A model generated the notes under the pieces. It did not search any database and was not told the DNA's origin. It worked only from the letters and a program-made list of their open reading frames with translations. From Gemmatimonadetes bacterium 2013_60CM_65_52 (GTDB lineage Bacteria > Gemmatimonadota > Gemmatimonadetes > Gemmatimonadales > Gemmatimonadaceae), in assembly GCA_002215645.1 (NCBI GenBank), contig NGFI01000014.1:124001-188000 (forward strand): a stretch of 64,000 bases of DNA. The letters run 5' to 3'. This document shows, piece after piece, positions 1 to 64,000 of the stretch (position 1 is the stretch's first letter; every line of letters begins with the position of its first letter). The translations under genes were made by a program, and so were the position numbers.

Positions 1-759
1 GAGTACGCGCGGCAGTACGACCTGCTCTATCAGGACAAGGATTACGACGCAGAGGTCGCACTCCTGGAGCGAGTGTTCGAGCGGCATGCCCTACGCGGCA
101 ACCGCGTGCTGGATTTCGGCTGCGGCACCGGACAGCACGCCATACGCCTCGCGCGCCGCGGATACGACGTGACCGGCGTCGACCGATCGCCCGAGATGCT
201 CGCCATCGCGCGAGTAAAGGCCGAGCAGACGCTCGATGAGACCATCGCCCAGCCGGCATTCGTGGAGGGAGACGTCACAGGCATCCGGCTCGGCGGCGAG
301 CCCTACGACGCGGCACTGATGATGTTCGCAGTGCTCGGGTATCAGGTCAGCAATGCGGCGGTGCGGGCCGCGCTCGCGACCGTTCGTGCGCATCTCCGCG
401 AGGGCTCGCTGCTCGTGGCGGACGTGTGGTATGGTCCGGCCGTGCTGTCGGTGCGGCCGAGTGAGCGCACCAAGGTGGTGGACGCCCCTGGGGGACAGAT
501 CATCCGCTCGGTGCGAACGTCGCTGGATACGCTCGCGCAGCGCGCCGACGTGCGCTATCGCGTGTGGCGCCTGCGAGACAAGCAGGTCGTGGCGGAGATG
601 ACCGAGACGCACGCGATGCGATTCTTCTTTCCGCAGGAGCTGTCGCTCGTTTTCGAGGATGCGGGATTGGAGCTGCTCGAGCTGCGCGCGTTCGGCGAGG
701 AGGATGCGCCGCCGGATGAGACGACGTGGAACGTGCTTGCGGTGGCGCGAGCGCGTTGA
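1..759 (+). CDS. Class I SAM-dependent methyltransferase (5' end outside window)
   Basis: The frame is open from base 1 and no start is visible, so the N-terminus lies upstream. SAM-binding motif I (VLDFGCGTGQHA) sits at about codons 36-47, and the acidic motif GVDRSPEML follows after the expected spacing. The remaining C-terminal half is rich in beta strands (PYDAALMMFAVLGY, LLVADVWYG), as in the Methyltransf_25/11 families. The substrate cannot be read from the sequence. The stop is 4 bases from the stop of the convergent crotonase gene, leaving no room for a terminator between them. Family assignment is firm; function is general only. Confidence 0.85.
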   Translation, partial: EYARQYDLLYQDKDYDAEVALLERVFERHALRGNRVLDFGCGTGQHAIRLARRGYDVTGVDRSPEMLAIARVKAEQTLDETIAQPAFVEGDVTGIRLGGEPYDAALMMFAVLGYQVSNAAVRAALATVRAHLREGSLLVADVWYGPAVLSVRPSERTKVVDAPGGQIIRSVRTSLDTLAQRADVRYRVWRLRDKQVVAEMTETHAMRFFFPQELSLVFEDAGLELLELRAFGEEDAPPDETTWNVLAVARAR

Positions 760-762
760 GCG

Positions 763-1554
763 TCAGAGACCGCGAAACACCGGCGGCCGTTTCTCCCTGA
801 ACGCCGTGATGGCCTCGGCCACGTCGCCAGTGGTGAAACACTGCTTGATGTACGTCAGCTCGTCTCGCAGCGCGGCGTCGAGCGGCTTGTCGAGCGATTC
901 TGCCAGCAGGCGCTTCGTCAGCGCCTGGGCGACCGGTGCGCCTTGCGCCATTGTCGTTGCGTACGCGCGCACCGAATCGGCGAAGGCGTCGTCGGGGAAT
1001 ATCGCGGCGGCGAGACCAATCCTGAGCGCTTCGTCCGCATCCACGTCGCGGCCACTGAGCAGAATCTCCGATGCACGCGAGAGCCCCACCTGGCGTGGAA
1101 GCAGGTACGAGACGCCCGCGTCGGGACTGAGACCGCGGCGCACGTAGCCCGCGGTGAGCTTTGCCGACGCGGCGACGAACCTGATGTCGCACGCGAGCGC
1201 GAGGCCGAATCCCGCGCCGGCGGCCGGCCCGTTGACCGCGGCGATGACAGGCTTTTCGCATGCGAGGACACGGTGCACCCATGTGCCGACCCACGCGAAC
1301 GGATCGAGCCGTTCGGCGCGCGTGGCCGACGGGAGAACCGGTGGCTCCGAGAGGTCGAGTCCCGCGCAGAATCCGCGGCCGGCGCCTGTGATGACGACGA
1401 CGTGCGCAGCGTCATCGGTCGCCGCGTCGGAAAGGGCGTCGGCCAATGAAGCGGCAAGCGCGTCGTTGACGGCGTTGAGACGCTGGGGACGATCCAGCGT
1501 AATCGTGAGCACCGACGCCGAGAGGTCCTGGCGGATGTGCGGAAGGTCGCGCAT
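763..1554 (-). CDS. Enoyl-CoA hydratase/isomerase family protein (crotonase)
   Basis: A 263-residue crotonase-fold protein acting on an acyl-CoA thioester. Oxyanion-hole segments are visible in GAGRGFCAGLDLSE and in NGPAAGAGFGLALACDIRF. At the second catalytic position the sequence reads LSPDAGVSYLLPRQVG, with Asp where hydratases usually carry Glu. This is the pattern of PaaG-like isomerases, so an isomerase is more likely than a classic hydratase (inference). The ATG at 1554 was chosen because homology begins there; an in-frame ATG at 1584 would add ten residues. It is divergent from the GntR regulator at 1677, which may control it. Confidence 0.85.
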   Translation of the reverse strand: MRDLPHIRQDLSASVLTITLDRPQRLNAVNDALAASLADALSDAATDDAAHVVVITGAGRGFCAGLDLSEPPVLPSATRAERLDPFAWVGTWVHRVLACEKPVIAAVNGPAAGAGFGLALACDIRFVAASAKLTAGYVRRGLSPDAGVSYLLPRQVGLSRASEILLSGRDVDADEALRIGLAAAIFPDDAFADSVRAYATTMAQGAPVAQALTKRLLAESLDKPLDAALRDELTYIKQCFTTGDVAEAITAFREKRPPVFRGL

Positions 1555-1676
1555 GTGCCAAGGATGCCGCGCGGGCGCCGGCATGTCGAGGCAGCTTTTG
1601 CGTCACGGGATGCATACAGGGGCGCATGCAGAGCGCGTCTCTCGTATATTGCTGGTGAACTCCATCCCACCGATCG

Positions 1677-2456
1677 ATGCCTGCTCGCCGCACGCCAGCT
1701 TCGCCGCGTTCCGTCGCGCCGCGCGCTCCTCGCGGCGCGCGTCAGGGCGATGGCGATGCGTCCGCGGCGCCGCATGGATCGCGGCCCGAGCAGGTCTATC
1801 AGCGGCTGCGGGAGCTGATCGTGCAGGGGCTTCTCGCTCCGGGCAGCCGCGTGGTGGAGACCGAAGTGGCGAGCAGGCTCGGTGTGAGCCGCACGCCTGT
1901 GCGCGAGGCGCTCCAGCGCTTGCAGCAAGAGGGTTTCGTCGTCGGTGCGCCGGGAGCGCAGCAGGCGCGTCTCACCGTCGCGCCGTTGACCAGGAAAGAC
2001 GTGCACGAGCTGCTCAATATCGTCGGTGAGCTCGAGGGGCTCGCAGCACGGTGGGCCGCGACCCTGCCGCCCGCGGAACGCCGGCAGCTCGCGAAGGATC
2101 TAAAGGCGTTGAACGCCGAATTCCATCGCACGGGACGTACGGCGCCGATCGACCACGGACGTCTGTACGAGGCTGACGAGCGTCTCCACCGCCGGATCGT
2201 GGAGGCGTGTGCCGGCCCGCGGCTGATCGCGATGCACGACAGCGTGAAGCCTCAGGCCGAGCGGTACATTCGGATGTACATCAGCATGCTCACGAGCGAC
2301 ATCCGCGCGTCGGTGGCGGAGCACGACGCGATCATCGATGCCATCGACAGCGGCGAGTCGGATGCGGCGCAGCTCGCCGTGCAAACGAATTGGCGCCATG
2401 CGGCCGATCGTATCGGCAAGGTCATCGAGGTCGCGGGGGAGCGGGGCAGCTGGTAG
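1677..2456 (+). CDS. GntR family transcriptional regulator (FCD type)
   Basis: A 259-residue DNA-binding regulator. After an Arg/Ala-rich N-terminal tail of about 38 residues comes the GntR winged helix (VYQRLRELIVQGLLAPGSRV, then SRLGVSRTPVREALQRLQQE). An all-helical FCD ligand domain follows, from about residue 110 to 245, with scattered His/Asp residues that usually bind a metal and a carboxylate ligand (LHRRIVEAC, EHDAIIDAIDSG). It is divergent from the acyl-CoA isomerase across a 122-bp gap, so it probably regulates that gene and itself. The ligand is unknown. Confidence 0.85.
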   Translation: MPARRTPASPRSVAPRAPRGARQGDGDASAAPHGSRPEQVYQRLRELIVQGLLAPGSRVVETEVASRLGVSRTPVREALQRLQQEGFVVGAPGAQQARLTVAPLTRKDVHELLNIVGELEGLAARWAATLPPAERRQLAKDLKALNAEFHRTGRTAPIDHGRLYEADERLHRRIVEACAGPRLIAMHDSVKPQAERYIRMYISMLTSDIRASVAEHDAIIDAIDSGESDAAQLAVQTNWRHAADRIGKVIEVAGERGSW

Positions 2457-2479
2457 CCTGCCAGTGGCCGCCTTGGTGA

Positions 2480-3130
2480 GGGCGGTCCGGTGCACACGTC
2501 TGTGATCAGGCTGAGTCCTGGTGGTTGCAGCAGCGCCTACGACGCAGTTCGCCAGAGGCGCGGCCCTTTTTAGCGACATGCGCGAGGCTAAGGGCCGCTG
2601 CTCTGCATCGTAAACGGCTCGCCCCGGCGTGCGGATGCCACGGGCACGGAACAGCGTCTTCAGGCGAAGCATCACGCGCGTCGAGTCCTCGACCAGATGC
2701 TGATACGTGCGGGCGAGCTCCTTGAGCGTCGCCCGCGCGGGACTGCCGTGATAGACCGCGCGCAGTGTGCCACAGCGCAACAAGTCGGATAACTCGTCCG
2801 CGTCGTGCTGGTCACTCTTGTGTCCCTGCGCCGAACGGCCTCGTCGATCACACACGATCACGCGATCGACCACACGCACAGGATATCGTGCAGCCATTGC
2901 GCCTGCGTGCCTTCTTCAAAGGTGATGTGGAGCGACCTGCGCATGCCGCGGAAGAACGCCACCAGTGGTCCGGCCTCCATCGGTAGAATGGTCGGTGCGA
3001 TCACCCGTCCACCCTCCTCACGAACCGACGCGACGGTGGTTGTTTGGTGCACATCGAGCGCGACATACTTGGTGGAGCGTCTCATGAGAGCGCCTCTTTG
3101 CTGTGGCCCATGGTTTCTCGACAACTCCAT
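2480..3130 (-). mobile_element. IS110-family transposase remnant, frameshifted and truncated
   Basis: The N-terminal part (frame 2858-3130) reads KYVALDVHQTTTVASVREEG, the first DEDD-type catalytic segment of IS110 transposases, and continues to FEEGTQAQWLHDIL. Near 2880 the reading frame shifts. The second frame (2897 downward) continues with VDRVIVCDRRGR, KSDQHDADELSDLLRCGTLR and ARTYQHLVEDSTRVMLRLK, the next conserved segments. After GRAVYDAEQ (about 2600) the match decays, and the C-terminal Ser-containing domain is absent. The element is therefore inactive. It lies just outside the first cassette boundary; some IS110/IS1111 elements are known to target integron attC sites. Exact ends cannot be given. 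Confidence 0.8.
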
Positions 3131-3160
3131 GGTAGCAGCAAGGGCGCGCTCTCAATATCC

Positions 3161-3167
3161 GTTAGAC
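3161..3167 (+). other. Integron core site opening the TIR cassette (GTTAGAC)
   Basis: GTTAGAC fits the integron core consensus GTTRRRY. It is the exact reverse complement of GTCTAAC at 4351-4357, the inverse core found right after the last gene of this cassette. That pairing is expected when both halves come from one circular cassette. Upstream sequence does not look like the 3' half of an attC site, so this end may be an attI-type end or may have been altered by the neighbouring insertion element. Confidence 0.55.
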
Positions 3168-3228
3168 AACACCCAAGCTGTGGTGTATTTTCGGCAGTGC
3201 CCAGACGCCAGCCCCGCCCTTAGTGACC

Positions 3229-3960
3229 ATGCCAAGAGTATTCATCTCATCTGCGGTGGCTGATCATGGATTTGTTGCCCGCTTACGCGAGCATCTCAAG
3301 CGATCGGGCATTGAAACGACGACCGTGACGGATTCCATCGCGCCCGGCGACGCTATATCGGACGCAGTAACACGTGGCATCGATTCCGCGGACGCATTCG
3401 TCGTTGTGCTCTCGCCTCGCTCGGAGAAGAGCGAGTGGGTTGCGACAGAGGTAGCAATGGCGCTAGCGACCGAACAGCACAAGGGCACTTTTCGGGTGTA
3501 CCCTGTGCTGGCGGACGCGGATACGGACCTTCCATTCTTCTTACGGGACCGCGTCTATCTCGACATGTCGACTGTCAGGCGGTTCAGCGACGCGCTTCCA
3601 AGACTCGTCGAGGCCATCAAGGCGGCTCCGGACACGCAACAGGACACGCAAGAAGCCTTACGTCGGCGCTTGGAGGCGCTCGAAATTCAACGTGCCAGCC
3701 TGAATGCAGCCGAGGAGCATCACAGAGTCTCTCTGATCGAGCGGAGCAAGCTACTAGTGGCAGCGCTTGGAAGCGTGACCATTGTGGTCGGCGTCATTTC
3801 AGGTCTCCTAGTGTTTCGCGGCTCCTGGACCGAATGGCTTCACAAAACGGAATTGGTATGGGCGGCACTCACTATTCTGGCCTCCATGACAACGAGTCTC
3901 GTGACGACGTTCATACTTCGGCGTGCTAGTCGAGAGTCGGAACGGGAGAGTACGCGATGA
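3229..3960 (+). CDS. TIR-domain protein with coiled coil and two C-terminal membrane helices
   Basis: A 243-residue protein starting at ATG 3229 (a GTG at 3223 would add two residues). Residues 2-130 form a TIR domain: strand A is RVFISSAVADHGFVARLREH, and the SPRSEKSEWVATEVAMAL segment carries Glu74 at the position of the catalytic Glu of NAD-cleaving TIR domains such as SARM1. A charged coiled coil (about 140-172) is followed by membrane helices at about 175-196 and 209-230 and a short basic tail. This is the layout of a membrane-tethered sensor or effector, with the TIR probably cytosolic. It overlaps the next gene by four bases, so the two are co-translated. Base composition is visibly less GC-rich than flanking core genes, consistent with transfer. 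An immune role is inferred. Confidence 0.8.
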   Translation: MPRVFISSAVADHGFVARLREHLKRSGIETTTVTDSIAPGDAISDAVTRGIDSADAFVVVLSPRSEKSEWVATEVAMALATEQHKGTFRVYPVLADADTDLPFFLRDRVYLDMSTVRRFSDALPRLVEAIKAAPDTQQDTQEALRRRLEALEIQRASLNAAEEHHRVSLIERSKLLVAALGSVTIVVGVISGLLVFRGSWTEWLHKTELVWAALTILASMTTSLVTTFILRRASRESERESTR

Positions 3961-4349
3961 GCGCACCGGCACTTTCGGCTATCGACATTGAACGCGCGAC
4001 GGAGCAACTCCGCCAAGAGCGCGAGACGTTTGATCAGCAAAAGCAACACGAGAACCGCTGGTTCATACTTAAGCTGGCAATGGGCTATGCATCCATTGGG
4101 TTGTTGGCGGCCATCCTCGTCATCTCATCGTGGATCATTTTTCATGCTGGCGCATTCTCTCAGACCGTTGTTAACTCAGCCGGTGGTGCTATGTTCGTCG
4201 ATACCATTGGTCTTGCAGTCAGCGTCTGGAAGGGTGTCTTGAAGCCAGCCGGAAGGCAGAAGTTGGTTCCGGTTACGAAAGTTAAGTTGCCCATGACAGC
4301 GGGTCGCGCGCTTGGTAGCCCGTCCGAAGGGCGAGATCGCAGCGTGTGA
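3957..4349 (+). CDS. Small coiled-coil, two-helix membrane protein; partner of the TIR protein
   Basis: A 130-residue protein whose ATG overlaps the TIR stop (ATGA). Residues 9-33 are a charged helix (ERATEQLRQERETFDQQKQ), followed by a membrane helix at about 37-62 (LAMGYASIGLLAAILVIS) and a second at about 70-91 ending in VSVWKGVL. The tail is basic and probably cytosolic, ending GRQKLVPVTKVKLPM. No enzymatic motif is visible. Coupling and shared architecture (coiled coil plus helix hairpin) suggest that it forms a membrane complex with the TIR protein. The inverse core GTCTAAC begins one base after its stop codon, as expected for the last gene of an integron cassette. Confidence 0.75.
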   Translation: MSAPALSAIDIERATEQLRQERETFDQQKQHENRWFILKLAMGYASIGLLAAILVISSWIIFHAGAFSQTVVNSAGGAMFVDTIGLAVSVWKGVLKPAGRQKLVPVTKVKLPMTAGRALGSPSEGRDRSV

Positions 4350-4350
4350 T

Positions 4351-4441
4351 GTCTAACGCGTTGCACTTGTCAGAGGAGCTTTTGGTAGCCCGCTGCGCTC
4401 GCCTTTATGTATTCTTTTGCGAGTGAACCTGGGCGTTGACC
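4351..4441 (+). repeat. attC-like site 1 (end of TIR cassette)
   Basis: The site begins with inverse core GTCTAAC (4351-4357) and ends with GTTGACC (4435-4441). The 3' half GCGAGTGAACCTGGGCGTT (4419-4437) matches the half shared by the other sites in this region. An inner palindrome-like segment (CGCTGCGCTCG) is present. The recombination point would be G4435/T4436. The simple core is imperfect at its last positions (GTTGACC against GTTRRRY). Confidence 0.65.
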
Positions 4442-4634
4442 GATCGGGAGAAGTCTCAATGCATTGTCGTCTTCAGAACGTGGTTTCGTATAGGCGTGCC
4501 GTCGCGCACAAGCCGGATTGGCCGAAGCGTAGGCGACGCGAGAATCTTCTTTATTTCCGCTACGCCGGGACAGGGAGGCGCCGCGTACCGGCCCCCCGTG
4601 TGCGGGAGCGAACGAGTTCAGCGGAGATTTTATT

Positions 4635-5291
4635 GTGAGCCACACAGCGCCTCGGTCCGTCCCCTCGCCAATCGCGCCGTCCTTCCTAACGACGACATAC
4701 TCTGAGCTCTGCCGCAGCTATCAGGGATTGCACAACTTCCGGATGAAACTTCTCGGGTTTCTCCCTATTGCCTCAGTCGCTGGGTTGGTCGCGCTGGGCA
4801 AGGCTTTGCCAACGTCGCCGCAGCCGGAGCTTCAACCAGAAGTCGTTGGATACATCGGCATCTTTTCTGGCATTCTGACTCTCGCACTATTCGGATACGA
4901 AGTGCGTAGCCTGCTGATGTGCCATGACTATTCAGTCACTGGCGCGAGCCTCGAAGCAGCGATGGGCATTCGCGGTCAATTCACGCGTTGCGATGAAACA
5001 CGCCACTTTGCGTGCTATCAGGGCACAATCAGGCATCCGCTAGCGCGTCTCGTTAATGACAAGGTAACGTCAAGTCTGGTGTATTCGTTTGTTTTTTCAT
5101 CTTGGTTCTTTGTCGGGCTCAAATGGGCTTTTCATCTGCGGACCGGTCAGTGTGTCTGGTGGGCTGTCGGAATGGGAGCCGCCGTGGCGAGCGGCGCGTT
5201 GCTATTTCTAAGCGTGTTGACACGAGAGTCCAAGAAAGAGGACCTTTTGGTGAACGACGAAGCGGTATTCGTTCTCTTTGAGAGATCGTAA
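4635..5291 (+). CDS. Four-helix membrane protein of unknown function
   Basis: A 218-residue protein from GTG 4635 (no ATG is available nearby in frame). After a Pro/Ser-rich N-terminus comes TYSELCRSYQGLHNFRMKLL, then membrane helices at about 39-56, 70-90, 146-166 and 173-195. The loop between helices 2 and 3 is the longest and contains ALFGYEVRSLLMCHD and a GQFTRC segment. This resembles an uncharacterised bacterial family with a YxxLxxSY...FRxKLLGFLP signature (recognised from memory, not searched). It is the only gene of the second cassette, directly after the TIR cassette, and could be an accessory membrane component or an independent cassette. No enzymatic residues are evident. Confidence 0.6.
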   Translation: MSHTAPRSVPSPIAPSFLTTTYSELCRSYQGLHNFRMKLLGFLPIASVAGLVALGKALPTSPQPELQPEVVGYIGIFSGILTLALFGYEVRSLLMCHDYSVTGASLEAAMGIRGQFTRCDETRHFACYQGTIRHPLARLVNDKVTSSLVYSFVFSSWFFVGLKWAFHLRTGQCVWWAVGMGAAVASGALLFLSVLTRESKKEDLLVNDEAVFVLFERS

Positions 5292-5601
5292 TAGCGAGAG
5301 TCGAACGGCCTAACCTTGGAGTGGAGCCGACGCGGGTACTTGCACCACTTTCGTGGACACTTCCACCTAACGAGGACGAGGTGTCACAATGCCCAGATCC
5401 GGGCCACGACTCAGTTGCTCGGCACTCGGGCGAGCGGCGACGAGCGGCCCACCTAACGAGGCGCTGGACTTGACGGAGCGCGGAGAGCATCCGGTATCGC
5501 GCGCGATCACTATCGCGGACCGGTCGAGGGTATCCCCAGGTTGAGATAGCACCCGCAGGTGAGCTTGGGCATTAGGCTGCGCCCACACCAGGAGGACTTG
5601 C
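5292..5601 (+). repeat. Gene-poor stretch with degenerate attC-like site 2
   Basis: No convincing gene is seen in these 310 bases. Inverse-core-like motifs occur at 5308-5314 (GCCTAAC), 5365-5371 and 5451-5457 (ACCTAAC). CCACCTAACGAGG is repeated at 5363-5375 and 5449-5461. The segment ends with GCAGGTGAGCTTGGGCATT (5555-5573) followed by AGGC, a version of the shared 3' half with ATTAGGC in place of GTTAGGC. This may be one long attC or two decayed sites around a cassette without a gene. A Shine-Dalgarno-like GGAGG at 5591 precedes an ATG at 5602. Confidence 0.5.
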
Positions 5602-5695
5602 ATGCTGGAGTGGCTTGAGCACCTGCTGGTTCTCAGTGAGGCAGCCGATCTATTCACTACGAACGACGAGCCGGCCGCGCTATCGAAGCGCCCTC

Positions 5696-5959
5696 ATGGC
5701 AACCCGCCGCCCCTTGATCGCCAGCTTAGGTATCGGCGCCATCGACTTGCGACGTATCAAGGTGCCATCATCAGGTCTGACTGTCCTCGCCGCCGCGCTC
5801 CTGGGCTGGGTACTGATCCCGATCGCGCTGAAAGCAGGCATCCCGCCGGACGTGCCCGTCGGCCTCGGTGTCATCGTTGGTGGACTTGCCGCATGGACGA
5901 AGCGCAGAGGCATACGCCGCTTGGCCGAACGCCTCACAGAGCGGCGGGTCGAAAGTTAG
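5696..5959 (+). CDS. Small membrane protein, possibly the C-terminal part of a frameshifted gene
   Basis: The open frame from ATG 5696 encodes 87 residues with two hydrophobic segments, LTVLAAALLGWVLIPIAL and VPVGLGVIVGGLAAW, and a basic Arg-rich tail. A better ribosome site (GGAGG, 5591-5595) precedes ATG 5602 in another frame, whose first residues read MLEWLEHLLVLSEAADLF and are plausible protein. A +1/-1 shift near 5690-5710 would join the two into one product of about 119 residues. Either this is a decayed cassette gene, or the true product starts at 5696. No family recognised. Confidence 0.4.
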   Translation: MATRRPLIASLGIGAIDLRRIKVPSSGLTVLAAALLGWVLIPIALKAGIPPDVPVGLGVIVGGLAAWTKRRGIRRLAERLTERRVES

Positions 5960-5974
5960 AGCACGCGACCGCCA

Positions 5975-6074
5975 GTCGAACGCGTCGCTGCACAAGCCGG
6001 GGCGCGATACGGAGTGGCGTTGGCTGCGCCAGCGCCGTCTATTGGAGTGCTTGCAGCTCAACTGGGCGTTGACG
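5975..6074 (+). repeat. attC-like site 3
   Basis: Inverse core GTCGAAC (5975-5981) and core GTTGACG (6068-6074) bracket 100 bases. The 3' half GCAGCTCAACTGGGCGTT (6053-6070) is nearly identical to that of the site at 11754. Partly complementary arms (CGTCGCTGCA and TTGCAGC) flank the centre. It follows the small membrane gene closely and precedes a gene with a strong ribosome site. Confidence 0.55.
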
Positions 6075-6108
6075 GCAACACCAAGAGAAGTCTGAAGGAG
6101 GAGGCTCT

Positions 6109-6483
6109 ATGGCAATCATTCCATCGCTCCGCTGCCGTAGCATGCGGCAGTCACTTGCATTCTACAGCGGCGTCCTCGATTTCGAGCGCGTAGATGGCGA
6201 TGATGAGCTCAGCGACCCGTCGTTCAGCGTTCTCGCCCGCGATGGCAGCCACCTGTATCTCTCAAGCCATCGTGGCGATGGCGTCTTCGGCTCCGTGGTC
6301 GCGATTACGACGAGCGACATCGATGCGCTATTTCGAACATTCCGGGCGCGGGGACTTCAGACCCCGGGCAATCCGGACGCGCCGCAGCATGTGCATGAAG
6401 GCCCGATCGACCAGACATGGGGCACGCGCGAGTTCTACGTCGAGGATCCTGACGGAAACACGCTCCGCTTCATTCAGGGATAG
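6109..6483 (+). CDS. VOC superfamily protein (glyoxalase/bleomycin-resistance fold)
   Basis: A 124-residue single-domain protein with a strong Shine-Dalgarno sequence (AAGGAGGAGG, 6096-6105). It begins [20 protein letters not shown], the usual first beta-alpha of a VOC module, and ends in [17 protein letters not shown], the classic final strand with the metal-ligand Glu region. [11 protein letters not shown] supplies the middle strand. The family includes fosfomycin and bleomycin resistance proteins and dioxygenases; the substrate here is not recognisable. It is the first gene of a three-gene cassette-like interval (6069-8170). Confidence 0.8.
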
Positions 6484-6616
6484 CCATCGATGACGGCTCC
6501 TCGGCGCGGGGAGCGGCATGCGCGGCAACGACACGCTGTCTATTTCCTTCCCTGTTGTTCGACGTCAGTGTAGAAGCCGCAGCTCTCCGACCGCCACCCT
6601 TGCCTGGAAGCACACA

Positions 6617-7264
6617 ATGGCCCGTGTACGCGTGCACAACTTTACGATTTCGCTCGACGGCTACGGCGCTGGCCGGCACCAGACTCGTGAGGATCCCCTC
6701 GGCGTCGGGGGTGAAGCTCTGCATGAATGGTTTATCCCGACCCGCACGTTCCAGCGTATCAATGGCAAGACCGGCGGCACCACCGGCGTCGATGACGATA
6801 TCGCGGCGCGTTTTGGGGTGGGCGTCGGCGCCTGGATCATGGGACGCAACATGTTCGGCCCGATTCGTGGCTCATGGCCCGATGATGCCTGGCGCGGCTG
6901 GTGGGGAAAGAACCCGCCGTACCACGGCCCCGTATTTGTGTTGACGCATTACGGCCGCCCGCCGATTCAGATGGAAGGCGGCACGGTCTTCCACTTTGTC
7001 ACGGGCGGTATCCGCGAGGCGCTGGAACGAGCGACGGCGGAAGCTGAGGGAAAGGATGTGGAGATCGGCGGCGGTGTGGCGACGATCCGCCAGTACCTCG
7101 AAGCGAGGCTCATCGACGAGCTGCACGTGGCGATCGCGCCAAGGCTGCTCGGGTCCGGCGAGCATCTCTTCTACGGCCTCGATCTCACGGCCTTGGGCTA
7201 CGAGTGCACCACCCATGTGCCCACTGCCGCAGCAACCCACGTCGTGCTGACACGACGTCAGTGA
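6617..7264 (+). CDS. RibD C-terminal/DHFR-like reductase family protein
   Basis: A 215-residue protein from ATG 6617 (MARVRVHNFTISLDGYGAG). The start is set by homology, because this family always begins with such a first strand plus SLDG. Other family marks are IMGRNMFGPIRGSW, PVFVLTHYGRPP, VEIGGGVATIRQYLEARLID and LHVAIAPRLLGSGEHLF, which build the NADPH-binding Rossmann-like fold. Members are related to pyrimidine reductase RibD but are usually of unknown substrate. It is the first of three such proteins within 4 kb. It may be co-transcribed with the VOC gene upstream (133-bp gap). Confidence 0.82.
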   Translation: MARVRVHNFTISLDGYGAGRHQTREDPLGVGGEALHEWFIPTRTFQRINGKTGGTTGVDDDIAARFGVGVGAWIMGRNMFGPIRGSWPDDAWRGWWGKNPPYHGPVFVLTHYGRPPIQMEGGTVFHFVTGGIREALERATAEAEGKDVEIGGGVATIRQYLEARLIDELHVAIAPRLLGSGEHLFYGLDLTALGYECTTHVPTAAATHVVLTRRQ

Positions 7265-7302
7265 CTTGAGCGCCGACGGCCACAATTACACCTCGGAGAC
7301 TC

Positions 7303-8091
7303 GTGCGGAAAGCCTGGCTAGTTGCAATCGTGCTCTTGAATGCCTCACCCCTGCCTGCCCAAACGGGATTTCTTGACCGCGCCATTACGATGCACGGCGA
7401 GACCTATCGGTATCAGGTCTATGTCCCCTCGGATTACACGGTGCAGACCAAGTGGCCGGTGATCGTCTCGTTGCACGGCAACGGAGACCAGGGCAGCGAC
7501 GGTATGTACCAGACCAATGCGGCCTTCGCCCGCCGCATTCGAGACAATCGCGGGCCCTTCCCGGCCATCGTCGTCTTCCCACAGGGGAAGGTTGGCACGC
7601 GCTGGCTATATCCCGAGATGCAGGAACTGGTCATCGCGGAGCTCGATCGGACCATCGCCGAGTTCTCCATCGACGCGGCGCGCGTGTACCTCACCGGTTA
7701 CTCGATGGGTGCGACGGGGAGCTACCGGCTGGCATTCAAATGGCCCGCGCGTTTTGCGGCGCTCGTTACAGTCGCAGGTCGCGTAGAACCCGGTGCCGGA
7801 TATGCAGCGATTGAAAGTGAGACCGACCGGCGCACCAATGCGTTCGTCACGGCGCCCGATCCGTTCGCGGCGCTCGCTGCTGGCATCCGACACATTCCCA
7901 TCTGGATTGTCCATGGCGACGCTGATGAACAGGTGCCGGTCGCGCAGTCGCGACAGCTCGTCTCGGCGCTGCAGCACGCGAGAGCAGACGTGCACTACAC
8001 CGAGTTAGCAGCGGTCACTCACTCAGGCGTCCCATCGCGAGCGTATGCCGATAGCACCTTGGTCCAATGGCTCTTCGCGCAGCATCGGTAG
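7303..8091 (+). CDS. Secreted alpha/beta-hydrolase (PHB depolymerase-like esterase)
   Basis: A 262-residue protein starting at GTG 7303, with a signal peptide (RKAWLVAIVLLNASPLPAQ). The alpha/beta-hydrolase core shows the oxyanion segment SLHGNGDQGSDG, the nucleophile elbow GYSMGATGS, an acid in WIVHGDADEQVP and a histidine in AAVTHSGVPS. This order fits the LpqC/poly(3-hydroxybutyrate) depolymerase and phospholipase-like esterases. It is probably periplasmic or exported. Its stop lies 20 bases before attC-like site 4, so it ends the cassette. Confidence 0.82.
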   Translation: MRKAWLVAIVLLNASPLPAQTGFLDRAITMHGETYRYQVYVPSDYTVQTKWPVIVSLHGNGDQGSDGMYQTNAAFARRIRDNRGPFPAIVVFPQGKVGTRWLYPEMQELVIAELDRTIAEFSIDAARVYLTGYSMGATGSYRLAFKWPARFAALVTVAGRVEPGAGYAAIESETDRRTNAFVTAPDPFAALAAGIRHIPIWIVHGDADEQVPVAQSRQLVSALQHARADVHYTELAAVTHSGVPSRAYADSTLVQWLFAQHR

Positions 8092-8110
8092 CGGATAGCC
8101 ACGCTCGGCG

Positions 8111-8177
8111 GCCTAACCCGCTTGCTGCTGACCAGGCCCTAACCGCTGGCGCTTGCTGGTGAACTTGGGCGTTAGGC
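8111..8177 (+). repeat. attC-like site 4 (best match)
   Basis: Inverse core GCCTAAC (8111-8117) and core GTTAGGC (8171-8177) are exact reverse complements, 67 bases end to end. The 3' half GCTGGTGAACTTGGGCGTT (8155-8173) fits the shared consensus. A second CCCTAAC lies inside at 8137-8143. Length, core sequences and position 20 bases after a stop codon all fit an integron attC site. Confidence 0.75.
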
Positions 8178-8205
8178 CGACATTCGAACATGCGAGAGGA
8201 ACATC

Positions 8206-8835
8206 GTGAGCAAAGTATTCGTCAACATTGGGCTTAGCCTCGATGGCTACATGGCACCGGAAGGAATGACCATGGACAAGCCTGAGTACAAGAACTGGGG
8301 CGCCAAGTGGGGGGCGCTGATGGCCTGGATCTTCAATCAACAGTACTTCCGCGAGAACCTCAAGCTCGGACCAGGGGGAGAGACCGGCCCGGTCAATGAC
8401 CTGCTTCGCAGCACCACGGAGCGCATCGGTGCCAACATTCTGGGCAAGCGAATGTTCGACCAAGGCGAGCGCGCCTGGCCAGAGGAGGCTCCGTTTCACA
8501 CACCGGTATACGTTCTTACCCATGAGAGACGCGAACCCTGGGCGCGCCCCGGTGGGACGACCTTTTACTTCATCAATGACGGGCCGGAGCGTGCCCTGGA
8601 GCTGGCTCGGGAATCCGCAGGCAGCCGTGATATTCGTATCGCGGGTGGAGCGGATGTGATCCAGCAGTACCTGAACCTGGGTGTCGTTGACGAGCTGGAA
8701 ATCGCCTTGGCACCCGTGTTGTTCGGCGGCGGGCGGCGTCTCTTCGAGAACCTACGCGAGCCCGGGCCGCAGTTTCGCATTGAAAAGGTTCTTAATGGTC
8801 CAGCTGCCACACACTTGCGCTATGTGCGTCAGTGA
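8206..8835 (+). CDS. RibD C-terminal/DHFR-like reductase family protein
   Basis: A 209-residue protein from GTG 8206 with AGAGGAAC a few bases upstream as the ribosome site. It begins KVFVNIGLSLDGYMAPEG. Family segments are ANILGKRMFDQGERAWP, PVYVLTHERREPW, IRIAGGADVIQQYLNLGVVD and IALAPVLFGGGRRLFENL. An insertion of about 35 residues after SLDG (MTMDKPEYKNWGAKWG onward) is longer than in the 6617 paralogue. It is the only gene between attC-like sites 4 and 5, so it is a single-gene cassette. Substrate unknown. Confidence 0.85.
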   Translation: MSKVFVNIGLSLDGYMAPEGMTMDKPEYKNWGAKWGALMAWIFNQQYFRENLKLGPGGETGPVNDLLRSTTERIGANILGKRMFDQGERAWPEEAPFHTPVYVLTHERREPWARPGGTTFYFINDGPERALELARESAGSRDIRIAGGADVIQQYLNLGVVDELEIALAPVLFGGGRRLFENLREPGPQFRIEKVLNGPAATHLRYVRQ

Positions 8836-8840
8836 GGGCG

Positions 8841-8902
8841 GCCCAACAATCGTTGCAGCGGACGATCCGCTGCGCGGCAGCCGCTGAACTGGGGCGTTCG
8901 AT
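8841..8902 (+). repeat. attC-like site 5
   Basis: Inverse core GCCCAAC (8841-8847) and core GTTCGAT (8896-8902), 62 bases. The centre contains a perfect hairpin (GCAGCGGA and TCCGCTGC around CGA). The 3' half CCGCTGAACTGGGGCGTT closes it. It begins six bases after a stop codon. Length and inner hairpin are typical of short attC sites of proteobacterial gene cassettes. Confidence 0.7.
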
Positions 8903-8985
8903 GCCGCAACCACCTTCCGAAGGTTCACGGTGATTCCGTCGGTGACTCTCTGATCACTCCATGGCGTGCCGCGCTCATTGCGGTC

Positions 8986-9450
8986 TTGTGTCTTGCTGCC
9001 GCGGGTGTGGCGTCATGGTTTCCCGCGTTTCGTACCGGGAGCGTCGTGCTTCTGTTCGCCGCCATATTTCTGGTCGGCAGTGCGTTCAGTATCGCTGGCC
9101 GAGCGGCGCGCTCCCTTCAGTTCCTCCGCGGCACTCGGGTGCGCGTCGTCGCCTGGGGGCAGCCGCTCCCGGCGTCCGACGGTCCGTTCTATGTCGAGTC
9201 GATCGCAAGCCTTGGCGTCGGTCTCCTCATCAGGCTCCACGCTACGCCGGATGCAAGACCGATCCTGCTCAAGATTGCCCAGCCACAAGATGTCCTCGTC
9301 TCCGCCGAGCGTCTCACAATCGGTCGTGCCGGCTATGTTCAGTGGTCAAGCCGCAGGCTCGAGCGGCCCACGGGCGGTCCGGTGCCCGCGCTGATAGTAG
9401 AGCCCGTAACCCGCCATCCGCCCGCTGCTTCCGGCGCGCCGCCGGCATAG
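8986..9450 (+). CDS. Hypothetical membrane-anchored protein
   Basis: A 154-residue frame with a hydrophobic N-terminal half (SVVLLFAAIFLVGSAF) and a soluble beta-rich C-terminal part (GTRVRVVAWGQPLPAS, LLIRLHATPDARPILL). The start is uncertain: the first usable codon in frame is TTG 8986, but coding-like sequence (ITPWRAALIAVLCLAAAG) extends upstream to about 8950 without an ATG or GTG. The upstream part would be a first membrane helix. No family recognised. It lies in the cassette between sites 5 and 6, in the usual cassette orientation, tail to tail with the reverse operon. Confidence 0.45.
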   Translation: MCLAAAGVASWFPAFRTGSVVLLFAAIFLVGSAFSIAGRAARSLQFLRGTRVRVVAWGQPLPASDGPFYVESIASLGVGLLIRLHATPDARPILLKIAQPQDVLVSAERLTIGRAGYVQWSSRRLERPTGGPVPALIVEPVTRHPPAASGAPPA

Positions 9451-9667
9451 CGCGCGTTACAGAGGACGCGCAGCGAGTTGTTGGACTGAACGGCACTCGC
9501 GGCGGTGATGTGCGCGTTCGGAAGAGCGGATGCGCAGTACGCCCGCGCAGTCCGCGGCCACACGGTGTCTGCCGCCGGCGGAGCGCGGGTGCCGCGAGCG
9601 AGGCAGAGCGAACGTCAGACGGCAGAACGAACATGCATGCAGCACTCCAGGTGTTGTGACGCTCGAA

Positions 9668-10249
9668 CTATCCGGTCTTCAAAGGCCCTAAGACCTTGTA
9701 CGTGTTGAGGAGGACGCCGGTCGGCGTGGCCGTCGTGCTGACGAGCTCGAATGCGCGTGCCGGGGTTCCCTCGGCAAAGAACCGCTTCCCCGTCCCCAAC
9801 AAAACCGGAGACACGATCAGCACGGCTTCATCCGCAAGCCCATGTTCGAGCACCGTCGACGTCAGCGTAGAGCTACCGGAAAGGACAAGGCCCGGGCCAT
9901 CCTGCGACTTGATGCGGCGAACGCCTTCGACGAGGTCCGGTCCAACGCCCTCGCATGGCCCCCATTCAAGACTCTCCGGACGGTGGGTCACCACGTACTT
10001 CGTTGCCGCATTGATGCGATCCCCTATCGGACTGCTCGGCGCCTTCCCCCAGGAGACCGACCAGATATCGTAGGTGCGACGGCCAAGCAGCAGATCGAAG
10101 CGCTCGCCATGCGCGGCCATGACCAACTCCCGGCCGGCGGGGGTCCGATAGGGCGCGGTCCAGTCGATGTAGGGGAAGTCGCCGTCATCGGCGGAGTGCT
10201 GAATCACGCCGTCCAGCGAGATGTGTTCGATGATTTTGAGCTTTCTCAT
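9668..10249 (-). CDS. RibD C-terminal/DHFR-like reductase family protein
   Basis: A 193-residue protein beginning MRKLKIIEHISLDGVIQHS. The ATG overlaps the stop of the upstream SRPBCC gene (ATGA). Later marks are DLLLGRRTYDIWSVSWG, KYVVTHRPESLEWGP, LVLSGSSTLTSTVLEHGLAD and IVSPVLLGTGKRFFAEG. This is the third member of the family in the cassette region, but it lies in a three-gene operon on the opposite strand. HTH regulator, SRPBCC protein and DHFR-like reductase together form a combination often seen in soil bacteria; the pathway is unknown. Confidence 0.85.
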   Translation of the reverse strand: MRKLKIIEHISLDGVIQHSADDGDFPYIDWTAPYRTPAGRELVMAAHGERFDLLLGRRTYDIWSVSWGKAPSSPIGDRINAATKYVVTHRPESLEWGPCEGVGPDLVEGVRRIKSQDGPGLVLSGSSTLTSTVLEHGLADEAVLIVSPVLLGTGKRFFAEGTPARAFELVSTTATPTGVLLNTYKVLGPLKTG

Positions 10250-11058
10250 TTGATCTCCGCCGGCATCGGGAAGCGTTCCTGCATCCAGGCTTGCCACAGC
10301 GGTGTCTCGCGGGCGGCGGTTCCGGCCGCCTGATCGCCATAGTGGTAGACGGTCAACGCAACCATGCTCTGGCCGCCCATGCTGAAGGCTCCAAGGGCGC
10401 CTACGCCCGGCCCCGGCTTGTCGAGCCGCAGCAGGGCGTCGTACGGACCCTCGCTGACGTACTCCGCCACGCCGCCGAGCGCCGGGACATCCGCGGGCGA
10501 CGCCCAATGCTGCCCGACGCTCACGCCTTTCAGTCCCAATGCCGCAGTCAACTTTTCCCAGGCCTCCGCTTCCGTTCCCTCGACGGGAGCCACGAACTGC
10601 ATGATCGCCGAGCGCTGGCCGCGGAAGTGCGTGAGATAGATCCGCAGGGTGCGGAAGAAGCCGGGCCAGCCCGATTCGGTGGCTTCAAGCTGGTTGTCCC
10701 AGTCGTCGGTGCTGGCGAAGAGGCTGTGCACCACACGGACGAGGCAGACACCACCCGCGCGCGCTTCGACGCTCCACTCGGTTGCCATGGGCGGCGAGCC
10801 ACCCCAGCCCTCGCCCTGCGCGGCAAACATCCGCGGCGGATCCCAGGTCGTCATTGAAGAACGGGCCATCATGCCCGGTCCGAAATTCGACTTCACCGCG
10901 ACGGGCCTTCCATCGCTCTCCTCGAACTCCGTCGGCACGAACCAGGACGAGACACCAGGCCCCGTAGCAATGGCCTGCCAAACTTCCTCCGGGGTGCCGG
11001 GGACTTCGACTTCGACCTGAACGGAACGGCGTCCGGAAGCTTCTTTCTTCACGCTCAT
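10246..11058 (-). CDS. SRPBCC/AHSA1-domain protein
   Basis: A 270-residue protein that starts at ATG 11058, overlapping the regulator stop by four bases. Its N-terminal half is an AHSA1-type START fold: VEVEVPGTPEEVWQAIATG, then SSWFVPTEFEE, MTTWDPPRMFAAQGEGWG and the C-terminal helix WPGFFRTLRIYLTHF. The last 100 residues (from about VAPVEGTEAEAWEKL) look like a second, more degenerate domain of related type. Such proteins bind hydrophobic ligands. It is co-translated with the HTH regulator upstream and the reductase downstream. Confidence 0.8.
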   Translation of the reverse strand: MSVKKEASGRRSVQVEVEVPGTPEEVWQAIATGPGVSSWFVPTEFEESDGRPVAVKSNFGPGMMARSSMTTWDPPRMFAAQGEGWGGSPPMATEWSVEARAGGVCLVRVVHSLFASTDDWDNQLEATESGWPGFFRTLRIYLTHFRGQRSAIMQFVAPVEGTEAEAWEKLTAALGLKGVSVGQHWASPADVPALGGVAEYVSEGPYDALLRLDKPGPGVGALGAFSMGGQSMVALTVYHYGDQAAGTAARETPLWQAWMQERFPMPAEIK

Positions 11059-11657
11059 GATGTCTCCTTGGGATTCGATTTCAGCGGTAGGGGGTGCGCC
11101 ACGACGACCAGGCGATGCGCGCGGCCGCCGCGAGCGGATTCGTCGTGGTATTTCGAAACGAGTTTGGTGATGGCGCCGGCGAGTTCGTGGCTGAACGCCG
11201 CCCGGTCCGTCGGCGATCGGAAGCGAACCTCGGTATCCACCGCCAGGGTCGCGAGGCGTTTGCCAGACGCGTTCGCGCGACGAACGAGATCCCCCACCTC
11301 GCGAACAAGCCGTGCGCCCAACGCGATGAGATAGCTCGCGGACAGCCGATCGACTTCCCGATTCGGATCGACAGCGACCGGGCCCAACGCGCTCGGCGAA
11401 ACGACATAGGAAGCGGCCGTCGCGACGAGCAGCCGTTCGGTCAGCCCGCCCCATTTGCGTTCCTGGGCCAGCCGCACCAGCCCGTGCGTCTCCAGCGCGC
11501 GCAGGTGGTAGTTGACTTTTTGCCGAGCCACGCCGACGCGCGTAGCCAGCGTCGCCGCCGAGGCGGGCGCGGCCAGTTCGGAAAGGAGTCGGCTTCGTAT
11601 CGGCTCCATGGCTACCGCCGCCGCCGCCGGATCATCGATGACCTGGATGTCGAGCAT
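11055..11657 (-). CDS. ArsR-like winged-helix transcriptional regulator
   Basis: A 200-residue regulator starting MLDIQVIDDPAAAAVAMEPI at 11657. A longer frame to 11762 exists but runs through the operator and is unlikely. The DNA-binding part is IRSRLLSELAAPASAATLAT and VARQKVNYHLRALETHGLV, the HTH_20/ArsR type. The C-terminal helical region (ASYLIALGARLVREVGDLVR) resembles regulators that pair with SRPBCC proteins. A perfect dyad lies 14 bases upstream of the start and is the likely autoregulatory operator. Confidence 0.82.
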   Translation of the reverse strand: MLDIQVIDDPAAAAVAMEPIRSRLLSELAAPASAATLATRVGVARQKVNYHLRALETHGLVRLAQERKWGGLTERLLVATAASYVVSPSALGPVAVDPNREVDRLSASYLIALGARLVREVGDLVRRANASGKRLATLAVDTEVRFRSPTDRAAFSHELAGAITKLVSKYHDESARGGRAHRLVVVAHPLPLKSNPKETS

Positions 11658-11671
11658 GAGGGGATGGTAGT

Positions 11672-11693
11672 CTTGACAACTTTTCTTGTCAAG
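11672..11693 (-). promoter_or_regulatory. Perfect dyad operator upstream of the ArsR-like operon
   Basis: Arms CTTGACAA (11672-11679) and TTGTCAAG (11686-11693) are exact inverted repeats around a 6-base spacer. The dyad ends 14 bases before the regulator start at 11657. Its TTGACA-like arm may also serve as a -35 element, so repressor binding would block transcription (inference). Confidence 0.6.
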
Positions 11694-11698
11694 CGGTG

Positions 11699-11776
11699 AT
11701 CCAAGGCTCAAGTCGGTGGAAGCTCGCTGCGCTCGCATTGATTTGATCCGCGCGCAGCTCAACTTGGGCGTTGCCA
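11699..11776 (+). repeat. attC-like site 6
   Basis: The inverse core is degenerate (ATCCAAG, 11699-11705), and the core is GTTGCCA (11770-11776). The 3' half GCAGCTCAACTTGGGCGTT (11754-11772) is the closest match to the regional consensus. An inner CGCTGCGCTCG (about 11726-11736) resembles the centre of site 1. Confidence 0.6.
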
Positions 11777-11815
11777 GGTCATCCGAGCCGATTCTCGGTA
11801 TTAGGTATCTTTGTC

Positions 11816-12058
11816 ATGCCTGAGTATCGGTTCACGAACTACTTCGAGCGCGAAGTCCTGCGCAAGCGGCCCTATCTGCGACGCGAATGGTGCATCGCAG
11901 TGATTGAGCAGCCAAGCCGGGTTGAGGCTCAGGAGGACAACCGCGTACGGTTCTGGGGTGTGGTGCCGGAGCTAGGCGGACGATATCTTCGAGTGGTGAC
12001 CCTTTCGGACCGGCTCACGATTCACAATGCGTTTCCCGACCGGGGATTCACGCCATGA
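11816..12058 (+). CDS. Small protein paired with a DUF2283 protein (toxin-antitoxin-like)
   Basis: An 80-residue protein beginning MPEYRFTNYFEREVLRKRPY at ATG 11816. The core (WCIAVIEQPSRVEAQEDNR, FWGVVPELGGRYLRVVTLSD, TIHNAFPDRGF) resembles DUF4258-like or BrnT-like small proteins that sit next to DUF2283 proteins. Many such pairs are predicted toxin-antitoxin modules; no activity is proved for this family member. The stop overlaps the next start by four bases (ATGA). It is the first gene of the last cassette (11771-12359). Confidence 0.65.
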   Translation: MPEYRFTNYFEREVLRKRPYLRREWCIAVIEQPSRVEAQEDNRVRFWGVVPELGGRYLRVVTLSDRLTIHNAFPDRGFTP

Positions 12059-12273
12059 AGCTTGCCTACCATTCGGACACAGACTCGCTCTACATCGATC
12101 TGTCGGAGCATCTGAGCGTCGAGAGCCGCGAGATTTCAGAGGGCGTCGTTCTTGACTACGACGCTGAGGGAAGCCTTGTGGGTATCGACATCGACAATGC
12201 GAGTCGCAAGGTCCAGCTCGAGCATCTCGTCCTGACCGGCATGCAGGGAGAGATCGAGCGCCGCGCTGGCTAA
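12055..12273 (+). CDS. DUF2283 domain protein (putative antitoxin)
   Basis: A 72-residue protein starting MKLAYHSDTDSLYIDLSEH, with VVLDYDAEGSLVGIDIDNAS and LEHLVLTGM, the full-length DUF2283 pattern. It is coupled to the preceding small gene by a four-base overlap. In the order toxin-like then antitoxin-like, the pair looks like a type II module; such modules are well known as stabilisers of cassette arrays. Its stop codon (TAA) is part of the inverse core of attC-like site 7. Confidence 0.8.
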   Translation: MKLAYHSDTDSLYIDLSEHLSVESREISEGVVLDYDAEGSLVGIDIDNASRKVQLEHLVLTGMQGEIERRAG

Positions 12274-12366
12274 CGTGTTGGCACTGCCAACTAACGCTGT
12301 GGATGTCGCCCGCTGATGCGGGCGTTTTTTGTTTGTCTCGCTTGCAGGTCAACTTTGGCGTTGAGC
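12267..12366 (+). repeat. attC-like site 7 (last of the array)
   Basis: The inverse core TGGCTAAC (12267-12274) overlaps the preceding stop codon, and core GTTGAGC (12360-12366) fits GTTRRRY. The 3' half GCAGGTCAACTTTGGCGTT (12344-12362) matches the shared consensus with one change. Compared with TGGCAAC, the complement of this cassette's own opening core at 11770, the inverse core has one extra T. The site contains an intrinsic terminator. Confidence 0.6.
12307..12330 (+). terminator. Rho-independent terminator inside attC-like site 7
   Basis: CGCCCGC (12307-12313) pairs perfectly with GCGGGCG (12318-12324) around a TGAT loop and is followed by six T. It ends transcription of the DUF2283 pair, and of anything read through the array, before the convergent rsgA gene. 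Confidence 0.8.
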
Positions 12367-12404
12367 GAGCGATGATCACTTACTGCGCAACCAAGCGCGA
12401 GGAC

Positions 12405-12508
12405 TCAGCTTCCGACGATCTCGTTGAGCCCCTCGACGACCCGAACGAGTTCCTCCGCCGAGACGCGCGCCAGTCGGCGCCCGATGCGTTCGGTCGCGAG
12501 AGCCCCCA
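12405..12508 (-). pseudogene. Possible C-terminal remnant of a MazF/PemK-like toxin
   Basis: Downstream of the rsgA stop, in another frame, the sequence reads ATERIGRRLARVSAEELVRV and then VEGLNEIVGS before a stop. This resembles the last helix of MazF/PemK toxins (pattern R-L-G-R-L-S-x-E-x-L-x-x-V-x-x-x-L). No N-terminal part exists, because the frame runs straight into rsgA. It may be a relic of a cassette or toxin-antitoxin gene lost at the array border. The match is short and made by eye. Confidence 0.3.
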
Positions 12509-13495
12509 TCACCAGGCTGGTGCGCTCGCCTCCAGCTCCGACCTGAGCTTCACGTAGCTCTCGTAGCGCCGCCGACTCACCTCTCCACGCTCGACCGCCG
12601 CGCGCACCGCACAATCGGGCTCGACCCGATGCGTGCAATCGGCGAATCGACATTCGTCGCGATGCGCACGGAGCTCCGGGTAGCACTGGTCGAGCTCCGT
12701 GGGAAGCAACGCCCACATGCCCACCTCGCGCAGCCCGGGAGTATCCGCGACGTAGCCTCCACCGGGCAGCGGATGCAGATACGCGCCCACCGTGGTGTGA
12801 CGCCCCTTGTTGACGGACTCGCTGATTTCTCCGATCCGGAGCTCGAGCCCCGGAAACATCGCGTTCAGCAGCGACGACTTCCCCACGCCAGAAGGACCGG
12901 TAAGGACGCTCACTTTGTCCGCGAGCGCATCGTGCAGCTCGTCCAACCCTTCCCGCTCCTTCACGCTGGTGTAGTGCACGTGATAGCCGGCCTGCTCGTA
13001 GTCACGCCAACGCTCCTGCTCCACCGTGCGTCCACCGGTGAGCTCGACCTTGTTGATCACGATGCGTGCGACGAGGTCGTTCGCCTCGACGATGACGAGA
13101 AAGCGGTCGAGCATCCGCGGGTGCGGATCCGGATTCGCCGCCGCGAAGACGACGACGACCTGATCCACGTTGGCCGCCAGAATGCGCTCCCCCTGCCCGC
13201 CTCCGGGCGCGCGCCGTGCGAGTCGCGACGTGCGCGGCAGAATCTCCGAAATCGCGGCGGTGGGCGATTGCTCCTCCTGCTCGAGCACCACGTGGTCGCC
13301 GACGGCGAGCTTGAGTGTCTCCGCGGCCGACTCCACGGTATCACGACGCAGCGAGCCGTCCGGCCGGCGGCCTGCATTCGATTTCTTCACGCGGCCGCGC
13401 AGCGACGCCTCGAGGATGACGCCGTCCTCCCGCTGCACGCGCCACACGCCGCCGGTCCCGCTGAGCACAACGCCCTTCATTTGACGCTCGCTCAT
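12509..13495 (-). CDS. rsgA: Ribosome small-subunit-dependent GTPase A
   Basis: A 328-residue circularly permuted GTPase that helps mature the 30S subunit. The N-terminal OB fold (to about 95) leads to IVINKVEL (G4), GPSGVGKSSLLNAM (G1), a Thr-containing switch (NKGRHTTVG) and VADTPGLREVGMW (G3), in the permuted order G4-G1-G3. The C-terminal zinc motif is CRFADCTHRVEPDCAVRAAV with Cys-Cys-His-Cys ligands. A long basic loop with VKKSNAGRRPDGSLRR in the N-terminal domain is typical. It overlaps the upstream hypothetical gene by four bases. Confidence 0.95.
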   Translation of the reverse strand: MSERQMKGVVLSGTGGVWRVQREDGVILEASLRGRVKKSNAGRRPDGSLRRDTVESAAETLKLAVGDHVVLEQEEQSPTAAISEILPRTSRLARRAPGGGQGERILAANVDQVVVVFAAANPDPHPRMLDRFLVIVEANDLVARIVINKVELTGGRTVEQERWRDYEQAGYHVHYTSVKEREGLDELHDALADKVSVLTGPSGVGKSSLLNAMFPGLELRIGEISESVNKGRHTTVGAYLHPLPGGGYVADTPGLREVGMWALLPTELDQCYPELRAHRDECRFADCTHRVEPDCAVRAAVERGEVSRRRYESYVKLRSELEASAPAW

Positions 13496-13899
13496 GCGTC
13501 GTCCGCGGGCGAGTCCTCGTTCATCGCATCATACCAGCGACGCGGCGGCGGACCGCCAGCCTTTGCGGCGATCAACTCGTGCAGTGCTGAGCGGACCTGG
13601 CTCAGCGAGAGAGCGCCAACGAGGGCGCGCGCCTCGACCTCATCGTCGGACTCGGCAAGAAACTCCGTCTCGAGGTGACCGCTCGGCGTCGTGGCGCCGA
13701 CGCGCGTCCACTGCACGAAGAGCAGATATGCGCCCCATGGCCGTTCGGAGTCGCCCGTGAGTGCGGTCACGATTTCGACGCTGTAGGAGACTCCGTCAGT
13801 GCCCTCGAATGCGGCCGGCCGCCCATGCACCGCTGCGTAGCCGCCGATGGTGTTGGCGTCGCCGCGCGAGTGGTCCGCAGGGAGATGCTGTCCGGGCAC
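13492..13899 (-). CDS. Hypothetical protein upstream of rsgA
   Basis: A 135-residue soluble protein with a beta-rich middle (DGVSYSVEIVTALTGDSERP, WGAYLLFVQWTRVGA) and a helical C-terminus (VRSALHELIAAKAG). No signal peptide, membrane helix or known motif was recognised. Its stop overlaps the rsgA start (ATGA), so the two are co-translated, which may mean a role near ribosome assembly (inference). It lies nine bases from the proline dehydrogenase gene upstream of it in the opposite sense of reading order, that is, the same strand. Confidence 0.6.
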   Translation of the reverse strand: MPGQHLPADHSRGDANTIGGYAAVHGRPAAFEGTDGVSYSVEIVTALTGDSERPWGAYLLFVQWTRVGATTPSGHLETEFLAESDDEVEARALVGALSLSQVRSALHELIAAKAGGPPPRRWYDAMNEDSPADDA

Positions 13900-13908
13900 G
13901 TGAGCCTT

Positions 13909-14844
13909 TCAGCGGCGTCCGTGCAACGCCTCACGGAGCACGTTGCCGGTGATGAAGGCGACGTTTGCGGGGCGCTCCGCGAGACGGCGCATGAGATAGG
14001 GATACCACTGCGTGCCGAATGGCACGTAGCAGCGCACGCGATAGCCATCCTTCACGAGCGACTCCTGCATGTCGCGGCGCACGCCGTACAACATCTGGAA
14101 CTCGTAGCGATCGGGCGCGATGCCTTCGGCCGCGGCGAACCGCTTGACCGCGGTGATCATGGCCGGATCGTGTGTGGCGATGCCAGGGTAGTTGCCGTGA
14201 AGCAACAGCTCCTTTGCGCACTTCACGTAATTGGCATCCACGTCCTTCTTCTCAGGATACGCCACCGATGGCGGCTCCTTGTACGCGCCCTTGCAGATGC
14301 GCACGCGGGCCCGAAGCGCGTTCATGTGCTGCACGTCGCCGACGGTGCGGTAGAGATAGCTCTGGAGCACCACGCCGACATTGGCCTTGTACGTGGGATA
14401 GAGCCGCTCCTCGAACAGCTTCAGCGTCGCGTCGGTGTACTCGCTGGACTCCATGTCGATGCGGACGAACGAGCCATAGCGCTGCGCCCTCGCGAGAATG
14501 TCCTGCATGATCACGACGCAGAGCTCGTGATCGATGTCGAGCCCCATGGCCGTGAGCTTCACGGAGACGTTGGCGTCGACCTTCGATTCGGCGATGCGGT
14601 CGAGCAGCCCAAGATATTCGTCGCGCGCCGCGCGGGCTTCGTTCTCCGTATGGACGCTTTCGCCGAGCAGGTCGAGCGAAGCGGTGATGCCCTTTGCATT
14701 CAGCTCGCGGACGGCGGCGATGGCCGAATCGATCGTCTCGCCCGCGACGAAGCGGTTGGCGAGCCCCTTGGCCAGCTTGTTGTTGCGGACGAAACGGAAG
14801 ACGCGCGGTTGACTGGAGAGGTACAGCAACGCATTACGCAACAT
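13909..14844 (-). CDS. Proline dehydrogenase (monofunctional, FAD-dependent)
   Basis: A 311-residue TIM-barrel enzyme oxidising proline to pyrroline-5-carboxylate with electrons passed to quinone. Signature segments are VRICKGAYKEPPSVAY, EFQMLYGVRRDMQESL and YVPFGTQWYPYLMRRLAERP, which form the FAD and proline site. SVKLTAMGLDID and VRIDMESSEYTD are the inner barrel strands. The length fits the monofunctional bacterial type, not PutA. The start at 14844 (MLRNALLYLSSQPRVFRF) is the family-typical start; a longer frame upstream to 15147 is antisense-free but non-homologous. It precedes the hypothetical gene and rsgA on the same strand. Confidence 0.93.
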   Translation of the reverse strand: MLRNALLYLSSQPRVFRFVRNNKLAKGLANRFVAGETIDSAIAAVRELNAKGITASLDLLGESVHTENEARAARDEYLGLLDRIAESKVDANVSVKLTAMGLDIDHELCVVIMQDILARAQRYGSFVRIDMESSEYTDATLKLFEERLYPTYKANVGVVLQSYLYRTVGDVQHMNALRARVRICKGAYKEPPSVAYPEKKDVDANYVKCAKELLLHGNYPGIATHDPAMITAVKRFAAAEGIAPDRYEFQMLYGVRRDMQESLVKDGYRVRCYVPFGTQWYPYLMRRLAERPANVAFITGNVLREALHGRR

Positions 14845-14980
14845 GAGCCGGTGGCGCGGGAAGCGTGGAATGTAATTTCGCGCCGGGCGCAGGCGAACCG
14901 TGCCTGCCTTGCGGCGGCGAGCCGGGGACCGCGTGGTGTGGAATCGTGCGCGCCGGGAGGTCGTCGCGGCGCGCGCCGCG

Positions 14981-15607
14981 TCAGCGATCGAGCTCGCCGT
15001 CGGGCTTCGTGCCACCGGCCGTCTTCGCCCGCGTTTCAGCCGCGGCGGCGGGAGAGGCACCCTGCTGGATGTCCTCCTTGACGTTCCGCTGGAACTCGTT
15101 GATGTCCTTGTCCTTTGCGCCAGCGCCGACGAGCGACCTGACTGCATCCACCGCGGTGCCGACCGGTACGCCGCGCGACACCATGTCGGCGACGACAGTG
15201 AAGGGCAGCGTGAGCGACCTCCGGAGACCGCTCCGCTTCTTCATCTTCCCGAGCTCCACTGCGGGGACGCCTGCGTGCACTGCTGACGCGGCCGCCTTGA
15301 TTTCATCGGAGCTCGCCACCGTTCCGAGCGCGCGCTGCGCGTTCGTCATGTCCTGGACCAGCATGCGTACCGCCGCAACGATGCGCGGACCATCGGCACC
15401 CTTGCCCAGCCCCTCATAGATCTTTTCAGTGAGCGGCTCCGTGGGGAGCCCCTGGGCGCGGGCCGAGTCGATGACTGCCGCGAGGGCCGCCTTGGACGGT
15501 GCGTCGAGCCGAAGGCTCGCGCGCGGATCCTGCGCACCGGCGCGCGAAACGAGCGCCGCGAAGGCACCGATCAACAGCAGGCCACGCGCGGCGCGCGCGG
15601 TACTCAT
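14981..15607 (-). CDS. Secreted Ala-rich helical protein of unknown function
   Basis: A 208-residue protein with a signal peptide ending LVSRAGAQ near residue 26. The mature part is helical and Ala/Gly-rich (PSKAALAAVIDSARAQGLP, EKIYEGLGKGADGPRIVAAV, NEFQRNVKEDIQQGASPAAA). Helical repeats of about 40 residues each carrying G-V-P or G-L-P turns (QGLPTEPL, AGVPAVEL, RGVPVGTA) can be seen. Its start overlaps the stop of the CBM48 protein by four bases, so it is the last gene of the sigma-factor operon and is probably a periplasmic partner of it. Confidence 0.65.
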   Translation of the reverse strand: MSTARAARGLLLIGAFAALVSRAGAQDPRASLRLDAPSKAALAAVIDSARAQGLPTEPLTEKIYEGLGKGADGPRIVAAVRMLVQDMTNAQRALGTVASSDEIKAAASAVHAGVPAVELGKMKKRSGLRRSLTLPFTVVADMVSRGVPVGTAVDAVRSLVGAGAKDKDINEFQRNVKEDIQQGASPAAAAETRAKTAGGTKPDGELDR

Positions 15608-16149
15608 TTGGTGCTGTCCTCGACCACCAGCGCGCTGCTCGGCATGCCGAAGTCGTCGCTGGAGGAGTGCGGTGCATTCGGATCGGCCATCCACTGCTTG
15701 CCGTTGACGACGAACGCGTAGCGATGCACGCCGGCGCGCACCGGCGCCGTGACGCTCCATACGCCATGATGATTCGTGGCGACGAGGGCGGAGTCGCCGA
15801 AGCCCCAGTTGTTGAAGTCGCCGACCACGGCCACGCTGCGCGCGGCCGGCGCGACGAGCACGAATTGCACGGGCTCGAGACCATTTGTGGCAACGACGCG
15901 CTCGCCCTGACGAACCCGGATGACACCGAACGTCACCATGCCGATGAGGCTCGCCGCGAGCGCGGCGGCCCATGCGGGATGGCGCGTGATGGACGCCGCG
16001 GCGCCCAGCCAACCGCGGCGCTTGCGCTGCTCACGGTACAGGCGGCGCACGCGGACCATGAGGCGTCGATCGAATGATTGATCGAACCGCACCGGCCGCT
16101 GAAGCTCCTCGACGATCATTTCGAGCGTCGTCCGACCCCACTCAGCCAC
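15604..16149 (-). CDS. Membrane-anchored CBM48/AMPK-type glycogen-binding protein, possible anti-sigma factor
   Basis: A 181-residue protein. The cytosolic N-terminus of about 70 residues is basic (RRLMVRVRRLYREQRKRRG), a single membrane helix follows (AAALAASLIGMVTFGVIRV), and the outer domain is an isoamylase-N/AMPK CBM48 module (VAVVGDFNNWGFGD, GVHRYAFVVNGKQWMADP). The gene overlaps the sigma factor by eight bases. A single-helix protein with a short cytosolic segment translated right after an ECF sigma factor is the classic anti-sigma position, here with an external carbohydrate-binding-type sensor (inference). Confidence 0.75.
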   Translation of the reverse strand: MAEWGRTTLEMIVEELQRPVRFDQSFDRRLMVRVRRLYREQRKRRGWLGAAASITRHPAWAAALAASLIGMVTFGVIRVRQGERVVATNGLEPVQFVLVAPAARSVAVVGDFNNWGFGDSALVATNHHGVWSVTAPVRAGVHRYAFVVNGKQWMADPNAPHSSSDDFGMPSSALVVEDSTK

Positions 16150-16708
16150 TGTGAACCTCTTTCAGCAATGTTCTCAACCGATCACATGCGCGCATGACAC
16201 GCATCTTGAGTGCCGAGACACCGACACCGGTGATCTCCGACATCTCGTCGTAGCCCAGCTCCTCCACGTACTTCAGGAGGAACGCCTCGCGCTGGTCGGG
16301 GCTCAACTCGCCCACGGCACGCTCGATCTCCTCCCGCCACATCGTCTGCTCCGCCGGATGCTCTTCGGAGGCATTGAGCAGCGCCCCCTCGTCATGGACG
16401 AACGTCTGCCCACGACGCACACGGCGTGCTCCACTCGTACGGCACCGGTTGACCAGGATGCGGAACAACCACGCGCCGAACCGTTCTGGCTCCTCGCACC
16501 GCTCCAGGGAGCGATACGCCCGCGTGAAGGCATCCTGAAGCGCCTCCTCCGCGTCCTCTCGATTGCCCAGCATGTGTACCGCGTAGCGCGCATAACGGTC
16601 CCGATAGCGCGAGACCAGTGCGCCGTACGCGTTCACCTCACCGTGCAACACCCGCGTAACGAGCTCCGCATCCGAGCTCTCCATACCCGCAAGACCCACT
16701 GTAGACAC
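16142..16708 (-). CDS. RNA polymerase ECF sigma factor
   Basis: A 188-residue sigma-70 family factor. Region 2 is visible as YARYAVHMLGNREDAEEALQ and DAFTRAYRSLERCEEPERFG, and region 4 as LLKYVEELGYDEMSEITGVG and SALKMRVMRACDRLRTLL. The linker has lost region 3, as in all ECF factors. It opens an operon with the CBM48 membrane protein and a secreted helical protein. A short dyad (CGGTT and AACCG, 16741-16757) upstream could be part of its promoter. Confidence 0.9.
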   Translation of the reverse strand: MSTVGLAGMESSDAELVTRVLHGEVNAYGALVSRYRDRYARYAVHMLGNREDAEEALQDAFTRAYRSLERCEEPERFGAWLFRILVNRCRTSGARRVRRGQTFVHDEGALLNASEEHPAEQTMWREEIERAVGELSPDQREAFLLKYVEELGYDEMSEITGVGVSALKMRVMRACDRLRTLLKEVHSG

Positions 16709-16770
16709 CTGAAGTCACTGGGACAGTTGCCAGACAGTAACGGTTCACCGTAAACCGCTCACCATTGAAT

Positions 16771-18921
16771 CTAGGGCCCCTTTCCCCTTGGCGGATAGAA
16801 CCTTGCGCGGGCACGGGCATGGTCAACCAGGAGATCCGCGGGCTCGAAGCGCCCGGGGAAACGCCCGTTTAGCTGCTCCAGCTCGTCCACGACCTGCTCG
16901 ACGCCCAGCGCATCCACGTAACGGAACGGCCCGCCACGAAAGGGAGGGAATCCGATGCCGAACACCGCACCGACGTCGCCATCGCGCGGCGAACGCAGCA
17001 CGCCTTCCTCCAGGCACCGAGCGGCCTCGTTGACCATGGCCAGCACGCAGCGCTGCGTGATTTCGTCGCCCTCGATCTCCCGCCGTTGCGCGCCATGCGG
17101 TAGCAACTCATACACCGACGGGTCGACGTCGCCTTTCGTGCCCTCCGCGTCGTACCGATAGAAGCCCAGGCTGCCCTTTCGCCCGGTGCGCCCCGACTCG
17201 ACCACCCGACGGAGTGACTCGCTGGGCGACATCCTCGCGCCGAACGCGCCGAAGAGCGTTTCGCCGACCTTTCCCCCGACGTCGATGCCCACTTCGTCGA
17301 GGAGCGTGATGGGCCCCACGGGAAAACCGAACGCCAGCAGCGCGCGATCGACAGCCTCGATGGACGCACCCTCGTCGAGGAGCCGGCCGGCTTCGTTCAT
17401 GTACGCCGAGAGGGTGCGCGTCGTGTAGAAGCCCGGAGCGTCGTTCACGACGATGACCGTCTTGCCAAGCGTCTTGCCGTAGGCCACCGCCGTGACCGTG
17501 GCATCGGCGTCCGTTGCCGGCGTCACGATGACCTCCAGCAGCGGCATCCGGTGCACCGGCGAAAAGAAGTGCATGCCGAGCACGCGGTTGGGGCGCTGCG
17601 CCACCTCCGCGATGCGGCCGATGGGAAGGGTGCTCGTGTTCGAAGCGAGGACCGCACCCTCGTGCAGCAACGGCTCGACCTCGCGTATGATCCTGTGCTT
17701 CAGCGACAGGTCCTCGAAGACGGCCTCGATGACCAGCTCCGCCTTGCCGAATCCCGAGTAGTCGGTGGTACCACCCGCGAGGATGAGCGCGTCGTCGAAC
17801 TGGAGCCGGGTGAGCTGCTTCTTCTTCAAGCGTTCGCGGAGTACGTCGCTGACTGCTGCGAGCCCGCGTGCGACCCGCTTCGTGTCCGTGTCCTTGAGGC
17901 GCACCGCCGTACCCTGCTGCACGGCGATGGACGCGATGCCAGCTCCCATGAATCCCGCGCCGACGACGCCGAGCGTCTCCACAATGACAGGATCAGGTGC
18001 GGGCGATGGCGCGCCGGGATCCTTCTTCAGTGCGGTGGTGGCGAAAAAGAGGAAGGTGAGCTCGCGCGCAACGTCCGAGACGGCGAGTTCGCCAAAGTGG
18101 TGAGACTCTTCGCGGTATCCGGCTTCCGCGCCGCGGTCGTAGCCGGCCTGCACCGCTTCGATGGCGGCGAGCGGCGCCGGATAGTGTCCGCTGGTTTTCT
18201 CCATGACCCCCTGGCGGGCCTTTCTGAAGACGACGCTCCGTCCAATGGGGTTGTCCTCCAGCAGAAGAGCAGCCGCACCCCTCCCCTTCGGCGAGCGTCG
18301 TTCGCGTGCGCCGCCCGCGAGACTGTTTGCGCGCTCGATGGCGACGGAGCGAAGAATGGCCGGATGGACGAGCTCGTCCACGAGTCCCATCTGAAGCGCG
18401 CGCTTTCCGCGCACGTTCCGACTGGTCAGAACCAGGTCGAGTGCGCGCTGCAATCCGATGAGGCGGGGCAGCCGTTGCGTGCCACCCGCACCCGGAATGA
18501 GGCCGAGCTGCACTTCGGGAAGCGCGAGCACGGTCTTCGGATGATCGCTCGCAATGCGATAGTGACAGGCCAACGCGGTTTCGAGTCCACCGCCGAGACA
18601 TGCGCCGTGTATCGCGGCGACGACCGGCACCGTGAGCGATTCGAGCCGCGCGAGCAGCGCCTGTCCACTGCGACTGAGCGCCTGGGCATCGGCCGCGCTC
18701 TGCAACGTGAGAAATTCATCGATGTCGGCGCCCGCGAGCCACGTGTCGGCCTTGCCGGTGGCGAGCACCACGCCGCGGACCGTTGCATCGCCCGCGATTT
18801 GCTGGAATACCGCCGCGAACTCGGCGCGCAGTGCCGCCGTCACCTTGTTCACCGGTTCGCCCGGCAGGTCGATGGTGACGACGGCGATGCCGCCGACGTG
18901 CTCGATGGTCAGCGCGGGCAT
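16771..18921 (-). CDS. fadJ: Fatty-acid oxidation complex alpha subunit: enoyl-CoA hydratase/3-hydroxyacyl-CoA dehydrogenase
   Basis: A 716-residue bifunctional beta-oxidation enzyme. The N-terminal crotonase domain (1 to about 190) shows WLAGADIDEFL, GGGLETALACHYRIAS and ALPEVQLGLIPGAGGTQRLP with both catalytic Glu residues. The NAD-binding domain begins VVGAGFMGAGIASIAVQQG near residue 305, followed by LASNTSTLPIGRIAEV and GMHFFSPVHRMPLLEV, and then two C-terminal 3HCDH domains (GFYTTRTLSAYMNEAGRLL, FRGGPFRYVDALG). Domain order and length fit FadJ/FadB. Start ATG 18921 shares its A with the stop of the thiolase gene (TGATG). Confidence 0.93.
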   Translation of the reverse strand: MPALTIEHVGGIAVVTIDLPGEPVNKVTAALRAEFAAVFQQIAGDATVRGVVLATGKADTWLAGADIDEFLTLQSAADAQALSRSGQALLARLESLTVPVVAAIHGACLGGGLETALACHYRIASDHPKTVLALPEVQLGLIPGAGGTQRLPRLIGLQRALDLVLTSRNVRGKRALQMGLVDELVHPAILRSVAIERANSLAGGARERRSPKGRGAAALLLEDNPIGRSVVFRKARQGVMEKTSGHYPAPLAAIEAVQAGYDRGAEAGYREESHHFGELAVSDVARELTFLFFATTALKKDPGAPSPAPDPVIVETLGVVGAGFMGAGIASIAVQQGTAVRLKDTDTKRVARGLAAVSDVLRERLKKKQLTRLQFDDALILAGGTTDYSGFGKAELVIEAVFEDLSLKHRIIREVEPLLHEGAVLASNTSTLPIGRIAEVAQRPNRVLGMHFFSPVHRMPLLEVIVTPATDADATVTAVAYGKTLGKTVIVVNDAPGFYTTRTLSAYMNEAGRLLDEGASIEAVDRALLAFGFPVGPITLLDEVGIDVGGKVGETLFGAFGARMSPSESLRRVVESGRTGRKGSLGFYRYDAEGTKGDVDPSVYELLPHGAQRREIEGDEITQRCVLAMVNEAARCLEEGVLRSPRDGDVGAVFGIGFPPFRGGPFRYVDALGVEQVVDELEQLNGRFPGRFEPADLLVDHARARARFYPPRGKGP

Positions 18922-20216
18922 CAGGCTCGCTCGATGACCATGGCGTGCCCCATGCCGCCGGCGGCGCACACCGTCATGAGACCGAACTGTCCGCCGCGCC
19001 GCGCGAGCTCGTTGCAGAGCGTCGTGAGGATCCGACCGCCGGTCGCGCCGAACGGGTGTCCGATGGCAACCGATCCACCCATGACGTTCAGCTTCGCCCG
19101 GTCCACTTCTCCGACCGGCTCGTTGAAGCCCGCGCGCCTGGCCCAATCCTTCGAGACGAACCCAGCCAGGTTGCACAGCACCTGCGCGGCAAAGGCCTCG
19201 TGCATCTCGATGAGATCCATGTCACCGAGGGCCAGACCAGCGCGGGCAAGTGCGACCGGCGCAGCCAGCACAGGGCCCATGAGCAACTGTTCACCGGGAT
19301 CGAGCGCGGCGTAGCTGTAGCTTCTGATGAACGCGAGAGGTGTGTAACCCAGTGTCTTCGCGCGCTCCTCGCTCATGAGCAGCACGGCGCTCGCACCATC
19401 GGTGAGCGGCGACGAGTTGCCGGCCGTGACACTTCCATATCTGCGATCGAACACCGGCTTGAGCGCTGCGAGGGCCTCGAGCGACGAATCGACGCGGATG
19501 CCGTTGTCACTGGTCATCGCGTCGAACGACGGCGGCACGTAGACGGGCGCGATCTCTGCGGTGAGGCGTCCGTCTTCCGTTCCGGCGGCGGCGAGGCGAT
19601 GTGAGCGCAACGCGAACTGATCCTGCGCCTCGCGCGAGATGCCGTTGATCTTCGCCATCTTCTCAGCCGATTCGCCCATGGTCTCGCCCGTGCTCGGCTC
19701 GGCGATGGCCGGCGTGATGGGCACGAGGTCGCGGGGCCTCACCTTCGCCAACGCACGAACGCGTCCGCCGAACGACTTGGCCTTCGACGCCGCAACGAGG
19801 GCGTCGCTCATGCCGCGCGAGTGCAGGATCGGGACGTTCGACAGCGACTCCGCGCCCCCTGCGATGATGACGTCGGCATGGCCGAGCACGATCTGATCGG
19901 CCGCGTCGGTGATGGCCTGATTGGCCGATGCGCACGCGCGTCCCACCGTGAACGATTGTACGCCCTTGGGGAGGAGCGGAATCAGCGAGACTTCGCGCGC
20001 GATGTTCGGCGCGAGCACGGACGGTATCACCGTGCCATACACGATGGCCTCGACGAGCGTGCCGTCCAGCTCAGTGTGCTGGATGAGCTCCGCCACGCAG
20101 CGCTTTCCGAGCTCGATGGCGGACAGCGTTTTCAGCGTTGTGCCGGACCTGGCAAACGGCGTGCGGAGGCCCGCGACAATGGCAACCCGCCGTCCGGGTG
20201 CGCCGAGGGGTGGCAT
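18921..20216 (-). CDS. fadI: Acetyl-CoA acyltransferase (3-ketoacyl-CoA thiolase), beta subunit
   Basis: A 431-residue thiolase completing beta-oxidation by releasing acetyl-CoA. The acyl-accepting Cys is in FTVGRACASANQAI, the His in NVMGGSVAIGHPFGATGG and the second Cys in MTVCAAGGMGHAMV. The length matches FadI. The stop and fadJ start overlap (TGATG), making a two-gene operon for the trifunctional complex. It is divergent from glpD across 88 bases. Confidence 0.93.
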   Translation of the reverse strand: MPPLGAPGRRVAIVAGLRTPFARSGTTLKTLSAIELGKRCVAELIQHTELDGTLVEAIVYGTVIPSVLAPNIAREVSLIPLLPKGVQSFTVGRACASANQAITDAADQIVLGHADVIIAGGAESLSNVPILHSRGMSDALVAASKAKSFGGRVRALAKVRPRDLVPITPAIAEPSTGETMGESAEKMAKINGISREAQDQFALRSHRLAAAGTEDGRLTAEIAPVYVPPSFDAMTSDNGIRVDSSLEALAALKPVFDRRYGSVTAGNSSPLTDGASAVLLMSEERAKTLGYTPLAFIRSYSYAALDPGEQLLMGPVLAAPVALARAGLALGDMDLIEMHEAFAAQVLCNLAGFVSKDWARRAGFNEPVGEVDRAKLNVMGGSVAIGHPFGATGGRILTTLCNELARRGGQFGLMTVCAAGGMGHAMVIERA

Positions 20217-20304
20217 GCGGGGAAGCTACCGGGTGAGCGGCTCGCGCGCATGGTGCCGCGACATAGGTTCACCGGGAACTTTTCAGGTGCGGCCAGGCGA
20301 GACC

Positions 20305-21918
20305 ATGTGGCGTCAACGGACGATTGAATCGCTGAAGAGCACGACCTTCGACGTCCTCGTGGTCGGCGGCGGCATCACGGGGTGCGGCATCGCGCGCGAT
20401 GCGGCCATGCGCGGACTTCGCGTTGCGCTCGTGGAGCAGGACGATTTTGCGAGCGGTACCTCCAGTCGGTCGTCGCGCCTCGTGCACGGCGGGGTGCGCT
20501 ATCTCGAGCACGGGCAGCTCTCGCTCGTCTTCGAGTCCAGCCGCGAACGGCGAACGCTGCTTCGAATCGCGCCGCATCTCGTGCGTCCGATGTCCTTCAC
20601 CTGGCCGGTGTACGCGGGAGACCGCATTCCGCGCTGGAAGCTCGACGTCGGTCTCGCGCTGTACGATTCGCTGGCGTTGTTTCGCAACGTCGGCAGTCAT
20701 CGGCGGCTCACGCGGCGTGCCGTGGAGCGACTCGAGCCCGCGCTGAGCACGAGAGATCTTCTGGGCGGCGCGAGCTACTGGGATGCGTCGACGGATGACG
20801 TCCGGCTGACGTTGGCCAACGCGATCGCTGCGCGTGAGAAAGGTGCGGCGGTGCTGAATCATGCGCGCGTGGTCGAGCTCCACCAGCGCGACGGGCGTGT
20901 GTGCGGCGCGATGATTGAAGATGGCCCGACGGGCGAGTCGGTCGGTGTGTCCGCGCGACTGGTGGTGAACGCCGCGGGACCATGGAGCGACAGCGTGGAG
21001 TCTCTCGCGCACGCGGCGGAGGCGGGCGTACGAGGCAGCAAGGGAGCGCACGTCATGGTGCCGCGCACCCGCATTGGCAACGTCAGCGCGATCACCATCA
21101 CGGCGCCGCAGGATGGGCGCGTGATGTTCGTCCTCCCCGCGGGCGCGTTCACGATCATCGGGACGACGGACACGTTCGATGCGGTTTCGCCAGCGGAAGC
21201 GCGCGCCACGCGAGCGGACGTGGAGTATCTGCTCGAGGCGGCGAATCACTATTTTCCGACCGCGCAGTTGGAGCGGCAGGACGTCGTCGGGGCGTGGGCC
21301 GGCATTCGTCCGCTGGCCGCGCGACGCGCAAAGGGTGCGACGCCGGTGTCGGCGTCGCGGGAGCACGCCATCGAGCAGGCGGTACCGGGACTCGTGCGCG
21401 TTACGGGCGGGAAGCTCACGACCTACCGCGCCATGGCAAGCGAGGTGGTGGATGTCGTCACATCAGCGCTCGGCACGCATCGAGCGCGTTGTCAGACGTC
21501 GGTCGTTCCACTTCCTGGCGGCGATCTGTCCGACCTGGATGCGACAATTCGCGAGGCGACGAACGAAACGGGTGATGGCGTTGTTGCCACGCGTTTGGTG
21601 CGTGCCTATGGCTCGCGCTGGCGTTCCGTATGGGCGCCAGGAGATGCCGATTTGTCGCTGCGCTCGCGCATCACGCCCGAGCGTCCATACCTCCTCGCCG
21701 AGCTCCGCTATGCGGTGCAGGACGAGATGGCGTGCTCGCTGGGCGACCTCCTCATCCGCAGAACACCCATCGCGTTCGAGACCCCGGATCACGGCCGCTC
21801 AGCCGCACGTGCCGTTGCGCCACGCGTGGCCGCGTGGTTGGGCGCGGACGATTCGTGGAGTGCGCGAGCGTTGGCCGATTACGAGGCGGAAACCGCGCGC
21901 GTGTTCACGATCGACTGA
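20305..21918 (+). CDS. glpD: Glycerol-3-phosphate dehydrogenase (FAD-dependent)
   Basis: A 537-residue membrane-associated flavoenzyme oxidising glycerol-3-phosphate to dihydroxyacetone phosphate and passing electrons to quinone. It begins at ATG 20305; the Rossmann motif FDVLVVGGGITGCGIARDAA and SGTSSRSSRLVHGGVRYLE are diagnostic. Other segments are AGDRIPRWKLDVGLALYD, VVNAAGPWSDSVE and RVTGGKLTTYRAMA; the DAO C-terminal domain ends near residue 530. It stands alone and convergent with greA; no other glycerol genes are adjacent. Longer frames upstream of 20305 are antisense to fadI and were not used. Confidence 0.93.
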   Translation: MWRQRTIESLKSTTFDVLVVGGGITGCGIARDAAMRGLRVALVEQDDFASGTSSRSSRLVHGGVRYLEHGQLSLVFESSRERRTLLRIAPHLVRPMSFTWPVYAGDRIPRWKLDVGLALYDSLALFRNVGSHRRLTRRAVERLEPALSTRDLLGGASYWDASTDDVRLTLANAIAAREKGAAVLNHARVVELHQRDGRVCGAMIEDGPTGESVGVSARLVVNAAGPWSDSVESLAHAAEAGVRGSKGAHVMVPRTRIGNVSAITITAPQDGRVMFVLPAGAFTIIGTTDTFDAVSPAEARATRADVEYLLEAANHYFPTAQLERQDVVGAWAGIRPLAARRAKGATPVSASREHAIEQAVPGLVRVTGGKLTTYRAMASEVVDVVTSALGTHRARCQTSVVPLPGGDLSDLDATIREATNETGDGVVATRLVRAYGSRWRSVWAPGDADLSLRSRITPERPYLLAELRYAVQDEMACSLGDLLIRRTPIAFETPDHGRSAARAVAPRVAAWLGADDSWSARALADYEAETARVFTID

Positions 21919-21927
21919 TCGCGCGGC

Positions 21928-22410
21928 TCAGACGTCGTTTTCCGACAGATCGTGAATGGTGCGCAGCTCGGCGATCTTCAGCCGGCGCATCATGGTGGGC
22001 AGCTTGAGCACGGCGACGTCGCCGACCTTCTTGCCGAGCAGCGAGCGCCCGATGGGCGACGACATGGTGACCTGCCCTTCCTCGAATTCCAGCGCGTCAC
22101 CGAAGACGAGTTGATACGTCTCCGCGAGACCGGTCTTCTCGTCCTTGACGGTCACCTGGGAGCCGAGACCGACGGCGTCAGTGGCAATCTGCGTGACGTC
22201 GATGGAAGAGAGCTTGCTCAGGCGCTCGCGAAGCTGTCCGAGGCGCGCACGCACGAACTGCTGCCGTTCGAGAGCAGCCTTGTACTCGCTGTTCTCGCGC
22301 AGGTCGCCCATCTCGACGGCCCGCCGGATCTCGCTCGGAAGGGTAACGTTGAGCTCGTACTGGAGTTTTTCGACCTCGTCCCCGAGCTTCTGCTTTAGCG
22401 CTTCGATCAT
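21928..22410 (-). CDS. greA: Transcription elongation factor GreA
   Basis: A 160-residue factor that rescues backtracked RNA polymerase by stimulating transcript cleavage. The coiled-coil domain contains LPSEIRRAVEMGDLRENSEY, with the acidic tip Asp and Glu that act in the polymerase channel. The C-terminal FKBP-like domain shows MSSPIGRSLLGKKVGDVAVL. The start at 22410 (MIEALKQKLGDEVEKL) is preferred over an in-frame ATG at 22464, because that extension would span the leader hairpin. Its promoter and hairpin leader are described separately. Confidence 0.93.
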   Translation of the reverse strand: MIEALKQKLGDEVEKLQYELNVTLPSEIRRAVEMGDLRENSEYKAALERQQFVRARLGQLRERLSKLSSIDVTQIATDAVGLGSQVTVKDEKTGLAETYQLVFGDALEFEEGQVTMSSPIGRSLLGKKVGDVAVLKLPTMMRRLKIAELRTIHDLSENDV

Positions 22411-22428
22411 CTTGGTCCGGCCGGCAAT

Positions 22429-22505
22429 AAAAAAGTTGACGCCCGACCATGGGTCGGGCGCCACGTCACTCCCTTCATTCTATCCAGTGCGACCCTCCTG
22501 GGCAA
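22429..22505 (-). promoter_or_regulatory. greA promoter and hairpin leader (possible attenuator)
   Basis: On the minus strand TTGCCC (22505-22500) and TAGAAT (22482-22477) are separated by exactly 17 bases. Transcripts starting near 22470 would fold a perfect 9-bp stem (22440-22448 with 22452-22460; CGCCCGACC with GGTCGGGCG) with a tiny loop. Five bases later come six U (22434-22429). This precedes the greA start at 22410. In E. coli, greA has a leader terminator giving a small RNA; a similar arrangement is suggested here, not shown. Confidence 0.5.
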
Positions 22506-22521
22506 TCGTGAGCGGCGCCAG

Positions 22522-23322
22522 GTGACCCTTACTCTGTCGCGCGTCGAAGGTGACGTCATACGGATCGGAATGAGCACCTGGCAGGGGCGGGCTGCGGGCT
22601 ATTCCGCGAATGCGTACGTCCTTCGCGGCGTGCTCGTGGATTCAGGGTTTGCGCGCGTGCGGGGCGAGCTACTCCGGGCGGTGGCCGATCTGGCGCCGCG
22701 AGGTGCGGTGATTACCCACTGGCACGAGGATCACTCGGGAAATGCGCCGGCTCTTGCCGCCCGCAGTGTTCCGATTCGCATGCACCCGGCGTGCGAGCAG
22801 ACGTTGCGGGAGCGCCCGAAGCTTCGCGCGTATCGCCGGATCGTATGGGGGCGTCCTTCCGCATTGCGAGATCCGCTGCTGGCATTCGACCCGTCGCCGC
22901 TGCGCGTCATCGAAGCTCCGGGGCATACCGCGGATCACCTCGTCGTGTACGACGACGAACGCGGCATTCTCGCGAGCGGCGATCTCTTTCTCGGCGTGAA
23001 GGTGCGCGTGGCACATCGCGTCGAACGGCCGCGAACGCTCGTGCGTACGTTGCGGGCAATGGCGGCGCTGCATCCTCGCGTGCTACTGGACGCGCATCGC
23101 GGCGTCCTTCAGGAGGCGACCGCTCTGCTGCTCGCAAAGGCTGTGTGGTTGGAGGACACGATTGGCAACATCATGTCGCTCGCCGACCGCGGGCTGCCTG
23201 AGCGCGAGATTCAGCGACGCGTGCTGGGACCGGAGGCGCTCGTAGGTTACGTGAGCTTCGGTGAATACTCAGGACGCGCGTTGGTGCAGGCAGTACTCGG
23301 CGAAACCGACGAGCCGCGTTAA
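22522..23322 (+). CDS. MBL-fold metallo-hydrolase
   Basis: A 266-residue metallo-beta-lactamase-fold protein. The metal motif is THWHEDHSGNAP (His66, His68, Asp70, His71 counting from GTG 22522), followed by EAPGHTADHLVVYDDERG and LASGDLFLG, which carry the next His and Asp ligands. The C-terminal part (DAHRGVLQEATALLLAKAVW) is a helical extension as in MBL hydrolases of the LACTB2 kind. An ATG at 22570 would shorten it by 16 residues. Substrate unknown. Its stop overlaps the stop of the convergent DinB gene (TTAA). Confidence 0.85.
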   Translation: MTLTLSRVEGDVIRIGMSTWQGRAAGYSANAYVLRGVLVDSGFARVRGELLRAVADLAPRGAVITHWHEDHSGNAPALAARSVPIRMHPACEQTLRERPKLRAYRRIVWGRPSALRDPLLAFDPSPLRVIEAPGHTADHLVVYDDERGILASGDLFLGVKVRVAHRVERPRTLVRTLRAMAALHPRVLLDAHRGVLQEATALLLAKAVWLEDTIGNIMSLADRGLPEREIQRRVLGPEALVGYVSFGEYSGRALVQAVLGETDEPR

Positions 23323-23843
23323 GAGTGCTTCCCCCACGGCTCATCCGCCGTGGGGCCGTACATTCCCGGAACTTTCTCGCCCACGAGCCGCAGGTACACT
23401 CCGAGCTGCGCACGATGATGCACGAGGTGATTGAGCACCGTCGATCGGAGCGCCATGTATTTGGTGAATGACGAGAGCGTCTCTCCGGCGCGCTTGAAGT
23501 GCCACGGCTTGGCGAATTCCTCATCCGACGTGCGGGCGATCGAATCGTGGCCGGCCTTTGCGTTCTTCTCGAGCTCCGCAAGCAGCGTGGGAGTCGACTC
23601 GATGGAATAGCCGGGATACCTCGGGCCGTCCTTCGGCATGATGTCGAGCTCATCACGCTCGGTCACCATCGGCACCCAACCGGGAAGTCGAGCGACGAGC
23701 TGCGCGAGATGCGCCATCGGAAACGATTTCTCATGCGGCCGCCACTCACCCTTGCCCGGCCCGTCGGGCACCCGCTCGAGCACACGACGTGTCACGGCTA
23801 TCTCCTGATCGAATTCCGGCAGCAGTAGATCGGCGATTGGCAT
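23319..23843 (-). CDS. DinB family protein (four-helix bundle)
   Basis: A 174-residue protein starting MPIADLLLPEFDQEIAVTRR. The DinB bundle is recognisable from RVLERVPDGPGKGEWRPHEK, SFPMAHLAQLVARLPGW and the late helix RSTVLNHLVHHRAQLGVYLR, whose His residues together with an earlier His usually bind a metal. Members include thiol-dependent transferases; the role here is unknown. It lies 24 bases downstream of the DHS-like gene on the same strand. Confidence 0.82.
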   Translation of the reverse strand: MPIADLLLPEFDQEIAVTRRVLERVPDGPGKGEWRPHEKSFPMAHLAQLVARLPGWVPMVTERDELDIMPKDGPRYPGYSIESTPTLLAELEKNAKAGHDSIARTSDEEFAKPWHFKRAGETLSSFTKYMALRSTVLNHLVHHRAQLGVYLRLVGEKVPGMYGPTADEPWGKHS

Positions 23844-23867
23844 GTGCGGGACCGTTCGGTGAAATGA

Positions 23868-25178
23868 TCAGCGGTGCATAGGTAGCTTCGAGTCCGTCGT
23901 GTCGGGCTCCGACGGAATGCCTGTGGCCAGAGTGAACTCGTGTCGCAATGCTCGCATGTTGGCCTCGCGACGGCTCAGCAGGCGCTTCAACTTGCGCGGC
24001 TTGTGTTTCGCGAGCGCGTACGACGTGAGCAATGGCAGCGCGACGGTCGCGTCCATGTAACAGACCACCGCGTCGGGAAGACGGTCGGGATCGATCTTGC
24101 CCCAGCTCACCGCCTCTGCCGGCGTGGCGCCGCTGAGTCCTCCGGTATCGGGCCGCGCGTCCGTGATCTGGAGGAAGTAGTCGTGTCCCTTTTCGTCGAT
24201 GCCGAGCACTTCCTGGATCTGCGGCTCCGTCTGGAGGGCAAAGTTCTTCGGCGAGCCGCCTCCGCAGATCAACACCGCGCTCTTGCCTCCACCGCGTTTG
24301 GCGGACAAAACGATGGACGCCGTCTCGTTGACGTCGGCGTTGGGGTCGATGACGCACTTGTTACCCTCGAGGGCGAGGGCGGCGACGTTCATGCCGATGC
24401 TCGAGTCTCCGGGCGACGACGTGTAGATGGGCACACCGCACTCGTATGCGACGCCGAGGAGTGACTTGTTGCCGATGCCGAGCGCCTTTTCGCGCTCGCG
24501 GATGTACTTGCCGCAGAGTGCGTGGAATTCCGCGCTGCTCATGGGCCGCTGGAATTCCGGGCCCTGTATGATCTTGCGGAAGAACGCGTCCGTGCTGAGC
24601 AGCACGTCGTAGTCGAAGAAGATGTCGTAGATGCGGACGATGCCTTCCTCGCGCAGTACGGTGTCGCTGGCCAGCGGATTGCCGCGATGCATTGACAAAC
24701 CGAGTCCGAAGTGCGCGTCGTGATAAAGGTTCGCGCCTGTGGAGATGATCCAATCCACGAAACCGGCCTCGATGAGCGGAATCAGCGCCGCCATTCCGAG
24801 GCCAGCCGGCGTGAGCGCGCCCGTGAGCGTCATGCCAATCGTCACGTCGCTCTCGAGCATGCGCGATGTAAACAGCTGGCAGGCCTCTCGCAGCCGCGCG
24901 CTGTTGTAGGCGAGGAACACGCCGTCGATCAGCTCGGCGACGGTCTCTGTTCCATCGATGCGACGCGGCTCGATGCGTCCACCGCGCAGAAATTGCGAGG
25001 TTTCATGCGTCGTGTGCTGGCCACCGGACCGCTCACGCTCTTCTGCCGCGCGCTTCTGCGCGTGTTTCGGTCCTCCGGCGGATGCGCGTTTGCCGGTGCC
25101 GTGGCGGCTTGCCTTGAATCCGCCGCGCTCGCGGGCGTCGTTCGTCTGCTTGCCACCCTTCTTCTTCTTGCTGGCCAT
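23868..25178 (-). CDS. Deoxyhypusine synthase-like protein
   Basis: A 436-residue protein. Residues 1-65 are a Lys/Arg/His-rich tail ([14 protein letters not shown] onward). The rest is a deoxyhypusine synthase fold using NAD and spermidine: [60 protein letters not shown] and the active-site segment [16 protein letters not shown], whose Lys is the residue that carries the aminobutyl group in eukaryotic DHS. Bacteria lack eIF5A, and some bacterial homologues make homospermidine, so polyamine synthesis is more likely than hypusination. The basic N-terminal extension is unusual. Confidence 0.85.
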
Positions 25179-25205
25179 GAAACGAGAAACGGTGTTGTGG
25201 CGACG

Positions 25206-26177
25206 CTACTGCCGCGTCGCGTTGTATGCCTCGATGACGGCGTGCGCCGCCTCCGCCGGATCATCCGTCACCAGGAGGAGATCGAGGTCGCCGGCGGATA
25301 TCTTCTGCTCGACGAGCACGCGGGACTGCAACCAGCGGAGCAACCCAGCCCAATAGTGCCGCCCGAAGAGAACGACCGGAAACTGATAGATCTTTCCCGT
25401 CTGGATCAGCGTCAGGGCCTCGAACGCTTCATCGAGCGTGCCGAAACCGCCCGGAAAGATGACGAAGGCGCTCGAGTACTTGATGAACATCGTCTTCCGG
25501 ACGAAGAAGTACCGGAAGTTCACGAGCGTGTCGACGTACGGATTGGCACCCTGCTCGAACGGAAGCTCGATGTTGCAGCCGATCGATCGTCCGCCCCCTT
25601 CCTTGGCGCCCTTGTTGGCGGCCTCCATGATGCCGGGGCCTGCCCCGGTAATGATGGAGAATCCGGCCTCGGCGAGGAGCTTTGCGGTTTGCTCGGCCGC
25701 GAGATATTGGGGATCGTCGGGGGACGTGCGGGCGGAGCCGAAGATGGAGACGCCGCGCTCGACCTTGGCGAGGTTGTCGAAGCCCTCGATGAACTCACCC
25801 ATGATGCGCAACACGCGCCAGGTGTCCGTGCGGGTGAAATCCGCGAGGTGTGACGGCTCTTCCGAAGGGCCCTGAAGGAGTTTGGCGTCCTCCGTGACCG
25901 GGCCGACGAGATCGCGGATGTCCTCGTCGATCTTCCGGACTGCGCCCGATTGCCGTTTGTTGCTCTTCTGTGATGGCGGCGTTCGGCCAGCGGCGCGATG
26001 GCCTTCTTCCGTCCGTTCGCGCAGGCCCTCCTGTGCTTCGGCCTGGGCCGCCGCGAGTTGTGCCGGATTGCCGCGCTTGCCGGTCGCGGTGCGCGGCGTC
26101 TTCGTCCGAGCCGGCGCCGGCATTGGCGCGGGGCGCTCGCGGGCCGCCCGCTTGGAGACTCGTTTCTGGGTAGCCAT
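25206..26177 (-). CDS. LOG/TIGR00730-family Rossmann protein
   Basis: A 323-residue protein with an Ala/Arg/Lys-rich N-terminus of about 90 residues, then a lysine-decarboxylase-like LOG domain. Visible are SIFGSARTSPDDPQYL, FSIITGAGPGIMEAANKGAK and the signature FVIFPGGFGTLDEAFEALTL (PGGxGTxxE). Characterised relatives hydrolyse nucleoside 5'-monophosphates, releasing the base (cytokinin LOG, PpnN). The basic tail echoes that of the neighbouring DHS-like protein, only 27 bases downstream on the same strand, so the two may be co-expressed. Confidence 0.88.
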   Translation of the reverse strand: MATQKRVSKRAARERPAPMPAPARTKTPRTATGKRGNPAQLAAAQAEAQEGLRERTEEGHRAAGRTPPSQKSNKRQSGAVRKIDEDIRDLVGPVTEDAKLLQGPSEEPSHLADFTRTDTWRVLRIMGEFIEGFDNLAKVERGVSIFGSARTSPDDPQYLAAEQTAKLLAEAGFSIITGAGPGIMEAANKGAKEGGGRSIGCNIELPFEQGANPYVDTLVNFRYFFVRKTMFIKYSSAFVIFPGGFGTLDEAFEALTLIQTGKIYQFPVVLFGRHYWAGLLRWLQSRVLVEQKISAGDLDLLLVTDDPAEAAHAVIEAYNATRQ

Positions 26178-26285
26178 GGTGTGGGAGTGTAGCCGGGCAG
26201 TGCGCTCCGGCGCCAGCGACCCGCGGAATGATTCGCGTCACGAACGGCGCTACTGTTCGCGCATGTCAGGTTCCTGGGGAGCGCC

Positions 26286-27692
26286 GTGCCGGTAGTGGTC
26301 CTCGTCGCCGACGGTGCGCGCCTGGACGCGTTACAGGGAGCGCTCGAGGACCTTCCCGCCCTGCGACGTCTGCGCGACGAGGGTGGGTTGCACGCGATCA
26401 CGAGCGTATTTCCCTCGGTCACGGGGCCAGCCTACACGCCATTCCTCACCGGGCGGTTTCCGGGCGCCGTCGGCTTGCCGGGCATCCGCTGGTTCGACCG
26501 CTCACGCGTCGCGTGCGGCTGGCCGGACTACTCACGGAGCTACGTTGGCCATCAGTTCGGACGAGTCGACGAGGATCTCGACGATGCGACGCCCACCATC
26601 TTCGAGCTCGTGCCCGGCAGCGTGGGCGCGATGAGCGTCATCACGCGTGGCCTGAGCGAAAGCAACCGTTACGGGACGCTGACTCCCCGCTCCGCAGCCC
26701 GGGTGGCGATGACGCATTTTCTCGGTCGCGCGGACCGCTGGCTGGACATGGACCGCGAAGTGCTCGAGACCATTCCGCGCCGCCTTCGCGAAGATCGTCC
26801 ACCGTTCGTGTTCGCCGCCATGGTCGGCGTGGACAAGGCGTCGCATGCTCACGGCCACGGCAGCCGACTCGTGCGCGACGCGCTCCGGCTCGTAGATGCA
26901 ACGGCGGCCCGGATTCGCGACGACGCTGAACGTGGAGGATGGTGGGACGAGACGCACCTGTGGATCGCCAGCGACCACGGCCACAGCCGATTGGACGCGC
27001 ACGACGATCTGGCGCAGCTTGTGGCGGACACGGGCGCGCGCACGATCTCGCATCCGTTCACGCTCGCGATCGACCCGGACGTCGCGGTCATGGTGAGCGG
27101 TAACGCGATGGCGCACGTGTATCTGGGGCTCGATGAGCGAGTGCGTCGCGGCTGGCCGGCATTGCGCGCGCGGTGGTCGTCACTGGTGCGACTGATGCTC
27201 GAACGGCCCGCAACCGATCTCCTGTTGCTGCCTCATACGTCCGCGCACTGCGAAGTGCGGAGCGCGCGGCTCGGGACGGCGTACGTATCGCTGGACGGCG
27301 CCACGTACCGTTACGTGCGCGAAAGCGGTGACCCGCTGCAGATCGGATGCGACGTGGCCGGTGATGCGGACGTCGCATACGACGCCGCGCGGCACACGCC
27401 GTATCCCGATGCGATCGTGCAGATCACGAGCCTCGCGGGCGCCGCACGATCCGGGGACATCATCCTCTCGGCCACACCGGGCTGGGATTTCCGGGCGCGT
27501 TATGAGCCGATTCCCCATTGCAGCGCGCACGGAGCGCTGCATCGCGATCACATGCTGGTGCCTCTGCTCACGAATCGAGAGCCGGCGCGCGAGCCGAGGA
27601 GGACGGCGGACGTTTTTGTAAGCGCACTGGACGCACTCGGTATCGCGGTACCGGCACGCGTGGACGGGAGATCATTTCTCTCATCCTCTTAG
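26286..27692 (+). CDS. Type I phosphodiesterase/nucleotide pyrophosphatase-like (alkaline phosphatase superfamily)
   Basis: A 468-residue protein from GTG 26286. Metal and nucleophile sites of the superfamily are seen in order: VVVLVADGARLDAL (first Asp), SVFPSVTGPAYTPFLTG (nucleophile Thr or Ser), VGVDKASHAHGHGSRL (Asp, His) and WIASDHGHSRLDAHDD (Asp, His). The C-terminal region after about residue 250 is less conserved. No signal peptide is visible, so it may be cytosolic. It is divergent from the LOG-like gene. Confidence 0.85.
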   Translation: MPVVVLVADGARLDALQGALEDLPALRRLRDEGGLHAITSVFPSVTGPAYTPFLTGRFPGAVGLPGIRWFDRSRVACGWPDYSRSYVGHQFGRVDEDLDDATPTIFELVPGSVGAMSVITRGLSESNRYGTLTPRSAARVAMTHFLGRADRWLDMDREVLETIPRRLREDRPPFVFAAMVGVDKASHAHGHGSRLVRDALRLVDATAARIRDDAERGGWWDETHLWIASDHGHSRLDAHDDLAQLVADTGARTISHPFTLAIDPDVAVMVSGNAMAHVYLGLDERVRRGWPALRARWSSLVRLMLERPATDLLLLPHTSAHCEVRSARLGTAYVSLDGATYRYVRESGDPLQIGCDVAGDADVAYDAARHTPYPDAIVQITSLAGAARSGDIILSATPGWDFRARYEPIPHCSAHGALHRDHMLVPLLTNREPAREPRRTADVFVSALDALGIAVPARVDGRSFLSSS

Positions 27693-27821
27693 CTGGCGCG
27701 ACCATTCGACGCTCACCCTCAATGGGTGATTCGAGTCACCAAGTTACGGCGCGAACCATGCGAGATTCAGGAGCGCGATCGGCACCCGCCGATTACGCGT
27801 CCACATCCGATGGAGCAGACG

Positions 27822-28613
27822 ATGCGCAGAACCGTTTTCCTTGGTGCCATTCTCGGCATGACCGCGATCGTGGCGGCGTGCGCCGCGGATTCTACTGGAC
27901 CTGGCGCGGGACGACAGAACGTGACGGTCTCCTTCAGCGCCGGCACGGCGGCCGCGGCGTCGTTGAGTGACACGAGCAGCGCCCTGCGGTCGATCACCGC
28001 GACGTCGGGCACCGACGTGCTCGTCATCAACAAGGCACAGGTCGTTGTCGCGCGCATGGAGCTCGAACCAGCCAGCGGCGTATGCAACAGCGACGAAGAC
28101 GCCGGCGACGACCACCCCGACGAACATGAATGCGAGGAGCTCGCGCTCGCGCCCACTATCGTCGACGTGCCGGTGACGGGTAGCATGATCACCGCACTCA
28201 GCGTGACGGTACCAGCTGGAACGTACTCGAAGCTCGACGCGAAGATCCGCCCCGTGAAAGGCAAGGGAACGGCGTCAACCGCGTTCCTGGCGGCGCATCC
28301 CGAGTTCACCAATGTCAGCGTTCGCATCGAGGGCACCTTCAACGGCAAACCCTTCACGTTCGTCGGTTCGCCGCATGCGGAGTTCGAGACCAGATTCAAT
28401 CCGCCGGTGGTCATCGCGGACAAGGGCGTGAACCTGACCGTGCACGTCGACGCCGCCACGTGGTTCAAGACGTCGTCCGGCACCTTGATCGATCCGACCA
28501 ACGCCGCAGCAGGCACCTCGGCGAACGCGATCATCGCGGCCAACATCGCGCGCTCGTTCCGCGCCTTCCACGACGACAACCGGGACGACCATGACGATGA
28601 CGGCGGTCGCTAG
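27822..28613 (+). CDS. DUF4382-like lipoprotein with acidic His/Asp tail
   Basis: A 263-residue lipoprotein beginning MRRTVFLGAILGMTAIVAAC, where the Cys is the lipidation site followed by AADSTGP, a sequence common in lipoproteins of this phylum. An ATG at 27810 is an alternative start. The body has beta-sandwich-like repeats (VTVPAGTYSKLDAKIRPV, VSVRIEGTFNGKPFTFVG) as in DUF4382 proteins. An acidic insert (DEDAGDDHPDEHECEE) and an acidic tail (FHDDNRDDHDDDGG) may bind metal ions (inference). A strong terminator follows the stop codon. Confidence 0.75.
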   Translation: MRRTVFLGAILGMTAIVAACAADSTGPGAGRQNVTVSFSAGTAAAASLSDTSSALRSITATSGTDVLVINKAQVVVARMELEPASGVCNSDEDAGDDHPDEHECEELALAPTIVDVPVTGSMITALSVTVPAGTYSKLDAKIRPVKGKGTASTAFLAAHPEFTNVSVRIEGTFNGKPFTFVGSPHAEFETRFNPPVVIADKGVNLTVHVDAATWFKTSSGTLIDPTNAAAGTSANAIIAANIARSFRAFHDDNRDDHDDDGGR

Positions 28614-28637
28614 CTGACGATCCGATACTTCGTTAGG

Positions 28638-28680
28638 AAGCCCGGCGCGGCAGCATCTCCGTAGCTGCCGCGTCGGGCTT
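28638..28680 (+). terminator. Strong intrinsic terminator hairpin
   Basis: A 17-bp stem (28638-28654 with 28664-28680, one G-T wobble) closes a nine-base loop and is followed by TTTCG. AAGCCCGGCGCGGCAGC forms the left arm. It lies 24 bases after the DUF4382-like stop and ends that transcript. Confidence 0.75.
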
Positions 28681-28746
28681 TCGTGCATGCTCCAGCATTG
28701 GCCGGACTTCACTTACCTTTGAGTCGTGCGATGGACACGACTCATC

Positions 28747-28977
28747 ATGGCGCTGACGCTTCGCGGCGCCCGCCGGCCCGCGACCGCGGCCGCTCTCATT
28801 CGCGTCGGCTGGCGGCTTCGGCGACGCCACTGGTGGCGGCAGTTTCCTTTTCTTCCGCTTCCCGCGTCGGAGTACGTGCGCTGGCGCATGTACACCGCGT
28901 ACGGGGACGAGGACATCACACCGCCAGCCGACGATGTCGAGCGCTATGCGCGCTGGGCGGTGCGCAATGACAGTTGA
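28747..28977 (+). CDS. Small basic hypothetical protein upstream of queG
   Basis: A 76-residue protein from ATG 28747 (MALTLRGARRPATAAALIRV; a start at 28726 is possible). It is Arg/Trp-rich in the first half (GWRLRRRHWWRQFPFLPLP) and acidic near the end (YGDEDITPPADDVERYARWA). The pattern recalls small proteins of other high-GC bacteria, but no function is known to me. It overlaps queG by 11 bases, so it is probably co-translated. Confidence 0.6.
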   Translation: MALTLRGARRPATAAALIRVGWRLRRRHWWRQFPFLPLPASEYVRWRMYTAYGDEDITPPADDVERYARWAVRNDS

Positions 28978-29935
28978 CGTCGCCACATCGGTACGCTCGG
29001 CCTCCGAGCTCTCGAGGCTCGCGAAGGCCCACGCGTACGCGCTCGGCTTCGACCTTGCCGGAATCGCCGCGCTCGGTCCAGCCGACACCGCACCAGCGTT
29101 CGACGAATGGCTCGATGCGGGGTACGCGGGTACGATGGACTATCTGTCTCGCGGCGCGGAGAAACGGCGCGACTCACGCCGCGCGCTACCCGGAACGACG
29201 CACGCTGTCGTCGTTGGCCTCGATTACGGCGGACGCGAGCCGAGTGGGCCCGTGGCGCGCTACGCGCGCGGCGACGACTATCACGACGTCATGAAGCACA
29301 AGCTGCACGGGCTGCACGAACGCATCGCGGCCGATGCGGGGCGGAGTGTGGCGGGCAAGGCGTATGTCGACACCGGTCCGCTGTTGGAGCGCGATCTCGC
29401 GAGGCAAGCAGGACTCGGCTGGTTCGGCAAGAACACGAATCTGATCAATCCGCGGCTCGGTTCGTTCTTCTTCATCGGCGTACTCGTGGTCGACATCGAG
29501 CTCGCGGTGGACGCGCCCTTCGAGGCGGATCGCTGCGGGACGTGCACGCGATGTCTCGATGCCTGTCCGACAGATGCGTTTGTCGCGCCGCGCGCACTGG
29601 ACGCGAAGCGGTGCATCTCCTATCTCACGATCGAGTCGAAGGACGAGATCCCCGACGAATTCCGTTCGCCCATCGGAGAGCTTCTGTACGGCTGCGACAT
29701 CTGCCAGGAGGTGTGCCCGTGGAACGTGAAGTTCGCGCGGACGCTGTTTGCGGAGTCGCCGTTCGCGGCGCGCGAAGCCTTGGCAGGCAAGGACGCTCGA
29801 GCGCTGGCCACCGAGCTGCTCTCAATGTCGCAACCCGAGTTCTCGGTCGCGTTCAAGGGTTCACCGATGAAGCGCGCGAAGCTGCGCGGATTGCGCCGCA
29901 ACGCCGCCGTCGTCCTGGGCAACATCGGCTGTTGA
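28967..29935 (+). CDS. queG: Epoxyqueuosine reductase QueG
   Basis: A 322-residue cobalamin and iron-sulfur enzyme that makes queuosine from epoxyqueuosine in tRNA. Segments are WFGKNTNLINPRLGSFFFIG, the first cluster CGTCTRCLDACPTDAF and the second CDICQEVCPWNVKF, with all eight Cys residues present. The start ATG 28967 was chosen because it lies inside the end of the upstream gene and gives the usual family N-terminus (SELSRLAKAHAYALGFDLAG). The HEAT-like C-terminal domain of longer QueG forms is short here. Confidence 0.92.
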   Translation: MTVDVATSVRSASELSRLAKAHAYALGFDLAGIAALGPADTAPAFDEWLDAGYAGTMDYLSRGAEKRRDSRRALPGTTHAVVVGLDYGGREPSGPVARYARGDDYHDVMKHKLHGLHERIAADAGRSVAGKAYVDTGPLLERDLARQAGLGWFGKNTNLINPRLGSFFFIGVLVVDIELAVDAPFEADRCGTCTRCLDACPTDAFVAPRALDAKRCISYLTIESKDEIPDEFRSPIGELLYGCDICQEVCPWNVKFARTLFAESPFAAREALAGKDARALATELLSMSQPEFSVAFKGSPMKRAKLRGLRRNAAVVLGNIGC

Positions 29936-29990
29936 CGGCCGAGCGAGATGTATTTCGGCGCGTGGGGCGCCCAGACATGCGACTGTAGCA

Positions 29991-30977
29991 TCACGGCTTG
30001 GTTTCCTGGGCTGCCCGCACACTGAGCCGTGCGCGGTCCTCAAGCGAAAGGAGACTCACGAACGGCATGGTCTGCCGGAGTCGCGTCATGCGCTCACCGG
30101 GATGCACCAAGAGATTGCGGAGGCGGCGCGGAGTCGTAGTACTCAGTATGTGCGCCCACTCTTTCAGTTCGCGTCGTTCGCCTGAGGATGCTCTCTGCAT
30201 CTGGCGCTCAAGCTCCTGTAGGGCGCGCGGAATAATGCTCGGGTCCTTCGCCACGAGATCCGCCAGGGCCGCTGCGGTCGCCAAGGCCTGGGCATCATGA
30301 TCGCCATGCCCCGTGATGCGGTGCTGTCGTGCCAATCGCTCTCGGGCGATGGGGTGGAATGCGGCAGGGGGAGTGCCCGCAAGGAGGATCGCGCCCGTGA
30401 GAGCTGACACGCCTCCTTCAGCACGCATTGCGAGCTCGCTTCGCGTCAGTCCGTGAATGGGGATCGTTACGTCGTACATACGTTCGATTGGAGCGAAGGC
30501 GTCCCGGAGTTCCGTCGTCAGGCTCGGCAGTCGGTCAGGCGCTGCGATGAGGAAGCACGCCAACGGCTCGCCTAGCGTGTCAGTTCCGGTCGCGAGAGGG
30601 CCCTCGATCCACACAGAGGTCGCGTCGGGGATGGTTGCTGCGGTCTCGCGCAGTGCGCCGAGGAACTCTGCGTAGGTGTTGGCCTCTGCGGTGAAGAGCG
30701 TCTCAAGAGCTGGCGCGAGCGAGTGGTCGCGGCGAAATCGGACCTGACGCTGGCGGCCTGCGCCGATGTAGATCACGATGCCCGTCTGTTCAAGCAGATC
30801 GAGCGCGCGGTAGATACTGGTGCGCGCGAGGGCTGCGCGGGCTGCGAGCTCCCCGGAAGCGAGTGGCTGCCCCATCGCCGCAATCAAGACGCGTAGGAGG
30901 CGTACGTTTGCCTCGGTGCCGAGAATCGCATTGAGTGGATACCTGCGGGCACTCTGCGGCGTGGCTGGAGGACGCAT
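29991..30977 (-). CDS. Winged-helix protein with nucleotidyltransferase-like domain
   Basis: A 328-residue protein. Residues 15-75 form a winged helix (GTEANVRLLRVLIAAMGQPL, LARTSIYRALDLLEQTGIV). From about residue 118 a nucleotidyltransferase-like fold follows (SVWIEGPLATGTDTLGEPL), but the usual G-S-x-A-x-G-x-x-x-x-S-D-hD signature is altered, so catalysis is doubtful. The last 100 residues are helical (PRALQELERQMQRASSG, LKEWAHILSTTTPRRLRNLL). The fusion resembles regulators of MNT/AbiE-type modules, but no toxin gene sits beside it. The promoter with two direct repeats suggests autoregulation. Confidence 0.65.
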   Translation of the reverse strand: MRPPATPQSARRYPLNAILGTEANVRLLRVLIAAMGQPLASGELAARAALARTSIYRALDLLEQTGIVIYIGAGRQRQVRFRRDHSLAPALETLFTAEANTYAEFLGALRETAATIPDATSVWIEGPLATGTDTLGEPLACFLIAAPDRLPSLTTELRDAFAPIERMYDVTIPIHGLTRSELAMRAEGGVSALTGAILLAGTPPAAFHPIARERLARQHRITGHGDHDAQALATAAALADLVAKDPSIIPRALQELERQMQRASSGERRELKEWAHILSTTTPRRLRNLLVHPGERMTRLRQTMPFVSLLSLEDRARLSVRAAQETKP

Positions 30978-31008
30978 GGATTTTGAGCGTGAGGCGATAG
31001 GCTTGTTC

Positions 31009-33217
<2,209 letters not shown>

Positions 33218-33279
33218 CGTGGTGATTCCTCCGCTGGAGTAACGCGTGTGGCTCGGCAAGTCGTCGTAGGAGAACGCTC

Positions 33280-35412
33280 TCACGGCTGGCGCACGATCAC
33301 GAACCGCTGCCCATCCGGAGACACGTCGTACATCGTATTGACGCTCATCTGATACGGCGCCTCGAACAACACCGTCTGTGCACCGCGCACGGGCCGTGCG
33401 CCCTCCGTCCCGCTGAGCCGCACCGCCAACAGAGCACCGTCGCGCCAGTAGTACAGCTCCCGTCCATCACCGCGCCAGACAGGGTGCACTCCGCCGCCCG
33501 AGGAAATCATCATGCGCTGCCCGGGGCTCGGGTAGGAGTTGAGGTACACCTCCGCCCGTCCGGACTCGTCCGACGTATACGCGACCCAGCGCCCATCGGG
33601 CGAGATACGAGCGGCCGTCTCGTCCGCGGAAGTCGCCGCGTACGGCCACGCCGCCGAACCGTCCGCCGGCTGCACGAGGATGTCGTGTCGGTTGGGCCCG
33701 GTCTCCTCGGTGACGAGTAACGCGCTGCCGTCGCGCACCCAGTCGCTCGGGAACTGCGGGCCGTCGCGTGACGCGAGCATGCGCGCGGCGCCGCCGGCAA
33801 GTGAGCGCACCGCCACATCCTTTCCACCCGGCGCGCTCACTGAGTAGGCGATGCTCGCACCGTCGGGACTCCACTGCGGATCGTTGGCGTCCGCGTCGTC
33901 GTCGGTGAGCCGCTTCGTCGTCCCGGCGTCGACATCCGTCACCCAGATGTCGCTCGTTTGCCGTCCGGCGCCGAACGCGCCGTACGCCACGCGGCGCCCA
34001 TCTGGCGAAAAGCGCGGAGTCCACGGACGGTTCACCAGAATCTCGCGGAGCGGATGGCCGGAGCGGTCGACGACGGACAATGTCACGTTGTCTGTCGTCA
34101 CTCCCGCAGTACTGACGCCGGCGTTGTTCGCCGGCGAAACCACGGTCGGTGGCGGCGCAGCGACCGTCCAACGCTGGACGAGCGACGATGGATCGACCAG
34201 GCGGCCGCCGGCGAGCCCCACCGCGAGCGTAGCGACGGCGACATACAGCGCGGCTCGCGCGGACACTGTGCGGCCGCGTGGTTCAATGCGTCCACCATCC
34301 CACGCGGGCGCGGCTGCTCCACCGTCCAGCGGCACCACGAGCACTGCCGCAAACGCCGCCGCGCTCGGGAACCGATCATCGGGCCGCTTCGCCAGCGCCT
34401 TCCGCACTGCGGCATCGACGACGGGCGTCACGTCCGGTCGTCGCGTGACCAGCGCCGGCGGTAGATCGTGCATCATTCGCCGCACAACGGCCTGCCTCGT
34501 CGGCGCGGCGAACGGCGGCTCGCCAGCGAGCATCTCGTGCAATACAGCACCGAGGGCATATACGTCGACGCGCGCGTCGAGAACACGCTCGCCCGCCGCT
34601 TGCTCGGGCGCCATGTACTGCGGAGTGCCGAGCGTGAGACCCGTGCGCGTGATGCGCTCACCGCCCGCCTGTTCGAGCGCCAGCGCGATTCCGAAGTCCG
34701 CCACCAGCGCGTGCCCGTCCTGTAGCAGCACGTTCTCCGGTTTGACGTCGCGGTGGACAATGCCGCGGACGTGCGCGTGGTCGAGCGCCTCCGCTATCTC
34801 GCGCGCAAGACGTACCGCTTCGCCAATCGGCAGCGGCCCTTCCCGTGCGAGATATGAGCGCAGCGTCTCGCCCTCGATGAAGGGCATCGCGTACCACAGC
34901 AGGCCGTCCGCACTGCCCGAGTCGAACAGCGGAAGGATGTGCGGATGCTGCAGCGATGCCGTAACACGAATCTCGGCGAGGAATCGTTCTGCGCCCACCG
35001 CCGCGGCGAGATCTTCGCGTAGCACCTTGATCGCGACGCGGCGCCCGTGCCGCAGATCGTGAGCGAGGAACACCCTGGCCATCCCCCCGCGCGCGATCTG
35101 GCGCTCGATCGCGTAGCGTCCTTCGAGCGCACTCGCGAGACGCTCAGCCAGCAGCGGCACGTCCGGCGCGCCGAATGATTCCGCCGCGGGGCGCTCGAGA
35201 AAGTCGTCCGCCGAGCTCACGTGTACTGCGAGGAGCGACGATACCTCGATTCGCAATGCCTCATTGCCGGCACACGCGGCGGCGACGACGGCATCCCGCT
35301 GCTCGGGCTCGCACGCGAGCGCAGCCTGGAGAATCGCGTCCACCAGGCGCCACCGTTCAGGCGTCATCGGCGGTGGAGGGCTGCCCGTCGACGCGTACGT
35401 GGGCGACGTCAT
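33280..35412 (-). CDS. Membrane Ser/Thr protein kinase with TolB-like propeller
   Basis: A 710-residue protein. A helical N-terminus (MTPERWRLVDAILQAALACE) precedes the Hanks-type kinase domain (about 100-370): glycine loop IARGGMARVF, VAIKVL Lys, HRDVKPENVLL catalytic loop, ADFGIALAL and GTPQYMAPEQ. A membrane helix near residue 390 (AALYVAVATLAVGLAGG) is followed by an external TolB/WD40-like propeller with repeated SPDG turns (FSPDGRRVAYGAF, WSPDGASIAYSV, ISPDGRWVAYTSD). The gene overlaps the ECF sigma gene by four bases (ATGA), so the kinase and sigma factor form one module. Confidence 0.92.
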   Translation of the reverse strand: MTSPTYASTGSPPPPMTPERWRLVDAILQAALACEPEQRDAVVAAACAGNEALRIEVSSLLAVHVSSADDFLERPAAESFGAPDVPLLAERLASALEGRYAIERQIARGGMARVFLAHDLRHGRRVAIKVLREDLAAAVGAERFLAEIRVTASLQHPHILPLFDSGSADGLLWYAMPFIEGETLRSYLAREGPLPIGEAVRLAREIAEALDHAHVRGIVHRDVKPENVLLQDGHALVADFGIALALEQAGGERITRTGLTLGTPQYMAPEQAAGERVLDARVDVYALGAVLHEMLAGEPPFAAPTRQAVVRRMMHDLPPALVTRRPDVTPVVDAAVRKALAKRPDDRFPSAAAFAAVLVVPLDGGAAAPAWDGGRIEPRGRTVSARAALYVAVATLAVGLAGGRLVDPSSLVQRWTVAAPPPTVVSPANNAGVSTAGVTTDNVTLSVVDRSGHPLREILVNRPWTPRFSPDGRRVAYGAFGAGRQTSDIWVTDVDAGTTKRLTDDDADANDPQWSPDGASIAYSVSAPGGKDVAVRSLAGGAARMLASRDGPQFPSDWVRDGSALLVTEETGPNRHDILVQPADGSAAWPYAATSADETAARISPDGRWVAYTSDESGRAEVYLNSYPSPGQRMMISSGGGVHPVWRGDGRELYYWRDGALLAVRLSGTEGARPVRGAQTVLFEAPYQMSVNTMYDVSPDGQRFVIVRQP

Positions 35413-36035
35413 GCCTCGAGCTCACGGCGGAGCCACAAGCGCGCAATGACCCACTCCCGACCAACCGTCGCTGGCGAAATGCCGAGCGCCCTCGCGGCCT
35501 CGGGGATGCTCAGCCCGGCGAAATAGCGCAGCTCCACCAGCCGCGCTTTTCGCGGATCCAGGATCGCGAGCCGCGCGAGGGCGTCGTCCAATGCGAGGAC
35601 ATCCACCGCGTCGGAGACCGCGACCGCGTTGACCGCGTCGCCGAGCGTGACCTGCATCCCGCCGCCCCCACGCTTGAGTGCGCGGCGCGTGCGCGCGTGG
35701 TCCACGAGTACCCGGCGCATCATCTGCGCGGCGACGGCGAGAAACTGCGTGCGGCTCTCCCAACGCGCTTCATGCTGGTCGTCGAGGCGCAGCCACGCCT
35801 CGTGCACGAGTGCCGTGGCCTGGAGCGTGTGACCTTCGCCCTCGCGGCGCAATGCGCGGCGCGCCTGGCGCCGAAGCTCCGCGTACACGAGCGGGATGAG
35901 CGCCTCGGATGCCTCGGCGTCCCCCGCGCCCCACGCCCGCAGTAGCTCGGTGACAGTGGGCGCAGGCAAAGGGGTGTTGGGCACTGTCGCTCGATGCTGA
36001 GGGGAAACCCGGTCTCCGCCATTGGACACCAGCAC
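35409..36035 (-). CDS. ECF sigma factor, TIGR02999-like
   Basis: A 208-residue sigma factor. Region 2 segments are LIPLVYAELRRQARRALRRE and TALVHEAWLRLDDQ, and VLVDHARTRRALKRGGG is the marker of the TIGR02999 ECF group. Region 4 is LVELRYFAGLSIPEAARALG and ISPATVGREWVIARLWLRRE. This group is typically encoded with a Ser/Thr kinase in Acidobacteria, Planctomycetes and Gemmatimonadota. The start may be downstream of 36035; the first 20 residues are not conserved. It is coupled to the kinase by ATGA. Confidence 0.88.
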   Translation of the reverse strand: MLVSNGGDRVSPQHRATVPNTPLPAPTVTELLRAWGAGDAEASEALIPLVYAELRRQARRALRREGEGHTLQATALVHEAWLRLDDQHEARWESRTQFLAVAAQMMRRVLVDHARTRRALKRGGGGMQVTLGDAVNAVAVSDAVDVLALDDALARLAILDPRKARLVELRYFAGLSIPEAARALGISPATVGREWVIARLWLRRELEA

Positions 36036-36101
36036 CCATGAGCGGGTTTGACCGCGTTCTGCGCGCTACGAGATAAGGCGCCGTGCGCGCCGTTCCCGCT
36101 C

Positions 36102-36587
36102 ATGGAGGATACAGTGACTACGCCACGCATCCGCTCTCTTGTTTCACTCGCCGTCGCGCTCACCGTCACGCTCGCGTCTGGTGCCTGCGTGAGCGCCAGC
36201 TCGCACCATGCGTCGGATGCACCCGCCCCCACGGACGGGACTCTGCTCGCCATCCGATTCGACAACGAGGCCCGTGAATACGTACGCGTCTATCTCATCG
36301 GCGAGCGACGTGAGTGGCTGCTCGGCCGTGTAGAACCCGGTGCCCGAGCGACATTGCGGATTCCCGAAGAAGCACTGGCTGGCAACCCAGCCACCATGTC
36401 GCTCGTGGTTCTCGCAGGAGATCACGCGACGCTGCAAGCGGCGCGAGACGCGCGGGCGGCAACCACGGTGGCACAGCCGGTGGCGGCGATTCTCTCGCAG
36501 CGGTGGACGTTTTCACAAGCGCTCACCAACGGGCAGATCACCGCGCTTCCGCTCGGGGATGGGCGCGCAGAGGTCGGGCGGCCGTGA
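36102..36587 (+). CDS. Putative lipoprotein of unknown function
   Basis: A 161-residue protein from ATG 36102 or GTG 36114. The N-terminus (SLVSLAVALTVTLASGAC) is a lipoprotein signal with Cys followed by VSASSH. The mature part has a small beta domain (LLAIRFDNEAREYVRVYLIG, ERREWLLGRVEPGARATLRI) and an Ala-rich C-terminus. It is divergent from the ECF/kinase pair and could be a target or partner of that signalling unit (inference). No family recognised. Confidence 0.65.
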   Translation: MEDTVTTPRIRSLVSLAVALTVTLASGACVSASSHHASDAPAPTDGTLLAIRFDNEAREYVRVYLIGERREWLLGRVEPGARATLRIPEEALAGNPATMSLVVLAGDHATLQAARDARAATTVAQPVAAILSQRWTFSQALTNGQITALPLGDGRAEVGRP

Positions 36588-36594
36588 CCTGGTC

Positions 36595-37113
36595 CTATCC
36601 GCCTGGCAGGTCGTCGAGCTCGCGCGTCATTTCGAGCATCGTCGGCCGGAACCCCGCACGGGCGAACAGACGCTGCGCGGCCTTGTTCTTCTCCGCCGTC
36701 GAGAGCACGACTCGCGGCGCTCCGCGGACCTCGAGCGCCGAGAGCGTCGCGTCGAGCAGCATTCGGCCGACGCCGTGCCCCCGGTGGGCCGGATCGACCA
36801 CGATGTCGTACAGCACGCCAGCCGGCCCGCGCAACGACATGTAATCGTTGCCCTCGATGCCTGCATAGGTGTAGCCGATGACCTTGCCGTCCGATTCTGC
36901 GACGAGGAGGACGACTGTGCGCTTCTCGAGCTGCGTGCCGAGATAAGAGGCGTACCGGTGTTCCGTATCCGGCGTGGCAGCAAGAAAGCGCTGCGGATCG
37001 AAGTCATGGTGCGTCCGGACGAGAAGGGCGCCGAGCACACCCATGGCCGGAAGGTCCGCGGCTGTTGCCGGGCGGATGGTGGCGGCTGGCGTACCGGCTG
37101 GACGCGTGATCAC
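36595..37113 (-). CDS. GNAT family N-acetyltransferase
   Basis: A 172-residue acetyltransferase. TIRPATAADLPAMGVLGALL is the first strand and helix, VLYDIVVDPAHRGHGVGRML carries the acetyl-CoA pyrophosphate loop (R-x-x-G-x-G), and VVLSTAEKNKAAQRLFARAG followed by FRP forms the C-terminal signature. The acceptor is unknown. It is convergent with the lipoprotein gene, leaving seven bases between stops. Confidence 0.85.
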   Translation of the reverse strand: MITRPAGTPAATIRPATAADLPAMGVLGALLVRTHHDFDPQRFLAATPDTEHRYASYLGTQLEKRTVVLLVAESDGKVIGYTYAGIEGNDYMSLRGPAGVLYDIVVDPAHRGHGVGRMLLDATLSALEVRGAPRVVLSTAEKNKAAQRLFARAGFRPTMLEMTRELDDLPGG

Positions 37114-37279
37114 GTCCGAGCAAGATCGCTTCGCCCCCTCGATTAGGCTACCGGGTCATCAGGCAGGCGTGACTTGGTACCGTTCGTCGCTCACCTTCTC
37201 CATCCAGTCGACGGCCTTTCCATTCCGGTCGATACGCGCACGCATCGTCAGCATCGGTGAAGAATCCCCTACCACACCC

Positions 37280-38863
37280 ATGTCGCCCACTCGCCGCGAA
37301 GTCATCGCGCAACTCGCCGCTCTCATTGCACTCCCGCTTCCCAGGTGGATTTCCCTCGGCAGTGACCCGCTCCATGGCACCATCGCCGATTATCAGGCGG
37401 GCCGTCGTCGCGGCGCGTGGACAGCCGTGGAGGTCACCGCCCGCGCGCTCGACCGCTGCCGTTCCGATGGGATGAAGTGGCGCGCCATCGACGCACTCGC
37501 TGATACTGCCCCGGCCGAAGCCCGCGCCGCCGACGCTCGCCGACGCGCTGGCCGAGCGCGCGGACCACTCGACGGCGTGCCCGTCTTCGCCAAGTCGATC
37601 TACGACATGGATGGGCTCCCGACGACGGCGTCGAGTGCGGAGTGGGCGCGTCTCTTCCCCGAGCCTGTGCGGCGCGACGCACTCGAGGTGGCTCGGCTCC
37701 GTGCAGCCGGCGCAATCGTCCTCGGAAAGACGGCGGCCGACGACTTCGCCTATCGCGGCAATGGCACGAGCAGTCACACAGGACAGGTGCTCAACCCGCA
37801 CGACCGCACCGGCACGCGCACGCCGGGCGGGTCGAGCGCGGGTTCAGCCGTGTCGGTCGCGACGGGGATGGCCTTCGCGGCGCTTGGCACCGACGACGGC
37901 GGATCGAACCGCATCCCGGCCCAATTCACCGGCGTCGTGGGGATGAAGCCGACGTTCGGGCTCGTGCCGCGCACCGGCGTGATCCCGACGTGGCCGTACC
38001 TCGACACGCATGGTCCACTCGCGCGCACGGTGGCCGACGCGGCGCTCTTTCTCGCCGTCATCGCGGGCGCGGATCCGTCGGACCCTCTCGCGTTGACGGA
38101 GACACGAGACGGCGCACTCCCCATCGCGCTACGCGACGATGCGCTGGCCGGAGTGCGGCTCGGACTTGTCGAGGCGCACGTCCCTCGCGCGCAGATGAGC
38201 ACCGAAGCGCTTGCGGTGTGGGATCGCGCGGTGGGCGACTTGCGTGCGGCCGGGGCTACCGTCGAGTCCTTCGCGCCCGCGGTCAGCCGCGTCGATTTCC
38301 GTGACGCCTTTGCCACCGCGGCGCGCGCGCGCGGCGACGTTGCCGTCGATTCAAGATCGCCAGCTCCCACGGCGAACGCTCTTTTTCGCTATTTCGCCGG
38401 GCGCACGGACGACCCGCGCGCGGCCATGCGGCGCGGATATGCGGCGTACCGCGCGTTCTACGATGTTCTCCCTGCCACGTTCGAAGAGTGCGAGCCGCTT
38501 CTCGATCAGCCCATGGCGGATGACGCGGCAGGCCGATCGTTTGCGCGGTCGCGCGCCGAGGTTGTGTCGGCACTCGCGGCTTCCATGCGCGCAGCGCGAA
38601 TGGCGGCGATGGTGTATCCGACGATGCCCTTCAACGCGCCGCGTGCCGTCGATCCTTGGCCGGACATCCGCACCGCGCTCGGGTACGGCAACTGGCTAGG
38701 CCTGCCCGAAGTATCTGTTCCGGCCGGCCTGGGTGTAGATGGAATGCCGGCGCTTAGTGTGTCGGTGGTGGGGCTGCCGGGCGAGGACGTGCGCGTGTTG
38801 GCGTTGGCGCACGCGTACGAACGGCAGTCGCGACGCTTCGTGGCGCCGTCGAACGGGAAGTAG
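37280..38863 (+). CDS. Amidase signature family hydrolase, exported (Tat-like)
   Basis: A 527-residue enzyme starting MSPTRREVIAQLAALIALPL, a short twin-Arg leader. The Ser-cisSer-Lys triad of the amidase signature is visible: Lys in VPVFAKSIYDMDG, the cis-Ser region in TPGGSSAGSAVSVATGM and the nucleophile in ALGTDDGGSNRIPAQFTG. The usual GTDTGGS is GTDDGGS here. VGMKPTFGLVPRTGVIP follows as expected. It hydrolyses an unknown amide. It stands alone between the GNAT gene and the mobile mystery pair. Confidence 0.88.
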   Translation: MSPTRREVIAQLAALIALPLPRWISLGSDPLHGTIADYQAGRRRGAWTAVEVTARALDRCRSDGMKWRAIDALADTAPAEARAADARRRAGRARGPLDGVPVFAKSIYDMDGLPTTASSAEWARLFPEPVRRDALEVARLRAAGAIVLGKTAADDFAYRGNGTSSHTGQVLNPHDRTGTRTPGGSSAGSAVSVATGMAFAALGTDDGGSNRIPAQFTGVVGMKPTFGLVPRTGVIPTWPYLDTHGPLARTVADAALFLAVIAGADPSDPLALTETRDGALPIALRDDALAGVRLGLVEAHVPRAQMSTEALAVWDRAVGDLRAAGATVESFAPAVSRVDFRDAFATAARARGDVAVDSRSPAPTANALFRYFAGRTDDPRAAMRRGYAAYRAFYDVLPATFEECEPLLDQPMADDAAGRSFARSRAEVVSALAASMRAARMAAMVYPTMPFNAPRAVDPWPDIRTALGYGNWLGLPEVSVPAGLGVDGMPALSVSVVGLPGEDVRVLALAHAYERQSRRFVAPSNGK

Positions 38864-38905
38864 GGCACGGGTGACGTCGGCGGCAGGCGGCGGTATATTG
38901 ATGTC

Positions 38906-38983
38906 CTATAGAGCAACACAATGACTGTTGATGTTGCGTTATAGAGCAATAGAATATATGTTGTTATTGCATTGTAGAGCATC
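38906..38983 (+). promoter_or_regulatory. Three operator-like repeats phased at 33 bp
   Basis: TATAGAGCAACA (38906), TATAGAGCAATA (38939) and TGTAGAGCATCA (38972) start exactly 33 bases apart, about three helical turns. The first two are also dyads: GCAACA (38912) with TGTTGC (38931), and GCAATA (38945) with TATTGC (38964), each 19 bases start to start. A candidate promoter TTGCGT (38933) and TATGTT (38956) with a 17-base spacer overlaps the middle repeat. The region is AT-rich against GC-rich flanks and controls the mobile mystery protein A gene at 39010. Confidence 0.65.
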
Positions 38984-39009
38984 AACATTCACTTCAAACC
39001 GACCTCTAC

Positions 39010-39549
39010 ATGGACGCCAGCTTTCAACACCTTGCCCGGCGTCAGCTCTCTCAAGCTCTCGGCCCTTACGTGGAGGCCTCACGCACGGAGCGGCCACGGG
39101 ATGGCTGGATTGCGGCCCTCCGCAAGGCATTCGATATGACGGTCCGCCAATTCGCGGCGCGTCTCGGCGTCACACCGTCCACTGTCGTCCGTTTGGAAAA
39201 GCGCGAACGCGAGGACACGATCTCGCTCGGCGCCCTCCGGCGAGCGGCCGACGCGCTCGATTGCGAGCTCATTTACGCAGTCGTGCCGCGGCACGCGGCG
39301 GTGGAGGCTGGGGACAACCTGCTCGACGCACTGATCGAGGCGCGCGCGCGCGACGTCGCCACGGCGGAGCTCAACCGTATTGCGCATACCATGGCGCTCG
39401 AGGATCAGGCGGTAAGCGCCTCGGACATGCAGTATCAGATCGTCCAACGCGCGGCCGCAATCGCTGAGACGCCGCGGCATCTGTGGGAGCCCGACGTCGT
39501 CGCGCCCAATCGACATGACCCGGTCATCAGGCGCACGCGACCGAAGTGA
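39010..39549 (+). CDS. Mobile mystery protein A (HTH regulator)
   Basis: A 179-residue protein of the TIGR02612 type. The XRE-like helix-turn-helix is DMTVRQFAARLGVTPSTVVR followed by LEKREREDTISLGALRRAAD and CELIYAVVP. This family is always found with mobile mystery protein B, a Fic protein, often on mobile DNA. It probably represses the pair through the phased repeats upstream. Its stop overlaps the GTG start of the next gene. Confidence 0.85.
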   Translation: MDASFQHLARRQLSQALGPYVEASRTERPRDGWIAALRKAFDMTVRQFAARLGVTPSTVVRLEKREREDTISLGALRRAADALDCELIYAVVPRHAAVEAGDNLLDALIEARARDVATAELNRIAHTMALEDQAVSASDMQYQIVQRAAAIAETPRHLWEPDVVAPNRHDPVIRRTRPK

Positions 39550-40157
39550 GCGGCGGGAGCACGCCCGCATGGGCGCAAGGCCAGGCAGACGCTACACCCC
39601 TCGATCCGAATGAGGTCGAGGGGCTCCTGCCATTGCACATCACCACCCAAGCCGAGCTCAACGCATGGGAGCAACTCAACATCGCGCGAGCCGACCGCTG
39701 GGCGATGTCGCGCCGACGTCGTCGTGTGACGACTGTCCTCACGCCCGACTTCGCTGCGGAGCTCCATCGCCGCATGTTCGGCGAGACGTGGATGTGGGCG
39801 GGCACCTATCGACGGACGGGCAAGAACATCGGTGTGCCCGCGAGCCATGTGCGCGTTGCGCTGCGTGAGCGCCTTGACGACGCAGCATTCTGGCGTGCCG
39901 AGCGGGTTTACGAGCTCGACGAGATCGCCGCGCGGCTTCACTACCAACTCGTGCTCGTTCACCCGTGGCCCAACGGAAACGGCCGCTGGTCGCGCCTGAT
40001 GGCCGACGTGCTTCTGCACGCCGAGCATGAGACGCGATTCTCCTGGGGCGGTAGTGATCTCGCACGCGCGACCGACGCGCGCGCGGACTACCTGGTTGCC
40101 CTCAGAGCTGCCGACCGTGGCGACTTCTCCCCGCTGCTCGCCTTCGTGCGGCGCTGA
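39546..40157 (+). CDS. Mobile mystery protein B (Fic-domain protein)
   Basis: A 203-residue protein from GTG 39546. The Fic core shows FGETWMWAGTYRRTGKNIGV (the beta-hairpin flap) and the Fic motif VHPWPNGNGRWSRLMADVLL with His139. In the canonical motif HPFx(D/E)GNGR the residue before GNG is acidic and binds magnesium; here it is Asn, which I believe is usual for this subfamily. Fic enzymes modify targets with AMP or other groups. With protein A it resembles a toxin-antitoxin module, though no toxicity is proved. Confidence 0.88.
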   Translation: MSGGSTPAWAQGQADATPLDPNEVEGLLPLHITTQAELNAWEQLNIARADRWAMSRRRRRVTTVLTPDFAAELHRRMFGETWMWAGTYRRTGKNIGVPASHVRVALRERLDDAAFWRAERVYELDEIAARLHYQLVLVHPWPNGNGRWSRLMADVLLHAEHETRFSWGGSDLARATDARADYLVALRAADRGDFSPLLAFVRR

Positions 40158-40223
40158 CGCTCGTACTGCGCTCTCCGCGAGCGGGTGGTAGGTTGTCATC
40201 GCCTCCAACAACTGGCGCCCGGA

Positions 40224-41384
40224 ATGGCGAAATCACGGCTGTGTTTTAGCGTCGCGTTCGGAGTGTTGGCGGTTGTACGACCAGCAACTGCCCAGAGCGG
40301 ATCAGGGGAGCCGGTGAAGCAGGTACAGCCGTTGACGGCATCCACGACACGTCGTGCGCCTCCGACGCGCGACCCCACGGCACCGGGCTTCGTCGCCGCC
40401 AGGGAGCTGCCTGACGGCGCCGTTCCGTCGCCTGATGTCGATGGAAACTTCATCATCGGCCCGACGCACGATCCCGCACCACGGATGGTCGTCATCGACG
40501 GCGTGCCGCATGGAACGGTCTACGAGCTCACGATGCGCTCGGCCGATAGCAGAATCTTTCCCGGAATTGCACGCGAGGCGGGGACGTTCGGGGTCGTCGA
40601 TCCCGCCGATCCTGCCAGGTTGGTGGTGACGACCAGCCATCCCGCCGCCTACACTCGGCGTGTGACGGTCTATGTCCCCAAACAGTATGTCGTGGGCACG
40701 CCAGGGCCGTTCATCGTCGGCGCGGACGGACCCGATCACCTACTGTTCGCTGCGCTGGACAATCTCATCGCCGAGCAACGCGTGCCGCCGATGATCGCCA
40801 TCTCCATCGGCAACGGCAGCGGAGATGCGCAGGGCAGCGAGCGCGGACTGGAATACGACACCATGTCGGGACGTTACGCGGAGTTTGTCGAGACGGAGGT
40901 GCTGCCGCTCGTCGAGACGCAATTCAACGTGCGACTGACTCGCGATCCAGACGGCCGAGCGACGATGGGCTGCAGTTCCGGCGGGTCGGCGGCGTTGATC
41001 ATGGCGTGGTATCACCCCGAGCTGTACCACCGCGTCCTGACATACTCGGGCACGTACGTGAATCAGCAGTGGCCGCACAGTGCCGAGACTCCGCGCGGCG
41101 CGTGGGAGTTTCACGACCGCCTGATTCCGAGCGACGCGCCCAAGCCCATTCGCATCTGGATGGAGGTCGGAGACCGAGATCTGCTCAATCCGAACGTAAT
41201 GCGCGACGACATGCACGACTGGGTCGTGGCAAATGAACGAATGGCAAGCGTGCTTGCCGCGAAAGGCTATCATTACCAGTTCGTGTTCGCGCGCAACGCA
41301 GGACATTGTGATCGTGCGACCAAACAGCAGACCCTACCCGAAGCGCTGGAGTGGCTCTGGAAGGGCTATGAACGAAGGCCATAG
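40224..41384 (+). CDS. Secreted esterase (Fes/enterochelin esterase-like)
   Basis: A 386-residue exported protein from ATG 40224 with signal peptide (RLCFSVAFGVLAVVRPATAQ). An N-terminal early-set-like region (VVIDGVPHGTVYELTMRSAD) is followed by an alpha/beta-hydrolase of the esterase D/Fes type: YTRRVTVYVPKQYV, IAISIGNGSGDAQGSERGLE, the nucleophile elbow TMGCSSGGSAALIM, an acid in WMEVGDRDLLNPN and His in ARNAGHCDRATKQQTLPEAL. Related proteins cleave siderophore or feruloyl esters. It is convergent with the M20 peptidase. Confidence 0.82.
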   Translation: MAKSRLCFSVAFGVLAVVRPATAQSGSGEPVKQVQPLTASTTRRAPPTRDPTAPGFVAARELPDGAVPSPDVDGNFIIGPTHDPAPRMVVIDGVPHGTVYELTMRSADSRIFPGIAREAGTFGVVDPADPARLVVTTSHPAAYTRRVTVYVPKQYVVGTPGPFIVGADGPDHLLFAALDNLIAEQRVPPMIAISIGNGSGDAQGSERGLEYDTMSGRYAEFVETEVLPLVETQFNVRLTRDPDGRATMGCSSGGSAALIMAWYHPELYHRVLTYSGTYVNQQWPHSAETPRGAWEFHDRLIPSDAPKPIRIWMEVGDRDLLNPNVMRDDMHDWVVANERMASVLAAKGYHYQFVFARNAGHCDRATKQQTLPEALEWLWKGYERRP

Positions 41385-41410
41385 GCACGTCATCCTCACC
41401 GCTGACTCGC

Positions 41411-42826
41411 TCAGAGCGCCTTCAACAGCCGATACGTGAACTCGATCTGGTCGTAGAATGCCTTCACTCCGATACGCTCGTCGAGCCCGTGCGCGCGAAC
41501 GTCGGCGGAGTTGTTGAGATCGACGAAATACCCGCTCACCCCGTACACCGGAACGCCGGCGTTCCGCAGAAAGAGTCCATCGGTGGCGCCCGTTTCCATC
41601 ATCGGAATGATCGGAAGCGGTCCCCACATGGATGCGGTCACGTCGCGAATCGCATGCTCCACATGCGCCGGCAGCGGTGAGGGCGGGCTGGCTGTCGCGG
41701 TGTCGGCGCGACTTACTGCGACTGCTGTATCCGCCACAACTGTGCGAATCGCGCGCTCGACGTCCTTTGGGTCCACGTCCGGCAGGATTCGGCAGTTCAC
41801 CGTCGCGGTCACGCGCTGCGGAAGGGCATTCACGGCGTGGCCGCCTTGAATCATCGTGGCGACGCAGGTCGTGCGGAGTTGTGCGTTGAAGAACGGTGAC
41901 ACACGAGCCAGCCGCGACGCTGCCGCGCTATCGGGCACGGCACTCGAACCTACGGCACTCAGGTCGGACGCGAGCCGCGCCTCGCCGAGCGGCGCAGTCA
42001 GGGTGAAGTACGCGCGCGTGATGGCGTTTGTCTGTAGCGGGAACTCGTACGCTGCAAGCCGACCCAGTGCGGCAGACAAGCGGTAGATCGCGTTGTCCCT
42101 TTCAGGGAGGGAGCTGTGCCCTCCAGGATTGCGGACGGTGAGTCGATACGTCTGGAACACCTTCTCCGCTGCCTGCACGTCCATGGCGATGGGCCTTCCT
42201 TGGCGCAGCTCGCCTCCTCCTGCATCGGCGTTCAGCGCGTAGGTGCCATCGATCAAATCGCGACGGTGCGCGAGGAGCCATGCGATGCCATTGTAACCGC
42301 CGCCGCCCTCCTCGCCGGCGGTGAGCGCGAGGATGTAGTCGCCCGCCGGTACGATTCCCTCCTGTTTCATCCTCAGCAACGCAACCACCCACCCCGCGTC
42401 TCCATTCTTCATGTCGAGAGTGCCGCGGCCGTAGAAGTAGCCGTTTCGTTCCGTGAGCGCGAACGGGTCGAGCACCCAGTCTTCGCGCCGCGCCTCCACG
42501 ACGTCGAGGTGACCGATGAGCAGCACTGGTCGCCGCGTTCCCTTGCCGCGGTAACGCACGACGAGATTGCGGTCCTTTGCATCGCGTCCGCTGTCCGGTC
42601 CCACGATCTGAACGTCGACCGCGGCGAATCCGGCCGCGCGAAAGCGGGCCGCGAGTGCTTCCGCAGCCCTGGTCGTGCTGCCCGCCGAGTATGTGGTGTT
42701 CGTCTCGACGAGCTCGCGCAGGAGGTCGTGCCCGAGTGATTGGTAAGGTGTAAGCGGCGACTGGGCGCCAGCGGCAGAGGCGAGCGCGATTGCGAAGGCG
42801 AGCGAAAGAGATCGGAGAGCGGTCAT
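41411..42826 (-). CDS. M20 family metallopeptidase, exported
   Basis: A 471-residue protein with a signal peptide (MTALRSLSLAFAIALASAAG, then AQ). Zinc ligands of M20/ArgE-DapE peptidases are in LLIGHLDVVEARRED (His, Asp), FYGRGTLDMKNGDAGWV (Asp) and ALTAGEEGGGGYNGI (catalytic Glu-Glu). The dimerisation domain (RNPGGHSSLPERDNAIYRLS) and a last His segment complete it. The substrate is probably a small peptide or amide in the periplasm. The repeat island lies directly upstream of its start. Confidence 0.88.
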   Translation of the reverse strand: MTALRSLSLAFAIALASAAGAQSPLTPYQSLGHDLLRELVETNTTYSAGSTTRAAEALAARFRAAGFAAVDVQIVGPDSGRDAKDRNLVVRYRGKGTRRPVLLIGHLDVVEARREDWVLDPFALTERNGYFYGRGTLDMKNGDAGWVVALLRMKQEGIVPAGDYILALTAGEEGGGGYNGIAWLLAHRRDLIDGTYALNADAGGGELRQGRPIAMDVQAAEKVFQTYRLTVRNPGGHSSLPERDNAIYRLSAALGRLAAYEFPLQTNAITRAYFTLTAPLGEARLASDLSAVGSSAVPDSAAASRLARVSPFFNAQLRTTCVATMIQGGHAVNALPQRVTATVNCRILPDVDPKDVERAIRTVVADTAVAVSRADTATASPPSPLPAHVEHAIRDVTASMWGPLPIIPMMETGATDGLFLRNAGVPVYGVSGYFVDLNNSADVRAHGLDERIGVKAFYDQIEFTYRLLKAL

Positions 42827-43196
42827 GGGAACCCATAGCGACTGGGGAGGGACTATTCATCGAAAGTGTCAATGCGGCCACCGCGCAACAGAGCTTTCGC
42901 CAGATAGAATATTTACTTCAGAACATCACTACGGAACGCCATCACCACAGAGCAGCATTCACCACAGAGCAGCATTCACCATAGAGCAGCATTAAACCGC
43001 AGAGCAGCATTTAACCACAGAGGACACAGAGATCACAGAGATCAACAAAATCCGCCAACGCTTTTTTTGTAGCTGCTCTGTGCTCTCTGTGCCCTCTGTG
43101 GTAATTGGCTGTTTGGCTCCTGTGGTAATTGGCTGTTTGCTCCTGTCGTAAATTGGCTGTTTGCTCCTGTCTGGGAGTTCGCTCCTGTGTGCACTT
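42827..43196. repeat. Non-coding repeat island: tandem repeats and a large inverted repeat
   Basis: No gene is seen. Four tandem units of about 17 bases built on CACCACAGAGCAGCATT lie at 42943, 42960, 42977 and 42994-43011. Next come arms 43011-43040 and 43076-43104 (core ACCACAGAGGACACAGAG and its complement CTCTGTGCCCTCTGTGGT, two mismatches over about 25 bases) around a 35-base loop holding a run of seven T. Three tandem 23-24-base units with AATTGGCTGTTTG and CTCCTGT lie at 43101, 43125 and 43148, with a partial fourth. The island separates two same-strand genes. ACCACAGAG-type repeats also occur in other soil phyla (from memory). Confidence 0.8.
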
Positions 43197-44729
43197 TCAC
43201 CGGATTGGTGTCACCCTCCCTTCCAATCGCTGGGGCTTCGTCGCGCCGAAGCTGACGTTCTGCTCGGAGTCGATCAGCAGCCGGTCACAGTCGAATCGGA
43301 AGTTCAGCGTGGAGTAGAACGGCGTTTCCGGTGCTACGATCTTCAGCGTGAACACGCTGTCGGCCGTCCACGCGCCGCTCGCAGCCACCGCGGGCTGCGC
43401 CGGTACGCTGAGCGAACGCTCGATGCCGTTCGCAAACCCGCTGGAGCTTCGCACCCATGAGCCGAGTCCGATCGGTGTTCGCGTTTCTCCCGACGCCGTG
43501 CGCACCAGCAGCGCAGGCGCGCGCGCGGTGAGATCGAGCGATACCGCCCGAATGTTGCGGTCGTTCGGGGGCAGGTCGTACCAGATACCGGAGACCTTCG
43601 CCGTGAGCGGCGATGTCATTCGCCCGGCCGGCACCTTCACCGTCAGTTTCGCGAGCTTCGCTTCCAGCGCGCGACGCGCGGCCGGATCTTCGGGCAGCGG
43701 CGCCCAGGACATCGCCGGGAGGAGCTTGTCCCAGACGATGTTCATCACCGATTGCATGTCGCGCACGCCGCTGGTAATCGCGACCACGGCATCATACTCG
43801 GGGAGGATCAGCATGTACTGTCCGAACGCACCGTCCCCGCGGAAGCCATGGCGCGAACGCCAGAACTGGTAGCCGTAGCCCTGGTCCCAATCACTGTGCG
43901 GGTTGGAACCGTTGGAGGTCTGTCGCGCCGTGGCCTCATCCACCCACGCGGTGGGAATCAGTTGACGCCCGTTCCACATGCCCTTCTGGAGATAGAGCTG
44001 TCCGAAGCGCGCGATGTCTTCCGTGCGCACGTTCAACCCATACGCGCCAGCCGAGATTCCCTGCGGGCTCGCCATCCAGGTCGGGCTCTCGATGCCGAGC
44101 GGCGCAAAGAGTCGGGGCCGCAGGTAATCGAGCACGGCCTGTCCCGTCACCTTTTGCACGATCGCCGACAGTGTGTAGGTGGCGGGCGAGTTGTAGAGGA
44201 AGTGCGTGCCCGGCTTGAACGGTACCGTGTGCGCGAGGAAGCGCTTCATCCACGTCGCGTCGCGCAGCGTGGAGTCCGCCGGAGTCATGATCGACGGCTC
44301 CGTCACCTGACCCGTGTTCATCCGCAGCAGGTCGCGCACGCGCATTTCGCGAAGATTCGCGCTCGGCTGCGCCGGCGCTTCCTCCGGAAAGAACTTCAGC
44401 ACCTCGTCGTCGAGACTCAGTTTCCCCTCGGCGATCGCCAGACCGACGGCGGTGGAGGTGAAGCTCTTGCTCAGCGAGTAAAGGACATGGGGCGTGCGGG
44501 CGTCGTACGGTCCCCACCACCCTTCGGCGACGACATGCCCGTGGCGCACGAGCATGAAGCTGTTCATCGCGTCCACGCCGGTGTCCGCGGCCTGAACGAA
44601 CGCGAGAATCGCGGATGACGAGACTCCCTCGCGCTCGGGCGTGCTGCGGGGGAGCGAGTACGAGGTCTGTGCGGAGAGCGGTGCGGCGCTGGCAACGGCC
44701 AGCGCGAGAAGCAGCGGACGCACGTTCAT
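43197..44729 (-). CDS. Exported serine hydrolase (class C beta-lactamase/penicillin-binding fold)
   Basis: A 510-residue protein with a signal peptide (MNVRPLLLALAVASAAPLSA). The S-x-x-K motif is in PHVLYSLSKSFTSTAVGLAI, with Ser as nucleophile. A Tyr-containing second motif is in HFLYNSPATYTLSAIV, and the late H-G-F/K-x-G region is around WRSRHGFRGDGAFGQYMLI. A C-terminal DUF3471-like beta domain (about 385-510) follows. Likely a peptidase or esterase rather than an antibiotic beta-lactamase. The start at 44729 was preferred over a longer frame to 44855 because of the signal peptide. Confidence 0.88.
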   Translation of the reverse strand: MNVRPLLLALAVASAAPLSAQTSYSLPRSTPEREGVSSSAILAFVQAADTGVDAMNSFMLVRHGHVVAEGWWGPYDARTPHVLYSLSKSFTSTAVGLAIAEGKLSLDDEVLKFFPEEAPAQPSANLREMRVRDLLRMNTGQVTEPSIMTPADSTLRDATWMKRFLAHTVPFKPGTHFLYNSPATYTLSAIVQKVTGQAVLDYLRPRLFAPLGIESPTWMASPQGISAGAYGLNVRTEDIARFGQLYLQKGMWNGRQLIPTAWVDEATARQTSNGSNPHSDWDQGYGYQFWRSRHGFRGDGAFGQYMLILPEYDAVVAITSGVRDMQSVMNIVWDKLLPAMSWAPLPEDPAARRALEAKLAKLTVKVPAGRMTSPLTAKVSGIWYDLPPNDRNIRAVSLDLTARAPALLVRTASGETRTPIGLGSWVRSSSGFANGIERSLSVPAQPAVAASGAWTADSVFTLKIVAPETPFYSTLNFRFDCDRLLIDSEQNVSFGATKPQRLEGRVTPIR

Positions 44730-44781
44730 GATGGAGGGCGTGTGAGGGAGAGCTGAATATCTGCGCACGACGGCCCGCCCG

Positions 44782-46737
44782 TCAGACCGTGTGCAGCTCC
44801 AGCCCTCCTGTCGAGTGCAGGCTGCTCGGCAAGCTCGCCCGCGCGGCATTCGCACCGGCAGCCCAGCCGTCGGCGTTGAGCGTCATCCATGCCTCCAGCT
44901 GCGCCACGTTGAACAGCAGCTTGGCCGCGCTGCGCCCCTGGATGTGTTCGTTCAGCGCCGTCCGCACGGCATCGCGGTCGAACCATCCGTTGCGCATCAC
45001 CATCCCATCCTCGATGATCTCACGCAATCCGTTCGCGAGTGGTCCTGCGAACCACTGAGGAGCCGAGGTGGGAAAGCCGAATTTCTCTCGGCGCGCGCGC
45101 ACGGACTCCGGAATGCGTCCGCGCATCGTCTCGCGCAGCACCCGCTTGTTCCAACCGTCGGACATCTGCCATTGAACGGGCAGGCGCATGGCCAGCTCAA
45201 CGAGCCGGTGATCGAGAAAGGGAACGCGCGCCTCGACGCCGTGCGCCATGGAATTCCGGTCTTCGGCGCGGAGGTAATGCGGCAATGGACTCTGCATGGT
45301 GGAACGCCGGAGCGCGACGGCAAGCGTTTGTCCGGCCGGTGACTCGTGACGCACCGACGCGAGGTCGCGAAACTCGGGAACGAGATATTGGCGGCCCTCC
45401 CCGCGGAGGAGGCGCCGCCGCGCTGCGTCTGCGCGATAGGTGGAACTGTTGCGAAGCACGTGGGCGCGTACGAGAGCTGCGCAGCGCAACAACAATGCGC
45501 GCGAGCTCCTGCCGGTCGTGCGCGAAGCAGCACGCGCCTGCAGGACCGTGGAGAGAAGTCGACCACGCATGGCTTCGCTCACGAGCATGTGATCGAACAG
45601 GTGATGGTATCCGCCGAGCGTCTCATCGGCGCCCTGGCCGCAGAGGACGACTTTCACTCCCTGCTCGGCCGCCATGCGATACAGTTCGAAGCCCATGAGG
45701 GCGCTCGTCGAGTGAATCGGCTCGTCGTGATGCCAGACGAGCCGGCGCAGTGTCTGCCAGAAGTCCTCAGGCGCCAGCCCATGCGTAACGTGCAGCGTGG
45801 CACCCGTTGCTTCGACGGTGTCCCTCACCTGCCGCTTTTCATCGAACTCGGGTGACTCGTAGCAGAACGCGTGCATGCCACGATTCGTACCGCGTTGTGC
45901 AACACTGCATGCGATGGAGACCGAGTCCATGCCGCCAGACAACATCACGCCAACTGGTACGTCGGAGCGCATGTGGATGCGAAGTGACTCGTCGAATGCG
46001 CCGAGGAATTCCTCGGGCGCCTGACGCGAGGACACCGGAGACGCATCGGGCAGCGTCCAGTAGTGGCGCATCTCCATCGATCCGTCGAAGTGCACCACGC
46101 ACGAGTGCGCGGGTTTGATCTGGCCCACGCCGTCGAGATAGGTGTTCTCGTCCTCGTCCACCTCTTCGGTGCGGCCCACCGACAGGAACTCCGCAAAGCG
46201 TGTGACGTTCAGGCGTCCGTTCCAGAGTCCGGATCGGCGAATGGCCTTGAGCTCCGAGGCGAACAACACGCCGGTGGCGTGTCGCACAAAGAACAGTGGC
46301 TTGATCCCAAACCGGTCGCGGGCCACGAACATCGTATTCGACCGGTGGTCGACGACGCAGAACGCGAACATTCCGGCGAGATGCTCCACACACTGCTCGC
46401 CCCATTGGCGGTACGCCGCGAGCAGTACCTCGGTATCGCCCGACGACCGGAACCGATGACCGAGGCGACGCAGTTCGTCGCGCAGCTCGACGTAGTTGTA
46501 GATCTCGCCGTTGAAGACCAGCGAATGCCTTCCGTCGTCGCTCGTCATCGGCTGGTGCCCTGCTGGCGTCAGATCCAGAATGGCGAGGCGACGGAAGCCG
46601 AGTCCGAACGGAGGTTCAACGAGAACGCCTTCGTCATCCGGACCGCGGTGGGCCAGGATGTCGATGAGCGATCGGATCCAGTGAGGTGCGAGTGCGCTAC
46701 CGGGACTGGTAGCGAAAAAGCCGACGAAGCCGCACAT
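44782..46737 (-). CDS. asnB: Asparagine synthetase (glutamine-hydrolysing)
   Basis: A 651-residue enzyme. Processing to Cys2 of MCGFVGFFATSPGS gives the glutaminase nucleophile; RRLAILDLTPAGHQPM, LVFNGEIYNYVELRDEL and GDTEVLLAAYRQWG belong to the same domain. The synthetase domain has the pyrophosphate loop VPVGVMLSGGMDSVSIACSV and KVVLCGQGADETLGGYHHLF. Its length fits AsnB-1/AsnO-type enzymes. The start 46737 is fixed by the need for Cys at position 2. It may supply Asn or amidate a cell-surface or natural-product precursor; no partner genes decide. Confidence 0.92.
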   Translation of the reverse strand: MCGFVGFFATSPGSALAPHWIRSLIDILAHRGPDDEGVLVEPPFGLGFRRLAILDLTPAGHQPMTSDDGRHSLVFNGEIYNYVELRDELRRLGHRFRSSGDTEVLLAAYRQWGEQCVEHLAGMFAFCVVDHRSNTMFVARDRFGIKPLFFVRHATGVLFASELKAIRRSGLWNGRLNVTRFAEFLSVGRTEEVDEDENTYLDGVGQIKPAHSCVVHFDGSMEMRHYWTLPDASPVSSRQAPEEFLGAFDESLRIHMRSDVPVGVMLSGGMDSVSIACSVAQRGTNRGMHAFCYESPEFDEKRQVRDTVEATGATLHVTHGLAPEDFWQTLRRLVWHHDEPIHSTSALMGFELYRMAAEQGVKVVLCGQGADETLGGYHHLFDHMLVSEAMRGRLLSTVLQARAASRTTGRSSRALLLRCAALVRAHVLRNSSTYRADAARRRLLRGEGRQYLVPEFRDLASVRHESPAGQTLAVALRRSTMQSPLPHYLRAEDRNSMAHGVEARVPFLDHRLVELAMRLPVQWQMSDGWNKRVLRETMRGRIPESVRARREKFGFPTSAPQWFAGPLANGLREIIEDGMVMRNGWFDRDAVRTALNEHIQGRSAAKLLFNVAQLEAWMTLNADGWAAGANAARASLPSSLHSTGGLELHTV

Positions 46738-46921
46738 GCGCGTCTCCGCGTGCGGTGTGCACGCTGAAGAACGCTCCGACGCGCGTTGGCGGGAGTCGCG
46801 AGGCGTGGCCGGCGTCGTCGGTGCGCCAGCGGTGGGGAGCACTCGCTGCTCGGTGGGGAACTATGGTGCCGCCGACAATATGCGTGAAAACAATGGAAGC
46901 GCCAGCTCGTTTTGCCCTTTC

Positions 46922-48595
46922 TTAGGCGTCCACCGCCGTTGGCTGGCCACCACCAGCACTCAGGAGCAGCCCTATGGCCACGACCGTCACGGCGCCGATG
47001 ACGTTATGCCAGAGGAACGACACCTGCGGCGCCCCGAAGTTCACCGCGGCAACGGCGGCCATCCCTGCGATGAGTCCTACAAACGCCCCGCGCGCTCGGG
47101 AAGTGGGAATCATCGCGAGGATGAAGACGCCCAGGATGGAGCCGTAGAAGAATGAGCCGAAGCGGTTCACGACCTCGATCAGGGAGCCGAGCGTGGCGGC
47201 ATACGTCGCGGCAATGCACGCAAACAGCCCCCAGAACGCCGTCGCGGCCTTTGACACACCGAGGAAGTGTGCGTCGCTCGCCTCGGGACGAACCCAGCGG
47301 CGATAGAAGTCGATCACCGTCGCCGTGGCGAGTGAGTTGAGCTCGGCCGCGACGGCGGACATGGCGGCCGCCATGACGCCGGCGATGAACAATCCCGCGA
47401 GCCCCAGGGGCAGCTCGGAGAGTACGAATCGCGGGATGATGTAGTTCACGTCCCTCGCCGGAGCTCCGGTGGTCCGCTGCGCCAAGCCCAGCGCCTCCGT
47501 GCGCGCGGCGCTGACAGCCGAGTCCCTGGAGCGATATTCGACCGCCGCAATTCGCATGTCGCGCCCATCGTGGCCGAGCGCGCGCGCGGCAGTCTGTCGT
47601 GCAGCGAGTGCGCTGCCATAGCGCGATTCGATGGCAGCATATTCGGTGGGCGCGGCACTCCTCACGACGCGCTCGTGCGCGGGATTGAACAGAAGTGGCG
47701 GCGCCTGGAACTGGTAGAATACGAAGACGAGAATGCCGACCATGAGCACCAGCGCTTGGAGCGGGATCTTCCAGTAAGCGCTGATGAGGAGCGAGCTGCG
47801 CGCTTCGTCGACCGAGCGTGCGGTGAGATAGCGCTGCACCTGGCTCTGGTCCGTTCCGAAATACGACAGCATGAGAAACGTGCCGCCGATGAGGCCGGAC
47901 CAGAACGTGTAGGTGTTCGTGAGACTGAAGGAGAAGTCGAACGCGCGCAGTCGGCCCGCCGCGCCGGCAATGTGCAACGCGTCCGATGGCGAGACGGGAA
48001 TCCGGAGCAGCAGCACGACGACCATCGACGTGACGGCCACGGTGACGAGCGCCATCTGCTTGACGTCGGCCCAGGTGACCGCCTGCACGCCGCCGATCAT
48101 GGTATACAACACGGTCGGCACGCCCATGACGGCCACGGACCATGAGAGCGGCCAACCGAAGATGGCGGAGAACACCACCGCCGGCGCGGCGAGTATGGTG
48201 CTGCACGACAGGCCACGGGAGAGCAGAAACAGAAACGCGGCCAGAGAGCGGGTTTTCGCGTCGAACCGCCGCTCGAGATACTCGTAGGCGGTGAACACCT
48301 TCGCGCCGTGGAGGAACGGCACGATCGTCACGCCGAGGATGACCATCGCGAGCGGCAACCCGAAGTAGAACTGGACGAAGCGCATGCCGTCCACGGCGCC
48401 CTGTCCGGTAGTGCCAATCATCGTCACGGCGGAGAGCTGCGTGGCCATGACGGAAAGTCCTACGGCCCACCACGGGAGGCTCCGGCTCGCGAGAAAGTAC
48501 CCCTCGATATGTTTTGTGCCGCGCGCGCGACGCAGCCCGTCGATGGCGACGTAAGACAGCCAGCCGATGACGATGGCCCAGTTGATCCAGTGCAC
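46922..48595 (-). CDS. Sodium/solute symporter (SSS family)
   Basis: A 557-residue integral membrane protein with about 13 helices, starting at GTG 48595. It begins INWAIVIGWLSYVAIDGLRR; family segments include PWWAVGLSVMATQLSAVTMI, TAYEYLERRFDAKTRSLAAF, IGGVQAVTWADVKQMALVTV, SYFGTDQSQVQRYLTARSVD and FIAGVMAAAMSAVAAELNSL with the sodium-site Ser residues. A large loop of about 90 residues follows helix 8 (from about FNPAHERVV), longer than usual. The solute is unknown. A 38-residue membrane protein ends one base upstream of its start. Confidence 0.9.
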   Translation of the reverse strand: MHWINWAIVIGWLSYVAIDGLRRARGTKHIEGYFLASRSLPWWAVGLSVMATQLSAVTMIGTTGQGAVDGMRFVQFYFGLPLAMVILGVTIVPFLHGAKVFTAYEYLERRFDAKTRSLAAFLFLLSRGLSCSTILAAPAVVFSAIFGWPLSWSVAVMGVPTVLYTMIGGVQAVTWADVKQMALVTVAVTSMVVVLLLRIPVSPSDALHIAGAAGRLRAFDFSFSLTNTYTFWSGLIGGTFLMLSYFGTDQSQVQRYLTARSVDEARSSLLISAYWKIPLQALVLMVGILVFVFYQFQAPPLLFNPAHERVVRSAAPTEYAAIESRYGSALAARQTAARALGHDGRDMRIAAVEYRSRDSAVSAARTEALGLAQRTTGAPARDVNYIIPRFVLSELPLGLAGLFIAGVMAAAMSAVAAELNSLATATVIDFYRRWVRPEASDAHFLGVSKAATAFWGLFACIAATYAATLGSLIEVVNRFGSFFYGSILGVFILAMIPTSRARGAFVGLIAGMAAVAAVNFGAPQVSFLWHNVIGAVTVVAIGLLLSAGGGQPTAVDA

Positions 48596-48596
48596 G

Positions 48597-48713
48597 TCAG
48601 GGCGTGAACGAGCGCTGCATGAGCCAGAGCAGCACGAGCGTGACGACCTGCACGGTCATGACGCGAACGAGCGTCTGCCTGAATTTGCTGGAGGGCGGGG
48701 TCGTGAATTCCAT
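48597..48713 (-). CDS. 38-residue single-helix membrane protein coupled to the symporter
   Basis: A short frame from ATG 48713 to TGA 48597 reads MEFTTPPSSKFRQTLVRVMT then VQVVTLVLLWLMQRSFTP: a polar, basic N-terminus and one membrane helix. It ends two bases before the symporter GTG start, and the argJ stop lies ten bases upstream of its start. Small single-helix proteins commonly accompany solute transporters as accessory subunits. Coding is supported by position, length of the hydrophobic segment and tight packing, not by homology. Confidence 0.55.
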   Translation of the reverse strand: MEFTTPPSSKFRQTLVRVMTVQVVTLVLLWLMQRSFTP

Positions 48714-48723
48714 CGCGTGGCGG

Positions 48724-49890
48724 TCAGCTCGAGTAGTACGCCGCGTTCTCTTCGATGTAGCCCGCCGTCAGATCGCAACCATACGCCGTGGCCTCGGCCT
48801 CACCGACACCGAGCGAGACGACGATATCCACGGTCTCGACCGAGAGGGCCTGCCGGACGACAGCGTCGTCGAAGCTCACACGCGTTCCGCCGCGCACCAC
48901 CTGGTGTCCGTTGATCCAGGCGTCTGTCGTCTCCGGATGGATCGTCGCGTCGAAACATTTGCCCACGGCCATGAGCAGGCGGCCCACGTTCGGATCGGCG
49001 CCGTGTACCATGGTCTTGATGAGGGGCGAATTCACGATGGATTTGGCGATGCGCCGTGCGTCCTCGTCGTCCGCGGCGCCGCGAACACCGACGCGCAGGA
49101 GATGCTGAGCGCCCTCACCGTCGCGCGCGAGCAGCTCGGTCATGCGGACGCATCCCTCGACGAGTGCTTCGAAGAACCCGATCTCGTCCACGGCGCCGGC
49201 GTGCCCGTTGGCGAGAATGACGCAGGTGTCCGATGTGCTCGTGTCACCATCCACGCTGAGCATGTTGAAGCTCACGTCCACCGCGTGGCGTAGCATGCGA
49301 TCGAGCGTTGCAGCATCGAATTCGGCGTCGGTGAAGATGTATGACAACATCGTCGCCATGTTGGGCTCGATCATGCCCGAGCCCTTCGCCACCCAGGTGA
49401 TGACCGCCCCCTGCACGTCGCACGACAACGCCTTGGGATAGGTGTCGGTGGTCATGATGCCCTCGGCTCCGACGACGGGATCGTCCTGAAGGTTGGCGCT
49501 CATGCCGGTGATACCCTGCTCGATCCGATCGATCGGAAGCGGGACGCCGATGACACCCGTCGAGCTGACCAGGATACGGCCCGCCGTCGTGCCCAACTCG
49601 CGCGCGGCGGCGGCGGCCATGCGACGTGCGTGCTCCACGCCGGCGGCGCCGGTGGCGACGTTGCTGACCTTGCTGTTCACGACGATGCCGCGGAGCGTGC
49701 CTTTACGCATGGTCTCGCGCCCGAGAATCACCGGAGCACCCGGAAACTGATTTCGGGTGAACACGGCCGCGGCCGCGGCGTCTACATCACTCGCGAAAAG
49801 GGCCAGGTCCTTGTCCGTCGGCTTGAGGCCGACATTGCGGCTGGCGCAGCGGAAGCCCAGTGGGAAACGGGGTTTGTCGTGGAATGCCAT
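48724..49890 (-). CDS. argJ: Bifunctional glutamate N-acetyltransferase/ornithine acetyltransferase
   Basis: A 388-residue enzyme of arginine synthesis that recycles the acetyl group between acetylornithine and glutamate. It is cleaved autocatalytically at the Ala-Thr bond in IEPNMATMLSYIFTD, giving alpha and beta chains with Thr as nucleophile. FARNQFPGAPV-like N-terminal sequence (AVFTRNQFPGAPVILGRETM), VNSKVSNVATGA and the late HGADPNVGRLLMAVGKC agree. Sites for a second substrate are not distinguishable by eye. No other arg gene is nearby. Confidence 0.93.
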   Translation of the reverse strand: MAFHDKPRFPLGFRCASRNVGLKPTDKDLALFASDVDAAAAAVFTRNQFPGAPVILGRETMRKGTLRGIVVNSKVSNVATGAAGVEHARRMAAAAARELGTTAGRILVSSTGVIGVPLPIDRIEQGITGMSANLQDDPVVGAEGIMTTDTYPKALSCDVQGAVITWVAKGSGMIEPNMATMLSYIFTDAEFDAATLDRMLRHAVDVSFNMLSVDGDTSTSDTCVILANGHAGAVDEIGFFEALVEGCVRMTELLARDGEGAQHLLRVGVRGAADDEDARRIAKSIVNSPLIKTMVHGADPNVGRLLMAVGKCFDATIHPETTDAWINGHQVVRGGTRVSFDDAVVRQALSVETVDIVVSLGVGEAEATAYGCDLTAGYIEENAAYYSS

Positions 49891-49935
49891 GCGCGCAAAA
49901 CTATGCGATTGCGCGGCCGCCGTGGCAGCGATGAC

Positions 49936-51447
49936 TCACGATGCCTGCGGCGCGATGTCCACGGCGATATTGCGCCACTTGCCCTGATTGAAGCGCAGGA
50001 CGCTCAGGATACACCGGGTCACGTGCCCGATGAGAATGGCGATCCAGATCGTGAGCGGCGTGAGCGTGCTGACCCGCTGCATCACGAAGCAGATGCCGAG
50101 CGGCACGACCATCTGCGACACGATGGAGATGTAGAGCGGGCTCTTCGTGTCGCCTGTGCCCTGAAGACCGCCGGTGTACGCCAGCGCGACGGTGATGAAG
50201 AGTCCAGACACGCTGAGCACGCGCAAGAGCTGGCTGCCGATCTGGACCACGGTCGGATCGTTCATGCCGAAGATCGCGAGAAGCTGGCGCGGGAAGAACA
50301 GGAAGAAGAAGCCGATGATCGCAGCACCGGTGAGTCCGAGGCTCGCGGAGACTCGAATGCCGGCCTTGGCCCGCTCGGGATGCCCCGCGCCGAGATTCTG
50401 TCCGGCGATGGCAGCAGACGCACCCATGAGGCCGAGCGACGTCCAGGTGATGAGCGAGAACAGTTGCGTGTACGACACGGCGAATGCCGCCTGTGCCGCC
50501 GCTCCCTGCGCGAGCGAGCCGATGAACGCGAGCATGAACACGCCGCCGATGTTCATGGCGATGCCCTGAATGCCCGAGGGCAGCCCGAAGCGAAAGAGCG
50601 CGCGGATGATGCTGAAGTCCGGCCTGAGCCCGCGGCCACGAGGGAAGCGGACCACCCAATCGCCACGCCAGAGCTTCACGAACGAGTACAGCCCCAGCAC
50701 ACCCGTGGCGATTGACGTTCCCATCGCCGACCCGGCCGTGCCGAACCGCGGAATGGGACCGAGACCGCGAATGAGGATGACGTTCAGCACCAGGTTGAGC
50801 ACGGTCATGACGATGCCGAGCACCATCGGCGTGCGCGCGTCCCCGGCCGAGCGCAGTGCGCCGCTCAGCATGTAGAAGATCAGGAGGCCGCTACTGAACA
50901 GGAACAGGATGCGGATGAACGGCAGCGCCTCGGACTTCACGTCCGGTGCCGCGTGGACGAAGTCGAGAAGCGTCGGCGCCCCGAAGTATCCGATCGGGGC
51001 CATGACGCCGAGCGACAGGAAGATTGCGGTGAGAAACGCCTGATAGACGGTGCGGTCCACCTTGTCGGCCTCGCCGGCACCGGCAAAGCGCGCGACGAGC
51101 ACGCTCATGCCGGTGAACAGCGAGTTGATGAAGACGATGACGATGATGAAGATCTGCATGGATACGCCGATGGCGGCGTTTCCCTTGAAGCCCACCAGGT
51201 GACCGACGAGGACATGATCCACCATGCCCTGGAGTCCGCCGATGATGCTGGTGAGCATGGTCGGCCAGGCGAGCTTCCAGACCGCCGGCCGCAACGGCCC
51301 TTCGACGATCGAGCGGTCGTAGGCCCGGCGCTCAGGGGCGCTCGGCGACGACGGAACGAAGTCCGTCGGGGAATTCGCGATGTCGGTGGAGGCGGTGGCG
51401 TCGGACACGGTGTATGACGGGCGAAGTGCCGGTCTGGAAAGGTGCAT
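49936..51447 (-). CDS. MATE family efflux transporter
   Basis: A 503-residue, 12-helix multidrug/cation antiporter. After a polar N-terminus of about 45 residues, RPAVWKLAWPTMLTSIIGGL is helix 1, then MVDHVLVGHLVGFKGNAAIG and GMSVLVARFAGAGEADKVDR, followed by the second repeat half from GLRPDFSIIRALFRFGLPSG with FSLITWTSLGLMGASAAIAG. The start may be 51447 or 51462. Substrate unknown. It is divergent from the DUF305 gene. Confidence 0.9.
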   Translation of the reverse strand: MHLSRPALRPSYTVSDATASTDIANSPTDFVPSSPSAPERRAYDRSIVEGPLRPAVWKLAWPTMLTSIIGGLQGMVDHVLVGHLVGFKGNAAIGVSMQIFIIVIVFINSLFTGMSVLVARFAGAGEADKVDRTVYQAFLTAIFLSLGVMAPIGYFGAPTLLDFVHAAPDVKSEALPFIRILFLFSSGLLIFYMLSGALRSAGDARTPMVLGIVMTVLNLVLNVILIRGLGPIPRFGTAGSAMGTSIATGVLGLYSFVKLWRGDWVVRFPRGRGLRPDFSIIRALFRFGLPSGIQGIAMNIGGVFMLAFIGSLAQGAAAQAAFAVSYTQLFSLITWTSLGLMGASAAIAGQNLGAGHPERAKAGIRVSASLGLTGAAIIGFFFLFFPRQLLAIFGMNDPTVVQIGSQLLRVLSVSGLFITVALAYTGGLQGTGDTKSPLYISIVSQMVVPLGICFVMQRVSTLTPLTIWIAILIGHVTRCILSVLRFNQGKWRNIAVDIAPQAS

Positions 51448-51483
51448 GCGTGGCCAGTCCAACGCTACGCATACATTTGATGC

Positions 51484-52062
51484 ATGGGACGGCTTTCATC
51501 GCACCTGGTCCGGAGTGCTCTCGCGGCGTGCGCCGTCGCGTCTGCGTTGCGTGCACAGGGCGGTGCCGCACAGCGCGGCTCCCAGGCGGACGCGACGTTC
51601 ATGCGGGACATGATCGCCCATCACGCGCAAGCGATCGAGATGAGCGCGCTCATCCCTGCGCGAACGACGCGCGAGGACATGCGTCTGCTGGGCGAGCGTA
51701 TCGACGTCTCGCAGAAGGACGAAATTGCGATGATGCAACGCTGGCTCCGCGAACACGATGCCGACACGGCCGTCGCGCATCACCACATGGAGAGCATGAT
51801 CATGCCCGGCATGCTGACCGCCGCGCAGTTGGCGCAACTCGACAAGGCCAGGGGCGCGGCGTTCGAGCGTCTTTTTCTCGAGGGCATGATCCGCCACCAC
51901 GAGGGAGCACTGACGATGGTGGCACAGCTTCTCGCGCAGCGCGGTGCCGCGCAGGAATCACAGGTATTTCAGTTCGCGTCGGACATCGACGCCGACCAGC
52001 GGGCCGAGATTGCACGAATGCGCCGGCTGCTGGACGGAAAACGCGCGGCGCGGCACCATTAA
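51484..52062 (+). CDS. DUF305 family protein, exported
   Basis: A 192-residue protein with a signal peptide (LVRSALAACAVASALRAQ). The DUF305 domain is a four-helix ferritin-like bundle with two related halves, each marked by Met-Ile-x-His-His: RDMIAHHAQAIEMSALI and EGMIRHHEGALTMVAQLLA. The many Met and His residues (HHHMESMIMPGM) suggest metal, perhaps copper, binding. It is 26 bases upstream of the LVIVD-repeat gene and surely co-transcribed with it. Confidence 0.88.
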   Translation: MGRLSSHLVRSALAACAVASALRAQGGAAQRGSQADATFMRDMIAHHAQAIEMSALIPARTTREDMRLLGERIDVSQKDEIAMMQRWLREHDADTAVAHHHMESMIMPGMLTAAQLAQLDKARGAAFERLFLEGMIRHHEGALTMVAQLLAQRGAAQESQVFQFASDIDADQRAEIARMRRLLDGKRAARHH

Positions 52063-52087
52063 CCCATCGTCCTTCCAGCCACCAACA

Positions 52088-53821
52088 ATGACTGCACGCA
52101 CCAGCATCGGCACGCTCGCGGCTGCGCTTCTGTTCGGCGCGACCAATCTCCACGCCCAGGATCCTCGCGTTGGACTCGCCGGCGGCTTTCAGAATGCCGC
52201 GAGCGCGATCAGGAACCTCGAGCTCGTCTCACACAGCGACAAGCCGGCGAGCTTCTACAACCCCGCGAACCTCGGCGACTTCGCATTCCTGAACTCGGAC
52301 CTCGCGTTCCAGGGCACGACAGTGTTCCAGGGGAGCTTCAACGGGTTCCAGATCTGGGACGTCTCCAACACCGCCAAGCCACAACTCAAGCTCCTGTTCC
52401 CCTGTCCGGGCGGCCAGGGCGATCCGAGCATCTACGGACATCTGCTCTTCATTTCGGTGGAAGAGACACGCGGCCGCGTGGACTGCGGCAAGCAGGGCGT
52501 GCAGGACACCGTCAGCCTCGACCGCTTTCGCGGCGTGCGCATCTTCGACGTCAGCGACCTGATGCAACCGAAGCAGATCGCGGCCGTGCAGACGTGCCGC
52601 GGCTCGCACACGCACACCCTGGCCGTCGATCCGAACGACAAGAAGAACATCTACGTCTATGTGAGCGGCACGAGCTCGGTGCGCTCGCCGAACGAGCTCG
52701 CCGGGTGTTCCGGCAAGCAGCCGGCCGAGGATCCCAACACGTCGTTGTTCCGCATCGACATCATCAAGGTGCCGCTCGACAGTCCACAGGCCGCAAAGGT
52801 GGTGGCCTCGCCACGGATCTTCTCGGACTCGGCTGGCAACATTGCGGGTCTTTGGAAGGGCGGCGCGCACGGCGAAGGCACGCAGGCCACGGGCGTCACG
52901 AACCAGTGTCATGACGTCACCATCTACATGGCGAAGCATGTGGCGGCCGGCGCCTGCTCGGGCAACGGCATCGTGCTCGACGTCAGCGACGTGGTGAAGC
53001 CGAAGCGCATCTCCGAGGTGAGCGACCCGAACTTCGCCTATTGGCATTCCGCGACGTTCAGCAACGATGCGAAGAAGGTGCTGTACACCGACGAATGGGG
53101 CGGCGGAACACAGCCGCGCTGCCGCGTGACTGACAGGCCGGAGTGGGGCGCGGACGCGATCTTCACGCGCGAGGGGCACCGGATGACCTTCGCGAGCTAC
53201 TTCAAGCTTCCAGTGCCGCAGACGCCGGAAGAAAATTGCGTTGCGCACAATGGATCGCTGATTCCGATTCCGGGCCGCGACGTCATGGCGCAGGGCTGGT
53301 ATCAGGGCGGCGTTTCGGTTGTGGACTTCACGGATGCCGCGCACCCGAAGGAGATCGCGTTCTTCGACCGCGGGCCGATCGATCCGGCGAAGATGCTGAT
53401 TGCCGGCTCGTGGGGCGCGTACTGGTACAACGGCAACATCTACAGCTCGGAGATCGGCCGTGGACTGGACATCCTGAAGCTGGCGCCGAGTGAGTTCATC
53501 TCGCAGAACGAGATCGACGCGGCGATCTCCGTGCGCTGGAGCGAGTTCAATCCGCAGGCACAGCCGGAGATCGTGTGGCCCGCGACCTTCAGCCTTGCGC
53601 GTGCCTATCTGGATCAGCTCGTGCGCAACGACGGACTGGGCGCCGCCCGGCGCGACGCGGTGACGAGTGCGCTCGCCGCCGCAGAGCAGACATCCGGCGG
53701 TGCGCGCCGCGCGGCGTTGCAGTCGCTCGCGGGTACCATCGACCGGGACGCCGGCGGCGCGAAGGATGCACCGCGCGTGAGGTTGCTAGCGAAGGCGGTC
53801 CGCGACCTCTCGACGAAGTAG
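52088..53821 (+). CDS. LVIVD-repeat secreted beta-propeller protein
   Basis: A 577-residue exported protein (signal MTARTSIGTLAAALLFGATN, then LHAQ). Repeats of the LVIVD type, each ending in a strand plus D-V-S or D-x-x-D turn, are seen in FQIWDVSNTAKPQLKLLFPC, VRIFDVSDLMQPKQIAAVQT and VLDVSDVVKPKRISEVSD, which form a propeller. Several Cys and His residues (CRGSHTHT, TNQCHDVTIY, FAYWHSATF) cluster and could hold a metal. The C-terminal 60 residues are helical. The upstream neighbour DUF305 is a frequent partner of LVIVD proteins (recalled). Confidence 0.85.
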   Translation: MTARTSIGTLAAALLFGATNLHAQDPRVGLAGGFQNAASAIRNLELVSHSDKPASFYNPANLGDFAFLNSDLAFQGTTVFQGSFNGFQIWDVSNTAKPQLKLLFPCPGGQGDPSIYGHLLFISVEETRGRVDCGKQGVQDTVSLDRFRGVRIFDVSDLMQPKQIAAVQTCRGSHTHTLAVDPNDKKNIYVYVSGTSSVRSPNELAGCSGKQPAEDPNTSLFRIDIIKVPLDSPQAAKVVASPRIFSDSAGNIAGLWKGGAHGEGTQATGVTNQCHDVTIYMAKHVAAGACSGNGIVLDVSDVVKPKRISEVSDPNFAYWHSATFSNDAKKVLYTDEWGGGTQPRCRVTDRPEWGADAIFTREGHRMTFASYFKLPVPQTPEENCVAHNGSLIPIPGRDVMAQGWYQGGVSVVDFTDAAHPKEIAFFDRGPIDPAKMLIAGSWGAYWYNGNIYSSEIGRGLDILKLAPSEFISQNEIDAAISVRWSEFNPQAQPEIVWPATFSLARAYLDQLVRNDGLGAARRDAVTSALAAAEQTSGGARRAALQSLAGTIDRDAGGAKDAPRVRLLAKAVRDLSTK

Positions 53822-53884
53822 GTCATCTTTGGGAGCAGTGCGTCGCGCCGAGGTGGTGGGCGCGGCGTCGGTCGCCGCGGACGC

Positions 53885-54757
53885 TCAGCGCCGCGGCACC
53901 GAGCGTCCGACCACCACCGTGACGTTGTCGGTGCCTCCGCCATCGAGGGCGTCCTGAAGCAACTGCTCGCAGCAGCTTCGCGCGGACGTCATGTGTCGCA
54001 GCCGGTGCGCGATCTGCTCGTCCGACACGTGCTTGGTAAGCCCGTCCGTGCACAGCAGATGCACGCTCATCCAGTCGTTCCGTATGCGCGTCACGACGGG
54101 CACCGCCGAGTCGCCACCGATGGAGCTCGAGAGGACGTTGGAGAATTGTGAGCGCTCCGCCATGGCCCGCGTAAACACGCCCTGGTCGAGGAGGTCCTGG
54201 GCGATGGTCTGATCCCTCGTCACCTGGGTGAGCCGGTCGTCGCGGAACAGATAGTAGCGTGAGTCCCCGACCTGGAGCAGGTAGAACCAGGGCCAGACTC
54301 CCATCCACAGCGTAAGTGTCGTGGCCATGGTGCGTCCGTCGCCGTTTTCGCGCGCCATCCGTTGGACCGCTTCGTGGCTCTTCATCGCGGCGTCCTGGAG
54401 GACGTTGATGAACTGTTCACCGGTGCCGTCGTCGCGGTAGTAGCAGTCCGTGCTGCGCGCCATGTAGTGCGTCGCGACCTCGAGCGTGATGGCGCTGGCC
54501 TGTTCGCCCGCGTCGGCACCGCCGACGCCGTCGGCGACCATCGCGAAAAACGCCAGGCGCTCGTCCTCCAGCGGCAGCCGCTCGATTTCGGCGAGGTTGG
54601 TCTGGAGCACCTGTACGCGCTTGTGAATGGACGCGAGGAGGAAGTGATCCTCGTTTCCGCTGCGGACCAGCCCAGTGTGTGACAGGCCGTAGACGTCGAT
54701 CTCGTCGTCGCGCGGCTTCTGCTGCACCGTGATTGGTGCGACGTCCGGAGTGCGCAT
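53885..54757 (-). CDS. PP2C-type Ser/Thr protein phosphatase
   Basis: A 290-residue phosphatase from ATG 54757 (MRTPDVAPITVQQKPRDDEI); ATG 54814 would add 19 residues. PP2C motifs occur in order: SHTGLVRSGNEDHFLL, FAMVADGVGGADAGEQASAI (metal Asp-Gly), LLQVGDSRYYLFRDDRLTQV, LLCTDGLTKHVSDEQI and DGGGTDNVTVVVG. No membrane helix is present. It probably counteracts Ser/Thr kinases such as the one at 33280, which is inference only. Confidence 0.92.
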   Translation of the reverse strand: MRTPDVAPITVQQKPRDDEIDVYGLSHTGLVRSGNEDHFLLASIHKRVQVLQTNLAEIERLPLEDERLAFFAMVADGVGGADAGEQASAITLEVATHYMARSTDCYYRDDGTGEQFINVLQDAAMKSHEAVQRMARENGDGRTMATTLTLWMGVWPWFYLLQVGDSRYYLFRDDRLTQVTRDQTIAQDLLDQGVFTRAMAERSQFSNVLSSSIGGDSAVPVVTRIRNDWMSVHLLCTDGLTKHVSDEQIAHRLRHMTSARSCCEQLLQDALDGGGTDNVTVVVGRSVPRR

Positions 54758-54999
54758 GTGTATCGTGGCGCGGTTGGCTGGTGAGCCCCTGCGCCGACGG
54801 GGCCTCTGGAACATGGGACGGATGCGGGCGATCAGCAACCGGCTGGCTGAGAACGGGCGACCGCGACCGTGGTCGGGCTCGGTGATTGGTCGGACTATCC
54901 ATGTTCGGCACACGAAGTCGTGATGCGTTTGCCGCGTTTCGTCAGACGTGAGCTGGCGGTAGGCGTATTTTCATTGCTCCTGTCGAAGTGAAAGGGAAG

Positions 55000-55018
55000 C
55001 ATTCACGAAAAGTGAATG
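55000..55018 (+). promoter_or_regulatory. Dyad between the PP2C and PadR genes
   Basis: CATTCAC (55000-55006) and GTGAATG (55012-55018) are perfect inverted repeats around GAAAA. The dyad lies about 110 bases upstream of the PadR start and could be its operator. The rest of the 54758-55128 interval shows no gene or further clear signal. Confidence 0.4.
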
Positions 55019-55128
55019 TTGCGCATCGCGAGTTGCACCCACATACTGGCGGCGCCAGGCTCTCGTCACCTTGCGCAGCGCTGCGGTGGGACCCGATACT
55101 CCCGTCAACCTTCGACAGGAGCGACTGG

Positions 55129-55458
55129 TTGACGAAATCGCTGGACGTCATGCAGGGCACGTTGGACTTGCTCATTCTCAAGGCCCTCTCGCTGGACTCC
55201 ACACATGGGTGGGGGATCAGCCATCGCATTGCGCAGATGTCGCATGACGTCTTCGTGATCGGCCAGGGGTCGCTGTACCCCGCGCTGCACCGGTTCGAGA
55301 AGCGGGGGTGGGTCAACTCACACTGGCGGACGACGGAGAACAACCGAATCGCGAGGTACTACCATCTCACGACTGACGGGCGGCACGCGCTCGCGAAAGA
55401 CGTCGAGAACTGGCGTCTCTACGCGGACGCGGTGAACTGGGTGATCGACGAGCGATAG
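55129..55458 (+). CDS. PadR family transcriptional regulator
   Basis: A 109-residue regulator starting at TTG 55129 with CAGGAG a few bases upstream; a longer frame from 54988 is non-homologous. LDVMQGTLDLLILKALSLDS and GWGISHRIAQMSHDVFVIGQ then GSLYPALHRFEKRGWVNSHW are the PadR winged helix. VENWRLYADAVNWVI is the dimerisation helix. In Acidobacteria-like genomes such proteins usually precede ABC permease genes, but here the next genes are a heptad-repeat protein and an MFS transporter. Confidence 0.85.
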   Translation: MTKSLDVMQGTLDLLILKALSLDSTHGWGISHRIAQMSHDVFVIGQGSLYPALHRFEKRGWVNSHWRTTENNRIARYYHLTTDGRHALAKDVENWRLYADAVNWVIDER

Positions 55459-55486
55459 TCGGCGCGTCAGGCGCAGGCCGCCTGAA

Positions 55487-55708
55487 TCACTTCGGCCGGC
55501 GCGCCATCTCGCGGAATCGGCGGGCGTGATCAGCCAGGATCTTCTTCTGATTCTTCAGGATCGCCTCCTGGTTTCGAATGATCTTCGCCTGGTTGGCGAG
55601 GATGGGCCGAAGGTCTTCCTGATTGCGAAGGATCTTCTTTTGGTTCGCGACGATCACGGCGTGGCCCGCGATGATCTTCTGCTGATTGTTGAGTGTTGCT
55701 TGCGCCAT
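55487..55708 (-). CDS. 73-residue heptad-repeat (NQxxI) coiled-coil protein
   Basis: A small protein with repeating seven-residue units: NQKKILR, NQEDLRP, NQAKIIR, NQEAILK, NQKKILA. Nearly every unit starts with Asn-Gln and has Ile or Leu at the same two places, so the whole molecule should be one parallel coiled coil of about 65 residues with a basic tail (RRFREMARRP). No signal or membrane segment. Similar NQ-repeat mini-proteins exist in soil bacteria, but no function is known to me. It is convergent with the PadR gene and divergent from the MFS gene. Confidence 0.65.
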   Translation of the reverse strand: MAQATLNNQQKIIAGHAVIVANQKKILRNQEDLRPILANQAKIIRNQEAILKNQKKILADHARRFREMARRPK

Positions 55709-55811
55709 CGCACGCTCCCTCTGTTTGAACTCGTTTGCACAGCGACCCTGCGCTTCCGGACGGTACTATGCCGGGGTCGCCTTTCACCTGCAACATCCCG
55801 AAGAGACCAGC

Positions 55812-57446
55812 ATGTCAGAGCGACAGCACGAGCACAATATGATTCCGGGTGGGGTGACGTTCCACCACGCGGGAGCGTTCTGGTTTGGTGTCATCGCCGT
55901 CACGGCGGGCACGTTGCTGCATCTGCCCATGTATCTGATGGGCGGTGCGACGGGCTATCGTCTCGCCGGCATGCCAATGGGGGTCGGCATGCAGATGGGG
56001 ATGCTGGCCATCATCGTCGGGCTCGGGGCGAGCCTCTACGGACTCTATCCTACGGTTGGTCCCAATACGGCGGCGGTATCGCGACTTCACGTGAAGGCGC
56101 TGGACGACGCGCCGATCTCGTGGGCGCACATCGGGCTGTTGGTCGCCATGGCCATCGCCGTGACCATCGACATCATGAAGCCCACGGCGCTGGCGTTCGT
56201 GATGCCGGGGATCACGAAGGAGTACGGGTTGAAGAGCCCATTGAATCCGACGGGCCACATTCCCGCGGCGACGCTCGCGCTCTCGGGCATCACCGGTACC
56301 GTGCTCGGATCGATCATGTGGGGCTGGCTGGGCGACCGCATCGGGCGTCGCGCCTCCATCCTCTACGCCGGCATCGGGTTCATCGGGACGTCCATCTGCG
56401 GCGCCATGCCGAGCTACTCGTGGAATCTCGTGATGTGCTTTCTCATGGGCGTCACGGTGGGCGGCATGCTGCCGCTCTGCTACGCGTTGCTGGCCGAGAC
56501 GATTCCCGCCCGGCACCGGAGCTGGCTCATGATCCTCGTGGGTGCCGACATCGCCGGCGCGTACGTCCTCACGAGCTGGCTCGCCTCCGCGTTGGTGCCC
56601 ACGTACAGCTGGCGCATTCTGTGGCTGGTCGGTCTTCCCACGGGCGTGCTCTTCATTCTCCTCAACCGGTGGATTCCCGAATCACCACGATTTCTCCTGG
56701 CGAATGGCCGAGATGAGGAGGCCCGTGCGGTGATGCGGCGGTACGGCGCGACGATCGTGGAGGCGCCGGAGAGCGAATTGGTGGAGGCACAGGTGGCCAG
56801 CCGGTGGTCGCAGCTCGCGAGCCGGGAATTTCTCGGCCTCACGCTCGTCATCGGGCTTCTTGCGCTCGGCTCGGGGTTGGTGCTGTTCGGATTCAACCTC
56901 TGGATTCCCACGAACCTGCGAAAGCTCGGCTACACCGAAGCCGATGCGATTCTGCGCAATTCGTCGATGATTGGATTTCCGCTGTCGTTCGTGGTGGCGT
57001 GGCTGTACGGCTTCTGGAGCAGCAAGAAGACGATCATCGGCCTCACGGCGCTCACGGCCGCGGCGCTGTTCGGCTTCGTGGCGGCCGGTGACGCCATCGT
57101 ACAGAATCGTACGCTGCTCTACGTGCTGCTCATCATCCCCGTCTGGGGGATCAGCGCCGTCGTCGCCGTGCTCTCGGTGTACAGCGCGGAGATCTATCCG
57201 ACGAGAATTCGCTCGCGCGGAACCGGATTCGCGGCCGGCGCCAGCAAATTCGGCGGAGTGGCGATCATCGCGTTCGTGGTGCTCGGCATCGCGAATCCGT
57301 CCATCGCGACCGTCGCGCTCATCGGCGCGATTCCGATGACCGCCGCGGTGATTCTGCTCGCCGTCTTCGGCGTGGAGACGCGTCAGCGGCGGCTGGAGGA
57401 CATCACCGCGGAGGAGCTGCACGCCGCCGGGTCGGCATTGGGATGA
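55812..57446 (+). CDS. MFS transporter
   Basis: A 544-residue transporter starting MSERQHEHNMIPGGVTFHHA. Two or three extra helices (VIAVTAGTLLHLPMYLMGG, GMLAIIVGLGASLYGLYP) precede the usual 12. Motif A is MWGWLGDRIGRRASILYAG, and the central loop starts NRWIPESPRFLLANGRDEEA, as in sugar or aromatic acid permeases. The second half has GLTALTAAALFGFVAAGDAI and YSAEIYPTRIRSRGTGF. The gene overlaps the outer-membrane protein gene by four bases, pointing to uptake across both membranes. Substrate unknown. Confidence 0.88.
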   Translation: MSERQHEHNMIPGGVTFHHAGAFWFGVIAVTAGTLLHLPMYLMGGATGYRLAGMPMGVGMQMGMLAIIVGLGASLYGLYPTVGPNTAAVSRLHVKALDDAPISWAHIGLLVAMAIAVTIDIMKPTALAFVMPGITKEYGLKSPLNPTGHIPAATLALSGITGTVLGSIMWGWLGDRIGRRASILYAGIGFIGTSICGAMPSYSWNLVMCFLMGVTVGGMLPLCYALLAETIPARHRSWLMILVGADIAGAYVLTSWLASALVPTYSWRILWLVGLPTGVLFILLNRWIPESPRFLLANGRDEEARAVMRRYGATIVEAPESELVEAQVASRWSQLASREFLGLTLVIGLLALGSGLVLFGFNLWIPTNLRKLGYTEADAILRNSSMIGFPLSFVVAWLYGFWSSKKTIIGLTALTAAALFGFVAAGDAIVQNRTLLYVLLIIPVWGISAVVAVLSVYSAEIYPTRIRSRGTGFAAGASKFGGVAIIAFVVLGIANPSIATVALIGAIPMTAAVILLAVFGVETRQRRLEDITAEELHAAGSALG

Positions 57447-58822
57447 ACGACGCCATTCCGATGCGCACCACGATGCTCGCGGTAGTCCTGTTTTCGATCG
57501 TCGGCAATGCAGCGCCTGTGGGAGGACAGAGTCCTGGCGGCCCGGTCGCACGACGGGACTGGTCGGACCCCTTCAAGCGCGTCGTCCTGGGCGAAGACGG
57601 GAATGTCTGGATCGGCTTCGACGGCTCGCTCCGCGAGCGATTCGAGACGTGGAACGGGTTCAACTTCGGGTTCAATCCGGCAGCGAAGGACGCAAGCTTC
57701 CTGCTCACCAGAGCGATGGCGAGCGGCGACCTGCATCTCGGCGACGACTTCCGCGTGTTTCTTCAGTACAAGAGCTCCATGGTGACGGACCGCACGCTCG
57801 GACGGCCGATCGACGTCGACCAGCTTGCCGTTCAGCAGGGCTACGCGGAAGCTCGGTTGCCGGGTTCCGAGGGGAAAGCACTCACAGTGCGTCTTGGGCG
57901 CATGGAGATGACTCCGGGGCGTGAGCGGCTGGTAAGCTCGCTCGACTGGGCGAACGTCCGGCAGACGTTCGACGGAGGATCCGTGGCGGCGAGCGCGCCG
58001 GATCGAAGTCTCACGGCGTTCTGGGTGCGGCCAGTCATCGTGAAGCCGTATACGTCGAACGTCAGGGACTCGGCGACCGTCTTTTATGGCGCATACGGGA
58101 CGCGGCGGTTTGCGTCAGCCAACGTCGGCCTCGATGCCTATTGGATGGGGCTCCAGAGGAGAGCCGCCACCTTCAACGGAACGACGGGACCCGAAGATCG
58201 ACAGACCTTCGGCGGGCGGGCGTGGGGTCCGGTCCGGCCCGGATCATCCCGGTTCGACTACGATCTCGAAGCCGCGCTCCAGACCGGAACGCTTGGCACG
58301 AACGACATCAGCGCTCACATGGTCGCTGGCCAAGCGGGCTACACGTTCGCGGGCGTTCAGGGCGCGCCGCGGGTCTACGCGGGTATCGATTACGCGAGCG
58401 GCGACGAGATGGCGGGCGGCGACGTGCAGACATACAACCTGCTCTTCGCCAATCCGCATGCCTATCTCGGGTACGAGGACGTCATCGGCAGGCCAAACGC
58501 GTTGGATCTGAGCGTGGGCACGGCTATGAGAGTGTGGCGCGACCTCGTGGGTCAACTCGATCTGCACAATTACAGCCGAGTGAGTGCTGGGGATAAGATC
58601 TACAACAAGCTCGGCGGGGTGATTCCCGGGCGGACCGGCACGTTGAGCACGCTGCCGAAGGCGGTAGGTGCCGAGTTCGACCTGACGATGCGGTACCCTG
58701 TGATCCGCCACGCACTGCTGACCGGCGGGTTCAGCCACTTCTTTCCCGGAGCGTACATCGATCAGTCCGGGCCCAACGCCAGCATCAACTTCGCTTACAC
58801 CGCGTTGCTGTTGACGCTATAG
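57443..58822 (+). CDS. Alginate-export-like outer-membrane beta-barrel protein
   Basis: A 459-residue protein with a signal peptide (RTTMLAVVLFSIVGNAAPVG). It contains alternating amphipathic strands such as DGSLRERFETWNGFNFGF, FRVFLQYKSSMVTDRTLGR, VRLGRMEMTPGRERLVSSLD, AGYTFAGVQGAPRVYAGIDY and a C-terminal strand ending ASINFAYTALLLTL. RLGRMEM-G-RLV is typical of the alginate export (AlgE-like) family. The start overlaps the MFS stop (ATGA). It is probably the porin for the substrate of the MFS transporter. Confidence 0.82.
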   Translation: MNDAIPMRTTMLAVVLFSIVGNAAPVGGQSPGGPVARRDWSDPFKRVVLGEDGNVWIGFDGSLRERFETWNGFNFGFNPAAKDASFLLTRAMASGDLHLGDDFRVFLQYKSSMVTDRTLGRPIDVDQLAVQQGYAEARLPGSEGKALTVRLGRMEMTPGRERLVSSLDWANVRQTFDGGSVAASAPDRSLTAFWVRPVIVKPYTSNVRDSATVFYGAYGTRRFASANVGLDAYWMGLQRRAATFNGTTGPEDRQTFGGRAWGPVRPGSSRFDYDLEAALQTGTLGTNDISAHMVAGQAGYTFAGVQGAPRVYAGIDYASGDEMAGGDVQTYNLLFANPHAYLGYEDVIGRPNALDLSVGTAMRVWRDLVGQLDLHNYSRVSAGDKIYNKLGGVIPGRTGTLSTLPKAVGAEFDLTMRYPVIRHALLTGGFSHFFPGAYIDQSGPNASINFAYTALLLTL

Positions 58823-58837
58823 CGCAGGCTGGTTGCA

Positions 58838-59818
58838 TCAGCGTACGCGAGACACGTGAAGCAGTGCCTTGAGGTAGCTGACCAGGGTGCGTACGCGGGG
58901 GCGAAAGCGGAACGACTCCCGATAGGCCCGGCGCGCTTCAGCGAATTGTCCGAGACGCGACGCTGCGTAGCCCCACTCGAACGCATGCTCGGCCAGGCGA
59001 TGCCGCGTCAGCCGCAGTGCCGGCCGCGGCACTGTCCGCGTGTCCACCCTGTTGAAATGGCGACGTAGCACTTCGTACGCGTCGCGGTGGCCCTTGGCGG
59101 GTGGGGCCGACGAAATGGTCGATGGCTGCCGCAGCCACAGGCCGAGGACTTCGGGGACAAAGATGCATTGGCCGTCCTCGAGCGCCCGCACGATGAAGTC
59201 GTGGTCCTCCGCCATGAGGAGCGTCTCGTCGAATCGAAGGCGCCGCTGTTCGATCACGCTCCTTCTGATGGCGACATTGAGTGTGAATGCGCCAAAAAAC
59301 TCGCAGACGAGCAGCGGAAGGAGCGCGCGACCGTTCAGGCACACCTCGGTGCCCTGAGGGTGGGTGGAGAGGAGACTGTAGCCGAAGGCATGACCGAGGT
59401 GCGCGAGATAGCCGCCATCGATGGCGTCCCACTTGGGGAGCCCATACGGTTTGTAGTCGCCAAAGAGGACGCTCGCGTCGGGGCACGCGTCGAACGCCCG
59501 GCGGATGCGGCTGAACCGGCCGGGCGTGTACTTGTCGTCGGCGTCGAGGAAACTGACGATCTCGCCTCTGGCGGCCGCGAGACCGACGTTGCGAGAGATG
59601 CTCGGAAGCCGAGTATTGTCCTTTGCAATGACGCGGATACGTGCGTCCTTTGCGGCAAGCTCCTGGAGCACGGCGAGCGTGCCGTCGGTGGAACCGTCGT
59701 CGACGGCGATGATCTCCCACGACGGGTCATCCTGTTCCTGCACGGAGCGCACGGCATCCGCCACCAGATCGCGTTGCTGGTAGGAGATGAGAATGACGGA
59801 CGTATACGGAGTCTGCAT
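58838..59818 (-). CDS. Family 2 glycosyltransferase
   Basis: A 326-residue GT-A-fold enzyme beginning MQTPYTSVILISYQQRDLVA. The nucleotide-sugar site is IAVDDGSTDGTLAVLQEL, and the D-x-D-like motif is VSFLDADDKYTPGRFSRI. A basic C-terminus (YAASRLGQFAEARRAYRESF) looks like a TPR-like tail. The donor and acceptor sugars cannot be told. It is convergent with the barrel gene (15 bases) and divergent from the next glycosyltransferase. Confidence 0.9.
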   Translation of the reverse strand: MQTPYTSVILISYQQRDLVADAVRSVQEQDDPSWEIIAVDDGSTDGTLAVLQELAAKDARIRVIAKDNTRLPSISRNVGLAAARGEIVSFLDADDKYTPGRFSRIRRAFDACPDASVLFGDYKPYGLPKWDAIDGGYLAHLGHAFGYSLLSTHPQGTEVCLNGRALLPLLVCEFFGAFTLNVAIRRSVIEQRRLRFDETLLMAEDHDFIVRALEDGQCIFVPEVLGLWLRQPSTISSAPPAKGHRDAYEVLRRHFNRVDTRTVPRPALRLTRHRLAEHAFEWGYAASRLGQFAEARRAYRESFRFRPRVRTLVSYLKALLHVSRVR

Positions 59819-59971
59819 TGACGCGGCTGAGGGGGGACCGGCGGTTTGACGAATTCGCGTCGCAGGACGTCAGATATCATCGCATCGCAACCCTTGGCGC
59901 GCCAGCCGATCGTCCGTCTAGCGCCTGCCCGTGACACCGTCGTGGCACGCGCCGGCACAACCGATTAAGGC

Positions 59972-60916
59972 ATGACCGAATCACGCATCACGACCGCCAT
60001 CTGTACGTGGAACCGCAGCGCCCTGCTCGAGCAGACGTTGCACGAGATGGAGCATCTGGTCGTGCCGCCCGCGGTGACGTGGGAGCTGCTGGTCGTCAAC
60101 AACAATTGTAACGACGATACGGACGACGTCATCGCGCGCTTCAGCGGCCGTCTGCCGATTCGGCGGCTGTTCGAGCCGGAGCCGGGCTTGTCGAACGCCC
60201 GCAACCACGCCGTGCGTGAGGCGACGGGGGACTATCTGTTGTGGACGGACGATGACGTACTGGTGTCGCCGTCATGGCTTGTGGAATACGTCGCGGCATT
60301 CGCGCGTCATCCGGCTGGCGTGGTGTTTGGCGGCCCCGTGGAACCGTGGTTCCCCAATACACCTCCCGAATGGCTTACCGAGGTCTGGCCGAGCGTTTTC
60401 GCCGCGTTTGCCTGCATCAATCATGGTGACGCGGAGGTTCGGCTTGACGATCGACGTCTCCCGTTCGGCGCGAACGTGGCGTTTCGGATGGATCGCCAGC
60501 GTGTGCTCGCGTACGATCCGAATCGTGGCGTCCGTCCGGGAAGCCGGATGGGGGGGGAGGAGATTGATGTGATACGCCGCGCGCTGACGTCCGGCGGTGA
60601 GGGCTGGTGGGTGCCCACCGCCCGCGTACGACACTACATCCCTCCCGACCGGCAGACCCTGGAGTATCTTCGCCGATACTTCGATGCGGACGGCGAGTAC
60701 ATCGGCCGCTACGAGAGTCATACGCTCATGGATGGATTCCCCACCCTGCTCGGGCGGCCGCGCTGGCTCTGGCGTGTCGCGCTCGAGGCCGAGCTGCGCT
60801 ACCGTCTGACGCGGTGGTTCCGCGATCCAACCGAGTGGATGGGTGACCTGATCACCGCCAGCACTTCGTGGGGCAAGTTGCGCGGGTTCGCGCATCGCCG
60901 CGGAGAAGGTGAATGA
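59972..60916 (+). CDS. Family 2 glycosyltransferase
   Basis: A 314-residue enzyme starting MTESRITTAICTWNRSALLE. Active-site segments are LLVVNNNCNDDTDDVIARF, GLSNARNHAVREATGDYLLW and TDDDVLVSPSWLVEYV. Later WVPTARVRHYIPPDRQTLEY with LRRYFDADGEY is a C-terminal acceptor region. It opens an operon on the plus strand: its stop overlaps the next start by four bases, and the FkbH-like gene follows. Confidence 0.9.
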   Translation: MTESRITTAICTWNRSALLEQTLHEMEHLVVPPAVTWELLVVNNNCNDDTDDVIARFSGRLPIRRLFEPEPGLSNARNHAVREATGDYLLWTDDDVLVSPSWLVEYVAAFARHPAGVVFGGPVEPWFPNTPPEWLTEVWPSVFAAFACINHGDAEVRLDDRRLPFGANVAFRMDRQRVLAYDPNRGVRPGSRMGGEEIDVIRRALTSGGEGWWVPTARVRHYIPPDRQTLEYLRRYFDADGEYIGRYESHTLMDGFPTLLGRPRWLWRVALEAELRYRLTRWFRDPTEWMGDLITASTSWGKLRGFAHRRGEGE

Positions 60917-61986
60917 AGGCACTCACCCGACTGCCGGAGCGGAACCTCGACATCCTGCGCTCCATCGCGGTGCTCCTCGTGGTCTTCAATCACGTGGCTG
61001 CGACGCTTGGCTTTCATACGCGATTCGTTTTCTGGACCGGGCAAGCGGGCGTGCAGGCCTTTTTCGTCCACACTTCGCTCGTTCTCATGGCGTCGCTGGA
61101 GCGCGACGGTGCGCCGGAGCGATCGTCGTGGGTGCCGCGTTTCTATTTGCGCCGCGCGTTCCGCATCTACCCGCTGGCGTGGGTCATCGTCGGCATCGTC
61201 GTGTTGTTCCACGTGAAGGCGGGGTTCACGACGAAGGAAACGGAGTTCACGCCGTCGCTCGTCCTGGTGAACCTCGCGATGATCCAGGACATCACGGGCC
61301 GGGACTATGTGCTTCCGGTACTCTGGTCTCTACCGCTCGAGATCGAGATGTATGTGCTGCTGCCGCTCTGTTTCGTCGTCGCGCGCGGCAGGTCGGCGGC
61401 GCCGATGATCGCGATGCTCGTCGCGGGATGCGCGTTGGCGGCGCTGTCCACGTACGGCATTCACGAGCCGCACCGCATTCCGTCGATGTGGCGCTTTCCG
61501 GTGCTGCGCTTCATCCCGTGCTTCCTGATGGGCGTGTTGGCATACTGGATGCTGCGCCGGCGCGTCGTACCGCGTTTGCCGTCGTGGACGTGGATCCCGA
61601 TCGTGCTCGGGGACGTCTGGATTCTCTCGTACGGATTTGCCCTGTATCCCAACTGGGGGATGCGCGCGCTGTTCTGCGTGGTGATCGGCGTTGGCATTCC
61701 GTGCGTGGTGGAGACGGCGCCGTCGATGCTGACGCGAGCAGCGCACACGATCGCGACGTATTCGTATGGCATCTACCTCATCCATCAGTTGGCGCTGCGC
61801 GTGGGCTTCGGCGTGTTCACGGGGCAGATGGTGGCGGTTCAGTTGCTCATCTCGGCTGCGGTGCTGACCGTCGGGTGTTATGCGGCCTACCATCTGGTCG
61901 AGAAGCCGTGCATCGACTTTGGCCGGCGGCTGCTGGGTGAGCGTGGGCGGGTGGCGTCGCTCGAGGCGACGGCGCCTCCGCCGTAG
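60913..61986 (+). CDS. Membrane acyltransferase (acyltransferase 3, OafA-like)
   Basis: A 357-residue protein with about ten membrane helices. The family marks are RNLDILRSIAVLLVVFNHVA (Arg and His near helix 1) and FYLRRAFRIYPLAWVIVGIV (R-R-x-x-R-I-x-P). The C-terminal helices (HTIATYSYGIYLIHQLALRV) include the last conserved His. Such enzymes O-acetylate or otherwise acylate polysaccharides and macrolides. It is coupled to the upstream glycosyltransferase (ATGA). Confidence 0.9.
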   Translation: MKALTRLPERNLDILRSIAVLLVVFNHVAATLGFHTRFVFWTGQAGVQAFFVHTSLVLMASLERDGAPERSSWVPRFYLRRAFRIYPLAWVIVGIVVLFHVKAGFTTKETEFTPSLVLVNLAMIQDITGRDYVLPVLWSLPLEIEMYVLLPLCFVVARGRSAAPMIAMLVAGCALAALSTYGIHEPHRIPSMWRFPVLRFIPCFLMGVLAYWMLRRRVVPRLPSWTWIPIVLGDVWILSYGFALYPNWGMRALFCVVIGVGIPCVVETAPSMLTRAAHTIATYSYGIYLIHQLALRVGFGVFTGQMVAVQLLISAAVLTVGCYAAYHLVEKPCIDFGRRLLGERGRVASLEATAPPP

Positions 61987-62102
61987 GGCCCTGAAACGAC
62001 ACTGATACCTTCGCGGACGGACGACGGAAGCCCGGTTTCCTCAGGGTGCACTCTGGCGTCTATATTTCGAGTTCTGGTACATGTGGCGGACGGAATAGCG
62101 CG

Positions 62103-64000
62103 ATGGCTCAAGGGACCGTTTACGTCGTCTCGAATTTCACGGCGGATCCGCTGTCGACCGGGTTGACCTTCTGGTTCGACAGCCTCCAACTGCCCTGGAC
62201 CGTCGAATTCGCGCCGTACGACCAGATCTTTCAGCAGCTACTCGACCCTGGCAGCGGCCTGCGCCAGAATCGCGGCGGCGCCAACGTCCTCCTCGTCAGG
62301 CTCGATCGTCTCGCGCGCGCGGATGCATCCAGGCAGTCCGGGACTATCCTCGATGAGCTGATCACCGCGCTGCGTGACGCCGTGACTGCGACGGCGCAGC
62401 CCATGCTCGTGGTGTGCTGCCCTGCAACGCAGCCCGGCGAGCGCGATGCCGCGACAGCGAATGCACACATGGAGGAGCAGCTCGCAAGCGCGTTCGCGGG
62501 CAGCGGGCAGGTCACGGTGCTGCGATCGCGCGACGTTCTCGCACCGCTCGGCAACGCGCCCTGGCACGATCCGGAGACTGAAGCGCTCGGCGACATTCCA
62601 TACACGGAGCTGTTCTTCGTCTCACTCGCCACTGCGATCGCACGGCACGTACGGCTGCTGATCGCGCCGCCGCACAAAGTCATCGCGCTGGACTGCGACA
62701 ATACACTCTGGCGCGGCGTGGTCGGCGAGCTCGGGTCGGATGGCGTAGAGATCGACAATGCGGCCCGCCGGCTCCAGGAGTTTCTCGTGACGCAGCAGGA
62801 GGCGGGCATGCTGCTCGTACTCTGCAGCAAGAACAATTTCGCGGATGTCGAGGAGGTGTTCCGCACGCGCAGCGACACGCCGCTCAAGTGGGAGCACATC
62901 GTCCGGTCGCGAATCAACTGGGAGCCAAAGTCCGTGAACCTGCGTGCGCTGGCGTCGGAGCTCAATCTCGGGCTCGACAGCTTCGTCTTCATCGACGACT
63001 CCGCGTACGAGATCGCGGAGGTCCGTCAGAACGCGCCGGAGGTCCTCGCGCTTCATCTGCCATCCGCGGACAAGGACGTCGAGCGCTTCCTGCGTGCGAG
63101 CTGGTGGTCCGATCGACTCACCGTCACCGATGCGGACCGCCGGCGCGGTGCCACCTATCGCGAACAGCTCGAGCGGAGCGACGCCATCCAGCAGTCGGGC
63201 AGCCTCGAGGACTTTCTGCGCGGCCTTCAGTTGGTGGTGGACGTCCTGCCGCCGCGCGCGGCGGCGCTGGCCCGTGCGGCGCAGATGACGCTTCGCACCA
63301 ATCAGTTCAATCTCTCCACGATCCGGCGTACCGAGCAGGAGCTGGCCGCCCTCCTCGCGTCGGGCGCGCTCGAGGCGCGCATCATCAACGTGCGTGATCG
63401 GTTCGGCGATTACGGCACGGTGGGCCTCCTGCTCTTCAGCGTCGAGGGGAAGCGCCTCGTGGCGGACACGTTCCTGCTGAGCTGCCGAGCGCTGAGTCGT
63501 CGTGTGGAGCACCGAATGCTCGCGATGCTCGGCCAGGTTGCCCGTGAGCGCGGCGCCGAGCGCATCGAGCTGCCGTACGTAAAAAGCAAGAAGAATGCGC
63601 CAATCCTCGCGTTCCTCAACCTTCTTGGTGTGGAAGAGAACGCGATCGAGGCGGATCACCGCTTCGTGGTATCTGTCGAACAGGCGCTCGCGGCACCGGA
63701 ACTGCCGTTCGACGCATCCATCGCGGCGGATGGAGACGACGCCGGCGACGCCGCACCTGTCGCGGCGACGGGCTCGTCGATGAACGACGCGCTGGCGAAG
63801 ATCTGCTCTGAATGGGCGACGCCAGCGGATCTGTTGCCCGCGATACGCGCGTACGTTCGACGCATGGCACCGGCGGCGCCGGCGCGGACGCTCGTTCCAC
63901 CTCGCACTGACACGGAACGCGATCTCGTCGCGGCGTTCCAGCGCGCGCTTCACACGGAAGACGTGGGCATCACGGACAATTTCTTCGACCTCGGCGGCGA
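62103..64000 (+). CDS. FkbH-like HAD/acyltransferase protein with C-terminal acyl carrier domain (3' end outside window)
   Basis: The frame from ATG 62103 stays open to the window end (632 codons). Residues 1 to about 190 are an SGNH-like N-terminal domain. The HAD-IIIC part has VIALDCDNTLWRGVVGE (D-x-D-x-T), VLCSKNNFADVEEVF and FVFIDDSAYEIAEVRQNAPE. A GNAT-like domain follows (DRFGDYGTVGLLLFSVEGK, LLSCRALSRRVEHRMLAML). From about residue 600 an acyl carrier domain begins (TERDLVAAFQRALHTEDVGI, DNFFDLGGD), ending just before the phosphopantetheine Ser. FkbH-type enzymes load a glyceryl or lactyl unit on carrier proteins. Confidence 0.88.
   Translation, partial: MAQGTVYVVSNFTADPLSTGLTFWFDSLQLPWTVEFAPYDQIFQQLLDPGSGLRQNRGGANVLLVRLDRLARADASRQSGTILDELITALRDAVTATAQPMLVVCCPATQPGERDAATANAHMEEQLASAFAGSGQVTVLRSRDVLAPLGNAPWHDPETEALGDIPYTELFFVSLATAIARHVRLLIAPPHKVIALDCDNTLWRGVVGELGSDGVEIDNAARRLQEFLVTQQEAGMLLVLCSKNNFADVEEVFRTRSDTPLKWEHIVRSRINWEPKSVNLRALASELNLGLDSFVFIDDSAYEIAEVRQNAPEVLALHLPSADKDVERFLRASWWSDRLTVTDADRRRGATYREQLERSDAIQQSGSLEDFLRGLQLVVDVLPPRAAALARAAQMTLRTNQFNLSTIRRTEQELAALLASGALEARIINVRDRFGDYGTVGLLLFSVEGKRLVADTFLLSCRALSRRVEHRMLAMLGQVARERGAERIELPYVKSKKNAPILAFLNLLGVEENAIEADHRFVVSVEQALAAPELPFDASIAADGDDAGDAAPVAATGSSMNDALAKICSEWATPADLLPAIRAYVRRMAPAAPARTLVPPRTDTERDLVAAFQRALHTEDVGITDNFFDLGG

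Follow-up and report, generated by a model that had tools for sequence, protein, structure and literature searches.

A two-gene integron cassette encoding a membrane TIR protein and a small membrane partner in a Gemmatimonadetes bacterium: a plausible anti-phage module

Organization of the locus

The window analyzed in this work, that is, the whole stretch of 64,000 nucleotides, corresponds to positions 124001-188000 of contig C3, in a host genome of 4.2 Mb distributed over 14 contigs. Near its left end lie two overlapping genes, the first encoding a TIR protein and the second a small membrane protein, within a single integron gene cassette. The TIR domain is an enzyme fold that frequently serves to kill cells infected by phages. 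The features of the locus are listed below in window coordinates.

2457-12508, unstranded: cassette-array island lacking an integrase, from GntR to RsgA (attC-type 3' ends; empty site in congeners)
2652-3130, minus strand: disrupted remnant of an IS110-type transposase, left end of the array (PF01548, E 2e-9, second frame)
3161-3167, plus strand: R' core GTTAGAC, the left cassette boundary, its upstream half-site replaced by the IS110-type remnant
3162-4435, plus strand: integron gene cassette with both genes (complementary end cores, attC arrangement)
3229-3960, plus strand: gene for the TIR protein, 243 amino acids (PF13676, E 1.4e-22; PF01582, E 4.4e-10)
3238-3606, plus strand: TIR domain (Pfam envelope, AlphaFold2, Foldseek)
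3448-3450, plus strand: codon of Glu74, at the position of the NADase glutamate (TIR alignments, solved TIR structures)
3628-3813, plus strand: long predicted helix, residues 134-195, linker or coiled-coil-like and running into the first membrane segment, TM1, at 177-195 (AlphaFold2 pLDDT 52-62, hydropathy 2.41)
3826-3954, plus strand: second predicted helix, residues 200-242, with the second membrane segment, TM2, at 212-230 and a basic tail (AlphaFold2 pLDDT 38-62, hydropathy 1.76)
3957-4349, plus strand: partner gene, 130 amino acids, predicted helical membrane protein (ATGA overlap, AlphaFold2)
4351-4441, plus strand: attC of the cassette, with R'' GTCTAAC, L'' GTTGCACTTG, L' GCGAGTGAAC and R' GTTGAC (bottom-strand fold)

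On its plus strand, the window contains GTTAGAC (3161) and GTCTAAC (4351) a single time each. The two motifs are exact reverse complements of each other, a relation expected of the ends of one circularizing cassette, with the recombination point behind the G of GTT at both ends. When folded, the bottom strand of the attC has its R and L boxes paired, the spacer unpaired and one base bulged. Its folding energy is unexceptional compared with shuffled sequences (z -0.83). Since energies alone do not separate such sites from shuffles, the box arrangement and the array were taken as the evidence and the energy was not used. The left boundary consists of an R' half-site, with no complete attC or attI beside 3161, because the IS110-type remnant abuts this core. 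The N-terminal part of the transposase lies in a different frame from the one matching PF01548. attC sites are known targets of some IS110/IS1111 elements.

The cassette has a GC content of 57%, compared with 68-69% in two flanking core genes, and the third-position GC (GC3) of its two genes is alike (0.63 for the TIR gene and 0.62 for the partner). The initial annotation of this DNA had placed both reading frames and the boundary cores at 3161-4441, had read the matching cores as the marks of one mobile unit and had described its composition as different from that of the flanks. All these points were borne out: the two genes are carried by one integron cassette, with cognate R''/R' cores and a folded attC.

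The cassette array and its integrase

The TIR cassette is the first in an array of ~10 kb containing at least seven attC-type 3' ends (4435, 5571, 6065, 8171, 8896, 11770 and 12360). The array is flanked by GntR (1677-2456) and RsgA (12509-13495, minus strand), two genes that adjoin each other directly in every one of the other nine genomes of this genus. The gap between them is ~10 kb here, compared with ~10-380 bp between alignments in the nine congeners. Such an empty site indicates that the array, TIR pair included, was acquired by this genome. With the whole array absent from every congener, the mobility proposed for the cassette is more strongly supported by the empty site than by composition alone.

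The pattern AACTKGGGCGTTR has nine matches in the host genome, all of them forward, against one match for the reversed control. Contigs C3 and C7 carry some of these matches, and the others lie in a densely packed array with which contig C8 begins. The array of the window, on C3, carries no integrase of its own, and an integron integrase was found on contig C11.

L016 8277-9692 (end of contig C11): integron integrase (TIGR02249)

This gene scores 411 bits against a cut-off of 265 and lies 0.4 kb from the contig end. A possible att-type site (GCATAAC...GGCGTTATGT) was observed downstream of it, and the end of C11, with the integrase, and the start of C8, with the main attC array, may be joined there. 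The array of the window shares with CALIN-type arrays the attC sites, the scarcity of promoters, the absence from congeners and an integrase located elsewhere in the genome, but differs from them in having two genes in a single cassette.

The neighbors of the TIR cassette that have family matches encode ordinary enzymes, namely RibD, a glyoxalase, an esterase and a polyketide cyclase. In the main array of the host, on C8, one cassette carries an Mrr-type endonuclease domain (PF04471). The product of the cassette following the TIR pair is a protein of 218 residues (window 4635-5291) that has three membrane segments and no match in Pfam, PADLOC or NCBIfam. A possible second two-gene cassette was noticed in the C8 array (L060 4260-5035), where a 156-residue ORF with two membrane segments overlaps a 101-residue ORF, with no PADLOC match.

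A promoter search for the TIR cassette returned no candidate above chance. This result, the lack of an integrase in the array and the IS110 remnant occupying the end where a promoter would be expected are what one would find if the cassette were decayed or silent, a stored gene with no present function. Both reading frames are nevertheless intact and the core residues of the TIR domain have been kept, and we regard such a silent state as highly improbable.

The TIR protein

The TIR reading frame starts at the ATG at 3229; an alternative GTG at 3223 would extend the product to 245 amino acids. In the AlphaFold2 model, which was built with 15 sequences (a viral scan with a narrow TIR alignment supplied rows), residues 1-130 adopt a confident TIR fold, with pLDDT mostly between 83 and 96. 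Foldseek comparison with the PDB returned TIR matches with TMt up to 0.88, the neighbors of the domain including AbTIR, SPARTA, TIR-STING, Cat1 and SARM1. Glu74, counted from the ATG, belongs to an SxWxxxE helix and aligns with the glutamate of three solved bacterial TIRs, that is, 3h16, 7uxr and the CRISPR-associated Cat1 (the reference proteins being PdTIR, AbTIR and Cat1). The residue is invariant in two alignments, of 15 and eight rows, in which the window protein is compared with TIRs from bacteria, plasmids and viruses. By profile, fold and the SxWxxxE glutamate, the protein appears to fit the NADase type, and cleavage of NAD+ is predicted.

The C-terminal half was modeled as a helix (134-195), a short turn and a second helix (200-242), with pLDDT values of 38-62, and its hydrophobic segments lie at 177-195 and 212-230. 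This layout of helices and hydropathy indicates a long helical hairpin that carries the TIR domain and spans the membrane with its distal half. The basic character of the tail RRASRESERESTR suggests a cytosolic location for both ends. A crude heptad test of the linker gave a weak coiled-coil signal, 29 of 300 shuffles being as good as the real sequence. The initial annotation had correctly placed Glu74 at the catalytic position and correctly counted two membrane helices. The coiled coil that it assigned to the protein is matched by the long helix of the model, but the heptad signal is weak.

The partner protein

The start codon of the partner lies within the stop of the TIR gene (ATGA, 3957), and the 130-residue reading frame at 3957-4349 agrees with its first description. 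A single-sequence AlphaFold2 model (mean pLDDT 70) contains helices at 8-67 and 75-94, followed by disorder. Hydropathy reveals a strong membrane segment at 44-62 (2.17) and a weak second one (peak 1.38). In the crude heptad test, 127 of 300 shuffles were as good, which leaves a coiled coil unsupported. The partner had been said to have the same layout as the TIR protein. This is partly right: the long helix and one strong membrane segment agree with it, but the second helix is weak and the heptad signal is missing.

No Pfam profile matched the partner above its cut-off, nothing meaningful was found in PADLOC, PHROGs, NCBIfam or the PDB sequences, and the AlphaFold2 model matched no PDB fold. 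Profile scans detected no macro, SLOG, STALD or other ligand-binding domain in this protein, which has ~100 structured residues.

Toxin-antitoxin cassettes are known cargo of integron arrays. The overlapping genes, with a putative NAD-cleaving domain as the possible toxin, could accordingly be taken for an addiction pair that stabilizes the array, in which the partner would restrain the TIR toxin and loss of the cassette would free it. However, a toxin-first order and a membrane partner are unusual for such pairs, and no DNA-binding domain or other antitoxin signature was found in the partner by the profile scans, so that an addiction function seems quite unlikely.

Search for relatives of the pair

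No relative of the partner was found in 395 genomes of the phylum, in GTDB contigs, in viral contigs or in plasmids, the genome and viral contig scans reaching close relatives only. The search against phages gave one chance match (E 5), and that against 179 genomes of the family gave chance-level matches on the membrane segments. The C-terminal half of the TIR protein likewise had no relative in the collections searched, whereas the TIR domain has many distant ones. Since no second copy of the pair was found anywhere in the search, neither a conserved link between the genes nor selective constraint acting on the partner is demonstrable.

Two sets of matches were rejected as relatives. The first was a match to the membrane part of the TIR protein in a sister genome (G001, contig C180; E 5e-4), which proved to be not a TIR but a membrane ORF of 130 residues that follows a gene for an IclR-like regulator. 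The second comprised LemA-like coiled proteins, which in several genomes matched residues 114-191 (E 0.002-0.004). The same sister genome, from the same genus, also contains a tail-anchored TIR-like protein of 170 amino acids without the SxWxxxE motif (L005 1432-1944, minus strand).

The fetched loci contain 41 other TIR ORFs; ten of them encode a membrane segment C-terminal to the TIR domain, and not one of the 41 is closely followed by a small membrane ORF. Membrane-anchored TIRs are common enough, therefore, for the membrane part alone to say little. Such proteins are ordinary, and the pairing of a TIR with a small membrane partner was seen once among the loci examined. In the literature, we found no description of a TIR protein that has two membrane helices and is paired with a small membrane protein.

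That membrane-anchored TIRs exist without an adjoining small membrane gene, and that the partner has no conservation signal and no homologue found, would suit a TIR protein acting alone as a membrane-tethered NADase or adaptor, with the second ORF as a passenger sharing the cassette by chance. The ATGA overlap, the similar GC3 of the two genes and the coherent helical membrane prediction argue instead for a real coupled gene, and make a chance passenger rather improbable.

A second TIR cluster in the same genome

Another group of TIR genes was observed in the host genome, on contig C14 (~140.2-146.2 kb).

L115 6218-6874 (plus strand), 6964-7500 (minus), 7452-8096 (minus), 8039-8851 (minus), 8725-10209 (minus) and 11499-12146 (plus): genes of the second TIR cluster

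The overlapping minus-strand run encodes a TIR fused to a TGT-like domain (PADLOC TGT, E 2.9e-22), an Ogg-HhH glycosylase, QueC (PF06508, E 6.9e-34) and a ThsB-type TIR (PF08937, E 2.1e-25), with two further TIR proteins beside it. In type IV CBASS, the accessory proteins are QueC, TGT and OGG. Here these three stand with TIRs, and the genes scanned at this locus did not include a cyclase. This cluster is possibly more novel than the cassette pair.

Comparison with known defense systems

The likeness to Thoeris lies in the TIR domain itself, which matches the ThsB_TIR profile (PF08937) with 25.2 bits against a cut-off of 21.2, far below its match to TIR_2. The differences are that the TIR here is anchored in the membrane, that the partner has no ligand-binding domain and that profile and PADLOC scans of the cassette detected no ThsA of either type (SIR2-SLOG or TM-macro). 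The profiles PF18185 and PF20016 had no match in the host genome, although the control profiles gave none either. Regarding CBASS and Pycsar, neither protein contains a STING, SAVED or cNMP domain, and the flanking cassette genes scanned are unrelated. As for SPARTA, the TIR protein has no APAZ and the cassette consists of two genes, neither of them an Argonaute. The absence of ThsA, CBASS and STING genes beside the TIR, as first noted from the sequence, was thus upheld by the profile and PADLOC scans of the cassette.

The TIR-STING and TIR-SAVED effectors of CBASS and the SPARTA system share with the window protein the TIR fold and the catalytic glutamate, as seen among the Foldseek neighbors, and are activated by assembly. 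They differ in that the cassette has no STING, SAVED, CD-NTase or Argonaute. TIR NADases become active once other parts of the protein bring the TIR domains together (PMC12847820). SpbK of Bacillus subtilis is a single-gene TIR NADase that senses a phage portal, and its authors drew parallels with STING-TIR, SAVED-TIR, Pycsar and SARM1 (PMC12847820). SpbK shares the TIR NADase fold with our protein and is activated by clustering through another domain. It senses, however, by means of a soluble N-terminal domain, whereas the non-TIR part of the window protein is a C-terminal membrane hairpin.

The closest layout that we found is the AC1 locus of a P2-like phage, a validated phage defense in which a TIR is encoded with transmembrane proteins and which protects E. 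coli C against lambda, LF82_P8 and P2 (Rousset et al. 2022, PMC9122126). Both are TIRs encoded with membrane proteins on a mobile element, a likeness of description; tblastn against phages gave weak matches to the TIR domain only. The AC1 system has three genes, whereas in the window the TIR includes a membrane hairpin of its own and the pair is carried by an integron cassette. The pair had initially been called undescribed, which holds for its exact composition but not for the layout of a TIR with membrane proteins, already validated in AC1 (PMC9122126).

For the AC1 locus, the authors proposed a signaling mechanism (PMC9122126) that could also be envisaged here: as in Thoeris, the TIR would make an ADP-ribose-type messenger and the partner would be the effector that opens or damages the membrane. 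The effector of type II Thoeris, TM-macro (PMC11204291), speaks for the same possibility. The partner, however, has none of the ligand-binding domains listed above in its ~100 structured residues, and a producer of a soluble messenger would have no need of a membrane anchor of its own. A messenger system is on balance unlikely.

Function of the pair

A TIR on a membrane hairpin, encoded together with a second helical membrane protein, is most simply explained if clustering of the enzyme is regulated within the membrane. Our preferred reading, to which we assign a probability of roughly 0.4, is an abortive-infection system in which a TIR NADase tethered to the membrane is the effector and a small subunit serves as regulator or sensor. 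The TIR domains would lie on the inner face of the membrane, where the hairpins and the partner, as a regulatory or sensing subunit, would keep them apart or inactive. An infection cue, either a phage protein or a disturbance of the membrane, would then cause the membrane parts to cluster, allowing TIR domains to pair and to form a composite active site. The resulting cleavage of NAD+ would stop growth before phage release. In this chain we infer the NAD+ cleavage, the formation of a complex and the phage as a trigger; the TIR domain, its glutamate, the membrane segments, the gene overlap and the cassette were shown here.

The carrier of the pair adds some context to a role against phages. Sedentary integrons have come to be seen as reservoirs of anti-phage genes. 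One source (PMC12444791), citing Darracq et al. 2025, gives ~20% as the share of the Vibrio cholerae integron cassettes without predicted function that are anti-phage. Against a defense role stand the neighboring cassettes with family matches, which are not defense genes, and the lack of a promoter above chance. Taking both sides together, it is plausible that the cassette pair is an anti-phage module.

A more far-reaching version makes the pair a two-subunit, membrane-embedded TIR immune receptor. The TIR hairpin would join the partner in a mixed helical bundle, which would itself sense a membrane change caused by the phage and turn on NAD+ cleavage; neither a distinct sensor domain nor a second messenger would take part. 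We consider this receptor very unlikely. The tethered NADase effector with its small subunit is still the reading that we favor.

Anti-phage systems that annotation tools overlook are now known to reside in integron cassettes. If the proposed function is true, a small cassette of two genes with a catalytic TIR anchored in the membrane would provide an easily cloned test of direct membrane triggering as opposed to a soluble sensor or messenger. Even if the pair is not a defense system, the locus is still an example of an intact cassette array that is specific to one genome and has entered a conserved junction between two genes.
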